Shown here: one piece after another, positions 1 to 64,000 of the stretch
Numbering within the stretch: position 1 is the stretch's first letter
Layout of the letters: the number at the start of each line of letters is the position of its first letter
DNA from: Bacteroidota bacterium
GTDB taxonomy: Bacteria; Bacteroidota; Bacteroidia; Bacteroidales; F082
DNA: 64,000 nucleotides
Reading direction: 5' to 3'
Assembly (NCBI GenBank): GCA_013203805.1
Contig: JABMPH010000507.1
Location: forward strand, 1 to 64,000
Notes under the pieces: generated by a model
What the model was told of the DNA's origin: nothing
Databases searched by the model: none
What the model saw: the letters and a program-made list of their open reading frames with translations, nothing else
Position numbers and translations under genes: made by a program

Positions 1-22
1 AATTACAGGTTACATAGTTTGA

Positions 23-86
23 AAATCAACAAATCAACAAATCAACAAATCAACAAATCAACAAATCAACAAAACAACAAATCAAA
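23..86. repeat. 8-bp tandem microsatellite (AAATCAAC)n
   Basis: Six perfect consecutive copies of AAATCAAC occupy 23-70. A seventh copy with one mismatch (71-78) and a partial eighth (79-86) follow. The unit length is not a multiple of three, so gain or loss of a copy changes the reading frame. The array lies immediately before the first recognisable residues of the metal-efflux adaptor, in a position where the signal peptide would be expected. Frame 1 stays open from base 1 through the array and closes at 133; the adaptor frame is closed upstream by TGA at 20-22. Confidence 0.95.
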
Positions 87-100
87 CCTGGACATGTTCG

Positions 101-1756
101 ATGCATCCCCAGATAAAGATGGATAAACCTGGTAAATGCCCCATCTGTGCAATGGATCTTATACCATTAGCAACTATGCAAACTGAGGGTGATGATGTTG
201 ATCCCAATGAAATAGTTATGACCAAATCAGCAGCCAGTTTGGCTGAAATTCAAACAATGGTGGTAAGCAGTGGTGTACCAAATAAAACAATCTATTTACA
301 GGGAAAGGTTGAACCGGACGAACGAAATATTTCAGAATTAACCGCAAGATTTGGCGGTAGAATTGAGAAACTGTTTGTGAATTTCACCGGACAGAAAGTG
401 AAAAAAGGTGAAAAAATGGCAACCATTTATTCTCCGGGTCTTGTTACTGCACAGCGTGAATTATTGGAATCCATTTCGTTTAAAGACACCCGTCCTTCGC
501 TTTATAACGCGGCAAGCGGTAAGTTGAAACTTTGGGACCTTAACGATAAGCAAATTGATAATATAGAAAAAAATGGTGAACCTCTTGTATACTTTGATGT
601 ACTATCCCCAGTTTCGGGAACCGTTACAATGCGCCATGTTACTATTGGAGACTATGTTAAGGAAGGTACACCCCTTTTTGAAGTAATTGATTTGAATAAA
701 CTTTGGGTAATGTTTGACGCATATGAAGTTGACTTGCCATGGATTAAGACCGGAGACAAAATTGATTTTACAGTACAGGCCTTGCCAGGTAGGAATTTCT
801 CTTCAAAAGTAACATTTATTGATCCTTTTATAAATAATAAAACAAGGATTGCTAAAGTTAGACTTGAGACAAATAACAAGGACGGCGAGTTGAAACCAGA
901 GATGTTTGCCAATGGGCTGCTGGAATCGAAATTTGCTGAAAACAGTCATGAAATTCTAATTCCAAAATCATCAGTATTATGGACAGGTAAACGTGCAGTG
1001 GTTTATGTAAAAGTTCCTGATCGGGAAAATCCATCTTTTTTATACAGGGAAATAACCCTTGGTCCTGAAGCTGGGTCATTCTATGTGGTTTCAGAAGGTT
1101 TGGTTGAGGGAGAAGAAATCGCCATAAATGGGGTATTTAAAATTGATGCGGCTGCACAATTGTCCGGATTACCCAGTATGATGAATCCCGACGGTGGTAA
1201 AATTTCAACTGGACATAATCATGGTGACAGCAAGATGACGGATGATGAAATGAAAAATATGGAGGTGAAACTTGAGAGTATGGAATTCACTAAAGTTAAA
1301 ACACCGGCAAAATTTGAACTTCAACTTGATGAATTCATTAAGAAATATTTACAACTAAAAGATGCTTTCGTTGCTACAGATGTAAAACAGGTTGAGATAT
1401 TAGCAATGCAAGCCCTGGCTTCTCTAAAGAAAGTTGACATGTCATTATTGAAAGGAGATGCACATAATCAATGGATGTTACTTCAGAAACCAGTTTTTGA
1501 CAATCTAAATGAAATAATAGAAATGGCCGATATTGAAATGAAAAGAAGTCATTTCAGTGTTGTTTCAAATGGTTTAACAGAAATAATACAAACGTTTGGA
1601 AATGATAGCGAAACGCCGATGTACCTTCAGTTTTGCCCAATGGCTTTTGATGATAAGGGAGCATATTGGATTAGTGACAAAGAGGAAATTAGAAATCCAT
1701 ATTTTGGCGATATGATGCTGAAATGCGGATCAGTAAAAAAAGTATTTAACGAATAA
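101..1756 (+). CDS. CusB-like RND efflux periplasmic adaptor with heavy-metal-binding domain (5' end uncertain)
   Basis: This is the periplasmic adaptor (membrane-fusion protein) of a tripartite Cu/Ag or related heavy-metal RND efflux pump. The first ~25 residues form a heavy-metal-binding domain with KCPIC and MDL. A barrel-sandwich/HlyD core follows (about residues 70-300, with SPVSGTV and GDYVKEGTPL). The C-terminal ~170 residues match the DUF3347-type metal-binding tail (QFCPMAFDDKGAYW, NPYFGDMMLKCG). The family normally begins with a signal peptide and a YTCPMHP motif. Here the in-frame codons before Met101 read TWTCS, so the domain's first Cys (95-97) lies upstream of the only ATG. No in-frame ATG, GTG or TTG exists back to the TGA at 20-22, because the 8-bp microsatellite occupies that stretch. 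The gene is therefore either 5'-truncated, phase-variable, or started from a codon I cannot identify. It heads a run of metal-binding genes. The partner CusA and CusC are not in the window. Confidence 0.85.
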   Translation: MHPQIKMDKPGKCPICAMDLIPLATMQTEGDDVDPNEIVMTKSAASLAEIQTMVVSSGVPNKTIYLQGKVEPDERNISELTARFGGRIEKLFVNFTGQKVKKGEKMATIYSPGLVTAQRELLESISFKDTRPSLYNAASGKLKLWDLNDKQIDNIEKNGEPLVYFDVLSPVSGTVTMRHVTIGDYVKEGTPLFEVIDLNKLWVMFDAYEVDLPWIKTGDKIDFTVQALPGRNFSSKVTFIDPFINNKTRIAKVRLETNNKDGELKPEMFANGLLESKFAENSHEILIPKSSVLWTGKRAVVYVKVPDRENPSFLYREITLGPEAGSFYVVSEGLVEGEEIAINGVFKIDAAAQLSGLPSMMNPDGGKISTGHNHGDSKMTDDEMKNMEVKLESMEFTKVKTPAKFELQLDEFIKKYLQLKDAFVATDVKQVEILAMQALASLKKVDMSLLKGDAHNQWMLLQKPVFDNLNEIIEMADIEMKRSHFSVVSNGLTEIIQTFGNDSETPMYLQFCPMAFDDKGAYWISDKEEIRNPYFGDMMLKCGSVKKVFNE

Positions 1757-1767
1757 TAAAAATAACT

Positions 1768-2040
1768 ATGGAAAAAGTATCAATAACAATCGAAAACCTT
1801 AAATGCAATGGGTGCGCTTCAACCATCCGTAAGGGACTATTAAAATTTAATGAAATTGAAGATGTGGATATTGATGTAGAGAGTTCTACAGTTGATATTT
1901 CATTTGAAGGTAGTCAGGAGCACATTTTGAAATACAAATCAAAACTGACTGCTCTTGGTTATCCTGAAACAGGAAGTAACAGTAACTTATCAAAAGCTAT
2001 TTCATATGTTAGTTGTGCAATTGGTAAGGTAAGTAATTAA
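1768..2040 (+). CDS. Cytoplasmic HMA-domain metallochaperone-like protein
   Basis: This 90-residue protein has the beta-alpha-beta heavy-metal-associated fold. The metal-binding CxxC sits near residue 13-16 (KCNGCAST). There is no signal peptide, so it should act in the cytoplasm, probably handing Cu(I) or a similar soft metal to an efflux ATPase or other partner. It starts 11 bases after the CusB-like stop and is almost certainly cotranscribed. The C-terminal ~20 residues carry an extra Cys (SYVSCAIG) outside the usual ~70-residue fold. The metal specificity is inferred from context only. Confidence 0.8.
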   Translation: MEKVSITIENLKCNGCASTIRKGLLKFNEIEDVDIDVESSTVDISFEGSQEHILKYKSKLTALGYPETGSNSNLSKAISYVSCAIGKVSN

Positions 2041-2055
2041 TTAAAATTTATAAAA

Positions 2056-2568
2056 ATGAAAAAAATCAATTTACTTATTCTCATGTTTATTGTATCATCT
2101 GTGATGATGATCAGCTCATGTAAAAAAAATGACTCTTCAATCGACCTGACTAAAGGTCTTACAGGAACCTATGAAGGAACTCTGGAGTTTACAGATCTAA
2201 AGACCTCCAGTCCGGCTATCTCAGACATTGCAAAACTCAATGATTACTCAATTTCAATCCATTGTTACGGAGAAAACTTCGACACTGCATTTATAATGGA
2301 CCTTTATCAAAATGGTGATAGCACCATGCTATGTTTTACTGATAACGATTTCGAACATGAGTATGATCACCAAATGACAAGTGGACACCATATGATGGAT
2401 AATAGTAACTGGCAGTTATGGTCCGATCACATGAATACCGACCATTCTGATGGTGATCAACATTATGGGGAGTTTTCAAAGTCGGGCCACACATTCAGTT
2501 ACCGTTTTAAAATCCCGGGAACTACAACTCCAATAAGTAAAGTATTTACAGGTACACTAGTTAAATAA
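2056..2568 (+). CDS. His/Met-rich lipoprotein, probable metal-binding envelope protein
   Basis: I do not recognise this 170-residue protein as a named family. It has a clear lipoprotein signal (hydrophobic stretch to ISSC at residue ~22, followed by KK), so the mature protein is anchored at the cell surface or outer membrane. The middle (about residues 95-145) is unusually rich in His, Met and Asp, with HHMM, SDHMN and TDHSDGDQH clusters typical of copper- or silver-binding proteins. It lies 15 bases after the HMA protein and 27 bases before a secreted HMA protein, in the same orientation. A role in binding periplasmic or surface metal is inferred from composition and context. Confidence 0.7.
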   Translation: MKKINLLILMFIVSSVMMISSCKKNDSSIDLTKGLTGTYEGTLEFTDLKTSSPAISDIAKLNDYSISIHCYGENFDTAFIMDLYQNGDSTMLCFTDNDFEHEYDHQMTSGHHMMDNSNWQLWSDHMNTDHSDGDQHYGEFSKSGHTFSYRFKIPGTTTPISKVFTGTLVK

Positions 2569-2595
2569 TATCAATCACATAAAAAAAATAAAATC

Positions 2596-2961
2596 ATGAA
2601 ATTAAAAATGTTTAGTTTAATAGGTATAATCCTATTCGTATCTACTTCGGGTTTCGCCCAAAGCAAAACAGAAAAATTCAAAGTTTTTGGCAATTGTGGA
2701 ATGTGTGAATCACGAATCGAAAAAGCTGCAAAAGCAGTAGAAGGAGTAACAAAAGCAGATTGGGATAAGGAAACCAAAATGATTGAAGTTACTTTTGACG
2801 AATCGAAAACCGATGTGCACAAAATTCATGAGGCAATTGCGGAAGTTGGACATGATACTAAATTGCACAAGGCTAAAGACGAAACTTATGACAATCTTCC
2901 GGGATGTTGTAAATATGATAGACCATCTAACGAAGAAAACAAATCTGGTCATAAACATTAG
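2596..2961 (+). CDS. Secreted HMA-domain metal-binding protein
   Basis: The 121-residue product carries a Sec signal peptide (cleavage probably after the Ala of GFAQ, residue ~21) and a heavy-metal-associated domain with GNCGMCESRIEKA (about residues 35-47). The C-terminus adds a second possible ligand set (CC near residue 102-103 and GHKH at the end). It is therefore a periplasmic counterpart of the cytoplasmic HMA protein at 1768-2040 and probably shuttles copper or a similar ion to the efflux adaptor. It is the last gene of the dense metal block before an inverted-repeat element. Confidence 0.8.
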   Translation: MKLKMFSLIGIILFVSTSGFAQSKTEKFKVFGNCGMCESRIEKAAKAVEGVTKADWDKETKMIEVTFDESKTDVHKIHEAIAEVGHDTKLHKAKDETYDNLPGCCKYDRPSNEENKSGHKH

Positions 2962-2966
2962 TAACT

Positions 2967-3066
2967 AAAGAGGTTGTTTATATAGAATATATAAAAGTTG
3001 CTTCTGTGGATTATGAAATCCCCAAACGATGAAACTTTTTTAATAAAATATTTGAGCAACCTCTTT
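2967..3066. repeat. 100-bp nested inverted repeat, terminator- or MITE-like
   Basis: Perfect 10-bp arms AAAGAGGTTG (2967-2976) and CAACCTCTTT (3057-3066) enclose a second pair of arms (AAAAGTT / AACTTTT) and an inner GGATT / AATCC stem. The right arm runs into a T tract, so it could terminate transcription of the metal operon. The outer arms resemble the ends of the element at 41974-42104 (AGAGGTTGT), which suggests a shared repeat family. Confidence 0.55.
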
Positions 3067-3139
3067 TTATCATACTGCCATGAACAATGATAATCAGCCG
3101 AATGATAATCATTATGGTTAATTAAAATAGAAAATAGTT

Positions 3140-3346
3140 ATGGAAGTAATTTTAAAATCAATATTAACCTGTCCAAATTGTGGCTATCAAAAAGAGGAAA
3201 CTATGCCTATAGATTCATGCCAGTTTTTTTACGAATGTGAAAATTGCAATACAGTTCTAAAACCAAAACAAGGTGATTGCTGTGTGTATTGTTCATATGG
3301 TTCGGCAAAATGCCCTTCAATACAAAAAAGCGAAAATTGTTGCTAA
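3140..3346 (+). CDS. GDCCVxC-type small Cys-rich protein
   Basis: This 68-residue cytoplasmic protein has two zinc-ribbon-like CxxC pairs (CPNC near residue 11-14, CENC near 33-36) followed by the family signature GDCCVYCSYGSAKCP. Members of this family occur near mercury or other metal-resistance genes, and some carry selenocysteine in the signature. Here every position is encoded by a Cys codon and no internal TGA is present. It follows the metal operon after a 178-base gap that contains the nested inverted repeat, so it may be an independent unit. A biochemical role is not established from sequence alone. Confidence 0.75.
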   Translation: MEVILKSILTCPNCGYQKEETMPIDSCQFFYECENCNTVLKPKQGDCCVYCSYGSAKCPSIQKSENCC

Positions 3347-3728
3347 GTTGTTTAACCCGGATTCTAAGATGTTGGGAAAATAAAACCAAATAGCTAACTT
3401 TGGTGCGCAGCTGTCAAGCCTATGCATATAATGGTGATGTTTATCTCACCACAACTAAGGTATAATTTTTTTAAGACCTGGAATTTAACTTTCAAATATG
3501 ACTATCCATTTTATAAAAATATGAATGGAAGACAAACAACAAATAATTATGTATTTTCATTGAGGTTATTAAAAAGCATTGACTTTAATTCTCATCAGTA
3601 GTAATTAATTGAAATAACTATTCACTTATTGTTATAAACATAGATTAATTTTGATTGTTGAGTTATTAGCACATTTGTATATCTTTACCCGCAAAATAAA
3701 ATCATTATTAATCGTAAAAAATTTAAAG
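3347..3728. other. Intergenic region, no gene seen
   Basis: This 382-base stretch is AT-rich and I find no credible ORF. It contains a small hairpin (TGGTGA / TCACCA at about 3431-3450). Just before the next gene there is a near-consensus -7 motif (TATCTTTA, about 3679). Confidence 0.5.
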
Positions 3729-4433
3729 ATGAAATCTATACTAGCACTTCTATCAATTACTTTATTAATTGGTCTATCATCATGTGATGAGCCTACAAAG
3801 CAAGCTACCACAAAAAATAAATCTGACTTCACCAATAGTGGTTTAATAAAGGAAGTTATCCAAACATCCAACTATACCTATTGTTTTGTTGCCGATGATC
3901 AATCTGAGTATTGGGTTGCCATTGCAAAAATGGAAGTTACTGCAGGACAAACATTATATTTTAACCAGGGTTTACAAATGAAAGATTTTCATAGTAAAGA
4001 ACTTGATCGTACTTTTCCATCAGTATTTTTTGTTCAAAAGGCAAGTACAGAACCAACTGATGCAAGTATTATTCCGCAAATGACACAGCAACCTGTAAAA
4101 CCCAAAATTGAAAAAAATGAGCTTACAGTTGAAAAAGCTGAAGGTGGAATTACAATTGCCGAGTTATACGCAAATAAGGCAAAATATGCTAATCAAAAAG
4201 TAAAAATCAGAGGTAAAGTAACCAAGTTTAATACTGCAATTATGAGCAAAAACTGGGCTCATATCCAGGATGGAACCGATTATGATGGCAACTTTGATTT
4301 AACAGTTACTACGGTTGACGAAGTTAATATTGATGCCGTTGTTACTTTTGAAGGAATTATTGCCATTGATAAAGATTTTGGATCGGGTTACTCCTACTCC
4401 ATTATTATGGAAGAAGCAATTATTGTTAAGTAA
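3729..4433 (+). CDS. Lipoprotein with C-terminal OB-fold (NrfJ-like) domain
   Basis: An ATG at 3729 begins a lipoprotein signal (lipobox LSSC near residue 18), so I prefer it to the upstream in-frame ATG at 3651. The 234-residue product has two parts. The first (about residues 35-110) has the YWVAI and TLYFNQG pattern seen in small envelope proteins of the NrfJ type. The C-terminal part (about 145-234; ITIAELYANKAKY, KVKIRGKV, NWAHIQDGT) looks like a bacterial OB-fold. It is monocistronic and converges on the kinase gene at 4437. I infer an envelope-anchored ligand-binding role; no partner is visible. Confidence 0.65.
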   Translation: MKSILALLSITLLIGLSSCDEPTKQATTKNKSDFTNSGLIKEVIQTSNYTYCFVADDQSEYWVAIAKMEVTAGQTLYFNQGLQMKDFHSKELDRTFPSVFFVQKASTEPTDASIIPQMTQQPVKPKIEKNELTVEKAEGGITIAELYANKAKYANQKVKIRGKVTKFNTAIMSKNWAHIQDGTDYDGNFDLTVTTVDEVNIDAVVTFEGIIAIDKDFGSGYSYSIIMEEAIIVK

Positions 4434-4436
4434 TTT

Positions 4437-5306
4437 CTAAAACTTCTTAAGTATAGCTTTAACCGACTGAAGGTAGGATCTACCAAAAAGGTTAACATGT
4501 ACCAACAGTGGATAAAGATTACAGTATTGTAGTCTTTCTTCCCAGCCCTGTTGTAATGGATAATGATCGTTATAGCTGATATAAAACTGGTTGTCGAATC
4601 CTCCAAATAATTGTGACATGCCTAAGTCCATTTCACGATGCCCATAATAAACAGCAGGATCAATTATAACAGGTTGGCCATTTTCATTTACCATAAAGTT
4701 TCCGCTCCATAAGTCACCGTGTAATAAAGCTGGTGGTTCAATGGGGAATATATTATCAAGATGCTTATAGAATCGTTCAAAGGCGGCAACAGTGATTTTT
4801 CCAATTTCTCCTTTATCGCGAGCAAGCTTAATTTGGTATTCCAATCTCTCTTCTCTAAAAAAATCACTCCAAGTACAATGTTGTGTGTTTATTTGATGAA
4901 GTGAGCCAATATAATTATCGTAATTAAGACCAAATTTGTCTGATGTATGCCTGTGTAAATTTGATAATTGTTTACCAAAATCACCCCAAAATGAGGGCAT
5001 AATTATTCCCGGTTTTATATAGTTCAATATAAGAAAAGCTATATTATCAATTTCACCAGTTCCAATTATCTCAGGAACATTTATTTCTTTTGATGCTCCA
5101 AGTGTTTTGATTCCTATGGCTTCTTTTTCAAACATTTGAGGAAAACTGGATGCTGAATTTTTTTTAATGAAAAATAAACCTTCGCTGGTACTTATCTTGT
5201 AGGTTTCATTTATTGAGCCTCCACCAATAGGTACATAACTATCTACTATAGTTTTCCTTCCCAAATATTCAGTAAGCTTTATTTCAACTTCATTTTTCCA
5301 GCTCAT
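4437..5306 (-). CDS. Fructosamine kinase family protein
   Basis: The 289-residue protein belongs to the fructosamine/ketosamine-3-kinase branch of the aminoglycoside-phosphotransferase fold. Members phosphorylate sugar adducts on lysine so that the Amadori product decays, a protein-deglycation repair. Visible motifs are the nucleotide loop GGGSINETYK (about 28-37), the catalytic-loop LLHGDLWSGN (about 196-205) and the metal-binding DPAVYYGHREMD (about 217-228). Its length matches the family. It is transcribed alone, ending 3 bases from the convergent lipoprotein gene. Confidence 0.88.
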   Translation of the reverse strand: MSWKNEVEIKLTEYLGRKTIVDSYVPIGGGSINETYKISTSEGLFFIKKNSASSFPQMFEKEAIGIKTLGASKEINVPEIIGTGEIDNIAFLILNYIKPGIIMPSFWGDFGKQLSNLHRHTSDKFGLNYDNYIGSLHQINTQHCTWSDFFREERLEYQIKLARDKGEIGKITVAAFERFYKHLDNIFPIEPPALLHGDLWSGNFMVNENGQPVIIDPAVYYGHREMDLGMSQLFGGFDNQFYISYNDHYPLQQGWEERLQYCNLYPLLVHVNLFGRSYLQSVKAILKKF

Positions 5307-5364
5307 AGTTAGTGACTTTGGCGTGAAATTACGAAAATTAGAAATAGGTAGTTTGAAACCTTAT

Positions 5365-5922
5365 CTACCTATTAATAAAACCAACTATTAACTTTTCTGC
5401 ATCCTTAATATCTTCAATTATAGCTTTAGCGGAAATAGTTGCACCGCTTACAGCCTGAATATCTGTTCCGTAATTAAGAGATTGATCGCCTTTGAATCCA
5501 ATAAATTGTTTTAACCAGCCTCGACTCATTACCTGATGTCCTTGAGTAGCCTGATAATTAAATATTTTAACACTTACAACTTTTCCTGCTCCATCAGTGA
5601 TAAAGAAATAATCAAAATACTCAAATTCGTTGTTCTGCGCCATTGGGTTTGCATTACAACCCCCCTCTCTACAACTATTCAGTCTGCTAACATATACATA
5701 ACCTAAAATTGTGATATCTGTCTCAATTCGATATAACAATGTAGGATAAGCCACATATTCCTCGTCAACAGAAATTAATTCAAACGAAAAATCTCCTAAC
5801 CGTTTCTTAATTGTTTTGGCAATTTTATCTGAAGGCAGCTTTAACTCGCCACTGGATTTTAGTCCGATAATTACAAACCAAGAAACGGTAAGCAAAAATA
5901 TGAATATGGTTTTTTTAATCAT
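5365..5922 (-). CDS. Periplasmic FMN-binding domain protein
   Basis: This 185-residue protein has an N-terminal signal or membrane anchor (residues 1-24) and a C-terminal FMN-binding domain. The domain's SGATISAKA (about 157-165) is the flavinylation-type motif in which a Thr or Ser carries covalent FMN. A CREGGC pair (about 91-96) could form a disulfide. It starts 9 bases after the porin-like gene and is cotranscribed with it. Such proteins act in extracytosolic electron transfer, but the reaction partner is not visible here. Confidence 0.8.
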   Translation of the reverse strand: MIKKTIFIFLLTVSWFVIIGLKSSGELKLPSDKIAKTIKKRLGDFSFELISVDEEYVAYPTLLYRIETDITILGYVYVSRLNSCREGGCNANPMAQNNEFEYFDYFFITDGAGKVVSVKIFNYQATQGHQVMSRGWLKQFIGFKGDQSLNYGTDIQAVSGATISAKAIIEDIKDAEKLIVGFINR

Positions 5923-5931
5923 TATAAAATT

Positions 5932-7134
5932 CTAGAACCACACAGCTATGCCTGCATTAAATACTTTGTTGTAATTATTATCTTGCTTTGCCTTAAGAAA
6001 TTGGAGGTCGGCTTTTATTGCAACTGATGACAGAGGTTTCCAGCCAATACCGGTGGTTATAACTTGTTTAGTGTAATCGGGATTCTTTGTCAGCCCTTCC
6101 ACAACAGTATTTTGAGTGTCGTATGCTGAATATCTTACAAATACCGTAAGATCACTTTTGATTTTTGGTAATTCCTGAAATACATTGTACCCGATTTCAG
6201 CATAATAACCATACATGGTACTACCAACATTATTTGGTATGCCTCCCGATTGTGTGAAGTAATTATATTGCAAAGTATTTGATAATCTGGTGTAATAAGT
6301 TTGTACTCTAAACTGAACACCTCTTTTTTGATAACGTGCATCAAGTCCAAACATAGTCATATTTACTATTGACGAATCTGCTTCTGCCAAAGCAACGTTA
6401 TCATCTCTTCCGATGTTTTTAAATAACGATGATTGCGTTTTACCAATATAAGCCGATAGGCCTAAATTAAGGCCAAGGATACCGAAATATTCTAATCTAC
6501 TTGCTGAAACAGGAGTTCTCATATATGATTCTGCTCCTTTTTGACGGCCACTTCTCATACCATTGCTTCCTGAAAGTTGTGCATTTCCATTATAACTACT
6601 AAATCCATTCATTATATATGACTGGTACTTTATGGATAATTCGGGAATTGTACCAGTTATTCCAATGCCTATTTCACGCCAAGTTGTTGGAGCAATATAT
6701 TTATCAATTAATGGACGTTCAACTCCATTAAATGTGGTTGGTGCATGATATTCATTTATTATGCCCATGGGAACTAGCATTAAACCGCCCCTAATATTGA
6801 AGCCTGTATTGAAACTGTAATTCAAAAATGCTTGTTCAACATATACTTCTTTAACATGCTCAACTTCAATTTCTGATACAAAATTTAGCCTATCGTTAAA
6901 TCTATATCCAAAAAGTAGCACTAATCGATGAACATCAAGTGTTCCATTTTGTATACTATTACCTCCAACTGGCTGATTATAATCTATTTGACCATAACCC
7001 CCAAAGGTTAAGTTTTTGCTACTTGCCAATAGTTTTGATGCTCCATTGGTTTCAATATTGCTATTTTGTGAGAATAAGCTAATACTGCATATTAATAGTA
7101 TAATTAGAGGTGTATTGTGTTTTATTACTTTCAT
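5932..7134 (-). CDS. Outer-membrane porin-like beta-barrel
   Basis: The 400-residue protein has a Sec signal peptide (cleavage near the FSQ at residue ~22). Alternating amphipathic strands run throughout, with repeated aromatic girdle residues and a terminal aromatic (VWF) as in outer-membrane barrels. FGGYGQIDYNQP and HRLVLLFGYRFNDRLNFVSEIE resemble phosphate-selective or general Bacteroidota porins. It is the first gene of a two-gene unit with the FMN-binding protein, under a good Bacteroidota promoter at 7158-7188. The substrate cannot be told from sequence. Confidence 0.75.
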   Translation of the reverse strand: MKVIKHNTPLIILLICSISLFSQNSNIETNGASKLLASSKNLTFGGYGQIDYNQPVGGNSIQNGTLDVHRLVLLFGYRFNDRLNFVSEIEVEHVKEVYVEQAFLNYSFNTGFNIRGGLMLVPMGIINEYHAPTTFNGVERPLIDKYIAPTTWREIGIGITGTIPELSIKYQSYIMNGFSSYNGNAQLSGSNGMRSGRQKGAESYMRTPVSASRLEYFGILGLNLGLSAYIGKTQSSLFKNIGRDDNVALAEADSSIVNMTMFGLDARYQKRGVQFRVQTYYTRLSNTLQYNYFTQSGGIPNNVGSTMYGYYAEIGYNVFQELPKIKSDLTVFVRYSAYDTQNTVVEGLTKNPDYTKQVITTGIGWKPLSSVAIKADLQFLKAKQDNNYNKVFNAGIAVWF

Positions 7135-7157
7135 TTCAATGAGATTTAATTTTGAAA

Positions 7158-7188
7158 CAAAAGTAATTGGCTACTTCGTTGGCATCAA
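7158..7188 (-). promoter_or_regulatory. Bacteroidota-type promoter for the porin gene
   Basis: On the minus strand the -7 element TACTTTTG (complement of 7158-7165) is preceded 20 bases upstream by TTG (complement of 7186-7188). This matches the TTG-N19/20-TAnnTTTG pattern. The predicted transcription start near 7151 leaves a leader of about 17 bases. Confidence 0.6.
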
Positions 7189-7269
7189 TACCACATTATG
7201 GGTATTATCCCTTAAGTATAAAAATGTGAGATGAATGAAGATGAAATAGTGAGCTATTATGTCCTATTT

Positions 7270-7728
7270 CTATAACTGATTATCAGATGCATACCATTCG
7301 GCAAAAGAAGTAACAGTTTCTCTTAATAATAGATATTTCAATTCAACATGAGCGGGTAGTTTTTCTGCAATTCTATTTGCAAAATCGGCAATCATTAGCT
7401 CACTTGTGGGCTGATACTCAAGTAGTATAATTTTTTCAAAATTAGCGCTTAAGCTATCGATCAATTCTTGCGGCATCTTGCTATTTAGCACAAGTGAATG
7501 ATCAAATATATCAACCACAGTGGATCGTACAATTTGTTTCAAATCACCAAAGTCCATAACCATGCCCAGCTTTGGATTGTTAATATCATCCATTGGTTTG
7601 CCTAAAATAGTGACATTAAGTTCATATGAATGTCCGTGAATATTCTTGCATGGTCCGTCATACCCCAGTAGAGCATGAGCCATTTCAAACTTAAACTCTT
7701 TTGTTATTCGAATATTTGGCTGGTTCAT
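7270..7728 (-). CDS. queD: 6-carboxytetrahydropterin synthase (QueD/PTPS family)
   Basis: The 152-residue enzyme converts 7,8-dihydroneopterin triphosphate to 6-carboxytetrahydropterin in the queuosine/7-deazaguanine pathway. It shows the zinc and catalytic motifs of the family: FEMAHAL (zinc His near residue 18), CKNIHGHSYELNV (catalytic Cys and two zinc His, about 27-39), DHSLVLN (about 75-81) and a late RETVTSFAEW with the substrate-binding Glu. Its ATG shares one base with the stop of the upstream endonuclease gene, so translation may be coupled. A PTPS-like role cannot be excluded by sequence. Confidence 0.88.
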   Translation of the reverse strand: MNQPNIRITKEFKFEMAHALLGYDGPCKNIHGHSYELNVTILGKPMDDINNPKLGMVMDFGDLKQIVRSTVVDIFDHSLVLNSKMPQELIDSLSANFEKIILLEYQPTSELMIADFANRIAEKLPAHVELKYLLLRETVTSFAEWYASDNQL

Positions 7729-8762
7729 CAGTTTGTGGTTTTAATAAATGTAGTTCTAGTAGTTGTAAGAGTTGAAACATCAGTTATCAATAGTATATAA
7801 ATCCCATTTTGAAGATTTGAAATATCAATTTCTGAGACAGTATTTGGCAGTATTCCTTCAGAAACAGGATAACCAAGTATAGAGAAAATATTATAATTAG
7901 CGGTATTTGATTTATTGATAGAAACCTTTAGTACCTCTGATGATGGATTAGGAAACACAACAACATTTAAAGAGGTGGCGAAATTTATATTACTGGGATC
8001 GCCCCATATTGCATCAACATATTCAGGATGGTCAATAAATGGATTTCTATTGTTTTGATATTGATAATAAATTACATCGTTTCTATTCTTTTCAAAATCA
8101 TCCGGCGGATCCAATGAATTCCAAAGTATAAGCTGTGATAGTTTACCATGCTGTGGATTTGGAGAAGTATTTACAGCATCAACAACTATAAGATCTGGTA
8201 CTCCATCTCCTCCATCATAACGTGTAGCCATATAAAATATCATGCGTGCAACATCGCCCTTAACAGCGTCTCGGGGTTCAAATGAATCTCCATCCTTAAA
8301 ACAACCCGGTGCTTCAGCAACCGGACTTCCTCCAATATCAAAGTCAAGATTTCCCCTGGCGCCGTTCACAGAAACATCTGTGGGTCGAATATGATGCGCA
8401 TCAGTACCAGCTGGTGGATTGTTCCCAAAATCACCATGCGATTTAGCCCAAACATGCTCTCGGTTCCATTCGTTTGGATCACCTCCAAATGTATTTTTAT
8501 CTTGTGAACGACCGCTATAAAGTAAAATTACATTATTACTATTATTAGGATCTTCATCTGTGTTTTTCAAGATAAAATCTCTCAAATCATTGTATGAAAA
8601 CTCTTCATGATTATCAATAATATTATGTAGTGCTTGCCTCAATTGTTCGCCTGTCAGCCCTTGAGCATTATCATAATATCCTGAAGGGATCTGCGCAAAT
8701 AGAGGATTATACGTAAACCCAGTTAAGGTAAGAAGTATGATTATAAATTGATTCTTAAACAT
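7728..8762 (-). CDS. Secreted endonuclease I family nuclease with T9SS sorting domain
   Basis: The 344-residue protein starts with a Sec signal peptide (to about residue 24). An endonuclease I-type catalytic domain follows (about 40-255), with the His-metal motif NREHVWAKSHGDFG and TDAHHIRPTD. The last ~75 residues (VVFPNPSSEVL...GIYILLI...FIKT) form a type IX secretion C-terminal sorting domain, so the nuclease should be exported and attached to the surface. It likely scavenges extracellular DNA. The coupling to queD by a one-base overlap may be incidental. Confidence 0.88.
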   Translation of the reverse strand: MFKNQFIIILLTLTGFTYNPLFAQIPSGYYDNAQGLTGEQLRQALHNIIDNHEEFSYNDLRDFILKNTDEDPNNSNNVILLYSGRSQDKNTFGGDPNEWNREHVWAKSHGDFGNNPPAGTDAHHIRPTDVSVNGARGNLDFDIGGSPVAEAPGCFKDGDSFEPRDAVKGDVARMIFYMATRYDGGDGVPDLIVVDAVNTSPNPQHGKLSQLILWNSLDPPDDFEKNRNDVIYYQYQNNRNPFIDHPEYVDAIWGDPSNINFATSLNVVVFPNPSSEVLKVSINKSNTANYNIFSILGYPVSEGILPNTVSEIDISNLQNGIYILLITDVSTLTTTRTTFIKTTN

Positions 8763-8773
8763 TTTGTTTTTCG

Positions 8774-9322
8774 TTACAAATAAAAAAAAGAAAAGTAAAC
8801 TGCTGCAAATAACATAACCAAGCCCCCGAGGGTATAAAGTAATGAGGCAAATGCAAGGGTTAACTTGCCGGGTTTCATAGTTATTCCTACTATGGATATT
8901 ACTATTGTTGCAGCAAACAATATAATCAAGGTGTCACGTTCGTCAATTAATATAAAATAATACATCAAGCCAACCAAAAAAGAATTAATACCTTGGGCAA
9001 AAGAGGCCATAGCAACATAGCCAACACTATCGATTGAATATGTTCTTTCTCCTTTACGGATATTGAAAACTTCCATTAGCATTCTAATCCCAATTAGTAC
9101 AAAGCCAATAAAAACAATAATCCCTTTAAAACCTTCCATTAGGTACATAAATGTACTACCTAGTTTCAATCCCAACCAATATGTTGATAATTGAGTTGCT
9201 GACAATATCAGAATTAATAAAATTGTTTTTGCTGGTTTACCTCCCACATTAATTCCGATGGCAACCGGAAGAACCTGAAATGAAAGGAAGATAAGTATCA
9301 GAAATACAATTGTACTAAGCAT
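8774..9322 (-). CDS. MntP-like (DUF204) membrane exporter
   Basis: This 182-residue integral membrane protein has about six hydrophobic segments arranged as two similar halves (VAIGINVGG in the first, ASFAQGINSFLVG in the second). That is the layout of the MntP manganese exporter family. The typical Asp-containing DAFAVS motif of MntP is not preserved, so manganese export is only a family-level guess. It is the first gene upstream of the endonuclease and queD pair, ends 12 bases before the nuclease start, and has its own TATTTTTG -7 element. Confidence 0.6.
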   Translation of the reverse strand: MLSTIVFLILIFLSFQVLPVAIGINVGGKPAKTILLILILSATQLSTYWLGLKLGSTFMYLMEGFKGIIVFIGFVLIGIRMLMEVFNIRKGERTYSIDSVGYVAMASFAQGINSFLVGLMYYFILIDERDTLIILFAATIVISIVGITMKPGKLTLAFASLLYTLGGLVMLFAAVYFSFFYL

Positions 9323-9341
9323 TGGTATGGTTATTAGTCTG

Positions 9342-9349
9342 CAAAAATA
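9342..9349 (-). promoter_or_regulatory. -7 element TATTTTTG before the MntP-like gene
   Basis: The minus strand carries TATTTTTG (complement of 9342-9349), a perfect match to TAnnTTTG, about 20 bases before the ATG at 9322. I do not see a convincing -33 TTG. Confidence 0.45.
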
Positions 9350-9379
9350 GAAATAACTGCTATACTTTAATTGAATGTA

Positions 9380-9838
9380 TTATATAAGGCCAACAATTTT
9401 TTCCAGCCACTGAGCATCAATGTCATCAAAACTATTTAATTCGCTGCTATCAACATCCATTACCCCAATTATCTCATTCTCAGAATTTATTATTGGTATT
9501 ACTATTTCCGAAGCTGACCTTGAGTCACATGCTATATGATCTGGGAAATCGCATACATTTGGTACAACCAGAGTTTTTTTTTGATTAATGGCCGCCCAAC
9601 ATACTCCTTTATCTTTTGCAAGATTAATGCACGCCAATGATCCCTGATAGGGTCCAACCTGTAACTTTCCATCTTGCAGCAAATAGTACCCTGTCCAGAA
9701 AAAATATTCCATTTTATGATGCAATACAGCATTAATTGTAGCCATATTCGACAATGTATTATTACTGCTCTTATTGATCAGCTCGCTTATTTGAGTATAG
9801 AGGCGTTGGTATCTTTTTTGTTTTTTATCGGGATTCAT
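9380..9838 (-). CDS. msrC: Free methionine-(R)-sulfoxide reductase (GAF domain)
   Basis: This 152-residue single GAF-domain enzyme reduces free L-methionine-(R)-sulfoxide in the cytoplasm. The three redox cysteines of the family are present at C70, C80 and C104. Their spacing (10 and 24 residues) equals that of the E. coli enzyme (C84, C94, C118). They sit in CINLAKDKGVCW and FPDHIACDSRSASE. The length fits the family. It is transcribed in the same direction as the neighbouring genes but separated by gaps on both sides. Confidence 0.9.
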   Translation of the reverse strand: MNPDKKQKRYQRLYTQISELINKSSNNTLSNMATINAVLHHKMEYFFWTGYYLLQDGKLQVGPYQGSLACINLAKDKGVCWAAINQKKTLVVPNVCDFPDHIACDSRSASEIVIPIINSENEIIGVMDVDSSELNSFDDIDAQWLEKIVGLI

Positions 9839-9913
9839 AGAAGTAATGTTATATGCTATAAGCTATCCAAAGTTTAGAACTATGGATAACTTATTTAGAG
9901 TAACCTTTAATTA

Positions 9914-11290
9914 TTAAACCCTTTCTAACTCAACTGTAAAATGGCGAAGTATCGGAGCTTCTTTTGTAATTCGGAATCCTTTTTTTATTTGATCCCTACG
10001 TTCAAAAACGTTTATCAGCGCTGCTGCTACATATTTCATATGATCGTTAGTATATGTCCTACGCGGAATTGCCAATCGCATTAATTCCAAATCAGGATAT
10101 CTGTTTAAACCTGTTTCAGGATCTCTATCGGCCATGATGCTTCCAATTTCAACACCTCTTACTCCACCTTCAATAAACAATTCAACAGCAAGTGTTTGAG
10201 CGATATATTCTTCCTTTGGGATATGTGGCAAAAACCTTTTTGCATCAACAAAAATAGCATGGCCACCAAAAGGATATTGCACAGGAATGCCATGATCTTT
10301 TAGCATATGACCTAACATAGCAACTTGATTTATTCGGGTTTCAAGATAATCGAATTCGGTACCCTCATATAACCCTTGGGCGAGAGCGTTCATATCGCGA
10401 CCCGACATACCACCATATGTTAAGTATCCTTCAAACAAAATATTATAAACGCTAGCTTTATCAAATATATCTTTGTGTTTAAAACCAATAAAACCACCCA
10501 TGTTTACAATGGCATCTTTTTTACTACTCATGGTCATCCCATCGGCGTAAGAAAACATTTCTTTAACAATATCACGTATACTTACATCCAAGTAATTTTC
10601 TTCGCGCAACTTAATAAAGTATGCATTCTCGGCAAATCTGGCAGAATCATAATACACTGGTACATCATACTTATGAGCTAGTGCTGATACATCCCTCATA
10701 TTCTTCATCGATACTGGCTGTCCGCCAGAAGAATTGCAGGTAACTGTGACAATTATCAAAGGAATTTTTTCCTTTGGATTATCCATTAGTACCTTCTCTA
10801 ATTTATTTAGGTCAATGTTGCCCTTAAAGGGATGGTCGAGAACAGTGTCAAATGCTTCATCAATAGTGCAATCAACTGCATGGGATTTTCTAAATTCAAT
10901 ATGAGCTTTTGTGGTGTCGAAATGTGAATTGCCAGGAACAATATCCCCTTCCTTAATTAAAGTAGAAAAGAGTACATTTTCAGCAGCTCTGCCCTGATGT
11001 GTAGGCAAAAAATAATCAAATCCTGTTATGTCTTTAATGGCATTCTTTAACTTGTAGTAGGAAGATGCACCTGCATAACTTTCGTCGCCCAGCATCATTT
11101 CCGACCATTGTTTGTCGCTCATTGCTCCAGTTCCTGAGTCGGTTAATAAATCAACATAAACCTGATTACTTTTTAAGTTAAACAAGTTAAAATTAGCATC
11201 TTTTATCCATCCTTCTCGTTCGGGACGATTACTTCGGTGGATTGGTTCCACCATCTTTATTCTATAGGATTCTGCGTTTGGTAATTTCAT
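9914..11290 (-). CDS. tnaA: Tryptophanase (L-tryptophan indole-lyase)
   Basis: This PLP enzyme splits L-tryptophan into indole, pyruvate and ammonia. I start it at 11290, because the in-frame ATG at 11332 adds 14 residues absent from the family; the result is 458 residues. The PLP lysine is K257 in MSSKKD. Three positions separate tryptophanase from tyrosine phenol-lyase. D125 (NSHFDTT) replaces the lyase Thr, I382 (VEIGS) replaces the lyase Arg, and H450 (LRHFT) replaces the lyase Phe. All three are the tryptophanase residue. No tryptophan permease is adjacent. Confidence 0.92.
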   Translation of the reverse strand: MKLPNAESYRIKMVEPIHRSNRPEREGWIKDANFNLFNLKSNQVYVDLLTDSGTGAMSDKQWSEMMLGDESYAGASSYYKLKNAIKDITGFDYFLPTHQGRAAENVLFSTLIKEGDIVPGNSHFDTTKAHIEFRKSHAVDCTIDEAFDTVLDHPFKGNIDLNKLEKVLMDNPKEKIPLIIVTVTCNSSGGQPVSMKNMRDVSALAHKYDVPVYYDSARFAENAYFIKLREENYLDVSIRDIVKEMFSYADGMTMSSKKDAIVNMGGFIGFKHKDIFDKASVYNILFEGYLTYGGMSGRDMNALAQGLYEGTEFDYLETRINQVAMLGHMLKDHGIPVQYPFGGHAIFVDAKRFLPHIPKEEYIAQTLAVELFIEGGVRGVEIGSIMADRDPETGLNRYPDLELMRLAIPRRTYTNDHMKYVAAALINVFERRDQIKKGFRITKEAPILRHFTVELERV

Positions 11291-11611
11291 ATGATCTAAT
11301 ATTATATCGAACGATCCAATAATTAAAAACAACTTCAGTTGATTTGAAATATCAGATGTTTCATTTCATTAATTTTTTATTTAAAGGGCTAAATATTGGT
11401 TAATTATTGCCAAGAAATCGATGGCAAATAAATGAAATGTTAAAAAGAATCTCTTTTTTTAATATTCTTAAATAACTTAATATTAATTTTACGTATGAAA
11501 AATGTCATCATAATATATATTGATGATGCAAAACTAATAAATTTTATAAACCCATCAAAGAAGCTTAACTAAATGGGAAGTGGGAGATAATATTATGATT
11601 GGAAATTATTG
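11291..11611. promoter_or_regulatory. tnaA upstream region with inverted repeats
   Basis: This 321-base gap has no recognisable gene or TnaC-like leader. It contains an inverted repeat TTGCCA-N9-TGGCAA (11407-11427) about 115 bases before tnaA, which could be an operator. A second imperfect palindrome with TCATCA (11505-11510) and TGATGA (11521-11526) lies further upstream. A short ATTTCATTT-type word occurs in both orientations. Confidence 0.35.
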
Positions 11612-11932
11612 TTAGGCAAGTGAAAGCTCACCAATTTTTTCGGATAGTTTATATGGACTTTCATACTTTTTAAGTCTCACTTTTACTCCATTTTCCATAC
11701 AAATAGGACAGTCGCTCATTTTAACAGGATATATATAATCGCACTCGTGGCAATGGTAATATCTAATTTGTGAAGATTTATTTTTCTTACCATAGAGATA
11801 TACTAATCCCACAATAGGCGTAAAAAAAAGGCTTATGAAAAAAATCTTTAAGCCCTCCGTTTGTTTTTCAATACCCATAACAGTAAGTATAAATGTTATG
11901 AGTAAATACACAGCTATTAATATTATTAACAT
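11612..11932 (-). CDS. Small membrane protein with C-terminal zinc ribbon
   Basis: I do not recognise the family. The 106-residue product has two hydrophobic segments (about 1-20 and 28-47), a short basic linker, and a zinc-ribbon-like domain with CHEC (about 60-63) and CPIC (about 75-78). The topology suggests a two-pass inner-membrane protein with a cytoplasmic metal-binding knuckle. It stands alone between udk and tnaA in the same orientation. Confidence 0.6.
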   Translation of the reverse strand: MLIILIAVYLLITFILTVMGIEKQTEGLKIFFISLFFTPIVGLVYLYGKKNKSSQIRYYHCHECDYIYPVKMSDCPICMENGVKVRLKKYESPYKLSEKIGELSLA

Positions 11933-12073
11933 GGCTAAAGTTATTCAATGTTGATAAATAACAGCAACTTGAGTGCCACGCATACTATATTTTTGATCAT
12001 GTGCGTTTTATGATGGGAAGAGAAGAGTTAATGTATATTTTTTCCCGAAAATGGATACCCTTTGCGACTTAAA

Positions 12074-12718
12074 TTACGAATTTGTATGATTTATATTTGG
12101 TCCCTGGGAATCATCAAGGTTCATTTTTATTCTGGATGCAACCATATCGATAGCAACTTTGTTTTTACCCCCTTGAGGAATAATTACGTCAGCATATAGT
12201 TTTGTTGGTTCAATAAATTGTTGATGCATTGGCTTAACAAATTTTTCGTAATGAATAAGTGCATCGTTATAATTTCGACCCCTCTCCTGAACATCACGTC
12301 TTATGATTCGCATAAGTCGATCATCGCTGTCAGTTGCAACAAAAAGTTTAATATTGAGAAGTTCACGTAATTTCTTGTTTGTAAGAATTAAAATTCCTTC
12401 AACAATCACAACCCTTTTTGGTTCAATTGGTATTGAATCCTTGGATCTGGCACAAGTTACATAGGAATATATTGGTTGGTTGATTGTTTGTCCCGACTTT
12501 AATTTATTAATATCTTCAATCAATAAATCAAACTCTATTGAATTTGGATGGTCAAAATTAATCTTCAGTTTTTCTTCCTGACTCAAATGACCATTATCAA
12601 AATAATACGCATCCTGAGGAAGCAAAGCAACTGAGTTTTCAGGCAATGATTGAATTATTTTATTTACAACAGTTGTTTTTCCCGAACCACTGCCACCGGC
12701 TATCCCAATAATTAACAT
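12074..12718 (-). CDS. udk: Uridine kinase
   Basis: The 214-residue cytoplasmic enzyme phosphorylates uridine and cytidine to UMP and CMP in pyrimidine salvage. It shows the Walker A motif GGSGSGKTT (about 8-16), the DAYYFD substrate loop (about 36-41), NFDHPNSIEFD (about 54-64) and the RRDVQERGR lid (about 139-147). The length agrees with bacterial uridine kinases. It is separated from the decarboxylase operon upstream by a 108-base gap with a degenerate hairpin repeat. Confidence 0.93.
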   Translation of the reverse strand: MLIIGIAGGSGSGKTTVVNKIIQSLPENSVALLPQDAYYFDNGHLSQEEKLKINFDHPNSIEFDLLIEDINKLKSGQTINQPIYSYVTCARSKDSIPIEPKRVVIVEGILILTNKKLRELLNIKLFVATDSDDRLMRIIRRDVQERGRNYNDALIHYEKFVKPMHQQFIEPTKLYADVIIPQGGKNKVAIDMVASRIKMNLDDSQGPNINHTNS

Positions 12719-12755
12719 AGTTTTTTGGGGATCAAAGATAAAGAAAAAATGATAT

Positions 12756-12826
12756 TACCAGAAGGAACACGAACCAAGAATCAGGATTAAATTACTCCTA
12801 GATCTTGGCTCTTGCGTCTTGTATCT
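12756..12826. repeat. Degenerate hairpin repeat (CCAAGAATCAGGA family)
   Basis: CCAAGAATCAGGA (12774-12786) pairs imperfectly (10 of 13) with TCCTAGATCTTGG (12796-12808). It is followed by the stuttering words CTCTTGCGTCTTGTATCTTT. The same vocabulary occurs at 35655-35715. It lies between the beta-subunit gene and udk, so it may act as a terminator. Confidence 0.5.
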
Positions 12827-14155
12827 TTACATTAAAAAACTCATCATTACACCAGCAGCAACTGCTGATCCAATAACACCAGAAACATTTGGTGCCATCG
12901 CATGCATTAGTAAATGATTTGTGGAATCGTATTTCAACCCTTCTGTTTGTACCACTCTAGCACTGTCGGGAACAGCTGAAACACCGGCAGCACCGATTAA
13001 TGGATTAATTTTATTTCCTTCGCTAAGGAACAGGTTCATAATCTTTGCAAAAATAACCCCACCCGCAGTAGCAACAATAAATGATAAAGCCCCAAGTACA
13101 AATATCAAAATCGACTCTTGTGTTAAAAACACATCGGCTTGTGTTGATGCCCCCACCGTTAGTCCAAGGAGTATTGTAACGATATCAATTAATGAATTAC
13201 GTGCTGTATCAGCCAGACGCTTAGTTACACCACTTTCCTTTAATAGGTTTCCAAAAAACAACATCCCTAACAATGGAAGTGCTCCAGGTGAAATAAATGT
13301 AGTTAAGATAAGTGCAACGATTGGGAAAAATATTTTTTCCTGACGACTAACTGATCTAGGAGGTTTCATCCTTATAACTCTCTCTTTATTACCTGTTAAT
13401 AATCGCATAATTGGCGGTTGAATAACAGGAACAAGAGCCATATATGAATAAGCAGCAATTGCGATTGGTCCGATAAGGTTACTTGTTTGTACTCCATTAA
13501 TAATATTGCCATTTGCAAGTTTTGATGAAAGGAATATAGCGGTAGGGCCATCAGCACCACCAATAATTCCAATGGCACCTGCTTCTTGCATATTAAACCC
13601 TAAATAAATTGCTCCAATAAACGTGAGAAAAATACCAACTTGAGCCGCAGCACCAAGTAACATTAATCTTGGATTTGATATGAGTGAAGAGAAATCTGTC
13701 ATTGCCCCAATACCAAGAAATATAAGAGGGGGATAAATACCTTTTACAACACCATAATACAAATAGTTTAACACGCTACCTTCCTGGTATATACCTACCT
13801 GAAGGTTAACGCCACCATCTTGAAAAAATGGAATATTACCAAGTATAACACCAACACCAATGGGTATTAATAGTAATGGTTCATACTCGTATTTGATTGC
13901 CAGATAAATGAAAATCAAACCAACTATAATCATAATTATATGTCCGGGAGTGGCATTGCGGAAACCGGTAAAACTTAAAAATTTAGCAATGCCATCAAAA
14001 ACACTTGAAGATGTATTAGAATCAACATGTTCAATAGTAGTATTTAAATTACTTACTCCATCAGCATAACCAATGTTTTGAAATAGAAGCAAGTTTAAAA
14101 CAGCCAATATGGCAACAATTCCAAAAACTGTAATAGCTTTCCTTTGCAGATTCAT
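12827..14155 (-). CDS. Na+-translocating decarboxylase beta subunit (methylmalonyl-CoA decarboxylase)
   Basis: This 442-residue inner-membrane protein with about ten hydrophobic segments is the OadB/MmdB family subunit that couples decarboxylation of the carboxybiotin carrier to Na+ export. Signature stretches include GIGAMTDFSSL, GIIGGADGPTAIFL and GAAGVSAVPDSARV, which hold the conserved polar residues of the sodium path. An N-terminal extension of ~55 residues has one extra membrane segment. It starts 11 bases after the carrier gene and is last in the operon alpha-gamma-carrier-beta. Confidence 0.92.
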   Translation of the reverse strand: MNLQRKAITVFGIVAILAVLNLLLFQNIGYADGVSNLNTTIEHVDSNTSSSVFDGIAKFLSFTGFRNATPGHIIMIIVGLIFIYLAIKYEYEPLLLIPIGVGVILGNIPFFQDGGVNLQVGIYQEGSVLNYLYYGVVKGIYPPLIFLGIGAMTDFSSLISNPRLMLLGAAAQVGIFLTFIGAIYLGFNMQEAGAIGIIGGADGPTAIFLSSKLANGNIINGVQTSNLIGPIAIAAYSYMALVPVIQPPIMRLLTGNKERVIRMKPPRSVSRQEKIFFPIVALILTTFISPGALPLLGMLFFGNLLKESGVTKRLADTARNSLIDIVTILLGLTVGASTQADVFLTQESILIFVLGALSFIVATAGGVIFAKIMNLFLSEGNKINPLIGAAGVSAVPDSARVVQTEGLKYDSTNHLLMHAMAPNVSGVIGSAVAAGVMMSFLM

Positions 14156-14166
14156 ATCGATGCCGT

Positions 14167-14595
14167 TTAGTTGATTTCCAATTCAATTAGTAGTTCATCC
14201 TGAAGAACCGAATCTCCCGGTGCAACATTAATGGATTTAATAATTCCAGCTTTTTCCGATAGCAATTTATTTTCCATTTTCATTGCTTCATATATAAGTA
14301 AGGGATCATCTTTCTTAACCTCGTCACCCACTTTTACCATTATTTGCATAATATTTCCAGGCAATGGGGCAACAATTTTAAATCCGGTACTTTCCGTTTT
14401 TTTAATTATGTGTGATCCTACAGGATTCTTCATGCTCGACCTGACTAATCTGGGAGTTTTTGAAGTTTGTTCCTGTTTTTTAAGTTCAACGTTGTAACAG
14501 GTCCCATTTACTTCAATTCTTGCCTTACCGTCCTCGAATTTTTTTAATTCTACTTCGTAATTATTTCCACTTATGGTGAATTTAAACCGTTTCAT
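14167..14595 (-). CDS. Biotin carboxyl carrier subunit of methylmalonyl-CoA decarboxylase
   Basis: The 142-residue protein ends in a biotinyl domain (about residues 70-142) with the biotin-acceptor motif EAMKMEN; the Lys between the two Met residues is the attachment site. The N-terminal ~45 residues form a small beta-rich region followed by a flexible linker. It carries CO2 between the alpha subunit (carboxytransferase) and the membrane beta subunit. Spacing of 11-19 bases on both sides marks it as part of the decarboxylase operon. Confidence 0.92.
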   Translation of the reverse strand: MKRFKFTISGNNYEVELKKFEDGKARIEVNGTCYNVELKKQEQTSKTPRLVRSSMKNPVGSHIIKKTESTGFKIVAPLPGNIMQIMVKVGDEVKKDDPLLIYEAMKMENKLLSEKAGIIKSINVAPGDSVLQDELLIELEIN

Positions 14596-14614
14596 TATCT
14601 TATTAATTTTTTAA

Positions 14615-14968
14615 TTACCGTTGAAAATATCGCATCCCGTAAATTTTTGAATTCCACGGTGAGTATGTTTTAGATACTCTTTTTATTGTAATAATATCGC
14701 TTTCGTTATCATGCAAATCACGGCTCAAAAAAATAGCCATCGCTATTGCAGCAGAAACTTCTCCACTAACTGTTACATCTTCATCTCTCAGTTTAAGTGC
14801 TTTGTTTTCTTTTTTTAGTTTATTCTTTTTCTGCCAAAGCAAACCTTTAGCCAAAAAAGTAAAAACGTAATATAGTAGCACCAGTGCCAGGAAAACAATA
14901 GAGTATCCTATTATGGCAATCTGAACACCCTGAGTTATAATTGAATGTATTATAAATAAATATTCCAT
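14615..14968 (-). CDS. Decarboxylase gamma subunit (OadG family)
   Basis: The 117-residue protein has one membrane segment near the N-terminus (about residues 12-40), then a basic cytoplasmic stretch and an acidic/polar tail. This is the layout of OadG-type subunits, which hold the pump together. The short motif SGEVSAAIAMAIFL (about 68-81) is typical of the Bacteroidota version. It lies 10 bases after the alpha-subunit stop and 19 bases before the carrier start. Confidence 0.85.
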   Translation of the reverse strand: MEYLFIIHSIITQGVQIAIIGYSIVFLALVLLYYVFTFLAKGLLWQKKNKLKKENKALKLRDEDVTVSGEVSAAIAMAIFLSRDLHDNESDIITIKRVSKTYSPWNSKIYGMRYFQR

Positions 14969-14978
14969 TTTATTCTAT

Positions 14979-16538
14979 TTATAGAGGTATGTTAGAGTGT
15001 TTCTTTGGTGGATTTGTGTCCTTTTTTGATGCCAGTGTTTGAAGCGCTCTTATTATTCTAAATCGAGTATTCCGTGGTTCAATAACATCATCAATATACC
15101 CGTAACTTGCAGCATCATATGGATTTGCAAACATCTCACGATATTCATCCTCCTTCTGTTTTACATATGCAGCTTGTTGTACCGGATCTTCAATTTTTGC
15201 AATTTCTTTACCTTCCATTACTTCAACGGCACCCTGAGGTCCCATCACAGCAATTTCAGCCGATGGCCATGCATAATTCATATCACTGCGTAATTGCTTT
15301 GAACCCATAACATCATGAGCACCACCGTAAGATTTACGAAGTGTAATTGTAATTTTTGGAACAGTAGCTTCACCATAAGCAAAAAGTAATTTTGCTCCAT
15401 GAATGATAATTCCACCTGTTTCTTGAGCGCTTCCAGGTAAAAACCCAGGAACATCTACAAGAGTAATTATTGGAATATTGAATGCATCACAAAATCTCAC
15501 AAAACGAGCTGCTTTTCTGGAAGCATTTATATCTAAGACTCCTGCTAAATAATTTGGTTGGTTAGCCACTATTCCAGCCGGTCTGCCATTAAATTTCGAA
15601 AATCCTGTGATAATATTTTTAGCATAATGCCGCTGGACCTCTAAAAATTCAGAATAATCAACTATTGAATAAATAACATCCTTTACATCATAAGGTTGAT
15701 TAGGATTGCTAGGAATAATTTCATTTAATAATTCTTCCTTACGATCAATTGGATCGGAACATTCGGTAATTATTGGATCTTCAAGGTTGTTTTGGGGTAC
15801 ATATGATAACAGTTTTCTTATCAACATCATCCCTTCCTCTTCATCATCGGCAATAAAATGTGCAACTCCCGATTTTTTACCATGCACATCGGGGCCACCC
15901 AAATCCTCAATTGAGATATCTTCTCCTGTAACTTTTTTAGCAACTTTAGGCCCGGTTACAAACATGTAACTATTTTCTTTACTCATCATAACAAAATCTG
16001 TTAATGCTGGTGAGTAAACTGCACCACCCGCACAGGGACCAAATATTGCTGATATTTGTGGGATTACACCCGATGCCATAATGTTACGTTGAAATATTTC
16101 AGCATAACCAGCTAAACTTTTAACACCTTCCTGAATACGGGCTCCACCGCTATCATTTATGCCAATTACAGGAGCACCAACCTTCATGGCTTGATCCATT
16201 ATTTTACAAATCTTCTGCGCATATGTTTGCGATAGAGAACCACCAAAAATTGTAAAATCCTGAGAAAAAACATAAACTACTCTTCCATCGATGGTGCCAT
16301 GGCCGGTAATCACCCCGTCGGTTAAAAACTTTTGTTTCTCTAAACCAAACGCATTTGTTTGATGAGTTACAAACATGTCGAACTCTTCAAAACTACCCTC
16401 ATCAAGCAAGAAATCTATTCTTTCCCTAGCCGTTAGTTTCCCTTTGTTATGTTGTGATTCGATCCTTTTTACTCCACCACCTAACTTTGCTTCTTCCCTT
16501 TTTGAAAGTAGGTTTTGAATATTGTCTTCGATTGTCAT
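14979..16538 (-). CDS. mmdA: Methylmalonyl-CoA decarboxylase alpha subunit (acyl-CoA carboxyltransferase)
   Basis: The 519-residue carboxyltransferase moves the carboxyl group of (S)-methylmalonyl-CoA to biotin, yielding propionyl-CoA. It contains both halves of the carboxyltransferase fold, with oxyanion-hole glycine motifs GGARIQEGV and [13 protein letters not shown] in the N-half and [14 protein letters not shown] and [12 protein letters not shown] in the C-half. Propionyl/methylmalonyl specificity is inferred from the adjacent epimerase and the full set of pump subunits. It is the first pump gene of the operon. Confidence 0.92.
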
Positions 16539-16708
16539 GGATGTATATATTTTGTATTAATTCATATATAATACCAAGCTCATTACTCTGTATAATCAGA
16601 AAATGGCCTGATTTAAACTATAAACTCTTTTTTATTATTTATTGATGAATTAGTTAATTGATAACTAACTAGAATCATCAGCTGGTCATACTGAAATTCT
16701 TGGTTAAA

Positions 16709-17119
16709 CTACTTATTTTTATTTTCACAAAGTTCAGTAAGTACACCAAATGTAGATTTAGGATGTAGAAAAGCAATATCCAAACCTTCAGCGCCTTTTC
16801 GTGGTTTACTATCAATTAGTCTAACTCCTTTTTCTTTAACTTCTGCCAGATTACTTTCAATATTATTTACAGCAAAAGCCAAATGATGAACCCCAGGGCC
16901 TTTCTTTTCAATAAATTTACCTATTGGTCCTTCCGGATCGGTACTTTCTAATAATTCGATTTTGGTTTGGCCAATCCTTAAAAATGCTGTTTTTACTTTT
17001 TGGTCAGGAACTTCCTCTATTGCATAACAAGTGAGTCCCAATATGTTCTCATAATATGCAATCGCTTCATCTAAGTTGTTAACTGCGATTCCAATATGCT
17101 CTATATGTGATAGTTCCAT
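16709..17119 (-). CDS. mce: Methylmalonyl-CoA epimerase
   Basis: The 136-residue VOC-superfamily enzyme interconverts (R)- and (S)-methylmalonyl-CoA. Metal ligands and catalytic Glu are in the expected places: HIEHIGIAV (His near residue 8), GVHHLAFAV (His near 78) and the late GVLTEL (Glu near 130). The N-terminal motif [10 protein letters not shown] is standard. It lies 170 bases upstream of mmdA in the same direction, linking the mutase product to the sodium pump. The methylmalonyl-CoA mutase itself is not in the window. Confidence 0.93.
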
Positions 17120-17134
17120 AATAAACTATTGATT

Positions 17135-17155
17135 GTGAAATTTTTCACAAAATTA
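17135..17155 (-). promoter_or_regulatory. Promoter with overlapping palindrome before mce
   Basis: The minus strand has the -7 element TAATTTTG (complement of 17148-17155). Immediately downstream the palindrome GTGAAA-N2-TTTCAC (17135-17148) overlaps the predicted start of transcription. That is a position suited to repressor binding. No clear -33 TTG is visible. Confidence 0.45.
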
Positions 17156-17498
17156 GATATTTTTTATTGGTATAAAATGATATTTGTCATAATAATTTTG
17201 AAATTCAGAATGAGACCAAATAAGATAATTAAGTTGATGCGTATATGTTTGTAGTACTGAACCTTACCGTATTGTTTTTAAATTAAACTGTTATTAGTAT
17301 ATCGATATACTGATTTCTATCAAATCTAATTTGCAAGGCATCTATTTTAATTTATCCAAACTCCAATCACTGCATGTGTTTAATATAAATTGATTATTTA
17401 CATTTTATTTTGATATAAACCGGTAAATGAATAATATTGTAGAATATTTAACTGCACTAATCAAGAATATGTTTCCAATAAAAAAAATTACTCAATAC
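17156..17498. other. Intergenic region with a perfect 14-bp palindrome
   Basis: No gene is visible between the divergent mce and FG-GAP genes. The only notable structure is GTATATCGATATAC (17297-17310), a perfect 14-bp palindrome about 190 bases before the FG-GAP start. Confidence 0.4.
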
Positions 17499-19010
17499 AT
17501 GAAACATTTAGTAGTTCTTGCTACTTTAATATTAAATATATCTATTATTTACGGACAAAGTTTTACCGATATCCAAGCTGGACTTACAGGAGTAAGTGAA
17601 AGTGCCAGTAATTGGATTGACTATAACCAAGATGGGGCTATCGATATTTTTGTTACTGGCGATTTTTATAATAAGGGAGGACATGGAATAAGTACTAAGC
17701 TATATAAAAATTTAAGGAGAGATAGATTTACACAAGTTTTTTAGCCTGCGGTTAATGTTTACAGGGGTGATTTCGATTGGGCAGATTATAACAATGATGG
17801 TGTTGAAGATTTATTTATTATTGGTGAAACCGGTGATGGAAAATTAGTGGCGTACCTATATAGTAATAATAGAACATCTAATTTTAGTAGAATACCTTTA
17901 AATATACCCGGCTATCGCGATGGATCGGTTGAATGGGGTGATTACGATCGTGATGGAGATGTTGACCTACTTATTACCGGCTATACAAAAAACGGACCCA
18001 CAAGTAGTATCTATCGCAACGATAGAAATAATAAATTTGTTGATATCAAAGCTGAGTTTCCCGGGGTTGATTATGGTATTGGCAGGTGGAATGATTATGA
18101 TAATGATGGCGATTTAGATGTTATTATCAGCGGAAACGAAAGCTCAGGCAGAGTGATAACTCAACTTTTTAGAAATGATAATGGATACTTTAATTTTGTT
18201 GATATTGGGTTTACTAATTTGAAATTAAGTGATATTGCATGGGGTGATTATGATAATGATGGCGACTTAGATTTTGCAATAACAGGAGAAACACAAGGGG
18301 GCAAATTTGAAAGCAAATTATATAAAAATGAAAAAGATGGTCTGTTTTCACAAACATTTCCTGATTTTATTCCGGTAAGGTCAGGCTCAGTAGATTGGGG
18401 AGATATGGATCATGATGGTGATATTGACCTGTTATTAACAGGCGAAAGTGCTGTTGGCCCGGTTTCAAAAGTTTATCGTAATGATAGAAATGATATGTTC
18501 ACGGATATTCAGGCAGAAATAATAGGGTTATATATGAGCGATGGGCACTGGGGTGATTATGATAATGATGGGGATTTAGATGTTGTTATATCAGGGATGT
18601 CCAATAACTATGAATTTATTTCACGAGTTTATAGAAACGACCCAATAAGAAAAGATACAGTTTATAATACAAAATCAGAGAATATCTGGAATAACTCGGT
18701 TGTTGTTTATCCCATGGAAAAGAAAACATATTTCTATGTTTTTGCTTCTTGTTATTGTGATATAGATGGAGAAGGAGAAAATAGTTACCATGCATTTTTT
18801 AGCCCAATAGTAAAGCAAACTATACCATATACATTACAAAACAAATATAATCGATTGGTAAAAGAACAATTTCCTAATTGGTATGATTTTGATCAGGCAA
18901 CCATTATTGAAAACGGGTTTAGAACCATAGAACAAGCAAACGAATCAAAGAGAATTGCCATACGAGAATATCAATCGAAGAACTTTAAGGTACATGACTT
19001 GAAATGGTAG
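17499..19010 (+). pseudogene. Secreted FG-GAP/VCBS repeat protein interrupted by one in-frame TAG
   Basis: The reading frame begins at 17499 with a clear Sec signal peptide ending in IIYGQS. It runs through about seven repeats of the type WGDYDNDGDLD...GE, each with an Asp/Asn calcium-binding loop as in FG-GAP/VCBS beta-propellers. A single TAG at 17742-17744 breaks it after residue 81. The same frame continues at once with PAVNVYRGDFDWADYNNDG, a normal repeat, so only one codon is affected. The remaining ~420 codons keep the repeat periodicity and end with a non-repeat C-terminal domain of about 120 residues. No T9SS sorting domain is evident. A recent nonsense mutation, a sequencing error or amber readthrough would all fit. 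Confidence 0.8.
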
Positions 19011-19240
19011 ATTTCTTACTATTATTCTAATTCCTCTCACCTATTCTCATACTCAGGGTATTGTTTTCGGGCTGCTGTCATTCAGTATTATCAAAATTGT
19101 TTAAGGTAAATTCACCGAGCTTTCGCCTACGATTATAATTATCGACATACTTGCATTTCCAATGCTTGCAGTAGAATACGGCTTGATATAAAATTTTGAG
19201 TAAGACGGTTATCAAAAAACAAATAGTTATACTAAAAGTA

Positions 19241-19255
19241 CTTTGTATCTCAAAG
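19241..19255. promoter_or_regulatory. Palindromic operator-like site, copy 1 (CTTTG-N5-CAAAG)
   Basis: CTTTGTATCTCAAAG lies directly after the stop of the small HTH gene. With one more base upstream it shares the core ACTTTGTATYTCAAAG with the site in that gene's promoter (19563-19578), in opposite orientation. It is a probable binding site for the HTH regulator. Confidence 0.5.
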
Positions 19256-19256
19256 T

Positions 19257-19550
19257 CTAGCTACTAAGTAGTTTCTCAAATACACTCAGGTGATCTGTAA
19301 ATTTTCTAATCCCCTGCCGGGTGATTTTATAACTGGTTTTGGGACGGTTACTGACAAACTCCTTTTTAGTCTTGATCATATTATGCTTCTGCAATGCACT
19401 TAAATGATTGGAAATATTTCCATCAGTTGCTCCCAGAGTATTTCTTATGGTTGTAAAATCAACCCAATTACTTCTCAGAAGTATTGACATAATCCCCACT
19501 CTTACACGGCTATCAAAAGATTTATTTAGGCTTGATAATATCTCTTTCAT
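19257..19550 (-). CDS. Winged-helix transcriptional regulator (HTH_34/MarR-like)
   Basis: The 97-residue cytoplasmic protein is a single winged-helix domain of the small HTH_34-type family common in Bacteroidota. The recognition helix region is GATDGNISNHLSALQKHNMI (about 40-59), followed by a wing with RPKTSYKITRQG (about 68-79). It probably binds DNA as a dimer. A palindrome with the core CTTTG-N5-CAAAG sits at its own promoter and another immediately beyond its stop codon, so autoregulation is likely. No obvious target gene is adjacent. Confidence 0.8.
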   Translation of the reverse strand: MKEILSSLNKSFDSRVRVGIMSILLRSNWVDFTTIRNTLGATDGNISNHLSALQKHNMIKTKKEFVSNRPKTSYKITRQGIRKFTDHLSVFEKLLSS

Positions 19551-19562
19551 AGTTATAGAGTT

Positions 19563-19580
19563 CTTTGAAATACAAAGTTA
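19563..19580 (-). promoter_or_regulatory. Promoter and operator-like palindrome, copy 2
   Basis: The minus strand has the -7 element TAACTTTG (complement of 19573-19580). Overlapping it is the palindrome CTTTG-N5-CAAAG (19563-19577), only ~13 bases before the ATG at 19550. A repressor bound here would block transcription of its own gene. Confidence 0.6.
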
Positions 19581-19607
19581 CATATAATTTTAAACAAATA
19601 GGCCTGA

Positions 19608-21056
19608 TCATCTATTTTTCCAATCTCCACTAATTTTAATGAGGTTAATCAACGCATCAATTGACTGTTCTTGTTTAATATTTTTCTGAATAAGTTTTCT
19701 GCCCTTATATAAATCTACATTTCCATTACCAGTTCCAACCATGCCATAATCTGCATCAGCCATCTCTCCCGGCCCATTTACCGAGCATCCCATAACTGCT
19801 ATTTTCAAACCGCGGATATGAGATGTATGCTTTTTCACTTCTTGTAGTAGATTTACAAGAACAATAGATGATCTTCCACATGTTGGACAAGCAATAAATT
19901 CAGTTTTACTGATTCTTAAGCCTAGTACTTGTAATATTTCCAACGAAAGTTTAGCATTTTGGTCATGTGTAGTAATATCATTATTCTCAAACCAGATTCC
20001 ATCTGGTTTGTTTTGGAGCATTAAAATTGTTGCATCAACGGTTGCACGAATAATTAGCTCTTCGATAGATAAATTAGGGTATACCAATTTACAAATTTCA
20101 TATCCTTTTTTACCACTATCTACATTTATTGATTCATTATGATTTGAATAATCAGCTAATTCTGACTTGCCTGACGTCAACACTAACGGGGGCTTTCTAG
20201 AAAAATATTTTGTTGCGATTCTGATTGATTCATGAGGAATTCCATTTGCAATATTCCATCTTTTGCCATAGAAATCTATTAACATTTTTGCGACCGGTAT
20301 TTCGGCAACTGGATCTTCAGAAAGTGATACACGAATTGTATCACCAATTCCATGTGCTAATAAATATCCAATCCCTGCCGCTGACTTAACTCGTCCTTCA
20401 TCTTCACTTCCAGCCTCAGTAACTCCTAGGTGTATCGGGTAATTCAATCCTTCACCAATAAGTTTTTTTACAAGTAATTTGTTAGCATCTATAATCATTA
20501 CAACATTACTTGCTTTTACAGATAGAATGAGTTTATTGAAGTTGTGATTCTTACAAATCCTTACAAATTCCATCAACGACTCAACCATTCCAAGTGCAGA
20601 ATTGCCAAATTTGTACAAAATCGTTTCTGATAATGATCCGTGATTAACACCAATGCGAATTGCTGTATTGTGCTTTTTGCAAACACTTAAAAGTGGAATC
20701 AGCTTTTCGGATATTGATGACTGGGAATCAATATAATTTCCCGGATTAATGCGCACTTTATCAACAAATTGAGCAGCTACCTCGGCAATTTTAGGATTAA
20801 AATGAACATCGGCTATCAATGGAATATCTATCCCAATTTTACAAAGCCCTTCCTTAATATCCTTAAGATTATTTGCTTCATTAATATTTTGAGTTGTAAT
20901 TCTTACAAAATCACAACCTGCTTTTGCCAACCTTGCAACTTGATTAACAGTTGCAACAGTGTCCATAGTTTTGGTGGTGGTCATCGATTGTATACGAATA
21001 GGACTATTCCCACCAAGGAAGGTATTACCGATATTAATTTCTGAAGATGAGTACAC
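19608..21056 (-). CDS. ispG: 4-hydroxy-3-methylbut-2-enyl-diphosphate synthase (IspG/GcpE)
   Basis: This [4Fe-4S] enzyme of the MEP pathway reduces MEcPP to HMBPP. The N-terminal TIM barrel is intact (PIRIQSMTTT, DIPLIADVHFNPKIA, RINPGNY, VTEAGSEDEGRVKSAAGIG). The C-terminal cluster domain has ACPTCGRSS and MGCSVNGPGEMADADYG, holding the three Cys and the Glu ligand. Between SLSEDP and ACPTC there are about 140 residues. E. coli-type two-domain enzymes have about 30, and I recall a much larger insertion domain in most Bacteroidota, giving proteins of 600 or more residues. At 482 residues this is an intermediate form. Confidence 0.9.
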   Translation of the reverse strand: MYSSSEINIGNTFLGGNSPIRIQSMTTTKTMDTVATVNQVARLAKAGCDFVRITTQNINEANNLKDIKEGLCKIGIDIPLIADVHFNPKIAEVAAQFVDKVRINPGNYIDSQSSISEKLIPLLSVCKKHNTAIRIGVNHGSLSETILYKFGNSALGMVESLMEFVRICKNHNFNKLILSVKASNVVMIIDANKLLVKKLIGEGLNYPIHLGVTEAGSEDEGRVKSAAGIGYLLAHGIGDTIRVSLSEDPVAEIPVAKMLIDFYGKRWNIANGIPHESIRIATKYFSRKPPLVLTSGKSELADYSNHNESINVDSGKKGYEICKLVYPNLSIEELIIRATVDATILMLQNKPDGIWFENNDITTHDQNAKLSLEILQVLGLRISKTEFIACPTCGRSSIVLVNLLQEVKKHTSHIRGLKIAVMGCSVNGPGEMADADYGMVGTGNGNVDLYKGRKLIQKNIKQEQSIDALINLIKISGDWKNR

Positions 21057-21067
21057 TTTTTGTATGA

Positions 21068-21679
21068 TTAATTTAATTGGATTGATAATCCGGCATTTAC
21101 TATTCCTTTATAACCATACCCAAGTTCAATAAAACCGCCAATATTATTGCCTAATCTCATTCCTATTACATTTATTTGCCATGCCAAGCGATTAATACTT
21201 CCTGAAGAGGATTGTTTGCCACTATCAACAGGTGCTGTAAGAGTTTCATTACCTAGTGAGTAGCCAATTCCTAACCCGGAGTATAATTGTACTTTTTTTA
21301 AATTTTGATATCTGTATTGTCCTTCTATAGCCACTGTTAAAAAACTTCTTTTAATTTCGCCCTCCAGTGATCCAACATTAAATAAATCGCCCTTGGTTTG
21401 ACTATAACTTGCTGATCCTCCCCAAAAGAACATTTCACTTTTAGATACTTTTCTATAGGTAAGAGAAATTATTCCTAATCCACTATAATTATCACGAACA
21501 TAGCGCTTGTCAGGAAACTTATCATCAAGCATTGATGAACTTATATTTTGAAATAAATCAGCTGAAGGTAGGCCATAGCTTATCATTAAATCGTGATGCA
21601 AATAACTTCTATCGAAACTTTGGGCAGTTAAAGTATTGCTAGCGATTAATATTAATAGAAATGCAAACGATCTTATCAT
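21068..21679 (-). CDS. Outer-membrane beta-barrel-like protein of unknown function
   Basis: Starting at 21679 gives a clean Sec signal peptide (residues 1-20, ending LTAQS), so I prefer this to the upstream in-frame ATG at 21724. The ~203-residue product has alternating strands and Gly/aromatic pairs (LGIISLTYRKV, FWGGSASYSQT, LYSGLGIGYSLGN, GGFIELGYGYKG). This pattern is typical of small eight- to ten-strand Bacteroidota barrels. It starts 12 bases from the ispG start on the same strand and is upstream of it. I cannot name a function. Confidence 0.6.
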   Translation of the reverse strand: MIRSFAFLLILIASNTLTAQSFDRSYLHHDLMISYGLPSADLFQNISSSMLDDKFPDKRYVRDNYSGLGIISLTYRKVSKSEMFFWGGSASYSQTKGDLFNVGSLEGEIKRSFLTVAIEGQYRYQNLKKVQLYSGLGIGYSLGNETLTAPVDSGKQSSSGSINRLAWQINVIGMRLGNNIGGFIELGYGYKGIVNAGLSIQLN

Positions 21680-21812
21680 TGCTAAATTTTTCTCAAAACT
21701 ACAATATTTTGAGATATTGGCCATGCCAAATATTGTAGAGTTATGGTTAGTTAGGAATTTGTTTTCGTTATAATTATTATTTAATTTTACCTAAACTTTA
21801 AAACTATTATAC

Positions 21813-21989
21813 ATGAGCACAGAAAGCAAAGTATTGGAAACAATGGAGAAAGCCGCTAAGCCATTAAAAGCAGGTGAAATTGCGGATATGACTGGGATTG
21901 ACAAAGAGGATGTGGACAAGGCAATAAAATCCTTAAAAAAAGAAGAAAAAATATTTTCACCTAAGAACTGTTATTATTCTCCCAAGTAA
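21813..21989 (+). CDS. Small winged-helix-like DNA-binding protein (58 aa)
   Basis: This short gene encodes 58 residues. The sequence reads as a compact winged helix: KVLETMEKAAKPLKAGEIA, then a turn and helix GIDKEDVDKAIKSLKKEEKI, and a strand ending SPKNCYYSPK. This is the pattern of small MarR-like proteins in anaerobes in which a helix-turn-helix is followed by a minimal wing. A near-consensus -7 (TAATTTTA) lies ~25 bases upstream. Codon use looks normal for the region. The target is unknown. Confidence 0.65.
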   Translation: MSTESKVLETMEKAAKPLKAGEIADMTGIDKEDVDKAIKSLKKEEKIFSPKNCYYSPK

Positions 21990-22214
21990 GATTGTAAAGC
22001 ATGTCTTTCGTTTCATGTGGTAAGTAATTTGTATAAAAACAGTATGTTATTAATATGCTGCGATTTACAAAGCCTTGTCATTAGCAACTAGCGTAGCGAT
22101 GAGAGGCCTCCTCAGATTTCTATTTATTTGTTGAAAAAAAAGCGACCCTCCTCATGATGTTTGCTTTTTGAATATTTATATATTATATTTGTGTTTTATA
22201 AATATAATACGTAA
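21990..22214. other. Intergenic region before the toxin-antitoxin pair
   Basis: There is no gene here. The stretch includes an imperfect palindrome TGAGAGGCCTCCTCA (22100-22114) and a higher-GC patch than its surroundings, followed by an AT-rich segment with overlapping TATA-like words just before the antitoxin gene. Confidence 0.35.
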
Positions 22215-22448
22215 ATGACAACTTTTACCAGTACACTACCCGACCATCTTCTGTCCAGGTTAAATGAGGCAGCAAAGGGGCTATCAATTCCCAAAAACAA
22301 GATCATTGAAAAGGCACTAAATATCTACCTCGATCAGTTAAACCGTGCTGAATATGTTAGATCATATAAGCAAGCTACCGAAGATACCGACATTCTTACC
22401 ATGGCAGAAGAAGGTATGGAGGACTACCTAAAACAATTGGACTCATGA
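22215..22448 (+). CDS. Ribbon-helix-helix antitoxin
   Basis: The 77-residue protein starts with an RHH DNA-binding motif (TTFTSTLPDHLLSRLNEAAK, then IPKNKIIEKALNIYL, about residues 2-40). It ends with an acidic tail (about 50-77) suited to wrapping the toxin. It precedes the MazF-like toxin with a 4-base ATGA overlap, the standard antitoxin-first arrangement, and should repress its own promoter. Confidence 0.88.
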   Translation: MTTFTSTLPDHLLSRLNEAAKGLSIPKNKIIEKALNIYLDQLNRAEYVRSYKQATEDTDILTMAEEGMEDYLKQLDS

Positions 22449-22777
22449 GGCAACGTGAAATATGGTATGCCGACTTAAACCCTGTTATTGGAAGTGAGCA
22501 AAGAGGACTTCGACCTATCGTTATAATCAGTGGTAATATGCTTAATGAGCTACTCCCCATTGTGATTTCTTGTCCTCTAACAACAAAAATTAAAAACTAC
22601 AAGGGAAACCTAATACTTAACCCTGATGAACACAATGGCTTATCACAAAAATCCGAAATTTTGATTTTTCATATTCGTTCAATCTCAAAAGAACGATTGG
22701 TGAAGAAAATTGGAAGTATTACAAATAATGAACTGGAAAAACTCAAACAGGGTCTGGAAGATATTATGAGGTATTGA
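22445..22777 (+). CDS. MazF/PemK-family endoribonuclease toxin
   Basis: The 110-residue toxin shows the family fold signature: REIWYADLNPVIGSEQRGLRPIV (split here as REIWYADLNP, GSEQRG and RPIVIIS), the SCPLTT strand and the late RSISKERL. MazF-type enzymes cut single-stranded mRNA at short sequences and stop growth when free of antitoxin. The start overlaps the antitoxin stop. Conserved Arg and Thr residues are retained, so the toxin looks intact. Confidence 0.9.
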   Translation: MRQREIWYADLNPVIGSEQRGLRPIVIISGNMLNELLPIVISCPLTTKIKNYKGNLILNPDEHNGLSQKSEILIFHIRSISKERLVKKIGSITNNELEKLKQGLEDIMRY

Positions 22778-22849
22778 AAATGGCACTTATAAGGTTCATG
22801 TTTTGCATGCATATAAGGCTGGGTGGGAAAACTTGGACTAGATGGGATG

Positions 22850-23034
22850 CTACAGGCTTTGGATTAAGAATAATGGATAATTATTTTAAACTTACTAATG
22901 AATACAATACATCTAAAATAAAGCATAAAATAATAGATTTATATGATAAACAAAATAATCCCACAGGAACAAAAGTTAACATAACCATCCCTCTTAATTT
23001 TAACTACAATCTTAAAAAAACAATGAGCACTTAA
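22850..23034 (+). pseudogene. Remnant of a LytS-family histidine kinase C-terminus
   Basis: A short open stretch after the toxin reads GFGLRIMDNYFKLTNEYN, then KIIDLYDKQNNPTGTKVNITIPL. This matches the last ~50 residues of the ATPase domain of LytS/YehU-type histidine kinases, where a G(V/I)GL box is followed by D.....GT.V.I.IPL. Everything upstream of the G box is missing and replaced by unrelated sequence with stops in all frames. I read it as the 3' end of a kinase gene left behind after insertion of the toxin-antitoxin module or a deletion. Confidence 0.6.
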
Positions 23035-23093
23035 GGAGGGTTCAATAAATTCCTTTCCTTAAAGACCCCATCCTTTAAGATAATTCACTACTT

Positions 23094-24011
23094 TTGACGA
23101 CCGTGAAAGAAGTGCTAAAAATAGGAAGACTTAGATGGCTACATATTAATGAGCCTGATGAAAATGATTTCGATGAATTTGAAAACAAATATCATTTTCA
23201 CCATTTGGATATTGAAGATTGTAGACAAACAAATCAACGGCCAAAGATTGACATCTATGATGATTACTATTTTTTAATTTTTCATTTTCCGGTATTCGAC
23301 AGAAAGAATTTATTTGTAAAACCTCGCGAATTAAAGGTGTTTTGGGGCGAAGATTTTTTAATTACTGTTGGGAAGACCCACTGGATAGTTGATAGAATGT
23401 TCGAAGAAGCAAAGCAACAAGATGAGAAAGGTATTGATTTTGAGATCGGCACATCCGATGCATTATTATACACTATTCTTGAAAAACTGATGACAGAGTC
23501 GGTTTTCATTCTTCGTAAAATTGGTCTTGAACTTGAGTTAATTAATCGTGAACTATTTAGCGGAAAAGCTAGAAGAATTATTGAGAGACTTTCCATTACC
23601 CGAAAAAATATTATTGCCATAAACACTATGTTTAAACCCCAACTCAGGGTATTTAACAAATTTGAATCGGGTAAGGTTGAAGGTTATGCCCATAATATGG
23701 AAGAATACTGGGGTAATATCCTCGATTATTACAACAAAATGTGGGATATGACCGAAGATTATGGTGAACTAATCGAAGGGCTATCCGTTACTTTCGACTC
23801 GATGCAGACCAATAATACTAATGAGATAATGAAAACACTTACTCTCATCTCATCAATTATCCTTCCACTTACTTTTCTCACAGGCCTTTATGGGATGAAT
23901 GTTCTACTCCCCATGGAAAAAAACAATTTGACGTTTTGGATAATAATTGCCATTATGCTTATAACAGGTGGCGGTATGGCAGCCTATTTCAAAAGACGCA
24001 AATGGCTTTAA
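23094..24011 (+). CDS. corA: CorA-family Mg2+/divalent cation channel
   Basis: The 305-residue protein has a large acidic cytoplasmic N-domain (residues 1-240) and two C-terminal membrane helices. The first helix is followed by the diagnostic YGMNV loop (about 269-273), and the second ends in a basic KRRKW tail. CorA pentamers admit Mg2+ (or Co2+/Ni2+). The reading frame begins with TTG at 23094; a GTG at 23103 is an alternative and I cannot decide between them. It is transcribed alone. Confidence 0.9.
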   Translation: MTTVKEVLKIGRLRWLHINEPDENDFDEFENKYHFHHLDIEDCRQTNQRPKIDIYDDYYFLIFHFPVFDRKNLFVKPRELKVFWGEDFLITVGKTHWIVDRMFEEAKQQDEKGIDFEIGTSDALLYTILEKLMTESVFILRKIGLELELINRELFSGKARRIIERLSITRKNIIAINTMFKPQLRVFNKFESGKVEGYAHNMEEYWGNILDYYNKMWDMTEDYGELIEGLSVTFDSMQTNNTNEIMKTLTLISSIILPLTFLTGLYGMNVLLPMEKNNLTFWIIIAIMLITGGGMAAYFKRRKWL

Positions 24012-24041
24012 TAAATTAGCTGTCTTTTTCATTCTATTTCC

Positions 24042-24049
24042 TACTTTTG
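24042..24049 (+). promoter_or_regulatory. -7 element TACTTTTG upstream of the Cache kinase
   Basis: TACTTTTG matches the Bacteroidota -7 consensus and lies 30 bases after the corA stop. If used, it gives the kinase gene a leader of about 115 bases that contains the long hairpin at 24079-24129. Confidence 0.4.
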
Positions 24050-24078
24050 TGTCCTTATTAATTAAAGATGAAACGAAC

Positions 24079-24129
24079 ATGTTAAAAATCATCATTATTT
24101 ACACACAAGGAAATGATTATTTTTAACAT
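24079..24129. terminator. Long stem-loop in the leader of the Cache kinase gene
   Basis: GTTAAAAATCATCATT (24081-24096) pairs with AATGATTATTTTTAAC (24112-24127) with one mismatch across 16 positions. Two further pairs extend the stem to 24079/24129; the loop is 15 bases. It could terminate corA transcription, or act as an attenuator or operator for the kinase gene, whose ATG is at 24171. Confidence 0.5.
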
Positions 24130-24170
24130 AAGAGTTCCATGTGTCCTATGAAATATAAAATTATAAACAC

Positions 24171-26264
24171 ATGAAAAATAAGTATTTCAATCTAAAGCTC
24201 AAGTTCCAACTGTTTTACCCTGTATTGATTGCTCTTATTGTAGCCATTATTGTTTTTACATTTTTCCTTGTTAATATTAGCCGTGAGTCGATTTACCAAA
24301 TAGCCGAAAACGACATGTTACTTGAGGCAACAACCATTAAAAAAATGTTTGAACGAGAGCGTGAATTGAAGCTTGAAAATGTAAAAACTAACTTAAAAGT
24401 TGCCCATAGATTATTTTACGACAAACACCTTCGCTTCTCCAGAGTTATTGATAAAGTTGAAGGCACCAATCAATTTAGCCATATTAAGCATGAAATTAGT
24501 ATTAAACAATTATTATGGGGAGGAGAACCTCTTCTAAATTCAAATACTTTTCCCGATGAAACTTATGAGTTATTTGGTGGGACAACAACAATCTTTCAGA
24601 AAATTGACAGTGGTTTCTTGAGAATATCCACAAATGTACTCAATGAAAACAATGAACGAGCTGTAGGTACATTCATTCCTAACTCATCAATTGTAGCGTA
24701 TACAATTAACCAAGGTAAAGTTTATTACGGAAGGGCTTACGTGGTAAACGACTGGTACATTACTGCATATGAACCGATTTATATGGATAATGAATTAATT
24801 GGAGTACTATATGTGGGTGGAAAAGAAAAAGACATTGAAAAACTCCGCCTTACCCTTAACACCATCACAATTGGAGAAACCGGATTTCCTTTTGTGTTGG
24901 ATATTGATGGTGAAATAGTTTTACAACCCCTTGATTTCAGAAACAAAATAATCGACAAAACTCTTCAGAAACTGGTGATGTCGGATAGCGTAAAAATAAA
25001 ACGATTTACAAGCCCAGTTTATAATGTAGAATATCTTCTTGCCTACGATTACTATTCCGATTTTGGATTTCATATCGTTACAGCAATCCCCACAAAAGAG
25101 CTAACATATGTGCCATTAAAAACTATAATTGTTAATTCCATATTTATCGGGAGCATATTAGTTATCCTGATAATTATTATGATGTTTTCGATCACAACAA
25201 GAAGGGTTCACCGAATCCTAAGGGCAATAAAGGTAAGTAATACAAAACTTAAAACGACCAAAGAAGCACTAAAAAGAAGCGAAGAAAACTTTGAAACAAT
25301 ATTCCAAAATAGTAGCGATGAGATATTTGTAAGTGACTTGCAGGGCAATATTATTGAAGTTAATGATCAGGCCAGTAAATCACTTGGTTATTCACATCAA
25401 GAACTTCTGCAGATGAATATTCTAGACCTTAAACCGTTAAAACAAGCTGAATTATTTCTTAAATATCGAAAAACTATTATTGAAGAAGGGGCATATCTAT
25501 ATGACTCAGAATACATAACAAACTCAGGTGATACAATCCCCGTTGAAACAAACAGCAGGGTACTGGAATTCAATGGAGAAACAGTAATTTTAAGTATTTC
25601 ACGTAACCTGGCTAAGCGGAAAGAAATGGAACGAAAAGTTCTAAGCGCTGTTATTCAAACTGAGGAAAAAGAGCGTGAACGATTTTCAAAAGACATGCAT
25701 GATGGCATAGGACCTTTACTTTCTACCATAAAGCTTTATGTAAACGAACTTGGATCTGCCGAAATTGGCAAAAAAGAGAAAATCGAATTTGTTGATCAGG
25801 TAAATAAAATGCTTGATGATGCTGTTACAAGCATTCGCGAGATATCGAATAATCTGATGCCACGAGTTATCCACGAATATGGGCTTGTAAAAGCTCTGGA
25901 GGCTTTTTGCGAGAAAGTAAATCAAACGGGTAAAATTTATGTTGATTTCAATACCACTGGTATCGAATATTCGCTTGACAAAAATGTCCAACTAATATTA
26001 TTTCGGGTAATTAGTGAGCTTCTAACCAATACCATAAAACACGCTAAAGCAAAAAGTGCATACATTCAACTGCAAAAATCCGACGACAATATTTCACTGA
26101 TATTTACTGATGATGGTATTGGGTTCGACAGCAAAACAGTTATGGAAAACAAAAATACCGGCATAGGCCTCAAAAGTATAGTTAGCCGCATAAAATCAAT
26201 AAATGGTAATTGTGAAATTATTAGTAAAGAAGGAAAAGGATTTAAAATTATTATTGAGATTTAA
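24171..26264 (+). CDS. Cache-PAS sensor histidine kinase (NarX/LytS-like HisKA_3 type)
   Basis: The 697-residue inner-membrane kinase has TM1 (about 14-35), a double-Cache-like periplasmic sensor (about 40-315, with GTFIPNSSIVAYTINQG, YITAYEPIYMD and GETGFPFVLD), TM2 (about 322-343), a PAS domain (about 373-480) and a dimerisation helix with the phosphoacceptor H510 in KDMHDGIGP. An ATPase domain follows (TNTIKHAKA, DDGIGFD, GIGLKSI). The HxDGIGP box pairs with LuxR-type response regulators. Such a regulator follows at 26519. The Cache ligand is unknown; small organic acids or amines are common for this fold. Confidence 0.9.
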   Translation: MKNKYFNLKLKFQLFYPVLIALIVAIIVFTFFLVNISRESIYQIAENDMLLEATTIKKMFERERELKLENVKTNLKVAHRLFYDKHLRFSRVIDKVEGTNQFSHIKHEISIKQLLWGGEPLLNSNTFPDETYELFGGTTTIFQKIDSGFLRISTNVLNENNERAVGTFIPNSSIVAYTINQGKVYYGRAYVVNDWYITAYEPIYMDNELIGVLYVGGKEKDIEKLRLTLNTITIGETGFPFVLDIDGEIVLQPLDFRNKIIDKTLQKLVMSDSVKIKRFTSPVYNVEYLLAYDYYSDFGFHIVTAIPTKELTYVPLKTIIVNSIFIGSILVILIIIMMFSITTRRVHRILRAIKVSNTKLKTTKEALKRSEENFETIFQNSSDEIFVSDLQGNIIEVNDQASKSLGYSHQELLQMNILDLKPLKQAELFLKYRKTIIEEGAYLYDSEYITNSGDTIPVETNSRVLEFNGETVILSISRNLAKRKEMERKVLSAVIQTEEKERERFSKDMHDGIGPLLSTIKLYVNELGSAEIGKKEKIEFVDQVNKMLDDAVTSIREISNNLMPRVIHEYGLVKALEAFCEKVNQTGKIYVDFNTTGIEYSLDKNVQLILFRVISELLTNTIKHAKAKSAYIQLQKSDDNISLIFTDDGIGFDSKTVMENKNTGIGLKSIVSRIKSINGNCEIISKEGKGFKIIIEI

Positions 26265-26285
26265 TTATATAAACTGGATAAAATT

Positions 26286-26352
26286 GTGGAAATAAGGGAA
26301 TAAGGAATTAATATTATGGAACAGAATATTCCCCTTATTTCCCGATTCCCTC
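26286..26352. repeat. Inverted repeat of the GGGAAATAAGGG family, copy 1
   Basis: GGAAATAAGGGAATAAGG (26288-26305) pairs with CCCCTTATTTCC (26331-26342) through a ~10-bp perfect stem. The arms are purine-rich on one side and pyrimidine-rich on the other. The same short words recur at 32033-32097 and 51624-51732. It sits between the kinase and its regulator gene. Confidence 0.55.
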
Positions 26353-26518
26353 CTATACCCACAACGAATTTTTCTTAAACCGTGGCAAAAATGAGTTAAT
26401 CAACTGATCCACTAGTTACGATGGTTTTTATTCAAAACTCAATCATAAACCCTATGGTAATTATTAAATAAAAACTAAGGATGTTACATTTCTTATTAAT
26501 TTCGCACTACTAATCCAT

Positions 26519-27169
26519 ATGGTAAATACTGTTAAAATAATAATTGTTGACGATCACGAAATCTTTCGTAACGGACTAAAAATGGTTCTTGGAAAGCTTG
26601 ATTATGTTGATGTTGTTGGTGAAGCTGCAAATGGCCAGGATTTCCTTGATTTAATACGACAAGTAAGTTGTGATATTGTACTGATGGATATTGAGATGCC
26701 CATTATGTCGGGTATTGATGCCACAAAAATTGCACTTAAAGAAAATCCAGAACTAAAAGTTATTTCACTAACGATGTTCACCGACGATAATTATATTCAA
26801 AGTATGATGGATGCAGGCGTGAGGGGGTTTCTGGTAAAAAATATCAATAAAGAAACTCTTAACAAAGCAATCACAACTGTTGCAGCAGGTGGCAATTACT
26901 ATTCCGAAGAATTATTTAAATTCTTTACACGTAAAATCAACACTAAAGAAGAAAAACCAAGTGGTGATGAAGTAAAGTTTACTTCCCGCGAAAAAGAAAT
27001 TCTACAATTGCTTTCCGAAGGATTAAGCAACAAAGAAATTGCAGATGTGTTGTACGTTAGTGAGCGTACTGTTGTCGGACATAAGTCGAACATGCTTGCT
27101 AAAACAGGGTGTAAAAGTGCTATTAGTTTATTGGCTTATGCATTGCGTCATAGGCTGATAATTATTTAG
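26519..27169 (+). CDS. NarL/LuxR-family response regulator
   Basis: The 216-residue DNA-binding regulator has an N-terminal receiver domain (about 1-122, with the acidic pocket VDDHE, phospho-Asp in LMDIEMP and the K in FLVKNI) and a C-terminal LuxR-type HTH (about 150-216; FTSREKEILQLLSEGLSNKEIA split across helices). It is the cognate partner of the Cache kinase upstream. It is the only protein between 24171 and 39479 with a DNA-binding output domain, so it is a candidate controller of the hydrogenase genes. Confidence 0.92.
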   Translation: MVNTVKIIIVDDHEIFRNGLKMVLGKLDYVDVVGEAANGQDFLDLIRQVSCDIVLMDIEMPIMSGIDATKIALKENPELKVISLTMFTDDNYIQSMMDAGVRGFLVKNINKETLNKAITTVAAGGNYYSEELFKFFTRKINTKEEKPSGDEVKFTSREKEILQLLSEGLSNKEIADVLYVSERTVVGHKSNMLAKTGCKSAISLLAYALRHRLIII

Positions 27170-27345
27170 ATAGCAATTGCATTGAAATTACCTCTTCCTT
27201 TAATTACATTCCAAATTGCGTAAAAGTACTGGTTTTTACCTAAAATAATCAGTAGCTCCGTGCATGTAAAAAGGTACTCTCCTACCTAGTCCACACATAT
27301 TTCTCTATATACTTTTACATCATCGAAAACTTAAAAATTAGAGAA

Positions 27346-27846
27346 ATGAAAAACTTAAAAAAAATTATAATCGTAGACGATGACATCGACGTTATCACAG
27401 CTGTTGAATCAATCTTAACCGCTAAAGGTTTTAAAGTATTTTCAGCAAATGACAAAAAAGAAGGTTTAGAATTAATCATTAAAGAAAACCCCGATTTGGC
27501 AATTCTTGATGTAATGATGACAACTCAATTTGAAGGCTTTGAACTTGCAGAATCAATTGTAAAAAACCAAACTCTAAAACACATTCCTATTATTATTCAA
27601 ACTTCCATTGAAGTATTAACTACAACTAAACCAAGTGTTCAGGCAATGGCTCAGCAATTCAGACAAAATCCTGATTATTCAGATTTAAGAGTAATTCTTG
27701 TAAAAGATTTAGTAACAGGTAATGCCGGAGTTGACTATCTAAACGAAAATAATGAAACCGTTTGGTTTCCGGTAAATGCATTTGTTAAAAAACCAGTAAA
27801 TGCATCGATACTCATTCCTGAAATTGAGAAACTCCTTAATAAATAA
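27346..27846 (+). CDS. Stand-alone receiver (response regulator) protein
   Basis: The 166-residue protein is a receiver domain with the VDDDID acidic pocket (about 9-14), the phospho-Asp in AILDVMM (about 54) and the conserved Lys in FVKKPV near the C-terminus. An insertion of about 40 residues lies between the phospho-site region and the Lys strand. There is no output domain. It is the first gene of the hydrogenase block, 33 bases before hydC, and probably takes part in phosphotransfer with the sensor kinases encoded downstream. A weak -7 (TACTTTTA, 27310-27317) lies before it. Confidence 0.85.
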   Translation: MKNLKKIIIVDDDIDVITAVESILTAKGFKVFSANDKKEGLELIIKENPDLAILDVMMTTQFEGFELAESIVKNQTLKHIPIIIQTSIEVLTTTKPSVQAMAQQFRQNPDYSDLRVILVKDLVTGNAGVDYLNENNETVWFPVNAFVKKPVNASILIPEIEKLLNK

Positions 27847-27879
27847 AATTAGTATTAATCCTGAATACCAGCTTTCACA

Positions 27880-28344
27880 ATGGGAGATATAAAAAATATA
27901 TTTAACAGATACCCCGAAGCAGGTCGAGATAATCTTATTCCAATATTACAAGATATCCAGACTGCTGAGGGACATCTTTCGAAAGAGTCGATTGTTAAAG
28001 TAGGCTCATTTTTAAACATACCTTCAAGTAAAATATTTGGTGTAGCCACATTTTATAACCAATTCCGATTTCAACCCGTTGGTAAGTATCATGTTCAAGT
28101 TTGTCGTGGAACTGCATGCCATGTTTTGGGTTCGGTGACTGTGCTACAGGAAATAGAAAAACAATTAAAAGTGAAAGCCGGTGATACCACACGTGATGGA
28201 TTATTCAGTATCGAGGTAGTTGCATGCATTGGAGCATGTGGATTGGCTCCGGTAATTTCAATAAATGGGGAGTTTTATGCTAAGGTTACATCAACATCTC
28301 TTGCCCTAATTATTGAAACTTATAAAAACAAGGAGGAAGAATAG
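27880..28344 (+). CDS. hydC: HydC, NuoE-like [2Fe-2S] subunit of [FeFe]-hydrogenase
   Basis: The 154-residue subunit has a helical N-domain (YPEAGRDNLIPILQDIQ) and a thioredoxin-like domain binding one [2Fe-2S] cluster through C-x4-C (CRGTAC) and C-x3-C (CIGAC). It matches NuoE and the gamma subunit of trimeric NAD-linked [FeFe]-hydrogenases. It is followed directly (0 bases) by hydB. Its place in the complex is to pass electrons between the flavin of HydB and the remaining centres. Confidence 0.93.
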   Translation: MGDIKNIFNRYPEAGRDNLIPILQDIQTAEGHLSKESIVKVGSFLNIPSSKIFGVATFYNQFRFQPVGKYHVQVCRGTACHVLGSVTVLQEIEKQLKVKAGDTTRDGLFSIEVVACIGACGLAPVISINGEFYAKVTSTSLALIIETYKNKEEE

Positions 28345-30285
28345 ATGAATAGGATACTGGGAAATATTCAAGATTTATTACTCAACAAAGTAGTTGGTAG
28401 TGAAGATAAAAAAGTTGCCGATCGCAAACTTACACTTCTTAGAAGAGAAAAGGTTAACAAGCCAGTTATATACTTGGGTGCAGGTACTTGCGGACTAGGT
28501 GCCGGTGCCGCGAAAACCCTAATTAGCATTAGCTCATATCTTAACGCAAACTCAATAGATGCTGAAATAGTTGAAGTAGGATGTATTGGATTATGCACCG
28601 CCGAACCAATTGTAGATATACAATTACCCGACCATAACAGGATTTCATTTTGCAATGTTACTAGTAACAAGGTTGATAATCTTCTCGACTCAGTATTTAA
28701 TCTGGAACTACCAAAGGAAATTGAAACCCTTTATCAGTTTCCAACCTTAACTAATCGCTCATGGGAGGGTATAATAACACATACTGAACATCCATATTTT
28801 AAAAAGCAATTGCGCCTAGTACTTAAAAACTGTGGCACACTAAACCCTGTTAGTATTGATGAATATATTGCGGGTGGTGGTTATGATGCATATCTATCAA
28901 CCATTAATAGTTATGATTCATTGCAAGTGTGTAACATGGTTGAAGAAAGCGGACTTCGTGGTCGTGGTGGTGGTGGTTTTACCACTGGGATGAAATGGAA
29001 ATTTGCACTAAACACCAAAGCTGACCAAAAGTACTTAATATGTAATGCAGATGAAGGCGACCCTGGTGCATTTATGGACAGAGCTGTAATTGAAGGCGAT
29101 CCACACCGCTTATTAGAGGGTATGATGATTGCTGCATATGGAATAGGTGCTACAAAATCATATGTATATATAAGAGCTGAATATCCTTTGGCAATTAAGA
29201 GATTAAATATTGCATTGGAACAGGCAAGAGAATATGGCTTGCTAGGTAAAAATATATTTGGCAGTGGAGTTGACTTTGAGATAAAAGTTAAAATGGGAGC
29301 CGGAGCATTTGTTTGTGGTGAAGAAACAGCATTGATTAAAAGTATTGAAGGGAAAAGAGGGATGCCAATACCACGTCCTCCATTTCCAGCAGTTAAAGGA
29401 TTATTCGATAAACCAACCGTTATTAATAATGTAGAAACTCTGTCGTGTCTACCCGAAATTATTCCAAACGGATTAAACAGATTCAAATCAATTGGTACAG
29501 AGAAAAGTAAAGGCACCAAAGTATTTGCCCTAAGTGGTAAAGTTGCACTTACAGGCTTGGTGGAAGTTCCAATGGGGACAACAATTAGAGAGGTAATTTT
29601 CGGTATTGCCGGAGGGATCCCAAATAATAAAAAATTCAAATCGGTTCAAATTGGAGGACCATCCGGCGGCTGCATTACCGAAGAGAATTTAGACATTGAG
29701 GTTGATTACGATTCACTGTTAACCATAGGTGCCATGATGGGTTCGGGTGGTTTGGTTGTAATGGACGAAGACACCCGTATGGTTGATGTTGCAAAATTCT
29801 TTATGGATTTTATCCAGAGAGAAAGTTGTGGCAAATGTATCCCATGTCGTGAGGGAACCCGAAGAATGCTCGAAATTCTTGAAAGCATCACTCATAAACC
29901 TGTTAATGCAGCTCAAAATGAAGCCCTTGAAAGGTTTAAAGGAATAACTCAACTCGAAAAACTTGGGAAAGTTATAAAAGAAACATCGCTATGCGGACTT
30001 GGTCAAACAGCCCCAAACCCGGTATTAAGTACGCTCCATTGGTTTAGAGAAGAATATGAAGAACACATCTTCGATAGAAAATGCCGCTCAAATGTATGTA
30101 CCGAACTTAGAACTTATACAATTGATGTTTATAGTTGTACCGGATGTGCAATCTGTGCAAAAGAATGTCCAACTGATGCAATTATAGGGAGTCGTAAAAC
30201 ACCTCATTTCATAGTTGATGATAAATGTATTAGCTGTGGAACTTGCTTCGATGTTTGCAAATTCGGTTCAATAGTAATCTCTTAA
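28345..30285 (+). CDS. hydB: HydB, NuoF-like flavin/NAD(H)-binding hydrogenase subunit
   Basis: The 646-residue subunit combines four modules. An N-terminal thioredoxin-like [2Fe-2S] domain spans about 35-100 (GAGTCGLGAGA, GCIGLC). The NuoF FMN/NADH module spans about 190-480 (RGRGGGGFTTGMKW, DEGDPGAF, GAGAFVCGEETALI). A [4Fe-4S] cluster sits at ESCGKCIPCREGTRR (about 492-506). A C-terminal 2x[4Fe-4S] ferredoxin completes it (CTGCAICAKECP and CISCGTCFDVCK). This is the architecture of electron-bifurcating HydB, which links NADH (and ferredoxin) to HydA. The gene starts at the base after the hydC stop. Confidence 0.95.
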   Translation: MNRILGNIQDLLLNKVVGSEDKKVADRKLTLLRREKVNKPVIYLGAGTCGLGAGAAKTLISISSYLNANSIDAEIVEVGCIGLCTAEPIVDIQLPDHNRISFCNVTSNKVDNLLDSVFNLELPKEIETLYQFPTLTNRSWEGIITHTEHPYFKKQLRLVLKNCGTLNPVSIDEYIAGGGYDAYLSTINSYDSLQVCNMVEESGLRGRGGGGFTTGMKWKFALNTKADQKYLICNADEGDPGAFMDRAVIEGDPHRLLEGMMIAAYGIGATKSYVYIRAEYPLAIKRLNIALEQAREYGLLGKNIFGSGVDFEIKVKMGAGAFVCGEETALIKSIEGKRGMPIPRPPFPAVKGLFDKPTVINNVETLSCLPEIIPNGLNRFKSIGTEKSKGTKVFALSGKVALTGLVEVPMGTTIREVIFGIAGGIPNNKKFKSVQIGGPSGGCITEENLDIEVDYDSLLTIGAMMGSGGLVVMDEDTRMVDVAKFFMDFIQRESCGKCIPCREGTRRMLEILESITHKPVNAAQNEALERFKGITQLEKLGKVIKETSLCGLGQTAPNPVLSTLHWFREEYEEHIFDRKCRSNVCTELRTYTIDVYSCTGCAICAKECPTDAIIGSRKTPHFIVDDKCISCGTCFDVCKFGSIVIS

Positions 30286-30296
30286 AACCTCAGAAA

Positions 30297-32021
30297 ATGG
30301 TTACTACAATAAACGTAAATAATAAAGAATTTCAGGCAGCACAAGGGGAAACTATCCTTGAGGTTCTAAATAGAAATGGAATAAAAGTGCCTACCTTATG
30401 TCATCTTAAAAACTCAATGCCAACAGGCGCTTGTAGGATGTGTGTTGTTGAGGACGTGAATACTGGCAAACTAATTACAGCATGCTCATTTCCGGTTATT
30501 CCGGGAATGCAGATTAAAACTCATAGCCAAAGAGTTGTTGAATCAAGAAAAACTATCATTGAATTATTATTATCAAACCATCCCGACGATTGCCTTTATT
30601 GTGTTAGAAACAAAAACTGTGAGCTTCAAGATTTAAGTGAAGAACACCATGTTAGAGAAAGGAGAATCAGAGGTCGTAAAAACAGTCAAAAACTTGATTT
30701 GTCAAGTGCATCAATTGTACGCGATCCTGAGAAATGCGTGCTTTGTGGTAGATGCGTTACTGTTTGTGAAGATGTAATGGGAGTGGCATGTATAGATATA
30801 ATAAATCGGGGAAATAAGTCAGTTGTTGGCACCTCATTTAATCAGGGTTTAAATACTTCGAGTTGTATTAATTGTGGTCAGTGTATTATGGTATGCCCAA
30901 CCGGTGCCTTAACTGAAAAAAATCATTTTGCTGAAATTCAGGATGCACTAAACAATCCTACTAAAAAAGTTGTTATACAATATGCTCCTTCAATAAGTGT
31001 TTCCATGGCCGAGGAATTAGGTATGGAATCGGGCAAAGATATTAATGGAATACTAAATGCAGCCCTTCGAAAAGTGGGCTTCGACAATGTTTTTGATTCA
31101 TCTTTTTCTGCCGATTTAACTATTATGGAAGAATCAGCCGAACTGGTACAACGGATTACCGAGGGTGGAGTTCTGCCAATGATAACAAGCTGTTGTCCGG
31201 GATGGGTAAAATATGCCGAAGAGTTTTATTCGGAGTTAATTCCAAATCTATCTTCATGCAAATCGCCTCAGCAAATGCTAGGTGCTATTATCAAATCATA
31301 TTTTGCAGAAAAAGAAAATCTACAACCCGAGGAAATATATTCGGTGGCAATTATGCCATGCACTGCAAAAAAGTTTGAAGCACAACGTGAAGAAATGACT
31401 CAGGCAGGAATAAGTGATGTTGATGCTGTACTTACAACTCGTGAGCTCACAAAGTTTTTAAAACTTTACGGCATCGATATGTTCAACATTTCACCAGAGT
31501 TAACTGATTCGCCAATGGGATTTAGAAGTACTGCCGGCAAGCTGTTTGGTGCTTCGGGTGGGGTTATGGAAGCTGCCATCAGAACAGCACATTTTACCAT
31601 AACTGGTAAAGAACTTGTTAATTTCCAGATACCTCAAATACGAGGACTGGAGCATAGAAAAGAAGCAAAATTAAAAATCGGTGACCTTGAACTTGGAGTT
31701 GCTGTAGTAAATGGAATGGCAAATGCGCGTGAACTTCTTGATGAAATTAAAAATGGTCGTAAGGATATTCATTTTGTAGAAGTAATGGCATGCCCGGGAG
31801 GATGTATCGGAGGAGGTGGTCAACATATCGGAACCAGCGAAGAAGAACTAAAGGCCAGGATGAAAGCTCTTTATAGGATAGATGAAAATGAAACCCTAAA
31901 GGTATCACATAAAAATCCTGAAATTATTGAACTCTACAACAATTATCTTGGAAAACCTCTTGGGCATAAAAGTCATAGTTTACTACACACTAAATATACA
32001 AAACGTGAGGTAATGATATAA
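30297..32021 (+). CDS. hydA: HydA, catalytic [FeFe]-hydrogenase subunit
   Basis: I start HydA at ATG 30297, because the in-frame ATG at 30243 lies inside hydB and adds 18 unrelated residues. The resulting 574 residues equal the length of Clostridium CpI and the key residues fall at the same numbers. The proton-transfer C299 and H-cluster ligand C300 are in TSCCPGW, C355 in MPCTAKK, and C499 and C503 in EVMACPGGCIGGGG. N-terminal domains bind a [2Fe-2S] (CHLKNSMPTGACRMC), a His-Cys3 [4Fe-4S] (HPDDCLYC) and two [4Fe-4S] clusters (CVLCGRC, CINCGQC). It catalyses H2 evolution or uptake. The longer Thermotoga HydA C-terminal ferredoxin domain is absent. Confidence 0.96.
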   Translation: MVTTINVNNKEFQAAQGETILEVLNRNGIKVPTLCHLKNSMPTGACRMCVVEDVNTGKLITACSFPVIPGMQIKTHSQRVVESRKTIIELLLSNHPDDCLYCVRNKNCELQDLSEEHHVRERRIRGRKNSQKLDLSSASIVRDPEKCVLCGRCVTVCEDVMGVACIDIINRGNKSVVGTSFNQGLNTSSCINCGQCIMVCPTGALTEKNHFAEIQDALNNPTKKVVIQYAPSISVSMAEELGMESGKDINGILNAALRKVGFDNVFDSSFSADLTIMEESAELVQRITEGGVLPMITSCCPGWVKYAEEFYSELIPNLSSCKSPQQMLGAIIKSYFAEKENLQPEEIYSVAIMPCTAKKFEAQREEMTQAGISDVDAVLTTRELTKFLKLYGIDMFNISPELTDSPMGFRSTAGKLFGASGGVMEAAIRTAHFTITGKELVNFQIPQIRGLEHRKEAKLKIGDLELGVAVVNGMANARELLDEIKNGRKDIHFVEVMACPGGCIGGGGQHIGTSEEELKARMKALYRIDENETLKVSHKNPEIIELYNNYLGKPLGHKSHSLLHTKYTKREVMI

Positions 32022-32032
32022 CGAGGGAACAG

Positions 32033-32097
32033 GTAGGGAAAGGAGCGGTTTTATTAATGAATTAGTTAACTCTTATTGGTCATAAGCCTTTCCCTAC
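32033..32097. repeat. Inverted repeat between hydA and the sensor gene (GGGAAA family, copy 2)
   Basis: GTAGGGAAAGG (32033-32043) and CCTTTCCCTAC (32087-32097) are perfect 11-bp arms with a 43-base loop. It may partially terminate transcription after hydA or stabilise the upstream mRNA, lowering expression of the sensor gene. The word content matches the elements at 26288 and 51624. Confidence 0.55.
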
Positions 32098-32121
32098 TAA
32101 CACCCTTTTACAACTACAACA

Positions 32122-34110
32122 ATGGATTTAATAAATCTGGATAACATACTAGTTTATACTGTAAAAGATCGCTGCCGTGTGTGTTACACATGTGTTAGAG
32201 AATGTCCGGTTAAAGCCATTAAAATAGTTAACGGTCAGGCCGAAGTTATGCCCGAAAGATGTATCGCTTGTGGTAACTGTGTAAACATTTGCAGCCAGGG
32301 GGCTAAGACTTTCAATAAGCAAGTTGATAAGGTTGAAGATTTATTGAAAAGCGATGAATTTGTAATAGCTGCTGTTGCACCAAGTTTTCCGGCAGAATTT
32401 TTAGAGATTGATAATAGCGATCAATTTGTTGGAATGCTAAGAGAACTTGGCTTCCAAAAAGTAATAGAGGTTTCATTTGGAGCCGACCTTGTTGCTCAAA
32501 AATATAATGAGTTAATAAACAATAATTCAAGTCAATCATACATATCATCCGATTGTCCTGCAGTTGTTGCATGTGTTGAAAAACATCATCCCGATCTGGT
32601 AAAAAATCTTGCTCCTATAGTTTCACCGATGGTAGCAATTGGTCGCGTTATTAAAAAGAAATATCCAAATAATGTTAAGATTGTTTTTATCGGACCCTGC
32701 ATTGCAAAAAAAGGTGAATCAGATGAAATAGATAACTCCATTACTTTCACCGAGCTAAGGCAAATGTTTCAATCAAAAGGGATTACTTACACCAACATTG
32801 ATGGAAGTAATTTCGACCCGCCATATGCCGGAAAAGGCTCGGTTTTTCCTGTAAGTCATGGGTTGTTAAATACAATGGGTAAGGCATCAGATGTTACTGA
32901 ATGTGATATTATAGTTGCAGATGGGAAAAAGGATTTTATGGATGCTATCGCTGAATTTGAAAATGGCAATCTTGTTGGCAAACATCTAAATCTACTTTGC
33001 TGTGATGGATGCATAATGGGTCCGGGAATGTCGAAAAACGGAAGCCGCCTTAATCGTAAAAATAGAATAAGCGATTACGCTAAAAATAAATTAGTTCATC
33101 TGGATAAAGAGGAATGGAAGAATCAAATTGAAGAATTTAAGTCAATTGATTTCTCCCGAACATTCAATCCTGACGACAGACGTATAGTTGAGCCTTCAGA
33201 AAAAGAAATCGCAAATGCATTAAAAAAAATTGGCAAATTCGATCACATGGATCATCTAAACTGTAAAGCCTGTGGTTACGACACCTGTAGGGCTCATGCA
33301 ATCGCCATTATAGTTGGTTTGGCAGAAAATGAAATGTGCCTGCCCTATTCCATCGAAATAATGCACCAAACCATCAAAAATCTCAATATCTCAAACGAGA
33401 AGCTGGCAACTGCCCGTCAGGCACTTAAACAATCAGAAAAGTTAGCCAATATGGGTCAATTATCAGCCGGCATTGCCCATGAACTAAATAATCCTCTTGG
33501 TGTTATATCAATGTATAGCAATATTCTTAAAGATGAATCAAAAGATGGAGATCCAATTAGAGAAGACCTTGACCTTATTGTTGAACAGGCCGATCGCTGC
33601 AAAAAAATTGTAGGTGGATTATTAAATTTTGCAAGAAAAAATCAGGTAGTCCCTGAAAAATTAAATGTAATTGAATTCTGTAAACGTAGTTTACAATCGG
33701 TAGTTATACCCATAAATGTCAAAACAAAGTTTTTGTCTGATACTAAAATGCTTGAAGCATATATTGATAAGGATCAGATGATGCAAGTACTTACAAATTT
33801 AGAGAAAAATGCCATTGATGCAATGCCTGATGGAGGAAAACTAACGGTAAGTGTTGATGACCAAAATAACGAATTTAGTATAACAATCTCAGATGAAGGT
33901 TGTGGCATTGAAGAAGAAAATATGGAGAAAATATTTACTCCATTTTTTACAACAAAATCCATTGGAAAAGGAACAGGCATGGGCCTTCCATTAGTATATG
34001 GAATAGTAAAAATGCACAAAGGACAAATAAACGTTATATCGAATGCTATCAAAAAAAATGGCCAAACAGGCACAAAATTTATCATTCGACTACCAAAAAA
34101 CCAATTATAA
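32122..34110 (+). CDS. HydS-like sensory [FeFe]-hydrogenase fused to a histidine kinase
   Basis: The 662-residue cytoplasmic protein joins a hydrogenase-like sensor to a kinase. In order it has a 2x[4Fe-4S] ferredoxin (about 17-60), an H-cluster domain (about 75-330), a small [4Fe-4S] FeS domain (CKACGYDTC, about 383-391), a coiled linker (about 410-435), a dimerisation helix with phospho-acceptor H453 (AGIAHELNNP) and an ATPase domain (DEGCGIE, GTGMGLPL). The H-cluster motifs are altered in the way known for sensory hydrogenases. D144-C145 replaces the catalytic Cys-Cys, C193 lies in GPCIAKK, and C293 and C297 lie in LLCCDGC. The proton-relay Cys is therefore Asp, so turnover should be slow and H2 binding may drive signalling. 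It lies between hydA and a receiver gene. Ligand and direction of control are inferred. Confidence 0.9.
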   Translation: MDLINLDNILVYTVKDRCRVCYTCVRECPVKAIKIVNGQAEVMPERCIACGNCVNICSQGAKTFNKQVDKVEDLLKSDEFVIAAVAPSFPAEFLEIDNSDQFVGMLRELGFQKVIEVSFGADLVAQKYNELINNNSSQSYISSDCPAVVACVEKHHPDLVKNLAPIVSPMVAIGRVIKKKYPNNVKIVFIGPCIAKKGESDEIDNSITFTELRQMFQSKGITYTNIDGSNFDPPYAGKGSVFPVSHGLLNTMGKASDVTECDIIVADGKKDFMDAIAEFENGNLVGKHLNLLCCDGCIMGPGMSKNGSRLNRKNRISDYAKNKLVHLDKEEWKNQIEEFKSIDFSRTFNPDDRRIVEPSEKEIANALKKIGKFDHMDHLNCKACGYDTCRAHAIAIIVGLAENEMCLPYSIEIMHQTIKNLNISNEKLATARQALKQSEKLANMGQLSAGIAHELNNPLGVISMYSNILKDESKDGDPIREDLDLIVEQADRCKKIVGGLLNFARKNQVVPEKLNVIEFCKRSLQSVVIPINVKTKFLSDTKMLEAYIDKDQMMQVLTNLEKNAIDAMPDGGKLTVSVDDQNNEFSITISDEGCGIEEENMEKIFTPFFTTKSIGKGTGMGLPLVYGIVKMHKGQINVISNAIKKNGQTGTKFIIRLPKNQL

Positions 34111-34120
34111 AATAACAGTC

Positions 34121-34513
34121 ATGTTGAAGGAAAAAAAACTAGTATTAATTGTTGACGATGACCCAGATTATTTGTTTCAACTAAAAACCCATGTGGAAAA
34201 CTTTGGTTTTGATGTAATTACAGCCACTAGTGTTGCTGAGGCTGAAAAAGCTTTGACACAAAAACCCCATCTGGCTATTCTGGATCTAATGATGGAAACT
34301 CAGGATGCAGGATTTGTACTTAGCTATAAAATCAAAAAGTTGTATCCTGATGTTCCTGTAATAATAGTTACAGCTGTAACCGCAGAAACCGGATTAAACT
34401 TCCACCTCGACAGTGAAGAAGATCGACAGTGGATAAAAGCCGATTTATATCTTGAAAAAGGTATAAGAAGCGACCAGTTACACAGAGAAATTAGTAAGCT
34501 TCTTAAATTATAA
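34121..34513 (+). CDS. Single-domain response regulator
   Basis: The ATG at 34121 gives a 130-residue receiver; the in-frame ATG at 34043 lies within the sensor-kinase gene. The acidic pocket is IVDDDPD (about 10-16) and the phospho-Asp is in AILDLMM (about 54). The C-terminal half has an inserted SEEDRQWIKADLYLEK segment like that of the receiver at 27346. There is no output domain. It starts 10 bases after the HydS-like kinase and is its likely phosphotransfer partner. Confidence 0.85.
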   Translation: MLKEKKLVLIVDDDPDYLFQLKTHVENFGFDVITATSVAEAEKALTQKPHLAILDLMMETQDAGFVLSYKIKKLYPDVPVIIVTAVTAETGLNFHLDSEEDRQWIKADLYLEKGIRSDQLHREISKLLKL

Positions 34514-34531
34514 TCCTTAAATAAAGCAGCC

Positions 34532-35653
34532 ATGGAAAAGTTAAAAGTATTAGTAGTTGACGATGAACCAGGTATTCGTTCCGGAGTAATTCGTATATTA
34601 AAAAACTATACAATAGGCTTCCCCTTTATGGAAGAAGACTTTTCTTTTGAAATATCTGAGGCCGAAACCGGAGAAAAAGCATTGGAAATAATTACCAATG
34701 ATGGTGCCGATATTGTTCTTCTCGACAACAAGCTTCCCGGTATTCAGGGGATCGAGGTTCTTGAGAAAATTAGCAAGATGAGAATTGATACTGCCGTGAT
34801 GATGATTACTTCATATGCATCACTCGATATCGCTGTAAAAGCCACAACCTTTGGAGCATACAATTTCGTTCCAAAACCCTTTACTCCAGATGAATTAAAA
34901 TCTTCCATCGAAAATATTAGCAAGCACCTCTTCCTTAAAAGGATGACCAGTAAGATGAAGGAGGAAGGTAAACAGATTAGGTTTCAATTTCTTTCGGTAT
35001 TATCACACGAACTTAAGTCACCTTTAAATGCAATTGAGGGGTATTTAAAAATAATGGAAGAAAAACAAGTGGGAGAAAATATTAACGACTATATGTCGAT
35101 GATAGATCGCTCACTTATACGAATAAAAGGTATGCGCAATCTTATAATTGATATGCTCGACCTAACTCGTCTTGAATCAGGAAAGAAGAAACGCACTCTG
35201 GTTGTTGTTGATTTAAATGAGATGGCTCTTATGGCAATTGATAGCATTAAACCTATGGCTATCCAACATAACATCAATGTAGTTTCTGAAATTGATGATG
35301 ATGTTACTATGAATGCTGACCATGATGAATTAGAAATCATCTTTAACAACCTGCTATCGAATGCTGTAAAATATAATCGCGATAACGGAAATATTCGTGT
35401 CCAGGTTAAGAAATCTGATAAGGAAATAAAGATAATAGTAAGTGATACCGGTATAGGAATATCCGAAGAAGATATCCCTAAACTATTCGAAGAGTTTTCA
35501 CGCATTAAAACAAGTGAAACCCGTAACATAAGCGGAACAGGATTGGGTCTTTCAATAACAAAAAAAATGATAGAGCTTTACAAAGGCACCATCAATATTG
35601 ATAGCAAACCCAATTTTGGCACAACATTCACAGTAGTTCTACCAACTCTGTAG
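34532..35653 (+). CDS. Receiver-histidine kinase hybrid
   Basis: The 373-residue soluble protein begins with a receiver domain (about 1-135; VDDEPG, phospho-Asp in LLDNKLPG, Lys in FVPKPFT) and continues with a HisKA domain whose phospho-acceptor is H159 (LSVLSHELKSPLN). An ATPase domain follows (NNLLSNAVKYN, DTGIGIS, GTGLGLSI). It lacks a sensor of its own, so its kinase activity is probably set by phosphorylation of its own receiver by the upstream kinase. It lies 18 bases after the single-domain regulator. Confidence 0.9.
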   Translation: MEKLKVLVVDDEPGIRSGVIRILKNYTIGFPFMEEDFSFEISEAETGEKALEIITNDGADIVLLDNKLPGIQGIEVLEKISKMRIDTAVMMITSYASLDIAVKATTFGAYNFVPKPFTPDELKSSIENISKHLFLKRMTSKMKEEGKQIRFQFLSVLSHELKSPLNAIEGYLKIMEEKQVGENINDYMSMIDRSLIRIKGMRNLIIDMLDLTRLESGKKKRTLVVVDLNEMALMAIDSIKPMAIQHNINVVSEIDDDVTMNADHDELEIIFNNLLSNAVKYNRDNGNIRVQVKKSDKEIKIIVSDTGIGISEEDIPKLFEEFSRIKTSETRNISGTGLGLSITKKMIELYKGTINIDSKPNFGTTFTVVLPTL

Positions 35654-35727
35654 AGCCAGGATACAAGAACCAAGACACAAGAAAAAAATCTTGATTCCTG
35701 ATTCTTGACTCCAAAATATCTAAAACC
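35654..35727. repeat. Degenerate hairpin repeat (CCAAGAATCAGGA family)
   Basis: The gap before hydG contains CAAGAACCAAGACACAAG and, after an A tract, CTTGATTCCTGATTCTTG. These fold on each other imperfectly. The words match those at 12756-12826. It may act as a weak terminator between the signalling genes and the maturases. Confidence 0.5.
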
Positions 35728-37155
35728 ATGAAGTTTACTCCTGAAAAATATAACATTCCCGACGAACCACAAGTTCCATATATCGACACAAAAGAAATTT
35801 GGAACTATCTATACAGTGCTAAGCCAACAAGTGAGAGGATTAAAGAAATAGTTTCCAAATCACTAAATAAGGAAAGGCTAAACCTTGAGGAAGTGGCTAC
35901 ACTTATTCAGGCTAATTCAAGCGATCAAATTGAAATGATAAAGACTGGGGCACGACAGCTTAAACAGAAAGTTTATGGAAAACGCATTGTGCTTTTTGCT
36001 CCATTATATGTTGGTAATTTATGCCAGAATAATTGTGAGTACTGTGGTTTTAAAGCGACCAACAAAGATACTGTTCGTAAAACCCTAAACAATAATGAAC
36101 TTATTAAGAATGTTGAAGCTCTGGAACAAAACGGACAAAAGCGACTTATTCTTGTATATGGCGAACATCCAAGATATACTCCTGAGTTCATAGCCGAAAA
36201 TATTAAAACAGTATATGGTGTAAAAACCGGAAACGGTGAAATACGCAGGGTGAATATTAACGCCGCCCCTTTGAGTATCAACGGCTTTAAAACTGTTAAA
36301 GATGCTGGAATAGGCACTTATCAGGTATTTCAGGAAACTTACGATCCTGAGGCTTACAAAAAATATCATAAGGGTGGTCGGAAAGCTGCATATGATAATC
36401 GCCTTGTATCTCTCGACAGAGCTCAAGAAGCAGGACTAGATGATGTTGGTATTGGCGTGCTTTTTGGATTAGCCGACTGGAGATTTGATGTTATGGGACT
36501 AGTTAGACATACTAACCACCTCGAAGCCTGCTATAATGTAGGTCCTCATACAATTTCATTCCCACGCCTGCAAGATGCTGCTGAGTTTCAAGTTGATCCT
36601 GAATTTGCAGTAAGTGATGAAGAATTTACCAGAATTATTGCTATACTTCGATTGGCAGTGCCCTATACCGGAATGATACTTACTGCCCGTGAACCAAAAC
36701 ATATCCGCAAAGAAGTTCTTCAATATGGTTGTTCACAGGTAGATGCCGGTACAAAAATCGAGTTGGGTGCATATTCAGAAAAAGAGAATAAGAAACAAGA
36801 TCTTAATCAGGAACAATTCCTAATTAATGACGACCGCTCGCTTGGAGAAGTAATAGATGAGTTGATTGAAGGAGATTATTTACCCTCATTTTGCACCGCT
36901 TGTTACCGTAAAGGAAGAACAGGAGAACACTTTATGGAGTTTTCTGTTCCCGGATTTATAAAACGATACTGTACTCCCAATGCCATACTTACTTTAGCAG
37001 AGTATATAATTGACTATGCAAAAGATGATACAGCTACTAAAGGTTGGTTATTGATTGATAAAAATATTGGAGAACTAAATGAGCCAAAACTCGAGGCTTC
37101 ACTAAAGATGAAAATTGATAGGATTATGCATGGTGAATGCGATCTTTACTATTAA
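35728..37155 (+). CDS. hydG: HydG, radical SAM tyrosine lyase for H-cluster assembly
   Basis: The 475-residue enzyme cleaves tyrosine to p-cresol, CO and cyanide and builds the Fe(CO)2(CN) synthon of the H-cluster. The radical SAM cysteines C99, C103 and C106 are in LCQNNCEYCGF. The auxiliary-cluster region is at the C-terminus (SFCTACYRKGRTGEHFM). Length and motifs match the family. It starts a run of three maturase genes; the next start is 13 bases away. Confidence 0.95.
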   Translation: MKFTPEKYNIPDEPQVPYIDTKEIWNYLYSAKPTSERIKEIVSKSLNKERLNLEEVATLIQANSSDQIEMIKTGARQLKQKVYGKRIVLFAPLYVGNLCQNNCEYCGFKATNKDTVRKTLNNNELIKNVEALEQNGQKRLILVYGEHPRYTPEFIAENIKTVYGVKTGNGEIRRVNINAAPLSINGFKTVKDAGIGTYQVFQETYDPEAYKKYHKGGRKAAYDNRLVSLDRAQEAGLDDVGIGVLFGLADWRFDVMGLVRHTNHLEACYNVGPHTISFPRLQDAAEFQVDPEFAVSDEEFTRIIAILRLAVPYTGMILTAREPKHIRKEVLQYGCSQVDAGTKIELGAYSEKENKKQDLNQEQFLINDDRSLGEVIDELIEGDYLPSFCTACYRKGRTGEHFMEFSVPGFIKRYCTPNAILTLAEYIIDYAKDDTATKGWLLIDKNIGELNEPKLEASLKMKIDRIMHGECDLYY

Positions 37156-37168
37156 TAATGTTAAAGCA

Positions 37169-38386
37169 ATGAAAAAAGGAAAAGATCTTAAGCCACATAT
37201 TGGAATTTTTGGAAAAAGAAATAATGGTAAAAGTTCTTTTATCAATATGATTACAGGACAGGATGTTGCTATTGTATCAGATCTTGCCGGAACAACAACT
37301 GATCCTGTAAAAAAGTCGGTGGAGATTTTTGGAATAGGGCCAGTAATTGTTATTGATACTGCCGGGGTTGATGATGTAGGAGAATTGGGAGAAAAACGAA
37401 TTGCCAAAACAATGGCAATAATTAACACTATCGATCTGGCAGTACTTTTAATTGCAGATAATAGTTTTGATTCATTCGAAAAACAATTAATATTTGAATT
37501 TAATAATCTTGATATTCCGTACCTCATCTTCCATAATAAATCCGATGCTTTTCCCCTTCTGGAACAAACCAGAAAACAAATTACTGCAGAAACAAGTCAA
37601 AAATGTTATGATATAAACACTGTAACTAGTAGTAGCTTAGCATTTATAACAAACCTGATGCGAGAGAAAATTCCAGCATCAGTTTACATTAAGCCGGCAT
37701 TGCTAGAAGGTCTTGTTAAGAAAAAAGATGTTGTACTTCTTATTACACCAATAGATTCAGAAGCTCCCGAAGGGCGAATGATATTACCTCAGCAAATGGC
37801 AATTAGGGATGTGCTGGATCACAATTGTATCTGTATTACAGTTAGAGAAACTGAACTTGAGGATTTCATGAATATGGGAATCAAACCAGCCCTTGCAATT
37901 ACTGACAGTCAGGCCTTCGACTTTGTTTCAAAAATTATTCCCGAAGAAATTCCTTTAACAGGATTTAGCATTGTTTTTGCCCGAATGAAATCAAATTTCG
38001 AGAAGTATTTGGAAGGAACACCTCATCTTGCAAAACTTAAGGACGGCGACAAGGTTTTAATCCTGGAATCATGTACCCACCATGTTAGCTGTGAAGATAT
38101 TGGAAGGTTTAAACTGCCAAAATGGATTACAAAATTTACTGGAAAGAAAATCGGTTTTGATGTTATAGCTGGATTAGATAGCCTGCAAAATGAAATAACT
38201 GAGTATGCGATGATTATACAATGTGGCGGCTGTGTTGTTACACGTAAACAACTAAACAACAGACTTAAGCCAGCAATTGATGCCAGTATTCCCGTGTCAA
38301 ACTACGGTATGGCCATTGCATTTATGAATGGAATTTTTGAAAGAGCTGTAAAACCATTTGTGACCACAAAAAGCATGACCAAATAA
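37169..38386 (+). CDS. hydF: HydF, GTPase scaffold for H-cluster maturation
   Basis: I use the ATG at 37169 (405 residues), 13 bases after hydG; earlier in-frame ATGs overlap hydG. The N-terminal GTPase has P-loop GKRNNGKSS (about 15-23) and switch motif DTAGVDD. The C-terminal cluster domain has CTH (in ESCTHHVSC) and CGGC. In the canonical HydF pattern the second motif is preceded by His (HCxxC), whereas here it is QCGGC, a known type of variation. HydF carries the [2Fe] precursor to apo-HydA. Confidence 0.95.
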   Translation: MKKGKDLKPHIGIFGKRNNGKSSFINMITGQDVAIVSDLAGTTTDPVKKSVEIFGIGPVIVIDTAGVDDVGELGEKRIAKTMAIINTIDLAVLLIADNSFDSFEKQLIFEFNNLDIPYLIFHNKSDAFPLLEQTRKQITAETSQKCYDINTVTSSSLAFITNLMREKIPASVYIKPALLEGLVKKKDVVLLITPIDSEAPEGRMILPQQMAIRDVLDHNCICITVRETELEDFMNMGIKPALAITDSQAFDFVSKIIPEEIPLTGFSIVFARMKSNFEKYLEGTPHLAKLKDGDKVLILESCTHHVSCEDIGRFKLPKWITKFTGKKIGFDVIAGLDSLQNEITEYAMIIQCGGCVVTRKQLNNRLKPAIDASIPVSNYGMAIAFMNGIFERAVKPFVTTKSMTK

Positions 38387-38405
38387 TTCTCCAATTCTAC
38401 AAACT

Positions 38406-39479
38406 ATGACAACCGTTTACCAAATATTAAGTGAAGAGAGATTTGATAAAGAATCTATAGTTACACTATTAAAATCAGAAGGTAATGACAAGGAATTACT
38501 ATTTGTAAAAGCGGCGGAAGTAAAGCACGAATATATAGGAAATATGGTTCACTTACGTGGACTTATCGAACTCACTAACCAATGCTCAAAAAATTGCTTC
38601 TATTGTGGCATTGGAGCATCCAACAAAAAGCTTCAGCGATTTATGATTAGTTTACCGGAAGTGGAAGAAGCAATTCAATTTTCCTACAACAACAACTATG
38701 GATCAATAGTTATTCAAACTGGTGAAATACAAAGTGAGAGTTTTACACAGGCTATTGAAGATATCCTGTTTTCCATCACGAAAATAGGCAATGGAAAACT
38801 CGGTGTAACACTTTCATGCGGAGAACAGAGTATTAGAACTTATCGCCGATGGAAAGCTGCAGGTGCCCACCGCTATTTACTTCGTATCGAATCATCTAAT
38901 AAAGAACTTTATTACAAACTACATCCAAATAATAAAAAGCATAACTACGATATCAGGCTTGAAGCATTAAAAAATTTACAAAAGTGTGGTTATCAAACAG
39001 GAACAGGAGTAATGATTGGTTTACCATTTCAAACAATAGAAAACCTTGCAGATGATTTACTTTTCATGCGCGATTTAAATATCGACATGTGCGGAATGGG
39101 TCCTTACATTGAGCATGTTGACACCGAATTATACAAGTATAAAGACTTGGTTCCCACCAAAGAAGCCAGAGTTGATTTAAGTTTGAAAATGATTGCCATC
39201 CTACGAATTATGATGAAAGACATCAATATTGCAGCAACAACGGCAATGCAAACTCTTGTTGATGGTGGTCGTGAAATGGCGTTAGTGGCCGGAGCAAACA
39301 TCTTGATGCCAAATACAACACCGGGGCTTTATCGAGAGCAATATGCATTATATAATGATAAACCGGGGATTAACGAAGAGGCAGAGGATAGCAAACAGTC
39401 TATCGAAAAACTTATTTATAGAGCAGGTTGTGTAATTGCCTATGGGGAAATGGGTAATTCAAGGCATTTTTTGTTATGA
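38406..39479 (+). CDS. hydE: HydE, radical SAM maturase for the H-cluster
   Basis: The 357-residue radical SAM enzyme acts on the HydG product during assembly of the [2Fe] subcluster. The SAM cluster ligands are C60, C64 and C67 in NQCSKNCFYCGI. The rest is a complete TIM barrel with GEIQSE, GVMIGLPFQT and MGPYIEH. It follows hydF by 19 bases. With hydG and hydF the maturation set is complete. Confidence 0.95.
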   Translation: MTTVYQILSEERFDKESIVTLLKSEGNDKELLFVKAAEVKHEYIGNMVHLRGLIELTNQCSKNCFYCGIGASNKKLQRFMISLPEVEEAIQFSYNNNYGSIVIQTGEIQSESFTQAIEDILFSITKIGNGKLGVTLSCGEQSIRTYRRWKAAGAHRYLLRIESSNKELYYKLHPNNKKHNYDIRLEALKNLQKCGYQTGTGVMIGLPFQTIENLADDLLFMRDLNIDMCGMGPYIEHVDTELYKYKDLVPTKEARVDLSLKMIAILRIMMKDINIAATTAMQTLVDGGREMALVAGANILMPNTTPGLYREQYALYNDKPGINEEAEDSKQSIEKLIYRAGCVIAYGEMGNSRHFLL

Positions 39480-39690
39480 ATCTTTTTGTTTCTCGTGAAG
39501 GCGCAAAGCCCTTACCTGCTTTAAGCGTACACGCTTAAAGTTTCGCTATTTTAAAATGTTTGTTCAAAATTAGCACCCTATGCTCTTTCGGATCTCCGAA
39601 TCCGAAAGTAAAGGGGTTAAAGGACTTGAAGTCCATGATTACATATTATCAATGTAGTTACTGACCTCCCAAAAATTCCTCCTAAGTTCT
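39480..39690. repeat. Three consecutive hairpins between hydE and the MATE gene
   Basis: Stem 1 has perfect 10-bp arms CTTTAAGCGT (39519-39528) and ACGCTTAAAG (39531-39540). Stem 2 has 9-bp arms CTTTCGGAT (39585-39593) and ATCCGAAAG (39600-39608). Stem 3 is GGACTTGAAGTCC (39622-39634). Together they could form a terminator cluster or a structured RNA. I see no ORF in the gap. Confidence 0.55.
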
Positions 39691-39698
39691 TATCTTTG
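39691..39698 (+). promoter_or_regulatory. -7 element placed for a leaderless MATE transcript
   Basis: TATCTTTG is a perfect TAnnTTTG match and ends 8 bases before the ATG at 39707. Transcription would start within a few bases of the start codon, giving a leaderless or nearly leaderless mRNA. No strong -33 TTG is visible. Confidence 0.5.
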
Positions 39699-39706
39699 CC
39701 GCCGAA

Positions 39707-41041
39707 ATGACAAAAACCAATATTAAATACAGCCGCATTTGGTTAATTGCCTATCCCATTATTCTTGGCAGCATTGCGCAAAATCTCATCAACTTCACAG
39801 ATACAGCATTTTTGGGTAGGGTTGGAGAAATTGCGCTTGGTGCTGGTGCTCTGGGTGGACTATTTTATCTGGCAGTTATTATGCTTGGCCTTGGCTTTAG
39901 CACGGGGGCTCAAATTATTATTGCGCGCCGAAATGGGGAAGGACGACTCAAAGAAATAGGCCCAATTATCGACCAGTCACTTTATTTCATGGTACCTCTT
40001 GCAATCTTTACTTATATTCTACTCAGGTATTGGTCCATTGATATTCTGGAATTTGCCGTTCAATCGAAAGCAATATTTGCTGAAACCACTATCTACATGA
40101 AATACAGAGCAGTGGGTATATTTTTTGCTATGGGCAACATGGTATTCCGTGCATTCTATGTTGGGTTGGCAAAAACAAAGGTTATCACATACACAACTGG
40201 CGTATTGGCCATCATTAATATCATACTCGACTATATACTAATATTTGGCAAATATGGGGCTCCGGAAATGGGTGTTGCAGGTGCGGCCTTAGCTTCGGTT
40301 ATTGCCGAGGCCAGTGCATTGATATATTTTATTGCCTACACTTTCATTAAAATTAGATTTGACGATTATGCACTTTTCAGGTTTTTAGTGCCAAACTATC
40401 AACAGCTTAGCGCAATATTAAAAGTTGCGATACCTATAATGATGCAGCAGTTTATTTCACTTTCGGTATGGTTCATATTTTTCCTGTTCATCGAAAAAAT
40501 AGGGGAAATGGCTTTGGCAGTTTCAAATATTATACGAAGTATTTATGTAATATTAATGGTTCCAGTTTGGGGGTTTGCCACCGCAACAAACACACTTGTA
40601 AGCTATATAATAGGATTAAAAAAGCAGGATCAGGTTATGTCGTTGATTTATAAAATTGGAGCACTATGTTTCGTTGGCGTTCTGGTTATTGTGGGTTTTA
40701 ATGTTATATTTCCTGAGATAATAATGAGCATTTACACAAACGACCCTAAGCTAATTGCGTTGGGCAAACCAGTGCTTTATGTTGTAAGTATTGGTGCTCT
40801 ATTTTTAAGTCAGGGGTTTATATTTTTTAACGGAATTTCGGGAACTGGAAAGACCAATGTTTCACTTGCATTGGAGATGGTTGTACTAAGTATTTACCTT
40901 GTTTATACATATTCCATAATTTATGTGTTTAATGCAGATGTTGCCCCTGCCTGGACATCAGAAATTGTGTATGGCATACTTCTGAGTTCGGTTTCGTATC
41001 TTTATCTTAAAACGGGTCATTGGAAAAAGGGTGAAATATAA
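39707..41041 (+). CDS. MATE-family multidrug/metabolite efflux transporter
   Basis: The 444-residue integral membrane protein has about twelve hydrophobic segments in two homologous halves, the NorM/MATE layout. Recognisable parts are NFTDTAFLGRVGEIALGAGALGG (in pieces) near the N-terminus and the matching half around LMVPVWGFATATNTLVSYIIG. It exports cationic compounds in exchange for Na+ or H+. The substrate is not predictable. It follows the hydrogenase maturases in the same direction but has its own promoter. Confidence 0.9.
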   Translation: MTKTNIKYSRIWLIAYPIILGSIAQNLINFTDTAFLGRVGEIALGAGALGGLFYLAVIMLGLGFSTGAQIIIARRNGEGRLKEIGPIIDQSLYFMVPLAIFTYILLRYWSIDILEFAVQSKAIFAETTIYMKYRAVGIFFAMGNMVFRAFYVGLAKTKVITYTTGVLAIINIILDYILIFGKYGAPEMGVAGAALASVIAEASALIYFIAYTFIKIRFDDYALFRFLVPNYQQLSAILKVAIPIMMQQFISLSVWFIFFLFIEKIGEMALAVSNIIRSIYVILMVPVWGFATATNTLVSYIIGLKKQDQVMSLIYKIGALCFVGVLVIVGFNVIFPEIIMSIYTNDPKLIALGKPVLYVVSIGALFLSQGFIFFNGISGTGKTNVSLALEMVVLSIYLVYTYSIIYVFNADVAPAWTSEIVYGILLSSVSYLYLKTGHWKKGEI

Positions 41042-41053
41042 AGGGAGGATGCC

Positions 41054-41959
41054 CTAATTTTGAAGAAATTCAATTATCTCATTCTCATCAATATCTCGGT
41101 AACCATATTTTTTTATTACCTGATTGTTTTCCATCAAAAGTATCAATGGCATTTGTCCATCTGTAATTTTAAGAAAATCACTTACCGGAATTATTGAGTT
41201 AGGAAAAATAGATGTATTTGTTTCTTCAAAAAACAAATCGATTTCACTACTATTTCCAAAAAAAACATAATGAACTAATTCGTCTTTTCCCGCTTTTTGC
41301 AAAACAACAGATATTTTTTTTGATGCCAATTTACAAAACCGACAAGTTGCACCAAAAAAACATATTATTTTTTTCCCATCTACATGCTGATTGACGGCCA
41401 AATACTCATCAAGTTGGCTTTGGTTATAGCTTATTTTGTTTGCATAAAACTGATGCATAAATGAATCGGGAGGAGAAATGATAATAGGTAACGAAATACT
41501 CACAATTAATAGAAATAACGAAATGTATTTCTTATATTTCAGCTTGGTTGATGATAGGGGATAACAGAATGCTAAAAGTACGATCAGAAACAAATTTTTA
41601 GCAACTGATACCATGTGTGAAAGTTCAACAAAATCACCAAAACAATGGCAATGTTCAGAGTTCTCATCTAGCAATAGAAATAGAATAAATAAACTAAATA
41701 AAAACAGAATCAATATTGAGGTAAGAATAGCTTTTCGGGCATAAAATCCTAATAAAAGTAGAACGCCAAGAAATAATTCTAGTGATACAACAAGTCGTGC
41801 AAAGTAAAACGCGGTATTTAGTTTTAATAGGCCAAAACTGTAGATGTATATCTCAAATGAATCCATCGACAGTATCTTTAGAACAGCTGAAACGATGAAT
41901 ATAATTCCTACAAAAACTCGAGTTGCTATTCTAAAAAGTCTGTTTTCAATGAAATTCAT
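41054..41959 (-). CDS. DoxX/MauE-like membrane protein with thioredoxin-like domain
   Basis: The 301-residue protein has four to five hydrophobic segments in the first ~155 residues, typical of DoxX/MauE-family proteins (ARLVVSLELFLGVLLLLG), with CHCFG (about 104-108) between helices. After another membrane segment the C-terminal part (about 175-301) has a CxxC active-site-like motif in FFGATCRFCKLASKK and a thioredoxin-like strand order. MauE proteins support disulfide formation in exported proteins, so a membrane thiol-redox relay is plausible. It is followed on the same strand by a Cys-rich lipoprotein gene whose product could be a client. Confidence 0.7.
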   Translation of the reverse strand: MNFIENRLFRIATRVFVGIIFIVSAVLKILSMDSFEIYIYSFGLLKLNTAFYFARLVVSLELFLGVLLLLGFYARKAILTSILILFLFSLFILFLLLDENSEHCHCFGDFVELSHMVSVAKNLFLIVLLAFCYPLSSTKLKYKKYISLFLLIVSISLPIIISPPDSFMHQFYANKISYNQSQLDEYLAVNQHVDGKKIICFFGATCRFCKLASKKISVVLQKAGKDELVHYVFFGNSSEIDLFFEETNTSIFPNSIIPVSDFLKITDGQMPLILLMENNQVIKKYGYRDIDENEIIEFLQN

Positions 41960-41973
41960 ATATAATGAAAATA

Positions 41974-42104
41974 AGAGGTTGTCCCAATGGCTATATTCTC
42001 AATAAGTTCTATTATTAACAATAATTTAGTTCAAAATATTGAATGTTTAACAAAGATATGTATTGTCAATTTAAATATTTGACACCACTATTGGGACACC
42101 CTCT
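41974..42104. mobile_element. 131-bp inverted-repeat element (MITE-like)
   Basis: Terminal arms AGAGGTTGTCCCAAT (41974-41988) and ATTGGGACACCCTCT (42090-42104) match in 14 of 15 positions. No ORF lies between them. It occupies the gap between the DoxX-like gene and the Cys-rich lipoprotein. The ends resemble insertion-sequence termini and the arms at 2967-3066. It could also be a large terminator hairpin. Confidence 0.5.
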
Positions 42105-42115
42105 ATTAACCTAAT

Positions 42116-42319
42116 TTATTCTTCAACACAAGTCATTTTAATTGTAATTCCGGAATAAGTTGTTTCAGTATTAAGACTACTACACGATTCCTTTGTTGTA
42201 ACAATTGTTTCAGCAGTTTGTCCCATGGTATCAGTGGTACATTTGCAATTCTTTTCTTTTTTACAACTTGAAAATCCAATTACTGCAACAATTCCTAATA
42301 GTAATGCTACTTTTTTCAT
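42116..42319 (-). CDS. Small Cys-rich lipoprotein
   Basis: The 67-residue product has a lipoprotein signal (lipobox FSSC near residue 19, then KKEK) and four further Cys in the ~48-residue mature part (NCKC, ESCSS, MTCVEE). The spacing suits one or two disulfides. I do not recognise the family. It lies upstream of the DoxX/thioredoxin-like gene in the same direction, with the 131-bp inverted repeat between them, so a functional link through disulfide chemistry is possible but unproven. Confidence 0.65.
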   Translation of the reverse strand: MKKVALLLGIVAVIGFSSCKKEKNCKCTTDTMGQTAETIVTTKESCSSLNTETTYSGITIKMTCVEE

Positions 42320-42866
42320 AAAAATTAATTTAATTATCTTGCCTACTCTATATGGTTTTCGGCAAACCCAAAATTATTATCATACATATAAAACCAAAAT
42401 ACCTAGCTTTCCTTTAATAATAATCAAATAAAATTTGGAGTAGTTGTTAGTGTCTTGCTGTTTGCTGATAGCTCATAATAGTTTGTAGTTTCTTAAATTA
42501 AAATGTTTAATAAAATTTACAGAAACTGTGTAGGGTACTTATCAGATTAATCATTTAACAAATTTAGGATTATAATGGCGTAAAGATATAAAAAAATTCA
42601 AAAATTGGAATTTTTCCAAAAAATAAAAATCACATACCAAGAAAGGTTTGACCCCAGAATATGCATTAGAAAATCTATTCCAATCTACAATTATACCAAT
42701 TTTACTTTGATGTTAGCTTTAAATAATTTCAGAATGTTTAAGTTTATACAAGGCGAAAAATTGAGACATAGCCGTAGCTATGGCGATATTTTTTAACGCA
42801 ACAGAAACTCAAAGAAATGGAATTATAAAGCTCATTTCAGGGTAATATTGGTATTACTGCAAAATA
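42320..42866. other. Intergenic region with a CATAGC/GCTATG hairpin
   Basis: No credible gene is present in this AT-rich stretch. CATAGC (42767-42772) and GCTATG (42777-42782) form a tight hairpin with a CGTA loop, followed by a T-rich run (42789-42794). The surrounding 60 bases look like a structured or repeated intergenic unit. Confidence 0.4.
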
Positions 42867-42959
42867 TAGCACTTCGTTAAGTTTTTTAAGGAAAACTTTA
42901 TCAAGCCCCCGGTGTGTTGCAATGGGCATCTTATCATCAATAATATGGGTATTCACCAG
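42867..42959 (-). pseudogene. Fragment of a DAHP synthase/chorismate mutase 3' end
   Basis: On the minus strand directly after the stop of the 42963-44396 gene, the frame reads DDKMPIATHRGLDKVFLKKLNEVL. This matches ADRMSIGTHMGLDKVFLKKLLTLI near the end of the intact gene at 44669-45760. At DNA level 26 consecutive bases are identical (42880-42905 versus 44733-44758). There is no start codon context or upstream catalytic part. It is a stray copy of the chorismate mutase tail. Confidence 0.75.
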
Positions 42960-42962
42960 TCA

Positions 42963-44396
42963 TTACAAATATACTTTTATTGTAGCCATAGCATCAAAAC
43001 GACTTAAAAAATTGGGTTTATCAAGTAATATGTTATAGTCACTTCTAATATCTTTTTTTTCAAGATTTCCACCCAATAAACCGAGATTAAACCCAACAGC
43101 AATATTATTAAACACAAAGTACTCGGTGCCAGCCGTAACATACACTCCAATTGTGTTTCCCCTGAGGTAATAGGGTTGATTATAAAGTTCAAGATGTTCG
43201 TTTTTTGCCAGTAGCCCCAATGATAGATCTAGGTTAATAATCCCTTTGTCTTCCAAAAATGGGATATTTCCAAATATTGTACCACCTGCAAACATTACAT
43301 TGATATTTTCTGAAATAATATCCTCGATTGTACTACTTGTATAAAAATGATTATTCTTTACACCTACTCCAAAGCCTTTCGTTATAAACATCTTTATATC
43401 AGCATCAAAAGCCACCCCTGCCCGTAATTTATTCAAATATGTTTCATTTTCGTATGGTATGTCAAATAATTTATCTGCGTTAAGCATATAACCAAATCCT
43501 AACCCTACATCAAATGTAAATTTTGAAGTAGGAGGTACAATTTTACGCTTACTCTTAGCTATTACTGGCTCTTCTACTACAGGTGGTACATGTTTTTTTA
43601 AACTGTCATTATAATCATGAAAAAATATTCCTTTAATTGATTCTTTATTTTGTGACAAAGAACTATTTGTATTCTTGCCAATTAAGCTATAATTAATCTT
43701 ATTATCAATAAACCGATCAATTATAACTTCTTGTAAAGTATCCTCATTCGAAAGTATGAACTCCTTATACTTTTTCTTTTGCATTCTATCCACGGGTTCT
43801 TTATATATAATGCTGTTAATAGAAGAGGCAGATGCATAAGTGTTTATGGGGGTTTCATTTAATACTATCTGTATATCAATTATATCGTCAACAAGAGAAT
43901 TCAGTTCTAAAATTTCAATTTCAGTTCCATCCTTTTTAATGAGTCTAGGTGTGTTATTATAGTTATGCTTTTGAAAAAAAATATACTTCTCATAGTATGA
44001 TTCAATTTGTGGTTTATTAATATTCTTATGGAACAAAATGCCAAAAACATCACTAATTCCTATTGAATGAAGCAACCTATTAGTATCTCTATAATAAATT
44101 TCTCTACTGGAAATTGAATCAATTTCACTTACTATTGTGTCAATTTGAAATGATAGTAGTAATAGTTCATCAGGTTTATTATAATAAAAATGTATAGCAT
44201 ACATCTCATCAACAGTTGTAACAGCCTCTAGTTTATCATCATAGGACACGAAGCTTATTGTATCATTTTTAATGGAAATGTTTTCACAATACAATTTGTT
44301 TATACCAACATTAAGCTTTAGTATATAATCTTGTCCCTGAGCATTAAAAACAATAATTGTAAGAATAAGCATTGATAATTTTGTAAGTTTTTTCAT
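42963..44396 (-). CDS. Large exported protein, C-terminal barrel-like region, function unknown
   Basis: The 477-residue product has a Sec signal peptide (cleavage near NAQGQ, residue ~22). Residues ~25-270 form a beta-rich region, with a DxTEIEILEL-type strand near 155. A proline-rich linker follows (about 272-292, HVPPVVEEPVIAKSKRKIVPP), then a ~180-residue C-terminal part with barrel-like strands (FTFDVGLGFGYMLN, GFGVGVKNNHF, TAGTEYFVFNNIAVGFNLG). It is probably in the outer membrane. It lies between the aro gene and a fragment of that gene's 3' end, which suggests it arrived by insertion or that the neighbourhood was duplicated. I do not recognise the family. Confidence 0.6.
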   Translation of the reverse strand: MKKLTKLSMLILTIIVFNAQGQDYILKLNVGINKLYCENISIKNDTISFVSYDDKLEAVTTVDEMYAIHFYYNKPDELLLLSFQIDTIVSEIDSISSREIYYRDTNRLLHSIGISDVFGILFHKNINKPQIESYYEKYIFFQKHNYNNTPRLIKKDGTEIEILELNSLVDDIIDIQIVLNETPINTYASASSINSIIYKEPVDRMQKKKYKEFILSNEDTLQEVIIDRFIDNKINYSLIGKNTNSSLSQNKESIKGIFFHDYNDSLKKHVPPVVEEPVIAKSKRKIVPPTSKFTFDVGLGFGYMLNADKLFDIPYENETYLNKLRAGVAFDADIKMFITKGFGVGVKNNHFYTSSTIEDIISENINVMFAGGTIFGNIPFLEDKGIINLDLSLGLLAKNEHLELYNQPYYLRGNTIGVYVTAGTEYFVFNNIAVGFNLGLLGGNLEKKDIRSDYNILLDKPNFLSRFDAMATIKVYL

Positions 44397-44668
44397 GGGT
44401 CATTTTTTAGCAGTAGATGATAACATCTATCAGTTACAAAGGTGTAAATCCAAATAAATGTTTAACAAAAAACTTTATCTGCATTAGCTTGAATCATGCG
44501 CTGATAACGTTCATGTAAAAATACAATAAATCAATTCATTTAACCAAAATAAAACAATAAATTATGGTAATGTAACTCCATTTTTAAAAAAGAGAGTATG
44601 CAAAATCCCAGGTTTATGTATGTTTTGCTATTGGAAAATTTTGTGTAAAGAATTGTAAACGGACCTCA

Positions 44669-45760
44669 TTACTTTTGCTTCCTAAAAATATCCTCTTGAC
44701 GTTGGATTGATTCTTTATGAATTAATGTTAGCAGTTTTTTAAGGAAAACTTTATCAAGGCCCATGTGAGTTCCTATCGACATACGATCGGCAATAATCCC
44801 TGCCCATCGTTTCATTTGAAGAATGGTAATGTCATTTTCTCTTTTGTATTCACCAATTTCATCAATAATTTCCATTCGTTTTGATAGAATCTGCATCAAC
44901 TCACCATCCAACTTATCAACTTCTGTTCTAAGTTCCTCAAGCTTATGCTGAAAGTCCAAGTCACCCCTTTTATGCCTGATAACGAGTCGTTCAAGCATTT
45001 TTTGCAAATATTTGGGTGTAATTTGCTGAGCGGCATCCGTTAGTGCATTATCAGGATCGAAATGGCTCTCAATCATTAAGCCATCCATTTCAAGATCCAA
45101 AGCTTTTTGTGAAATTGTTTCAATTAGATCCCGCTTTCCACAAATATGACTTGGATCAACAATTATTGGAAGTCGAGGTGCAATTCGTTTAAGCTCAATT
45201 GGGATTTCCCACATAGGTGCATTACGAAAAGGTGATTTTTCAAAATAATGAAACCCACGATGTATTGCGATTATCTTATTTATCCCAATGGCATTCATCC
45301 GTTCAATTGCTCCTAACCATAATTTAATATCAGGATTTACCGGATTTTTTATCATAACAGGTATATCAACACCTGCTAAAGTTTCAGCAATTGCTTGTAC
45401 CGAGAATGGATTTACAACCGTACGAGCACCAATCCAAAGTAAATCAACATCATGCTTCAATGCCAACTCAACATGTTTGGCATCAGCAACCTCAACTGTG
45501 GTTAGCAATCCTGTTTCTTCTTTTACTTTTTTGAGCCAGATCAATCCTTGCTCACCCACACCTTCAAATTCATTAGGCCTAGTGCGAGGTTTCCAAATAC
45601 CTGCCCTGAAAACATGTACTTTGTTTATTTCTGCAAGCTGACGAGCAGTTTTGAGCAACTGGTACTCACTCTCAGCGCTACATGGGCCTGAAATTATCAA
45701 TGGTAATCCATTGGTATCGATCCATTCGTTAAGAGGCAGTATTTTTAGTTTAGGGCTCAC
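44669..45760 (-). CDS. DAHP synthase / chorismate mutase type II fusion
   Basis: The 363-residue bifunctional enzyme has an N-terminal 3-deoxy-7-phosphoheptulonate synthase of the AroA(I-beta)/KdsA-like type (about 10-265; GPCSAES, FRAGIWKPRTRP, HRGFHYFEKSP, PSHICGKRD). The C-terminal AroQ chorismate mutase covers about 270-355 (LRTEVDKLDGELMQILSKRM, split around the catalytic helix). It supplies and diverts chorismate for aromatic amino acids, with the mutase domain also allowing feedback control. A fragment of its 3' end is repeated at 42867-42959. It is transcribed alone. Confidence 0.92.
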   Translation of the reverse strand: MSPKLKILPLNEWIDTNGLPLIISGPCSAESEYQLLKTARQLAEINKVHVFRAGIWKPRTRPNEFEGVGEQGLIWLKKVKEETGLLTTVEVADAKHVELALKHDVDLLWIGARTVVNPFSVQAIAETLAGVDIPVMIKNPVNPDIKLWLGAIERMNAIGINKIIAIHRGFHYFEKSPFRNAPMWEIPIELKRIAPRLPIIVDPSHICGKRDLIETISQKALDLEMDGLMIESHFDPDNALTDAAQQITPKYLQKMLERLVIRHKRGDLDFQHKLEELRTEVDKLDGELMQILSKRMEIIDEIGEYKRENDITILQMKRWAGIIADRMSIGTHMGLDKVFLKKLLTLIHKESIQRQEDIFRKQK

Positions 45761-45813
45761 AGTTTAATTATTCAGATTATTCGATTGTTATATATTTGTT
45801 ATTCAACTACTCA

Positions 45814-45841
45814 ATTCACCACTCACTATTCACCACTCACT
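45814..45841. repeat. 14-bp tandem repeat overlapping the S46 peptidase stop codon
   Basis: ATTCACCACTCACT occurs twice back to back (45814-45827 and 45828-45841); a looser third copy lies to the left. On the minus strand the repeat encodes the last residues (VSGE) and stop of the peptidase gene, so the gene end lies within the repeat. Confidence 0.8.
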
Positions 45842-47994
45842 AATTTCATCTCATCCAATAGATATCCAGCTCCTGCATATTTATCAACTATAAAAAGAAA
45901 ATATCGAATGTCGATTGAAATATTACGGCATACATTTGGATCGTACATTAAGTCACTCATTGTGCCTTCCCAACATCTATCAAAATTAACTCCAACCAAC
46001 TCTCCATTTGCATTTAGTACCGGGCTTCCTGAATTACCTCCTGTTGTATGGTTGCTTGCCGCAAATCCCACATGCAGTGACCCATCCTTATCAGCATATT
46101 GGCCATAATCCTTGGTTTCATATAACTCTCTTAACCTATCTGTTACAACATAATCATAAATGTCAGGATCTTCCTTTTCCATTATACCATCGAGTGTAGT
46201 GAAATGCTTATAATACACTGCATCCTTTGGTGAATAGCCATTAACATTTCCATAAGTAACACGTAGTGTAAAATTTGCATCGGGATAAAAGTGATTATCG
46301 GGTTTCATTTCCATTTGTGCCTTCAAGTATATCCGTTGCAGGCTATCTATTGAATTATTAATACTTGTCATGTTACCCCTAAACTTCTCTTTGAAAAGTT
46401 TTCCCATTTCCATTGCCATAATGTATGCAGGATCTCTTTCAATTTTCTTATAGCTCTTTGATTTATAATTATCTAATAATGAAGATAATCTACCCTCCTT
46501 ATCAAACATCGACTTTGCAAAAACATATTGTGTATATGCTTTATAATCATAATTATACTTATTATGAATTGTATTAAAAAAATCAGGTTTAAATTCTGTG
46601 GTTAAACTATTATCATATATTCTCAATAATGAAGTCATTACTTCCTCATCAATTGGTTTATAATAATCTTTGAAGAAAGCAATGTTTTGCTTTTTGAGCT
46701 TTTCTATTTCCTTATTAATTTCATCAACACTTTTAGTTTTGTCTTTACTTAGTTCAACCAATTTGGCATATGTACTTGCAAATTTAACAATTTCGATGGC
46801 CATACCTGCTTCCATCATATAATGAGCAGCAACCTTAATTGGAGTTAATTCGCCATAAAGCTTTTTAAATTCGGGCATTAAACCAGCATATTGATCATTC
46901 CCTGATAAGCTTGCCCAATGAGTAAATTCATCCTCATATTTTTGCTTGGCTTCAATACCATTCATTCGCTTAACTCCTCCACTTTCACCAATCATCTTTT
47001 TCCAATAGTTTGCAACCCTGGCATCCTTTGTTGCATATTTAATTCTTACTTCAGGATCTTTATTTGAGTATTTTTTAAATATATCAAGTCGAGTTTCTCG
47101 TAACTCTATTTTATCAGGATTACCAACTTCTGTAATCATCTCGATGGCATATGATGGTAGGTATTCGTTTGTACGGGCAGGATATCCAAAAACAAATGTA
47201 AAGTCACCTTCTTCAACCCCATCAAGTGATATTGGGAAATAAAATTTTGGTTGATATGGCACATTATCTTCTGAATATTCAGCAGGGTTTCCCTCTTTGT
47301 TAACATAAATTCTAAACAACGAAAAATCGCCGGTATGTCGCGGCCACATCCAGTTATCAGTATCGCCGCCAAATTTTCCAATATTTGATGGAGGAGCACC
47401 AACGAGCCGAATATCCTTAAATACTTCGGTTATCATCATATAATATGCATTACCCTGAAAAAAAGGTTTTACGCTTGCTTTATATTTTGAGCCTTTTTCA
47501 AAATTATCAGTTACTCTTTTAATGTTAGCCTTTATAACACTCTGTCTGTCTTTCATCGACATATTCTCATCAACAGCTGTAAGAATGCTGTCTGTTACAT
47601 CTCTCATTTCAATCAAAAGTGTAGCTGTAAGACCAGGATTTGGTAGTTCCTCTCCTCTATTCATAGCCCAAAACCCATCGGTTAAATAATCATGTTCAAC
47701 CGTGCTGTGTTTTTGGATATTTCCAAATCCGCAGTGATGATTTGTAAGAAGCAGTCCATCCTTTGAAATTATTTCACTGGTACATCCTCTTCCAAAAAGT
47801 AAGATCGCATCTTTTAAACTGCTTTTATTGATTGAATAAATATCCTCTGCAGTAATTTTCATTCCCATCTCCTGCATTTCCTTTTCATTCATTTGTTGCA
47901 GTAACATTGGGATCCACATGCCTTCACCACCAATAATAGTAAGTCTGGAAAAAATCACAAAAATTATAACCAAAATAGTTGATCTGATTTTCAT
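45826..47994 (-). CDS. S46 dipeptidyl peptidase, DPP11-like (Asp/Glu-specific)
   Basis: The 722-residue exported serine peptidase removes dipeptides from peptide N-termini in the periplasm. It has a signal peptide (1-22), the catalytic His in TNHHCGFGN (about 86), the Asp in DTDNWMWPRHTGDF (about 226), and the nucleophile S655 in GGNSGSPV. The residue that sets specificity, number 673 in Porphyromonas enzymes, is R673 here (NFDRCWEG). Arg marks DPP11 (P1 Asp/Glu), while Gly marks DPP7. A TACTTTTG -7 lies upstream at 48020-48027. The gene ends inside a short tandem repeat. Confidence 0.9.
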   Translation of the reverse strand: MKIRSTILVIIFVIFSRLTIIGGEGMWIPMLLQQMNEKEMQEMGMKITAEDIYSINKSSLKDAILLFGRGCTSEIISKDGLLLTNHHCGFGNIQKHSTVEHDYLTDGFWAMNRGEELPNPGLTATLLIEMRDVTDSILTAVDENMSMKDRQSVIKANIKRVTDNFEKGSKYKASVKPFFQGNAYYMMITEVFKDIRLVGAPPSNIGKFGGDTDNWMWPRHTGDFSLFRIYVNKEGNPAEYSEDNVPYQPKFYFPISLDGVEEGDFTFVFGYPARTNEYLPSYAIEMITEVGNPDKIELRETRLDIFKKYSNKDPEVRIKYATKDARVANYWKKMIGESGGVKRMNGIEAKQKYEDEFTHWASLSGNDQYAGLMPEFKKLYGELTPIKVAAHYMMEAGMAIEIVKFASTYAKLVELSKDKTKSVDEINKEIEKLKKQNIAFFKDYYKPIDEEVMTSLLRIYDNSLTTEFKPDFFNTIHNKYNYDYKAYTQYVFAKSMFDKEGRLSSLLDNYKSKSYKKIERDPAYIMAMEMGKLFKEKFRGNMTSINNSIDSLQRIYLKAQMEMKPDNHFYPDANFTLRVTYGNVNGYSPKDAVYYKHFTTLDGIMEKEDPDIYDYVVTDRLRELYETKDYGQYADKDGSLHVGFAASNHTTGGNSGSPVLNANGELVGVNFDRCWEGTMSDLMYDPNVCRNISIDIRYFLFIVDKYAGAGYLLDEMKLVSGE

Positions 47995-48019
47995 ATTTAC
48001 TTGTTTATTAATAAGAAGG

Positions 48020-48027
48020 CAAAAGTA
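48020..48027 (-). promoter_or_regulatory. -7 element TACTTTTG before the S46 peptidase gene
   Basis: The complement of 48020-48027 is TACTTTTG, a perfect TAnnTTTG match ~25 bases before the ATG at 47994. Confidence 0.5.
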
Positions 48028-48059
48028 TTGAAAAAAGAGACAGGGGGAAGAAAAAAGTG

Positions 48060-48150
48060 TTTGAAGCCTGGAGTCGGAAGGCCAAAGTCGGAAGTGGGCA
48101 GTCCACAGTCAGGAAAAGACTGAGGACTGAAGACTGAAGACTTCCCGCTT
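48060..48150. repeat. Stuttering GTCGGAAG / GACTGAAGACT repeat
   Basis: This divergent intergenic stretch contains repeated short words: GAGTCGGAAGG, AAAGTCGGAAG, then AGTCCACAGTC, GACTGAGGACTGAAGACTGAAGACTTC. GACTG-type words occur on one side and their near complements (CAGTC) on the other, so it can fold. It lies between the divergent peptidase and icmF promoters. Confidence 0.6.
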
Positions 48151-48168
48151 CAGAAATCAAACTTTGCC

Positions 48169-48176
48169 TATATTTG
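48169..48176 (+). promoter_or_regulatory. -7 element TATATTTG before icmF
   Basis: TATATTTG matches TAnnTTTG exactly and lies 25 bases before the ATG at 48202. Transcription would start near 48182. Confidence 0.5.
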
Positions 48177-48201
48177 CACCTAAGTGAAAATTACATAAAA
48201 T

Positions 48202-51200
48202 ATGACACAGGCTCAGAAGGTATATAAACCAAAAAATCACATACGAATTGTAACTGCAGCATCCCTGTTTGACGGGCATGATGCCGCAATAAATGTAATG
48301 CGAAGAATCATTCAGGCATCAGGTGCTGAAGTTATCCACCTTGGTCATAACCGATCGGTTCATGAAATTGTAAACACTGCTATCCAGGAAGATGCGCAGG
48401 CAATCGCCCTGACTTCATATCAAGGAGGACATATGGAATTTTTGAAGTATATGTTTGATATGCTCAAAGAAAAAGGATGTGGGCACATCAAGATTTTTGC
48501 CGGAGGAGGCGGTGTTATTCTTCCTTTCGAGATAAAAGAGGTTCAGGAATATGGTGTTACCCGCATATATACACCTGATGATGGTATGGAAATGGGATTA
48601 CAAGGAATGATTAATGACCTGCTGGAAAAATCAGATTTTCCCACAGGAAACAGAATTGATTTCGAAATTGACGACATATATGATCGTGATTATGTAGCCA
48701 TTGCAAGGTTAATTAGTGCTGCCGAAAATAACCCTGAACAAACAACACCCATTATTGATAAGCTGGTAAAAAAGATTGCTGGTAAAAAAGCTCCTGTACT
48801 AGGTATAACAGGAACCGGTGGTGCCGGAAAATCATCACTAGTCGATGAAATTGTACGACGCTTTTTAGTTAATTTTCCTGATAAGACATTAGCAATTATC
48901 TCTGTCGATCCATCAAAAAGAAAATCGGGTGGCGCACTACTTGGCGATAGAATAAGAATGAATGCCATAGATAATAGCAGGGTTTATATGCGTTCGTTGG
49001 CAACCCGTCAATCAAACCTCAGTATAAGCAAATACGTTAAAGATGCCGAAACAATTGCTCAGGCAGCAGGCTTCGATTTAATCATACTTGAAACATCTGG
49101 CATCGGTCAGTCTGACACTGCGATTATCGACCATAGTGATGTGTCGTTTTATGTTATGACACCGGAATATGGAGCTGCAAGTCAGTTGGAAAAAATCGAC
49201 ATGCTTGATTATGCCGATATTATCGCATTAAATAAATCCGATAAAAGAGGAGCCCTCGATGCCTTACGTGATGTTAGAAAACAATATCAACGCAATAATA
49301 TGCTCTTTGATGTTGACCCTGAGAAACTTCCTGTTTATGGAACTGTTGCATCACAATTTAATGATCCGGGAGTTAATGAATTATACGCAAACCTTCTTCT
49401 TACACTCAATAAAAAAACGGGCTCTGATTTTGACATAAGTGATAAGTTAATTGAGCATAGTCCTGAAAAAATCTATATTATTCCACCAAAACGGGTCAGG
49501 TATTTATCAGAGATAGCCGAAACCATCCGTAAATATAACAGCAATGTAATAAGCCAAAGCAAGGTTGCCCAAAAACTTCATAGCCTTAATCAATCAATTG
49601 AAATTGTTAAGGAATGCGGAAAAGAAAAAGAAGCCATTACATTAACTGAAATATTTGAAAACACATTAAAAGAACTCGAACCGTCAAACAAAGAAATCCT
49701 GGATAACTGGGCGGCAAAAAAGAAACAGTACGAGGGTGATTATTACACATTTAAGGTAAGGGATAAGGAATTTAAAATCGCAACTAAAGTTGAGTCCCTG
49801 TCGCGTAATATGATACCCAAAATAAGTTTACCGAAATTTGAAAGCTGGGGAGAGATACTACGATGGGTACTAAGCGAAAATGTTCCGGGCGAATTTCCAT
49901 TTGCAGCCGGGGTATTCCCATTTAAACGTGAGGGTGAAGACCCAACTCGTATGTTTGCAGGCGAAGGTGGTCCAGAACGCACAAACCGCCGATTCCATTA
50001 TGTATCAAGGGGGTTAGCTGCTAAAAGACTTTCTACAGCCTTCGATTCAGTTACATTATATGGCGAAGACCCCGACATGAGACCCGATATTTACGGTAAA
50101 ATAGGAAATGCAGGGGTAAGCATATCCTGTCTGGATGATGCAAAAAAACTCTATTCCGGTTTCAACCTAGCCGATCCAATGACATCCGTTTCAATGACCA
50201 TAAACGGGCCAGCTCCAACAATGGTTAGCTATTTTATGAATGCTGCTACAGATCAACAATGCGAGGTATACATTAAAGAAAACAGGCTGGAAGATAGTGT
50301 AAACAGTACCATTTCCGAATTATATAAAAATAAGGGGACAATACGCCCTTCATATCAGGGTGACATACCAGAAGGTAATAACGGCCTTGGGCTAATGTTA
50401 CTTGGTGTAACAGGCGACATGGTGCTTCCTGCCGATGTATATGAAAAAATCAAAAAAGATACGGTTTGCAGGGTACGTGGAACAATTCAGGCCGACATCC
50501 TCAAAGAAGACCAGGCTCAAAATACTTGTATCTTTTCAACTGATTTTTCGCTGAAAATGATGGGTGATATACAGGAATATTTTATCAAAAATTATGTTCA
50601 GAATTTCTATAGTGTTTCCATTTCAGGATATCATATAGCCGAAGCGGGGGCGAACCCTATAAGTCAATTGGCATTTACTCTGGCAAACGGATTTACATAT
50701 GTTGAGTATTATCTGTCGAGGGGAATGGACATAAATAAATTTGCACCAAACCTGTCGTTCTTTTTCTCAAATGGAGAAGACCCTGAATATGCTGTTATAG
50801 GTCGTGTTGCACGTTTAATTTGGGCAAAAGCTATGAAGCTTAAATATGATGCCAACGAACGTTCTCAAAAACTCAAATATCATATCCAAACCTCAGGTAG
50901 ATCATTGCACGCTCAGGAAATCGATTTTAATGATATCCGTACTACTTTACAGGCATTATATGCCATATATGACAACTGCAACTCGCTTCATACCAATGCT
51001 TATGATGAGGCAATCACAACTCCAACCGAAGAATCGGTAAGAAGAGCCATTGCCATTCAGATGATAATAAACCACGAATTGGGCTTAGCCAAAAATCAAA
51101 ATCCATTACAAGGGTCATTTATTATCGAAGAACTAACCGAGCTGGTTGAGGAAGCGATATTAAGCGAAATGGACAGATTAACTGAGCGTGGCGGAGTACT

Positions 51201-51576
51201 TGGTTCGATGGAGACAATGTACCAGCGAGGAAAGATACAGGAAGAAAGCCTGTATTATGAAAACCTAAAGCATTCTGGTGAAATGCCAATAATTGGTGTT
51301 AATACATTTTTAGGGAGCAATGGCTCGAAAACGGTTGTGCCTGGAGAGGTAATTCGTGCTACTGAAAAAGAAAAGCAGTATCAAATAAATATGCTAAATC
51401 AATTACATAATACTTGGAGTGAAGAGGCTGAAGAAGCATTGAAAACACTTAAAATAAAAGCCATAAAAAATGAAAACGTTTTTGAAGCACTTATGGATGC
51501 GGCAAAGTATGCATCGATAGGACAAATCACAAATACACTTTTTGAAGTTGGGGGTCAGTATCGTAGAAATATGTAG
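48202..51576 (+). CDS. icmF: Fused isobutyryl-CoA mutase (IcmF)
   Basis: The 1124-residue B12 enzyme interconverts isobutyryl-CoA and n-butyryl-CoA. It has a cobalamin domain (about 10-140, base-off motif DGHDAA), a MeaB-like GTPase chaperone (about 190-420, P-loop [13 protein letters not shown]) and a mutase TIM barrel (about 570-1124). Two residues separate isobutyryl- from methylmalonyl-CoA mutases. F585 (PTRMFAG) stands where the latter have Tyr, and Q773 (EDQAQNTC) stands where they have Arg. Both are of the isobutyryl type. It is followed by butyrate kinase in the same direction, which fits valine fermentation. It is the only acyl-CoA mutase in the window. Confidence 0.95.
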
Positions 51577-51836
51577 TTGAAATTTTTTGCATATTTTATC
51601 CAAATGTAGATAAGTATGAAATAGGGAAATAAGGGTATAGGGAAATATGTGGACATCCCTTCACTAATATTTCCTTATAAGGTCATAACTTTATTCCCCC
51701 CATACCCTTTTGCCCATATACCCTTATTCCCCTTTACCCCCCCTTCTCCAATATAACTTTAATATATAAGTTCTCCTTAATTTGAAAATTTCCTTATTAT
51801 TCAGAAACATTAATTAAATTTGTACTGTACTACCAA
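51577..51836. repeat. Inverted repeat of the GGGAAATAAGGG family, copy 3
   Basis: GGGAAATAAGGGTATA (51624-51639) pairs with TATACCCTTATTCCCC (51717-51732) at 15 of 16 positions. The 77-base interior contains further CCC-rich words. The sequence resembles the elements at 26288 and 32033. It probably ends icmF transcription. No gene is visible in this gap. Confidence 0.6.
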
Positions 51837-51865
51837 TTGTTACAGATTAATACTTACTATTTTTG
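51837..51865 (+). promoter_or_regulatory. Bacteroidota promoter for butyrate kinase
   Basis: TTG (51837-51839), an 18-base spacer and TATTTTTG (51858-51865) match the TTG-N19-TAnnTTTG consensus. The leader to the ATG at 51959 is about 87 bases. Confidence 0.6.
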
Positions 51866-51958
51866 TTAACTATTTGGAAAAATTGATTTGATACCAATGG
51901 AACTCATTTGCTTAAATCAGAGTGAAGTTGGGGAAAATAATACAACTATAAAGCAGCT

Positions 51959-53032
51959 ATGATTAAGAAAAATATTCTTGTTATTTACCCTGAGGAAGAT
52001 GTAACTAAAATTGCGGTGTATAGAAATACCGAACCCATATTTTTAAAAACAATTCGTCATTCAGAAGATACCTTAAGTTCATTTAATCATTTCACCGAAC
52101 AAATTGAACTACGGTTAAATAGCATTATAGATGAATTAGAAAACAACGGTTTACTTCTCGAAGATATTGAAATTGTAATGGGGCGTAGCGGCCTTATGAA
52201 GCCTGTTACACAGGGAGTTTATGAAATTACACCTAAAATGGTGGCTGATCTTAAGGAAGGAGCGATGGGTATGCATGCCACAAATTTGGGGGGGTTAATA
52301 TCTTATCATATGGCCAAAAAACTTGGCAAAAAAGCATATGTTGCTAACCCAATTGTTGTTGATGAGCTTAGTGATGTTGCTCGTATAACAGGTCATCCAA
52401 GATTCAAAAGAAAATCCATCTTCCATGCCCTAAACCATAAATTTGTTTCATCGCAATATGCCAAATCCGTTCATCGACAATATGAAGACCTCAATTTAAT
52501 TGTATGTCATATAGGCAAAGGTGGTATCTCGATAGGAGCTCATGAAAAAGGTAAGGTCGTTGATGTAAATCAGGCACATGATGGTGGTGGACCATTTTCG
52601 ATAACCCGTTCGGGAACTTTGCCAATGGGGCAACTAATAGAACTATGTTTTAGTGGCGAAATGACCAAGGATGAGGTTATGGAAATGATTACATCAAAGG
52701 GCGGATATTCAGCATATCTTGGCACATCCAATATTTCGAAAATAAACGAACGCATTGCAAATGGCGACCAGGAAGCTATGGATATTTCCTATGCATTGTC
52801 ATATCAGGTTTCGAAGGAAATAGCATCTCATTACGCAACTTTAAAAGGTGAAGTTGATTGTATTATCCTTACGGGAATTATATTTGATAGCGACCAATTT
52901 CTGAAAAATGTGAAAAGCCGACTTGCAGGTTTAGCGCCAATCGCACTATATCCAACGGTTAATGATTTCGCTTCTCTAGCTTCATTCGGGCTTATGGTAC
53001 TTAAAAACGAGGTTGAGGTTAAACAGTATTAA
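51959..53032 (+). CDS. buk: Butyrate kinase
   Basis: The 357-residue cytoplasmic ASKHA-fold kinase interconverts butyryl phosphate + ADP and butyrate + ATP. Motifs are VMGRSGLMKPV (about 78-88), VCHIGKGGISIGAH (about 182-195), DGGGPFSITRSGTLPMG (about 208-224) and the late CIILTGI. The length matches butyrate kinases rather than acetate kinase (~400). It is next to icmF and has its own promoter. No phosphotransbutyrylase gene is visible in the window. Confidence 0.93.
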   Translation: MIKKNILVIYPEEDVTKIAVYRNTEPIFLKTIRHSEDTLSSFNHFTEQIELRLNSIIDELENNGLLLEDIEIVMGRSGLMKPVTQGVYEITPKMVADLKEGAMGMHATNLGGLISYHMAKKLGKKAYVANPIVVDELSDVARITGHPRFKRKSIFHALNHKFVSSQYAKSVHRQYEDLNLIVCHIGKGGISIGAHEKGKVVDVNQAHDGGGPFSITRSGTLPMGQLIELCFSGEMTKDEVMEMITSKGGYSAYLGTSNISKINERIANGDQEAMDISYALSYQVSKEIASHYATLKGEVDCIILTGIIFDSDQFLKNVKSRLAGLAPIALYPTVNDFASLASFGLMVLKNEVEVKQY

Positions 53033-53153
53033 AGAATCCTCCATCAAACAAGGTGGACTTGGATTACAACCTATGAGCGCTTTAAAAAGATACAATTACA
53101 TATCTTGGAGTATTGGAGTACTGGGTTGTTGTATTGCATAAAAAGTTTAACAA

Positions 53154-53288
53154 CTATTTAAAATTTTGAAAATACATTTGGTATGGGCTCAATTTCAGCC
53201 TGTTAAGAATTCTCAGCACTCCATTATTGTTGTCATGTAAAACAATCATTACATAACCATCTTCAAGAATCTGGTCTTTAGTTAAATA
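53154..53288 (-). pseudogene. Possible remnant of a coding sequence
   Basis: After the HDAC-fusion stop, an open minus-strand stretch of ~43 codons reads TKDQILEDGYVMIVLHDNNN, then GVLRILNRLKLSPYQMYF, and ends with TAG. It has protein-like composition but no start codon apart from an internal Met, and I do not recognise it. It may be the tail of a lost gene or a chance ORF. Confidence 0.25.
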
Positions 53289-53294
53289 TTATAT

Positions 53295-55019
53295 CTAAAT
53301 ATAAAACCCTGAGAAAAACGCTTTTGCATTTTTGCCCAGTACCTGAGTCTTATATCCACCTTCCTGCATAAACAGCGTTGGAAGTCCTAACGAACCAATT
53401 GTACGACCATTACTAACAAAGTCACTGGTCAACAACGGCCATGTGCCTGTTGGGTCACCTTTTGAAGTATCAAAACCCAGCGATACGATCAGAAAATCGG
53501 GGTTAAACTTTTTTAATCGTGCTACAGCTTTTAATAAGGTACTACTGTATATGTCGGCAGTAATAGTTTCGGGAAGGGCAAAGTTCACATTGTACCCCAA
53601 TCCTTTCCCTTCGCCTTTTTCACTCTCAAATCCTGAAAAATATGGATAAGCAAAACTTGGATGACCGTGAATTGATATAGTAAGAACATCAGCCCGGTCA
53701 TAAAAAATTTGCTGTTGCCCATTACCATGGTGATAATCCATGTCAAGGATTGCAACTTTTCCATATCGTGACAGGTAGTTTGCAGCTATGGCACTATTGT
53801 TAAAATAGCAAAACCCGCCAAATACACTTTTTTCGGCATGATGCCCCGGCGGCCGGGTTAGTACATACGCTGCTTTTTTTCCCTGTAACAAAGCATCAGC
53901 AGCAGTTAGGGCGCAGTTAACCCCCCATCTTGCAGCCAGATATGCATTTTTATTAAGTGGCGTAAAGGTATCAATGCAATAATACCCTGCACGGACACTA
54001 AGATCCTTTGGTGGTTTTGTATTATTACGAATTGGAAATACATAGGGGTAAACTGACTTATCGGAAGCAATATTTTGAATTACGTTTTTAAAATAACTGA
54101 AATATTTAGTGTCATGTACATCGGTAATAAAATGATCAGGATATTTTTGAGCTTCATGCTGGTTAAATATTTCAAGTGGAAGAATTTCATTTAATATGTG
54201 TTTAATCCTAACGGGAGCTTCCACATATCCTCTATCCTTTACATGATGGATATCGTGTTTGTCGTTAACAATAAGAACAATATTATGCTTTCCTGAGTGC
54301 TGAATTTTTTGCGATTCGATTTTCTTTTTATGATACTTAAGTGGCCGTAGTTTAACCGGATTGTCTTTAATACTTTCTATTACTTCTCTTATGTAAGCAT
54401 CAGGACAATAATCTCCATATTTACGATACAAAATTGCCTCAACAACCTTTTTTAAATAATCATCCGATATGGTACTATCACCTCCCAGGTTATCATAAAC
54501 CAGATAAGGGGGGTCATTATCACCTTCTGTTACAGAGGTTTCGTATTTGGTATTAATTATTGGTCGGGCATTAAATTTTTCATAAAAAGCAAGTCGTTTT
54601 TTATTTTGCTTAAGAATTTCGGGGTCGTGGCTGAGTTGCGGATCATCGGGAAGACATTCCATAAATATCCCACTTGCATCTACCGACCTTACTTCTTCCC
54701 TAACCCTTTCGTATAGAGCACTTCCCACACCTGACTGTCCTTTCCCGGGCACAACAGCAATATAATCCAAATAATAAAACTGTAGATCGGGCATATGCAA
54801 AAGCAGAGCAAACCCTTTAATATTTTCGTTGTAATTGTCAGCCACAAAAAGCATTGTGTGAAACCGATATTTAAGCGGGTCAATTAACTGATCGCTTATA
54901 ATATCAACCTTTTCTTTCTGGATATCATTAAACTGCTTATCTATAAGGTTTTTAACCTGTTGAATAGCCCTTGTGTTTACTTGTAAGTAGGGATTTGATA
55001 TTTTTCTAATTCTAAACAT
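53295..55019 (-). CDS. GNAT acetyltransferase - HDAC-like deacetylase fusion
   Basis: The 574-residue protein joins two opposing activities. Residues ~1-165 are a GNAT domain (IAVVPGKGQSGVGSALYERV, shown in part, is the acetyl-CoA loop). Residues ~240-574 are a class II HDAC/acetylpolyamine amidohydrolase domain, with catalytic PPGHHAE, the tandem FGGFCYFNN, zinc motif DMDYHHGNG and a second zinc Asp in SLGFDTSKGDP. The middle ~70 residues look like a short helical linker. It starts 4 bases downstream of the stand-alone GNAT and ends the beta-lysine-type operon. Such a fusion could acetylate and deacetylate the same amine. Confidence 0.88.
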   Translation of the reverse strand: MFRIRKISNPYLQVNTRAIQQVKNLIDKQFNDIQKEKVDIISDQLIDPLKYRFHTMLFVADNYNENIKGFALLLHMPDLQFYYLDYIAVVPGKGQSGVGSALYERVREEVRSVDASGIFMECLPDDPQLSHDPEILKQNKKRLAFYEKFNARPIINTKYETSVTEGDNDPPYLVYDNLGGDSTISDDYLKKVVEAILYRKYGDYCPDAYIREVIESIKDNPVKLRPLKYHKKKIESQKIQHSGKHNIVLIVNDKHDIHHVKDRGYVEAPVRIKHILNEILPLEIFNQHEAQKYPDHFITDVHDTKYFSYFKNVIQNIASDKSVYPYVFPIRNNTKPPKDLSVRAGYYCIDTFTPLNKNAYLAARWGVNCALTAADALLQGKKAAYVLTRPPGHHAEKSVFGGFCYFNNSAIAANYLSRYGKVAILDMDYHHGNGQQQIFYDRADVLTISIHGHPSFAYPYFSGFESEKGEGKGLGYNVNFALPETITADIYSSTLLKAVARLKKFNPDFLIVSLGFDTSKGDPTGTWPLLTSDFVSNGRTIGSLGLPTLFMQEGGYKTQVLGKNAKAFFSGFYI

Positions 55020-55023
55020 TGTT

Positions 55024-55521
55024 CTATTTATAAGATGGTTTTTTTACAAAAAAAACAAGGTCGTCACCCTTATCATAATAGTCATCAAACCTGGCCTTAA
55101 TCTGGTATTCGTTTGATTTGTAAAACGCCCTGGTAGGAATGTACTGCTCTCTGGATGATGTTTCGACATAAATTCCAGTTCCTCCCTGTTTAAAAATATC
55201 TTTTTCAGTTTCCTGCAGCAACACCTTTCCAAAACTTCGATTTCTAAAATCATCGTGTACAGCAATCCAATACATAGCGAAACTACTTACTGTCCCTGGA
55301 ATTTTTCCATAACAGGTATAACCCAATACAGTATTATTGCTTTCCATAAAGATAAATTGATAACCACTCTCCTTTCCCTTTAAAAGGAATTCGTCAACGA
55401 GTTCAACTGCAATGTCAATTTCTTCGGGGTTAAAGAAGTTGGTTGAGGTCACAATATTGCGTACGGTTTCAGAATCGGACTCAATAACATTGTTCCGATA
55501 ACTAATATTTGCTAGTTCCAT
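55024..55521 (-). CDS. GNAT N-acetyltransferase
   Basis: The 165-residue GNAT has the core fold: a Tyr-rich strand (GYTCYGKIP), the V-shaped IAVHDDFRNRSFGKVLLQE acetyl-CoA loop (about 92-110), and a late YIPTRAFYKSNEY. Its start overlaps the upstream ATP-grasp stop by 10 bases, so the genes are translationally coupled. By analogy with AblB of N-acetyl-beta-lysine biosynthesis it may acetylate a beta-lysine product, but overall similarity to AblB is not obvious to me. Confidence 0.85.
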   Translation of the reverse strand: MELANISYRNNVIESDSETVRNIVTSTNFFNPEEIDIAVELVDEFLLKGKESGYQFIFMESNNTVLGYTCYGKIPGTVSSFAMYWIAVHDDFRNRSFGKVLLQETEKDIFKQGGTGIYVETSSREQYIPTRAFYKSNEYQIKARFDDYYDKGDDLVFFVKKPSYK

Positions 55522-56480
55522 GAATCTTCAATAATTCGATTAATAACTTCTGAAAACGAATATCCAGCTTCTTGAGTGGCGGCATAAAAACCTGCATCAG
55601 CTGATAAGCATGGGTTTGCATTAATTTCAAGTATCATAGGATTCCCATCTTCATCCACCCTAAAATCCACACGTGCATATCCATTAAGCCCAAACAGATG
55701 CCATCTATCCAAACAAATTTGTTTAAGTTTTTGAGCTAATTCAGGATCTGACTTTTCAAGGCCAAAAACCCTGTTTGTATTGTGATATTCAAATGAGCTC
55801 TCATCCCATTTAGCACTGTAACCAATAATTTTTGGTTTTCCTTTGGGAAAGTTTTCAAAAACTATTTCCGGAATCGGAAGTACCTCCGGTCCATTTGAGC
55901 CAGCCAATACTGATATATTAAATTCACGACCGGAAATATACTCTTCAAAAAAGTATTTTAAGCTCAAATGATTATTTAAAAACTCTTGAATTTTTTGGAG
56001 GTCACCGGGGAGAATATTCTCATCCGAAATGCCAACTGATGCATCTTCCCAAACCGGTTTGGCTATATAATGTAAAGATGGATTAAATTTCTCAGTGGTT
56101 ATATCACATATTTGCTGAGGGGTTGGCAATCCGGCAGCAAAAAGCATTTTTTTAGTGAGGGTTTTATTGCTGGTGATATACATGCTTTCGGAACGGCAGC
56201 CTGTAAACGGGATTTTCAAATGTTCAAGCAACGATGGGGCAAAATAAATAAGCTTTCCGTCTTTATCAAGGCTTTCAACCAGATTGAAAACAAGAGTGGG
56301 GTTTTTAAGTTGTAATTGTTCACTGGTTTTTGCCATATTCAGGCCCATAAACAACCGTTCTGTTTCATATCCTAATTCTGCGAAAGCTATGTCAACAACT
56401 CTTGCTTCATCCAGCACATCCAGCTCATCCTGGGTCGGATTAACTGTTAACTCATTTATTAAAATAACAACCTTTTTCAT
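55512..56480 (-). CDS. ATP-grasp ligase (D-Ala-D-Ala ligase-like), second of a pair
   Basis: The 322-residue ATP-grasp enzyme has the D-Ala-D-Ala ligase layout: an N-terminal domain (NPTLVFNLVESLD), an ATP-binding domain (TLTKKMLFAAGLPTP, IAKPVWEDASVGI, EEYISGREFNISVLAG) and the Mg2+-binding ARVDFRVDEDGNPMILEINANPCLS motif (in pieces). It forms an amide from a carboxylate and an amine at the cost of ATP. It is 8 bases after the first ATP-grasp gene and overlaps the GNAT. Two adjacent ligases in an operon without cell-wall genes argue for a dipeptide or tripeptide product rather than peptidoglycan. Confidence 0.88.
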   Translation of the reverse strand: MKKVVILINELTVNPTQDELDVLDEARVVDIAFAELGYETERLFMGLNMAKTSEQLQLKNPTLVFNLVESLDKDGKLIYFAPSLLEHLKIPFTGCRSESMYITSNKTLTKKMLFAAGLPTPQQICDITTEKFNPSLHYIAKPVWEDASVGISDENILPGDLQKIQEFLNNHLSLKYFFEEYISGREFNISVLAGSNGPEVLPIPEIVFENFPKGKPKIIGYSAKWDESSFEYHNTNRVFGLEKSDPELAQKLKQICLDRWHLFGLNGYARVDFRVDEDGNPMILEINANPCLSADAGFYAATQEAGYSFSEVINRIIEDSWN

Positions 56481-56488
56481 CTGTTTAA

Positions 56489-57466
56489 CTAACTACGAAC
56501 CTTTTTAACTGCTGAATCCATAATCATACTCATAAGCTCCAAATATGGAATTCCAACTAAATTACATAGTATTGGCAAATCAGAATGTTCAGGGTGTAAT
56601 CCTGCCAATGGGTTTATTTCAATAAAGTTGGGAATGCCATTTCCATCCATACGAATATCTGTCCTGCCCCCATCTTCACAACCCAATAATTTGTAAGTTT
56701 CCAAAGCCAGGGCTTCACATGCATCCTTATCAGTTCCAAACGTTGGTTTATATTCAATTAGTGTTTCACATTGCTCCTTATTAATATAAGAATAGACATT
56801 CTTTTCAGCGTTGTCTTTTAGTACAATTTCCATTGTCCCTACCGCCTTTGCTTCACTACCGGTTCCAACAATACCAACCGTAAATTCACGGCCACTTAAA
56901 TAGGTTTCAACAAGTACTGGTTGGTTGTATTCAGAGAGAAGAAATCTGCATTGGGCTTCCAACTCTTCTATATTGTTAATAACAGAATTACCATTAATTC
57001 CTTTTCCCGTACCTTCTGCAACCGGTTTTGCAAAAAGAGGAAAAGGAAGATTTATTTTACCAATATCATTGGGATTAACTACAACAAAAAAATCGGGAGT
57101 AGCCAGTCCTGCATCCCTTATCACCCTTTTGGTAAGGCCTTTATCGAGAGTAAGCGTTAATACCAACGGGGAAGAAAATACGTAGGGAATATTGTAAGCA
57201 TCCAATAACGCTGGAACCTGTGCTTCGCGACCAACTCCGTACATTCCTTCACAAATATTAAAAACTAAATCCCATGTATGACCTTTGGATAAACGCCCTA
57301 CCAATTGTTTTAAATGACCAATCCTTTCGGTCTGAAAATTTAGTTTATTCAATGTGCTTTCTATTGCGTCGATTGTACCCTCCTGATCGAATTCAGCTGT
57401 CTCATCTTCTGTGAAGCCCAAGGCAAGGTATTCAGAACGCAAATCATATGTAATACCAATTTTCAT
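56489..57466 (-). CDS. ATP-grasp ligase (D-Ala-D-Ala ligase-like), first of a pair
   Basis: The 325-residue enzyme has the same fold as its neighbour but only weak similarity to it: DLVFNICEGMYGVGREAQVP (split), TLDKGLTKRVIRDAGL, FAKPVAEGTGKGI, VETYLSGREFTVGIVG and RTDIRMDGNGIPNFIEINPLAG. The EGxxGxxRE loop and the HPEHSDLPIL region indicate a carboxylate-amine ligase. It is the first gene after kamA (73 bases). Substrates are unknown; I infer a beta-amino acid such as beta-lysine as one of them. Confidence 0.88.
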   Translation of the reverse strand: MKIGITYDLRSEYLALGFTEDETAEFDQEGTIDAIESTLNKLNFQTERIGHLKQLVGRLSKGHTWDLVFNICEGMYGVGREAQVPALLDAYNIPYVFSSPLVLTLTLDKGLTKRVIRDAGLATPDFFVVVNPNDIGKINLPFPLFAKPVAEGTGKGINGNSVINNIEELEAQCRFLLSEYNQPVLVETYLSGREFTVGIVGTGSEAKAVGTMEIVLKDNAEKNVYSYINKEQCETLIEYKPTFGTDKDACEALALETYKLLGCEDGGRTDIRMDGNGIPNFIEINPLAGLHPEHSDLPILCNLVGIPYLELMSMIMDSAVKKVRS

Positions 57467-57539
57467 TATAAATTGATTTATTAGATGTTATTGATTGTTA
57501 TGTAAAAACAGTTAGTATCGATCTCCTGATATCTTATAG

Positions 57540-58802
57540 TTAAGTATAATCAGGGTATCTAAAAATTTTGTTTTCATAGTTGCGCAATACAACGTCGCCA
57601 TTCTCTTTTCCCACAACGTAATCTGGCAGAAGCGGTATCTTACCACCCCCTTTTGGCGCATCAATTACAAACTGTGGGATTGCATAGCCCGACGTAAAGC
57701 CACGTAGTCCACGTATGATTTTTAGTCCATCTTCCACTTTTGTGCGGAAATGTGCCGATCCGGGAATTGGGTCACATTGATACAAATAGTAAGGACGCAC
57801 CCGTACTTTTAGGAGTTCATGGGTAAGTTTTTTATATACCTCCACGCTATTGTTAATGCCCTTCATCAACACAGTTTGGCTTCCAAGCGGTATTCCGGCA
57901 TCGGCAAGCCTGTTGCAAGCCTCCCTGGTTTCCGGAGTCAGTTCAGAAGGATGTGTAAAGTGTACACTCATAAATACAGGGTGGTACTTTTTTATCATCT
58001 GAACCAGTGCGGGTGTTATCCTCATTGGCAAAACAGCAGGAACTTTTGTCCCTATCCTTATAAATTCCACATGCTCTATGGCACGTAGTCCCGAAAGTAT
58101 ATATTCTAACCTGTTGTCTTCCAATGTCAATGGGTCACCACCTGATATAATCACGTCACGTATTTCGGTATGCTGACGGATATAGTCAATTGCATTATCT
58201 ATTTCGGAAGTACGCGAATGCATCTTCTCTTTTTTTGACACCATGTGCGAACGAGTACAATACCTGCAAAAGGCAGAGCAAAATCCTGTTACAAGAAAAA
58301 GAGCCCTATCGGGGTAACGATGTATTATTAACGGAACCGGGCTGTCATGCTCCTCTCCTAACGGATCGGATTCCTCACCTGGCGACACAACCAACTCGTT
58401 TAAAACCGGCACCATTGTTTTGCGAAGCGGTTGTAGTGAATCGTCAGCATCAAGTAAACTAGCATAATATGGTGTGATGCGAATGGGTAGGTTTAACGAT
58501 TGTTCCTTAAACCCTTTCTCATCTTCCGAAAGATTTATAATCTTTTCAAGCTTACTAAATGATGTATAGCTATTACGAATTTGCCACTTCCAGTCAGTCC
58601 ATTCTGCAAGTGATACTCCTGGGAAATTTCGATCCCTAAAGGACAATGAATTATCAGATACCGCAAATCCGGTATAATTTAATTCTAAAGAAGGTTCAGT
58701 TAATTTTTGTAATCTTTCAGTGAGCACGCTGAAAGGCGGCGGTTCGTCAATAACCTCATACAACGAAGAAGAAATCGACATTTGTGTTTTTTTAGTTTTC
58801 AT
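57540..58802 (-). CDS. kamA: Lysine 2,3-aminomutase (KamA)
   Basis: The 420-residue radical SAM/PLP enzyme converts L-lysine to L-beta-lysine. The SAM cluster ligands are C175, C179 and C182 (GFCSAFCRYC). The substrate-binding pair is D344 (YQCDPIP) and D381 (VIDAPKGGGK), and the PLP Lys is K388. Their spacing (37 and 7 residues) equals that of Clostridium enzyme D293, D330 and K337. Glutamate 2,3-aminomutases have Lys and Asn at the Asp positions, and EpmB differs too, so lysine is the likely substrate. It leads the operon. Two 24-bp direct repeats lie 120-170 bases upstream. Confidence 0.93.
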   Translation of the reverse strand: MKTKKTQMSISSSLYEVIDEPPPFSVLTERLQKLTEPSLELNYTGFAVSDNSLSFRDRNFPGVSLAEWTDWKWQIRNSYTSFSKLEKIINLSEDEKGFKEQSLNLPIRITPYYASLLDADDSLQPLRKTMVPVLNELVVSPGEESDPLGEEHDSPVPLIIHRYPDRALFLVTGFCSAFCRYCTRSHMVSKKEKMHSRTSEIDNAIDYIRQHTEIRDVIISGGDPLTLEDNRLEYILSGLRAIEHVEFIRIGTKVPAVLPMRITPALVQMIKKYHPVFMSVHFTHPSELTPETREACNRLADAGIPLGSQTVLMKGINNSVEVYKKLTHELLKVRVRPYYLYQCDPIPGSAHFRTKVEDGLKIIRGLRGFTSGYAIPQFVIDAPKGGGKIPLLPDYVVGKENGDVVLRNYENKIFRYPDYT

Positions 58803-59201
58803 CTCAACTAAGAGAAAATAATTGTTTTAATTTGTTAATATTAAACTTTATTTGTAACATAAAAATATGTTGCAATATTATATCATTTTTGAATTAAACT
58901 ATCAAAAATAAAATTATTTTTCATATTTATACTGTGTTGATTTTTAGTTATTTATACTGTGTTATTTTTAGAGATGGCAATGTTAAATTTTTAAAGGTTA
59001 AAAAAAAACAGTAGCAATGATACTAAAGCCATCATCAATGTAAAAAAGTAGTATTATTTGCCCTTAAAAATTGAAGCGTAGTAGATGGGAAATTTTAAAT
59101 ATACATTACAACAACTATTTTCTAAACTCTATAAATTAGTCTAATTTTGGTGTTGTAATAAAAAGATTAATTTAAAAAAAGTAAAGAAAAATAATTAAGA
59201 C
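58803..59201. promoter_or_regulatory. Divergent intergenic region with tandem 24-bp direct repeats
   Basis: TATTTATACTGTGTT occurs at 58924-58938 and 58949-58963; the similarity extends through a following ATTTTTAG to 24 bases with a one-base indel. The repeats lie between kamA and the divergently transcribed gene at 59202 and could be an activator or repressor site. A -7 element TAATTTTG for the rightward gene is at 59142-59149. The rest is AT-rich and lacks ORFs. Confidence 0.5.
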
Positions 59202-61652
59202 TTGATTAACTGCAAACGCAATACAGATTTAATACTATCAAAGCTATTTATCCTGTTGTTTGCAATATTCACAATCCCACATATTGCAGCCCAAACCTAC
59301 ACTAACGACCTGGAAGACTCTAGCTTTAGCGAAATTTGGATAGGTACAGCAACAATCGATAGCGGTTTTTCCCATTCGGGCTTTCACTATTCACTTACCG
59401 ACTCATTACACCCTTATGGTCTTGGTGTTGAAATGCTATTACCTATAGAAAGAAGAGGTAATAATACTATATTAGAAATAGAAGGATGGGCTAAAAGTGA
59501 AATGAAAAATGCCAAGGCCTTTTACGTAATAACAATTGAAAATGAGGGTTTAAATGTATTGTGGAAGGGTATTCCTCTCTCACAAATATTAATTGAGGAG
59601 AACCAATGGTACAAATTTTATGATACCATATGCATTCCAGCAAATATAGCTTCTACAGGTAAACTTAAAACATATTTATGGAATGCAGGCAAATACAAAA
59701 AGGTAGGAATTGATGATTTAAGTATTACTTTCAAGGCAAGAAATAATCCATCATATCTTCCTGAGATTACTAATCATGAATACTTACAAAAATCATCAGA
59801 TCATAAGCTGCTTTTCCATAATGGCTATTATAGAGTTATTCAGAACAATATCACCAAACAAATAATAATATTAAATCATAAAGGAGAGTATTTAACATAC
59901 AATATATCTCTTTTTGAGGAAGTGCAAATCAAGGATGAAAGAATAAGTTACCATGATAATTTTGACTTTCAAGGCGAGAAAAAACATGATGACTTAACTG
60001 TTCTGAGATTCGAATTAAGAACCATGTTCAAAAGAGTTAAACTCCTTTTAAATTGCAAAGTTAACTCACCTCAAATCGAAATACGCATTGAAGAGAAATA
60101 CATAAAAAATGTTGATATTGCCCGGTCTTCAATTATTATTGATGCAGCACAAAATCCATCAGAAATTTATAGGCAAAACAGGAAATTGCATACTATGGAT
60201 TTTCAAAAAGAATACTGGCTCGACAAACAAGGCATTAAATTTGGGGATGGCGATAGTTCGTTTTTTATATACCACACACCTGATGTGTCATCGCTTCAGT
60301 TTGATAATGAGAATACCAGGCTGTTAGTGAACCTCGACTGGGAAAATGACCACCCTTTTTTCCGTTTTCCCCTAAACCCTGATAGCAATAATTGGAAAAA
60401 GGAAGAGTCAGCGAGTAGTTACAAAAGAGGAAATAAAAGAGAATATAGTTTCAATATTACCATTGGAAATCATACTAATACCATCCCTCGCTTCATGAAA
60501 AATCCATCGGGATATGAAGCAACATACATTTGGACTGAACATGCTGACTATAGCGACATAAGAACAAACAGAGCAACTTATTTTGGATCTGAAAATATTA
60601 CTATTGCTGACAGTTCAATTGGGGGTTTCGTGAAGTACAATATACCTGTAACAAAAAGTGTATTTTATGATAATCCTGATAGTATTTCAAATTTCCACGC
60701 TTCAAATGGACTCTTTAATACTCTTGAAAGTACCATCCTAACTGACAATGAGTTTTCAGAATTTCTAATTCAAATTTCAAAAAAAGGTAGCGACATTTGC
60801 CTACATACACCCGAGCAATATACTACAACTCCTCAAAGACTTGAAGAAGCATTACTGTATATGCAGATGAATTTTGGTTCACCATCATGGATAGATCATG
60901 GAAATAATAACGGTCCACAAAATAATCGTGAGGATTTAATATGTGATGCCACTCTAAAGAAGTCACCTTTCTATGCCATTGACCTTTGGAATAGTTATGG
61001 GGTAAAGTATCTACATAATGCATATTATGAAGAGCTTAACACTTACAAAGACTGGCAATTTGATGCATCATTGGAAAAGCCATTTAGTGGTTATGGCGAC
61101 TTTTTTCCAAAGCCCGACTATTACAAACATCCAACAAAAACAGAAGACTTATATCATTGGACAACAACCAGTGCCCTGTTTATTTATGAACCATATTTAT
61201 GGGATTATCTTTTCAATCCTAAAAAGCTAAATAGTCTGGTCGATAATTGGTCGGTTGAAATTAACCATGTTTATCCCGCCTGGGTTGATCCTAAAAAAGG
61301 GATGTGGACCTATGACAATGATTCCATAATAATTGCACAACCCGGATTTAATCAGGCACTGGCAAATTTGGCAAACCTACGAGATGCGGGAAGATTAAAC
61401 ATCTGTACAATTGATAGTTTTCTGGATTATAGAACAGCCATTGATAACATTGATTGTCAAATATTACCTGATGGCAGAGTAAAGTTGACCAACAAAAATG
61501 ATTTTGAAATTATTGGGCTTTCTATGGTTGCCTTAGCTAAAGCAGTCTCGGTAGATGGATTAATGCCTGAACATAAATTTTCAGAGCAAGAGATTATTTT
61601 TTGGTTTGATCTGGGATCTGGAGAAAGCAAATTGATTAGAATTGTTGATTAA
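59202..61652 (+). CDS. Large secreted protein with possible carbohydrate-esterase-like segment
   Basis: I cannot assign a family with certainty. The 816-residue product starts with TTG and a Sec signal peptide (ending near AAQTYT, residue ~31). A beta-sandwich-like N-domain (about 31-185) is followed by a beta-rich middle. The segment around residues 520-600 (SDICLHTPEQY, MQMNFGSPSWIDHGNN, SPFYAIDLWNSYGVKYLHN) has the His-x-Pro and Asp-His patterns seen in polysaccharide-deacetylase-like proteins. There is no T9SS sorting domain. It lies 9 bases before an organic-anion transporter gene, so it may release a small acid or sugar that is taken up. Confidence 0.5.
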   Translation: MINCKRNTDLILSKLFILLFAIFTIPHIAAQTYTNDLEDSSFSEIWIGTATIDSGFSHSGFHYSLTDSLHPYGLGVEMLLPIERRGNNTILEIEGWAKSEMKNAKAFYVITIENEGLNVLWKGIPLSQILIEENQWYKFYDTICIPANIASTGKLKTYLWNAGKYKKVGIDDLSITFKARNNPSYLPEITNHEYLQKSSDHKLLFHNGYYRVIQNNITKQIIILNHKGEYLTYNISLFEEVQIKDERISYHDNFDFQGEKKHDDLTVLRFELRTMFKRVKLLLNCKVNSPQIEIRIEEKYIKNVDIARSSIIIDAAQNPSEIYRQNRKLHTMDFQKEYWLDKQGIKFGDGDSSFFIYHTPDVSSLQFDNENTRLLVNLDWENDHPFFRFPLNPDSNNWKKEESASSYKRGNKREYSFNITIGNHTNTIPRFMKNPSGYEATYIWTEHADYSDIRTNRATYFGSENITIADSSIGGFVKYNIPVTKSVFYDNPDSISNFHASNGLFNTLESTILTDNEFSEFLIQISKKGSDICLHTPEQYTTTPQRLEEALLYMQMNFGSPSWIDHGNNNGPQNNREDLICDATLKKSPFYAIDLWNSYGVKYLHNAYYEELNTYKDWQFDASLEKPFSGYGDFFPKPDYYKHPTKTEDLYHWTTTSALFIYEPYLWDYLFNPKKLNSLVDNWSVEINHVYPAWVDPKKGMWTYDNDSIIIAQPGFNQALANLANLRDAGRLNICTIDSFLDYRTAIDNIDCQILPDGRVKLTNKNDFEIIGLSMVALAKAVSVDGLMPEHKFSEQEIIFWFDLGSGESKLIRIVD

Positions 61653-61660
61653 TAATAACT

Positions 61661-63043
61661 ATGATAAAAAAAATAGCAATAATCCTTTCCGGTATTATTC
61701 TTTGGTTTCTACCTCACCCTACTGAAATTAGTCCCGAAGCCTGGCATCTTTTTGCTATCTTTTTTACAACTATCTTAAGTATTGTAATCGGTGCTTTCAA
61801 CATTTTAGTGGCATCGGTTTTTGGGATGGTAATAGCTGTTACTACCGGAACAATTGACCCTGGTCACGCATTTTCAGGGTTTTCAAATGATATTGTTCTT
61901 TTGATTGTAGTAGCTTTTCTAATTGCAAAAGCGGTGGTAAAATCGGGATTAGGAAATAGAATTGCTTTATTAATGATAAGACGCTTTGGGAAAACCACTC
62001 TAGGATTGGGTTACAGCCTGATAGCTACAGATATGATTATTGCTCCTGCTTTCCCCAGCAACACAGCGCGCTCAGGATTATTGTTCCCAATAATTTATTC
62101 CATATCAATGGTAAACGGATCTGATCCTGAAAAAGGGACAGAGAAAAAGCTTGGTAGCTTTTTGATGTTTGCAAGCATGTTTGGAATAGGCCTATCATCG
62201 GCAATGTGGCTGACTGCTATGGCAGCCAATCCGGCCGGTGCAGCAATAGCAGAAAGTTATGGAGTAAATATTGGTTTCGGGACATGGGTGCTTGCTTCAT
62301 TTGTCCCAACAATAATTGCGGCAATTGTAATTCCATGGGTGCTTTATAAGATTTATCCACCGCAGATGAAACTAACACCCAATGCTCCCATCCATGCGTT
62401 GGAAGAGTTAAAGAAGATGGGCAAAATGAGTCGTGATGAAATAATTACTGCTATCGTTTTTGCTTTTCTGGTTATTTTTTGGGCCCTTTCTGATGTTCTA
62501 AATATTAACAAAACGATAATCGCATTTCTGGGTCTTGGCTTACTACTGGTAACCAATGTATTCAAGGTTAAAGAAATAAAAAAAGAAGGAGAAGCCCTAA
62601 CAACAATGATATGGTTTTCCATTCTTTACATTATGAGTAGTCAGCTAAATGAGTTGGGTTTTATGGACTATGTTGGTAATGCTCTGGCAATTCAAATTGA
62701 AGGGCTAAACCAGCATTTTGCTTTTTTTCTACTGGTATTTGTATACATAATCTTTCATTATCTATTTGTTAGTCAAACTGCACATATGCTGGCATTGTTG
62801 GGGGTTTTTCTGGGGGCCGGGAAAAGTTTGGGGATCGACACAACATCTCTTGCCCTTATGTTATTGTTTGCAACAAACTACTTTTCGGTTATAACTCCGC
62901 AAGGTTCAAGTTGTAATATCCTTTATATCAGTAGTGGTTATATCACGCCAAAGGAAGTTTACAAATACGGTGGGATTCTTACTTTTTTAAGCTTTGTAAT
63001 TTATATGGTTTTTGGATTGCCATGGATATCGTTGGTGATGTAG
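61661..63043 (+). CDS. DASS/SLC13-family Na+:anion symporter
   Basis: The 460-residue membrane protein has about eleven hydrophobic segments and the divalent-anion/Na+ symporter signature. The two substrate-site loops are recognisable as PAFPSNTARSG (about 130-140) and TPQGSSCNILYISSGYI (about 415-431), replacing the SNT motifs of CitT/VcINDY-type carriers. It imports di- or tricarboxylates with sodium. A sodium gradient from the methylmalonyl-CoA decarboxylase in this window could drive it. It is cotranscribed with the secreted protein upstream. Confidence 0.88.
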   Translation: MIKKIAIILSGIILWFLPHPTEISPEAWHLFAIFFTTILSIVIGAFNILVASVFGMVIAVTTGTIDPGHAFSGFSNDIVLLIVVAFLIAKAVVKSGLGNRIALLMIRRFGKTTLGLGYSLIATDMIIAPAFPSNTARSGLLFPIIYSISMVNGSDPEKGTEKKLGSFLMFASMFGIGLSSAMWLTAMAANPAGAAIAESYGVNIGFGTWVLASFVPTIIAAIVIPWVLYKIYPPQMKLTPNAPIHALEELKKMGKMSRDEIITAIVFAFLVIFWALSDVLNINKTIIAFLGLGLLLVTNVFKVKEIKKEGEALTTMIWFSILYIMSSQLNELGFMDYVGNALAIQIEGLNQHFAFFLLVFVYIIFHYLFVSQTAHMLALLGVFLGAGKSLGIDTTSLALMLLFATNYFSVITPQGSSCNILYISSGYITPKEVYKYGGILTFLSFVIYMVFGLPWISLVM

Positions 63044-63133
63044 CTTCTTGAAATAAACCATCAATAGTATTTAAATTTTATACTACAATAATATATTATA
63101 TATCTACTTAGTGACCCTTCTATGTTGCACTTG

Positions 63134-63171
63134 GTGTTCCTTAGTGGTAAAAAAAAACCACAAAGGAGCAC
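63134..63171. terminator. Bidirectional hairpin between the transporter gene and metF
   Basis: GTGTTCCTTAGTGGT (63134-63148) and ACCACAAAGGAGCAC (63157-63171) pair at 13 of 15 positions around an A-rich loop of 8 bases. It lies between the convergent DASS and metF genes. Repeated CACAAAGGA words follow (63170-63200). Confidence 0.55.
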
Positions 63172-63307
63172 AAAGGATTTCACAAAGAAAACACAAAGGA
63201 AAACTTGTTTTTAGTAACTCTATTTTTACAGGATTCCATTAAATGATTAGTTACTTTATACTAAAATTAATAGAGGCTCGCCCAAGAAATATGTTTACAA
63301 TCAACTT

Positions 63308-64000
63308 TTAAAATACCTCCTTGGCAATCTTCTGGATATTATCCGATTTTCCCATTGTGTAATAATGTAGAACAGGAACATTTGCTGCTTTAAGTTCTTT
63401 CGATTGCTGAATGGCCCACTCCACCCCTACCTGTCGAACCTGATTGCTATCTTTGCATTTTAGAACTTCTTTTACAAGATCAACGGGCAAATCGACACCA
63501 AAGGTTTTGGGAATATTTATCAGATGATTACGGGTGGAGATAGGTTTTAACCCCGGAATAATAGGTACATTAATATCCTTTTCTCTGCAAAGCTTAACAA
63601 AATCAAAATATTTCTGGTTATCGAAAAACATTTGTGTTACAATGTATGAGGCTCCGGCTTGTATTTTCTTTTTCAGGAAATACAAATCACTATCCATGTT
63701 TGGTGATTCGCCATGTTTTTCAGGATAACCGGCCACACCTATGCAGAAGTCCATTGATCGTGTGTTCGATAACTTTTCGTCGAGATACACACCATTATTG
63801 AGTTTTGTAATTTGTTCAATAAGATCCAAAGCATGGGCATTTCCATCGGGTTCAGGAATAAACACTCGTGTGCCGGGTTGTGGATCTCCTCTAACAACAA
63901 GAATATTATTAATGCCTAAAAATTGTAAATCAATCAAAGCATTTTCCGTGTCTTCTCGTGTAAAACCACCACAAATAATGTGAGGCACCACGTTAATCCC
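63308..64000 (-). CDS. metF: 5,10-methylenetetrahydrofolate reductase (3' part; 5' end outside the window)
   Basis: The visible ~230 residues are the C-terminal part of a MetF TIM barrel, which reduces methylene-THF to methyl-THF with NAD(P)H and FAD. Recognisable motifs are VRGDPQPGT, FCIGVAGYPEKHGES, KKKIQAGASYIVTQMFFDN (split) and IPGLKPIST, then the usual C-terminal EWAIQQSKEL helix. The reading frame continues past the right edge (GINVVPHII precedes), so the gene is cut by the window, not truncated. A link to one-carbon metabolism is certain; partners are not visible. Confidence 0.92.
   Translation of the reverse strand, partial: GINVVPHIICGGFTREDTENALIDLQFLGINNILVVRGDPQPGTRVFIPEPDGNAHALDLIEQITKLNNGVYLDEKLSNTRSMDFCIGVAGYPEKHGESPNMDSDLYFLKKKIQAGASYIVTQMFFDNQKYFDFVKLCREKDINVPIIPGLKPISTRNHLINIPKTFGVDLPVDLVKEVLKCKDSNQVRQVGVEWAIQQSKELKAANVPVLHYYTMGKSDNIQKIAKEVF

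Follow-up and report, generated by a model that had tools for sequence, protein, structure and literature searches.

The window, a 64,000-nucleotide stretch of the genome of a Bacteroidota bacterium, carries at 32122-34110 (+) an uninterrupted open reading frame of 662 amino acids, with exact coordinates. Its product, HydS-HK, is probably a kinase-fused group C-type HydS that passes the state of its H-cluster through a helical linker to the kinase, and from there to a stand-alone receiver (REC1) and a receiver-kinase protein (REC-HK). Judged by its domains and gene neighbourhood it is of the same kind as BfuT, so that the design is already published and not new. HydS-HK is not a chance reading frame, since 13 further genomes from the same order carry full-length orthologues of this architecture, 97-54% identical (clade 1), the gene order is kept, and the gene is under purifying selection (Ka/Ks about 0.06-0.07 over its whole length), as are all domains.

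Table 1. Features of the hydS-HK gene and of its neighbours in the window.
Feature	Coordinates	Strand	Basis or remark
REC0, second stand-alone receiver, upstream of hydC	27346..27846	+	
HydC subunit	27880..28344	+	Identified by its translation and by the gene order kept in relatives
HydB subunit	28345..30285	+	Identified by its translation and by the gene order kept in relatives
HydA, catalytic NADH-dependent group A [FeFe]-hydrogenase	30297..32021	+	NF040763; TSCCPGW/MPC/CPGGC intact
HydS-HK (BfuT-like), group C-type [FeFe]-hydrogenase sensor and histidine kinase	32122..34110	+	662 aa
N-terminal 2x[4Fe-4S] domain, C18/21/24/28 and C47/50/53/57	32152..32307	+	Pfam Fer4_10/Fer4; all eight Cys invariant
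H-cluster domain; ligands C145, C193, C294, C297; D144, G191, K196, E199	32359..33024	+	Fe_hyd_lg_C, residue counts, fold
D144-C145 codons, L1 motif SSDCPA	32551..32556	+	
L3 motif L291-C297 (LLCCDGC)	32992..33012	+	Lacks one residue relative to the canonical Cx3C; C293 peculiar to clade 1
C-terminal [4Fe-4S] motif Cx2Cx4Cx16C (C381, C384, C389, C406)	33253..33345	+	PF04060; four Cys invariant
Helical linker (predicted), cluster to kinase	33346..33450	+	Exceeds the linker of the sister kinase clade by one heptad
HisKA dimerisation/phosphoacceptor domain, H453 in AHELNNP	33451..33642	+	Pfam; residue conservation
HATPase_c catalytic domain; N, G1 (DxGxG), G2 (GxGTGxG) boxes	33766..34101	+	Pfam; residue conservation
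REC1, stand-alone receiver (D55, T84, K113) whose last strand is preceded by an insert; probably the phosphoryl acceptor	34121..34513	+	PF00072
REC-HisKA-HATPase protein (REC-HK), probable relay partner	34532..35653	+	
HydG H-cluster maturase	35728..37155	+	TIGR03955 over cut-off
HydF H-cluster maturase	37169..38386	+	TIGR03918 over cut-off
HydE H-cluster maturase	38406..39479	+	TIGR03956 over cut-off

Along the protein, matches over the Pfam cut-offs were obtained for Fer4_10 (residues 12-57), Fe_hyd_lg_C (80-301, E 7e-49), the FeS family PF04060 (378-408, E 6e-8), HisKA (444-507, E 4e-15) and HATPase_c (549-660, E 3e-25); no PAS domain was matched by Pfam at E 1e-3. The residues of the kinase H, N, G1 and G2 boxes are conserved across 24 kinase-fused homologues, in which the eight cysteines of the N-terminal ferredoxin domain and the four of the C-terminal cluster are invariant. 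In an AlphaFold2 model (pLDDT 71.6, pTM 0.50, with low confidence for residues 1-63, the surroundings of L3 and the linker), the H-domain fold aligns with the solved [FeFe]-hydrogenases CbA5H, CpI, DdHydAB and TmHydA/TmHydABC at Z of about 28-31. By sequence, the CpI entry of the PDB that matches HydS-HK best is 6glz, an engineered C299D variant. The original prediction had described a hydrogenase-derived sensor with a second Fe-S domain, fused to a full kinase, and the domains, the fold, the conserved kinase residues and the operon all back this description.

The active site was compared in an alignment of HydS-HK with the HydA of the window, plasmid-borne references from Clostridia and other Bacteroidota sensors; the sensor references from other phyla were plasmid records only. 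The equivalents of the CpI positions are D144 (C299), C145 (C300), G191 (M353), C193 (C355), K196 (K358), E199 (E361), C294 (C499) and C297 (C503). An Asp therefore occupies the position of the relay Cys just where it had been predicted, within the Fe_hyd_lg_C match, and both K196 and E199 are kept. Regarding the cluster ligands, predicted as C145, C193, C293 and C297, all four residues are present, but homology makes C294 the fourth ligand in place of C293. C145, C193, C294 and C297 are invariant in the 24 kinase-fused homologues, while residue 293 is Cys in 14/14 proteins of clade 1 and Phe in 16/16 of clade 2, the sister kinase clade; this points to C294 as the fourth ligand and disfavours C293. 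Judged by spacing, C293 could still be a cluster ligand, as it would restore Cx3C. The L3 motif reads LLCC-DGC in HydS-HK versus EVMACPGGC in the catalytic type, which corresponds to a deletion of one residue and to Cx2C instead of Cx3C. Both kinase-fused clades and most SpoIIE-linked relatives of 620 amino acids have Cx2C. The sequences of PAS type, MCP type and group A and the group D-like ones have Cx3C, and no catalytic enzyme in the alignment has the shortened form.

D144 is fixed in clade 1 only (14/14), with Pro, Ala or Ser at this position in clade 2. HydS-HK does not retain the group A relay C299-E279-S319-E282, as S319 corresponds to A164 and the E279 and E282 sites are variable or deleted in the alignment. 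Loss of the relay beyond C299 has been published for groups C and D, and replacement of M353 by Gly together with a non-conserved Cys at C299 has been reported for group C. According to HydDB-derived figures, the residue at the C299 position of sensory enzymes is Cys in 17%, Ala in 43%, Pro in 10% and Ser in 10% (quoted in PMC10055695), and in catalytic enzymes Asp is reported as the only replacement there that preserves activity (PMC10055695). By analogy, D144 would be compatible with a reactive H-cluster, since C299D keeps activity in those enzymes, though the remaining group A relay is missing; the exchange of Cys for Asp does not by itself imply a disabled relay. CpI C299D (PDB 6glz, 8pvm) resembles HydS-HK in having an Asp beside the H-cluster amine, but it retains the other relay residues and Cx3C, neither of which is retained in HydS-HK. 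We consider it unlikely, if worth stating, that the kinase-fused lineage has an H-cluster site of altered geometry (Cx2C L3, plus C293 and D144, both fixed in clade 1), perhaps tuned as a slow two-state switch and not as a catalyst, and that the same site in relatives without HydF and HydG is perhaps a plain Fe-S redox switch without [2Fe]. A natural Asp at the relay position and a shortened L3 are useful natural variants for H-cluster chemistry.

C406 and H453 lie 47 residues apart in clade 1 (14/14 proteins) and 40 apart in clade 2 (16/16). The step of seven residues is exactly one heptad and keeps the coiled-coil register, as expected if a coiled coil carries the signal, and it may be taken as indirect support for mechanical coupling of the cluster domain to the kinase. 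In the mechanism that we propose, HydG, HydF and HydE from the same gene run would build the H-cluster on C145, C193, C294 and C297, an occupancy that we infer, and its state would be set by binding of H2, the presumed signal, and/or by electrons entering via the N-terminal ferredoxin domain. The change would be relayed through the C-terminal [4Fe-4S] domain and the helical linker into the HisKA helices, where it would switch one of two activities, autophosphorylation at H453 or a phosphatase function that depends on the ExxN motif. HisKA kinases phosphorylate receiver domains, and the phosphate would pass to REC1 and/or the REC-kinase protein as presumed partners, adjusting the hydCBA system or fermentation as presumed outputs. 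In TamHydS, which reacts with H2, the gas does not reduce the C-terminal cluster (PMC13104023); this makes an electron path through the C-terminal cluster domain of HydS-HK doubtful and favours a conformational signal over electron transfer.

The genes lie in the order REC0, hydC, hydB, hydA, hydS-HK, REC1, REC-HK, hydG, hydF, hydE, all on the + strand and mostly with short gaps, with hydS-HK directly downstream of the hydA of a trimeric hydrogenase. The predicted location among genes for HydCBA and receivers is borne out by HydC, HydB, HydA, two receivers and a receiver-kinase; the presence of hydGFE in the same gene run is an addition to the earlier description. The HydA of the window belongs to NCBIfam group A6 (801 bits against a cut-off of 765), and it and HydS-HK are the only two Fe_hyd_lg_C proteins of the genome. 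The two receivers, REC-HK and HydS-HK form a phosphorelay-like set, and HydS-HK probably controls the neighbouring hydrogenase. It is plausible, by analogy with the published inference for group C enzymes, that H2 or redox state feeds this phosphorelay. No DNA-binding protein is encoded within the immediate hydS-rec1-rechk unit, and a search around the operon for Rex-like sites gave one weak match only, inside the REC-HK gene, which was dropped. In both REC1 and REC0 the strand with the conserved Thr is separated from that with the conserved Lys by an insert (in REC1, ETGxxF...WIKADxxLEK), which is conserved in orthologues. Upstream of the operon, at 24171-27169, there is a Cache-PAS-HisKA_3 kinase (24171) with a NarL-type regulator (26519), kept in several relatives; this pair is a possible separate input to the same genes.

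A search for related loci retrieved four, all from the same genus. Kinase-fused proteins of a further clade, clade 2, show about 40-46% identity over the sensor and are represented in 25 genomes of a phylum-wide sample of 395; 16 of these proteins were aligned and five more were read. All 14 clade 1 loci keep the order HydA-HydS-REC1-RECHK. Every clade 2 locus read keeps HydS-REC1-RECHK, including those with their first hydABC set at another place (G256, G303, G224, G196). REC1 adjoins hydS in every locus read of both clades, and the occurrence in G256 of the three genes without hydABC alongside indicates that hydS-rec1-rechk is a unit. A maximum-likelihood tree, built on roughly the 295 N-terminal residues, makes the SpoIIE-linked group of 620-aa proteins the sister of clade 1 (100/99). 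Their union with clade 2 is moderately supported (90/76) and stands apart from group A and a group D-like pair; RaHydS-type proteins form a branch of their own. The alignment with group C and D enzymes, suggested with the original prediction and carried out here, gave a group C-like Gly at the M353 site, and the tree placed HydS-HK outside groups A and D. Membership of group D (M2e) is ruled out by G191 at the M353 position, where group D has Ser or Thr, and by the tree.

In clade 1, HydF scores over its cut-off in all genomes, and in most loci hydGFE belongs to the hydS gene run. In nine of the 25 clade 2 genomes (G256, G091, G303, G224, G413, G164, G307, G071 and G196), HydG, sought by HMM and by protein search, and HydF are absent. 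These genomes are 99-100% complete, G164 being a single contig, and they keep a kinase-fused HydS and a HydA with intact motifs (TSCCPGW/MPC/CPGGC); HydE is found in only four of them (G091, G164, G307, G071). Assembly of the H-cluster requires HydE, HydF and HydG (PMC11736057). Either an unrecognised route of H-cluster maturation operates in the maturase-less genomes, or H-domain and [FeFe]-type proteins are used there without [2Fe]. Genome G027, also near-complete, likewise has a group A HydA with intact motifs and a group C sensor without HydG or HydF; the loci of all maturase-less genomes, the nine and G027, are L065, L068, L069 and L111-L124.

The nine genomes with HydS and HydA but without HydF and HydG keep alive, for the wider family, a redox role that is independent of the H-cluster. 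HydS-HK would then hold only a [4Fe-4S] cubane in its H-domain and report ferredoxin/NADH poise or Fe-S status, not H2. The shortened L3, the invariant cysteines of the N-terminal ferredoxin and a close relative in G031 that has lost all four H-cluster ligands agree with this alternative. However, clade 1 usually has HydGFE in the same gene run, and HydF in all members; C145, C193, C294, C297, K196 and E199 are all kept; and intact motifs are present in the HydA of the maturase-less genomes too, so that another maturation route may lie behind the missing HydF and HydG. We therefore regard a sensor without [2Fe] as possible but rather doubtful. Sensing through the H-cluster is preferred, with the Cx2C L3, the nine genomes, the ligand-less relative in G031 and the moderate quality of the structural model as the points against it. 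A sensor of inhibitory gas or oxidative damage, in which O2, CO or NO would destroy or ligate the H-cluster or exposed Fe-S sites, switch the kinase and so protect the hydrogenase, is very improbable: the protein has several Fe-S sites besides the H-cluster, and sensory enzymes are reported to respond unusually to CO and O2, but no specific sequence feature points to this role and the reported CO tolerance of HydS enzymes argues against sensing of CO. Gating of the kinase by the H-domain is putative, yet an incidental fusion, with the H-domain as a docking module only and a kinase that is constitutive or set by partners, is hardly credible given the purifying selection on all domains, the exact linker length within each clade and the one-heptad step between clades.

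A kinase output, which the original prediction took to be atypical of sensory hydrogenases, has precedents. HydDB (2016) designates [FeFe] group C1 as 'histidine kinase-linked' (PMC5037454), and a 2024 paper describes BfuT with a histidine kinase domain, encoded beside sub-type V bifurcating hydrogenases in Hydrogenedentota, Caldithrix and Bacteroidota such as Tenuifilum and Williamwhitmania (PMC11406978). Compared by published description, BfuT of sub-type V has, like HydS-HK, a HydS-type sensor with a kinase and is encoded downstream of the bfuA/hydA of a trimeric hydrogenase. Some Bacteroidota clusters in that paper have a second bfuT upstream of bfuC, a layout also seen in L092 and L093, whereas the shortened L3, the relay Asp, the linker step and the REC1/REC-HK partners of HydS-HK are not described for BfuT in the text consulted (PMC11406978). 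The published labels of fused-kinase members conflict, C1 in HydDB versus C3 for BfuT. Petrimonas mucosa ING2E5A_0849 is a C1 protein encoded close to hndABCD (PMC7768429); HydDB C1 and this case share with HydS-HK a kinase-tied sensory [FeFe]-hydrogenase near a bifurcating hydrogenase, in a Bacteroidales species, but the kinase is a separate gene in two described C1 cases and fused in HydS-HK.

Among sensors of other phyla, TmHydS of Thermotoga maritima (group C, M2f) has, like HydS-HK, 2x[4Fe-4S], no C299, Gly at M353 and a C-terminal Cx2Cx4Cx16C, but its relay residue is Ala in place of Asp, and it carries a PAS domain in place of a kinase; the PAS domain that marks the TmHydS-type M2f is missing from HydS-HK. 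TamHydS of Thermoanaerobacter mathranii (group D, M2e) shares the C-terminal Cx2Cx4Cx16C, the lack of PAS and the proximity to a bifurcating hydrogenase, whereas in group D the M353 position is Ser/Thr and a fused kinase is lacking, against Gly and a kinase in HydS-HK. The RaHydS-type protein of Ruminococcus albus 7 (plasmid pRUMAL01, L101) resembles HydS-HK in its N-terminal layout, PF04060 motif and Gly at M353; it differs in keeping the relay Cys, a Cx3C L3 and a separate SpoIIE phosphatase neighbour. A limited literature search found no published description of the Cx2C L3, the fixed D144 and C293, the heptad step or the REC1/REC-HK unit, which is weak evidence of novelty.

H2 sensing by group C and D [FeFe]-hydrogenases is still considered putative, partly because their signalling partners are not known. 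With the sensor joined to its own kinase, a single-tube assay can follow how added H2 affects autophosphorylation and the passage of phosphate to REC1, and the unusual changes at the metal site make hydrogen sensing in HydS-HK directly testable.

The same H-domain frame carries other outputs, in MCP-fused proteins, a hybrid kinase (L080) and PAS-bearing proteins. The hybrid kinase (L080:4425-8468, -) has 1348 amino acids, with an MCP-linked-type H-domain, PAS, HisKA, HATPase, two receivers and Hpt, and its kinase fusion is probably of separate origin. A HydS-like protein at L093:4230-6173 (-) has lost all Cys ligands of the H-cluster (SNDPV, SPLIASK, YKEFLMG) and kept the N- and C-terminal Fe-S motifs; its gene adjoins a SpoIIE-like phosphatase and is divergent from an intact kinase-fused cassette. 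The catalytic-type HydA at L092:9196-10908 (+), beside two HydS genes, has His in place of the relay Cys (IATHCPSW) and LTTCTARKEE as L2; neither this HydA (G037) nor the G031 copy reaches the group A cut-off. Second HydA copies with TSCSPGW, that is with Ser at the C300 ligand position, occur at L061:12182-14116, in L066, L067, L068, L069 and L070 and in others, and the same Ser change is noted for BfuA (PMC11406978). In two genomes, a gene judged by eye to encode a Rex-like redox repressor lies directly after hydS-rec1-rechk (L092:14473-15102 and L093:14256-14876, both +).
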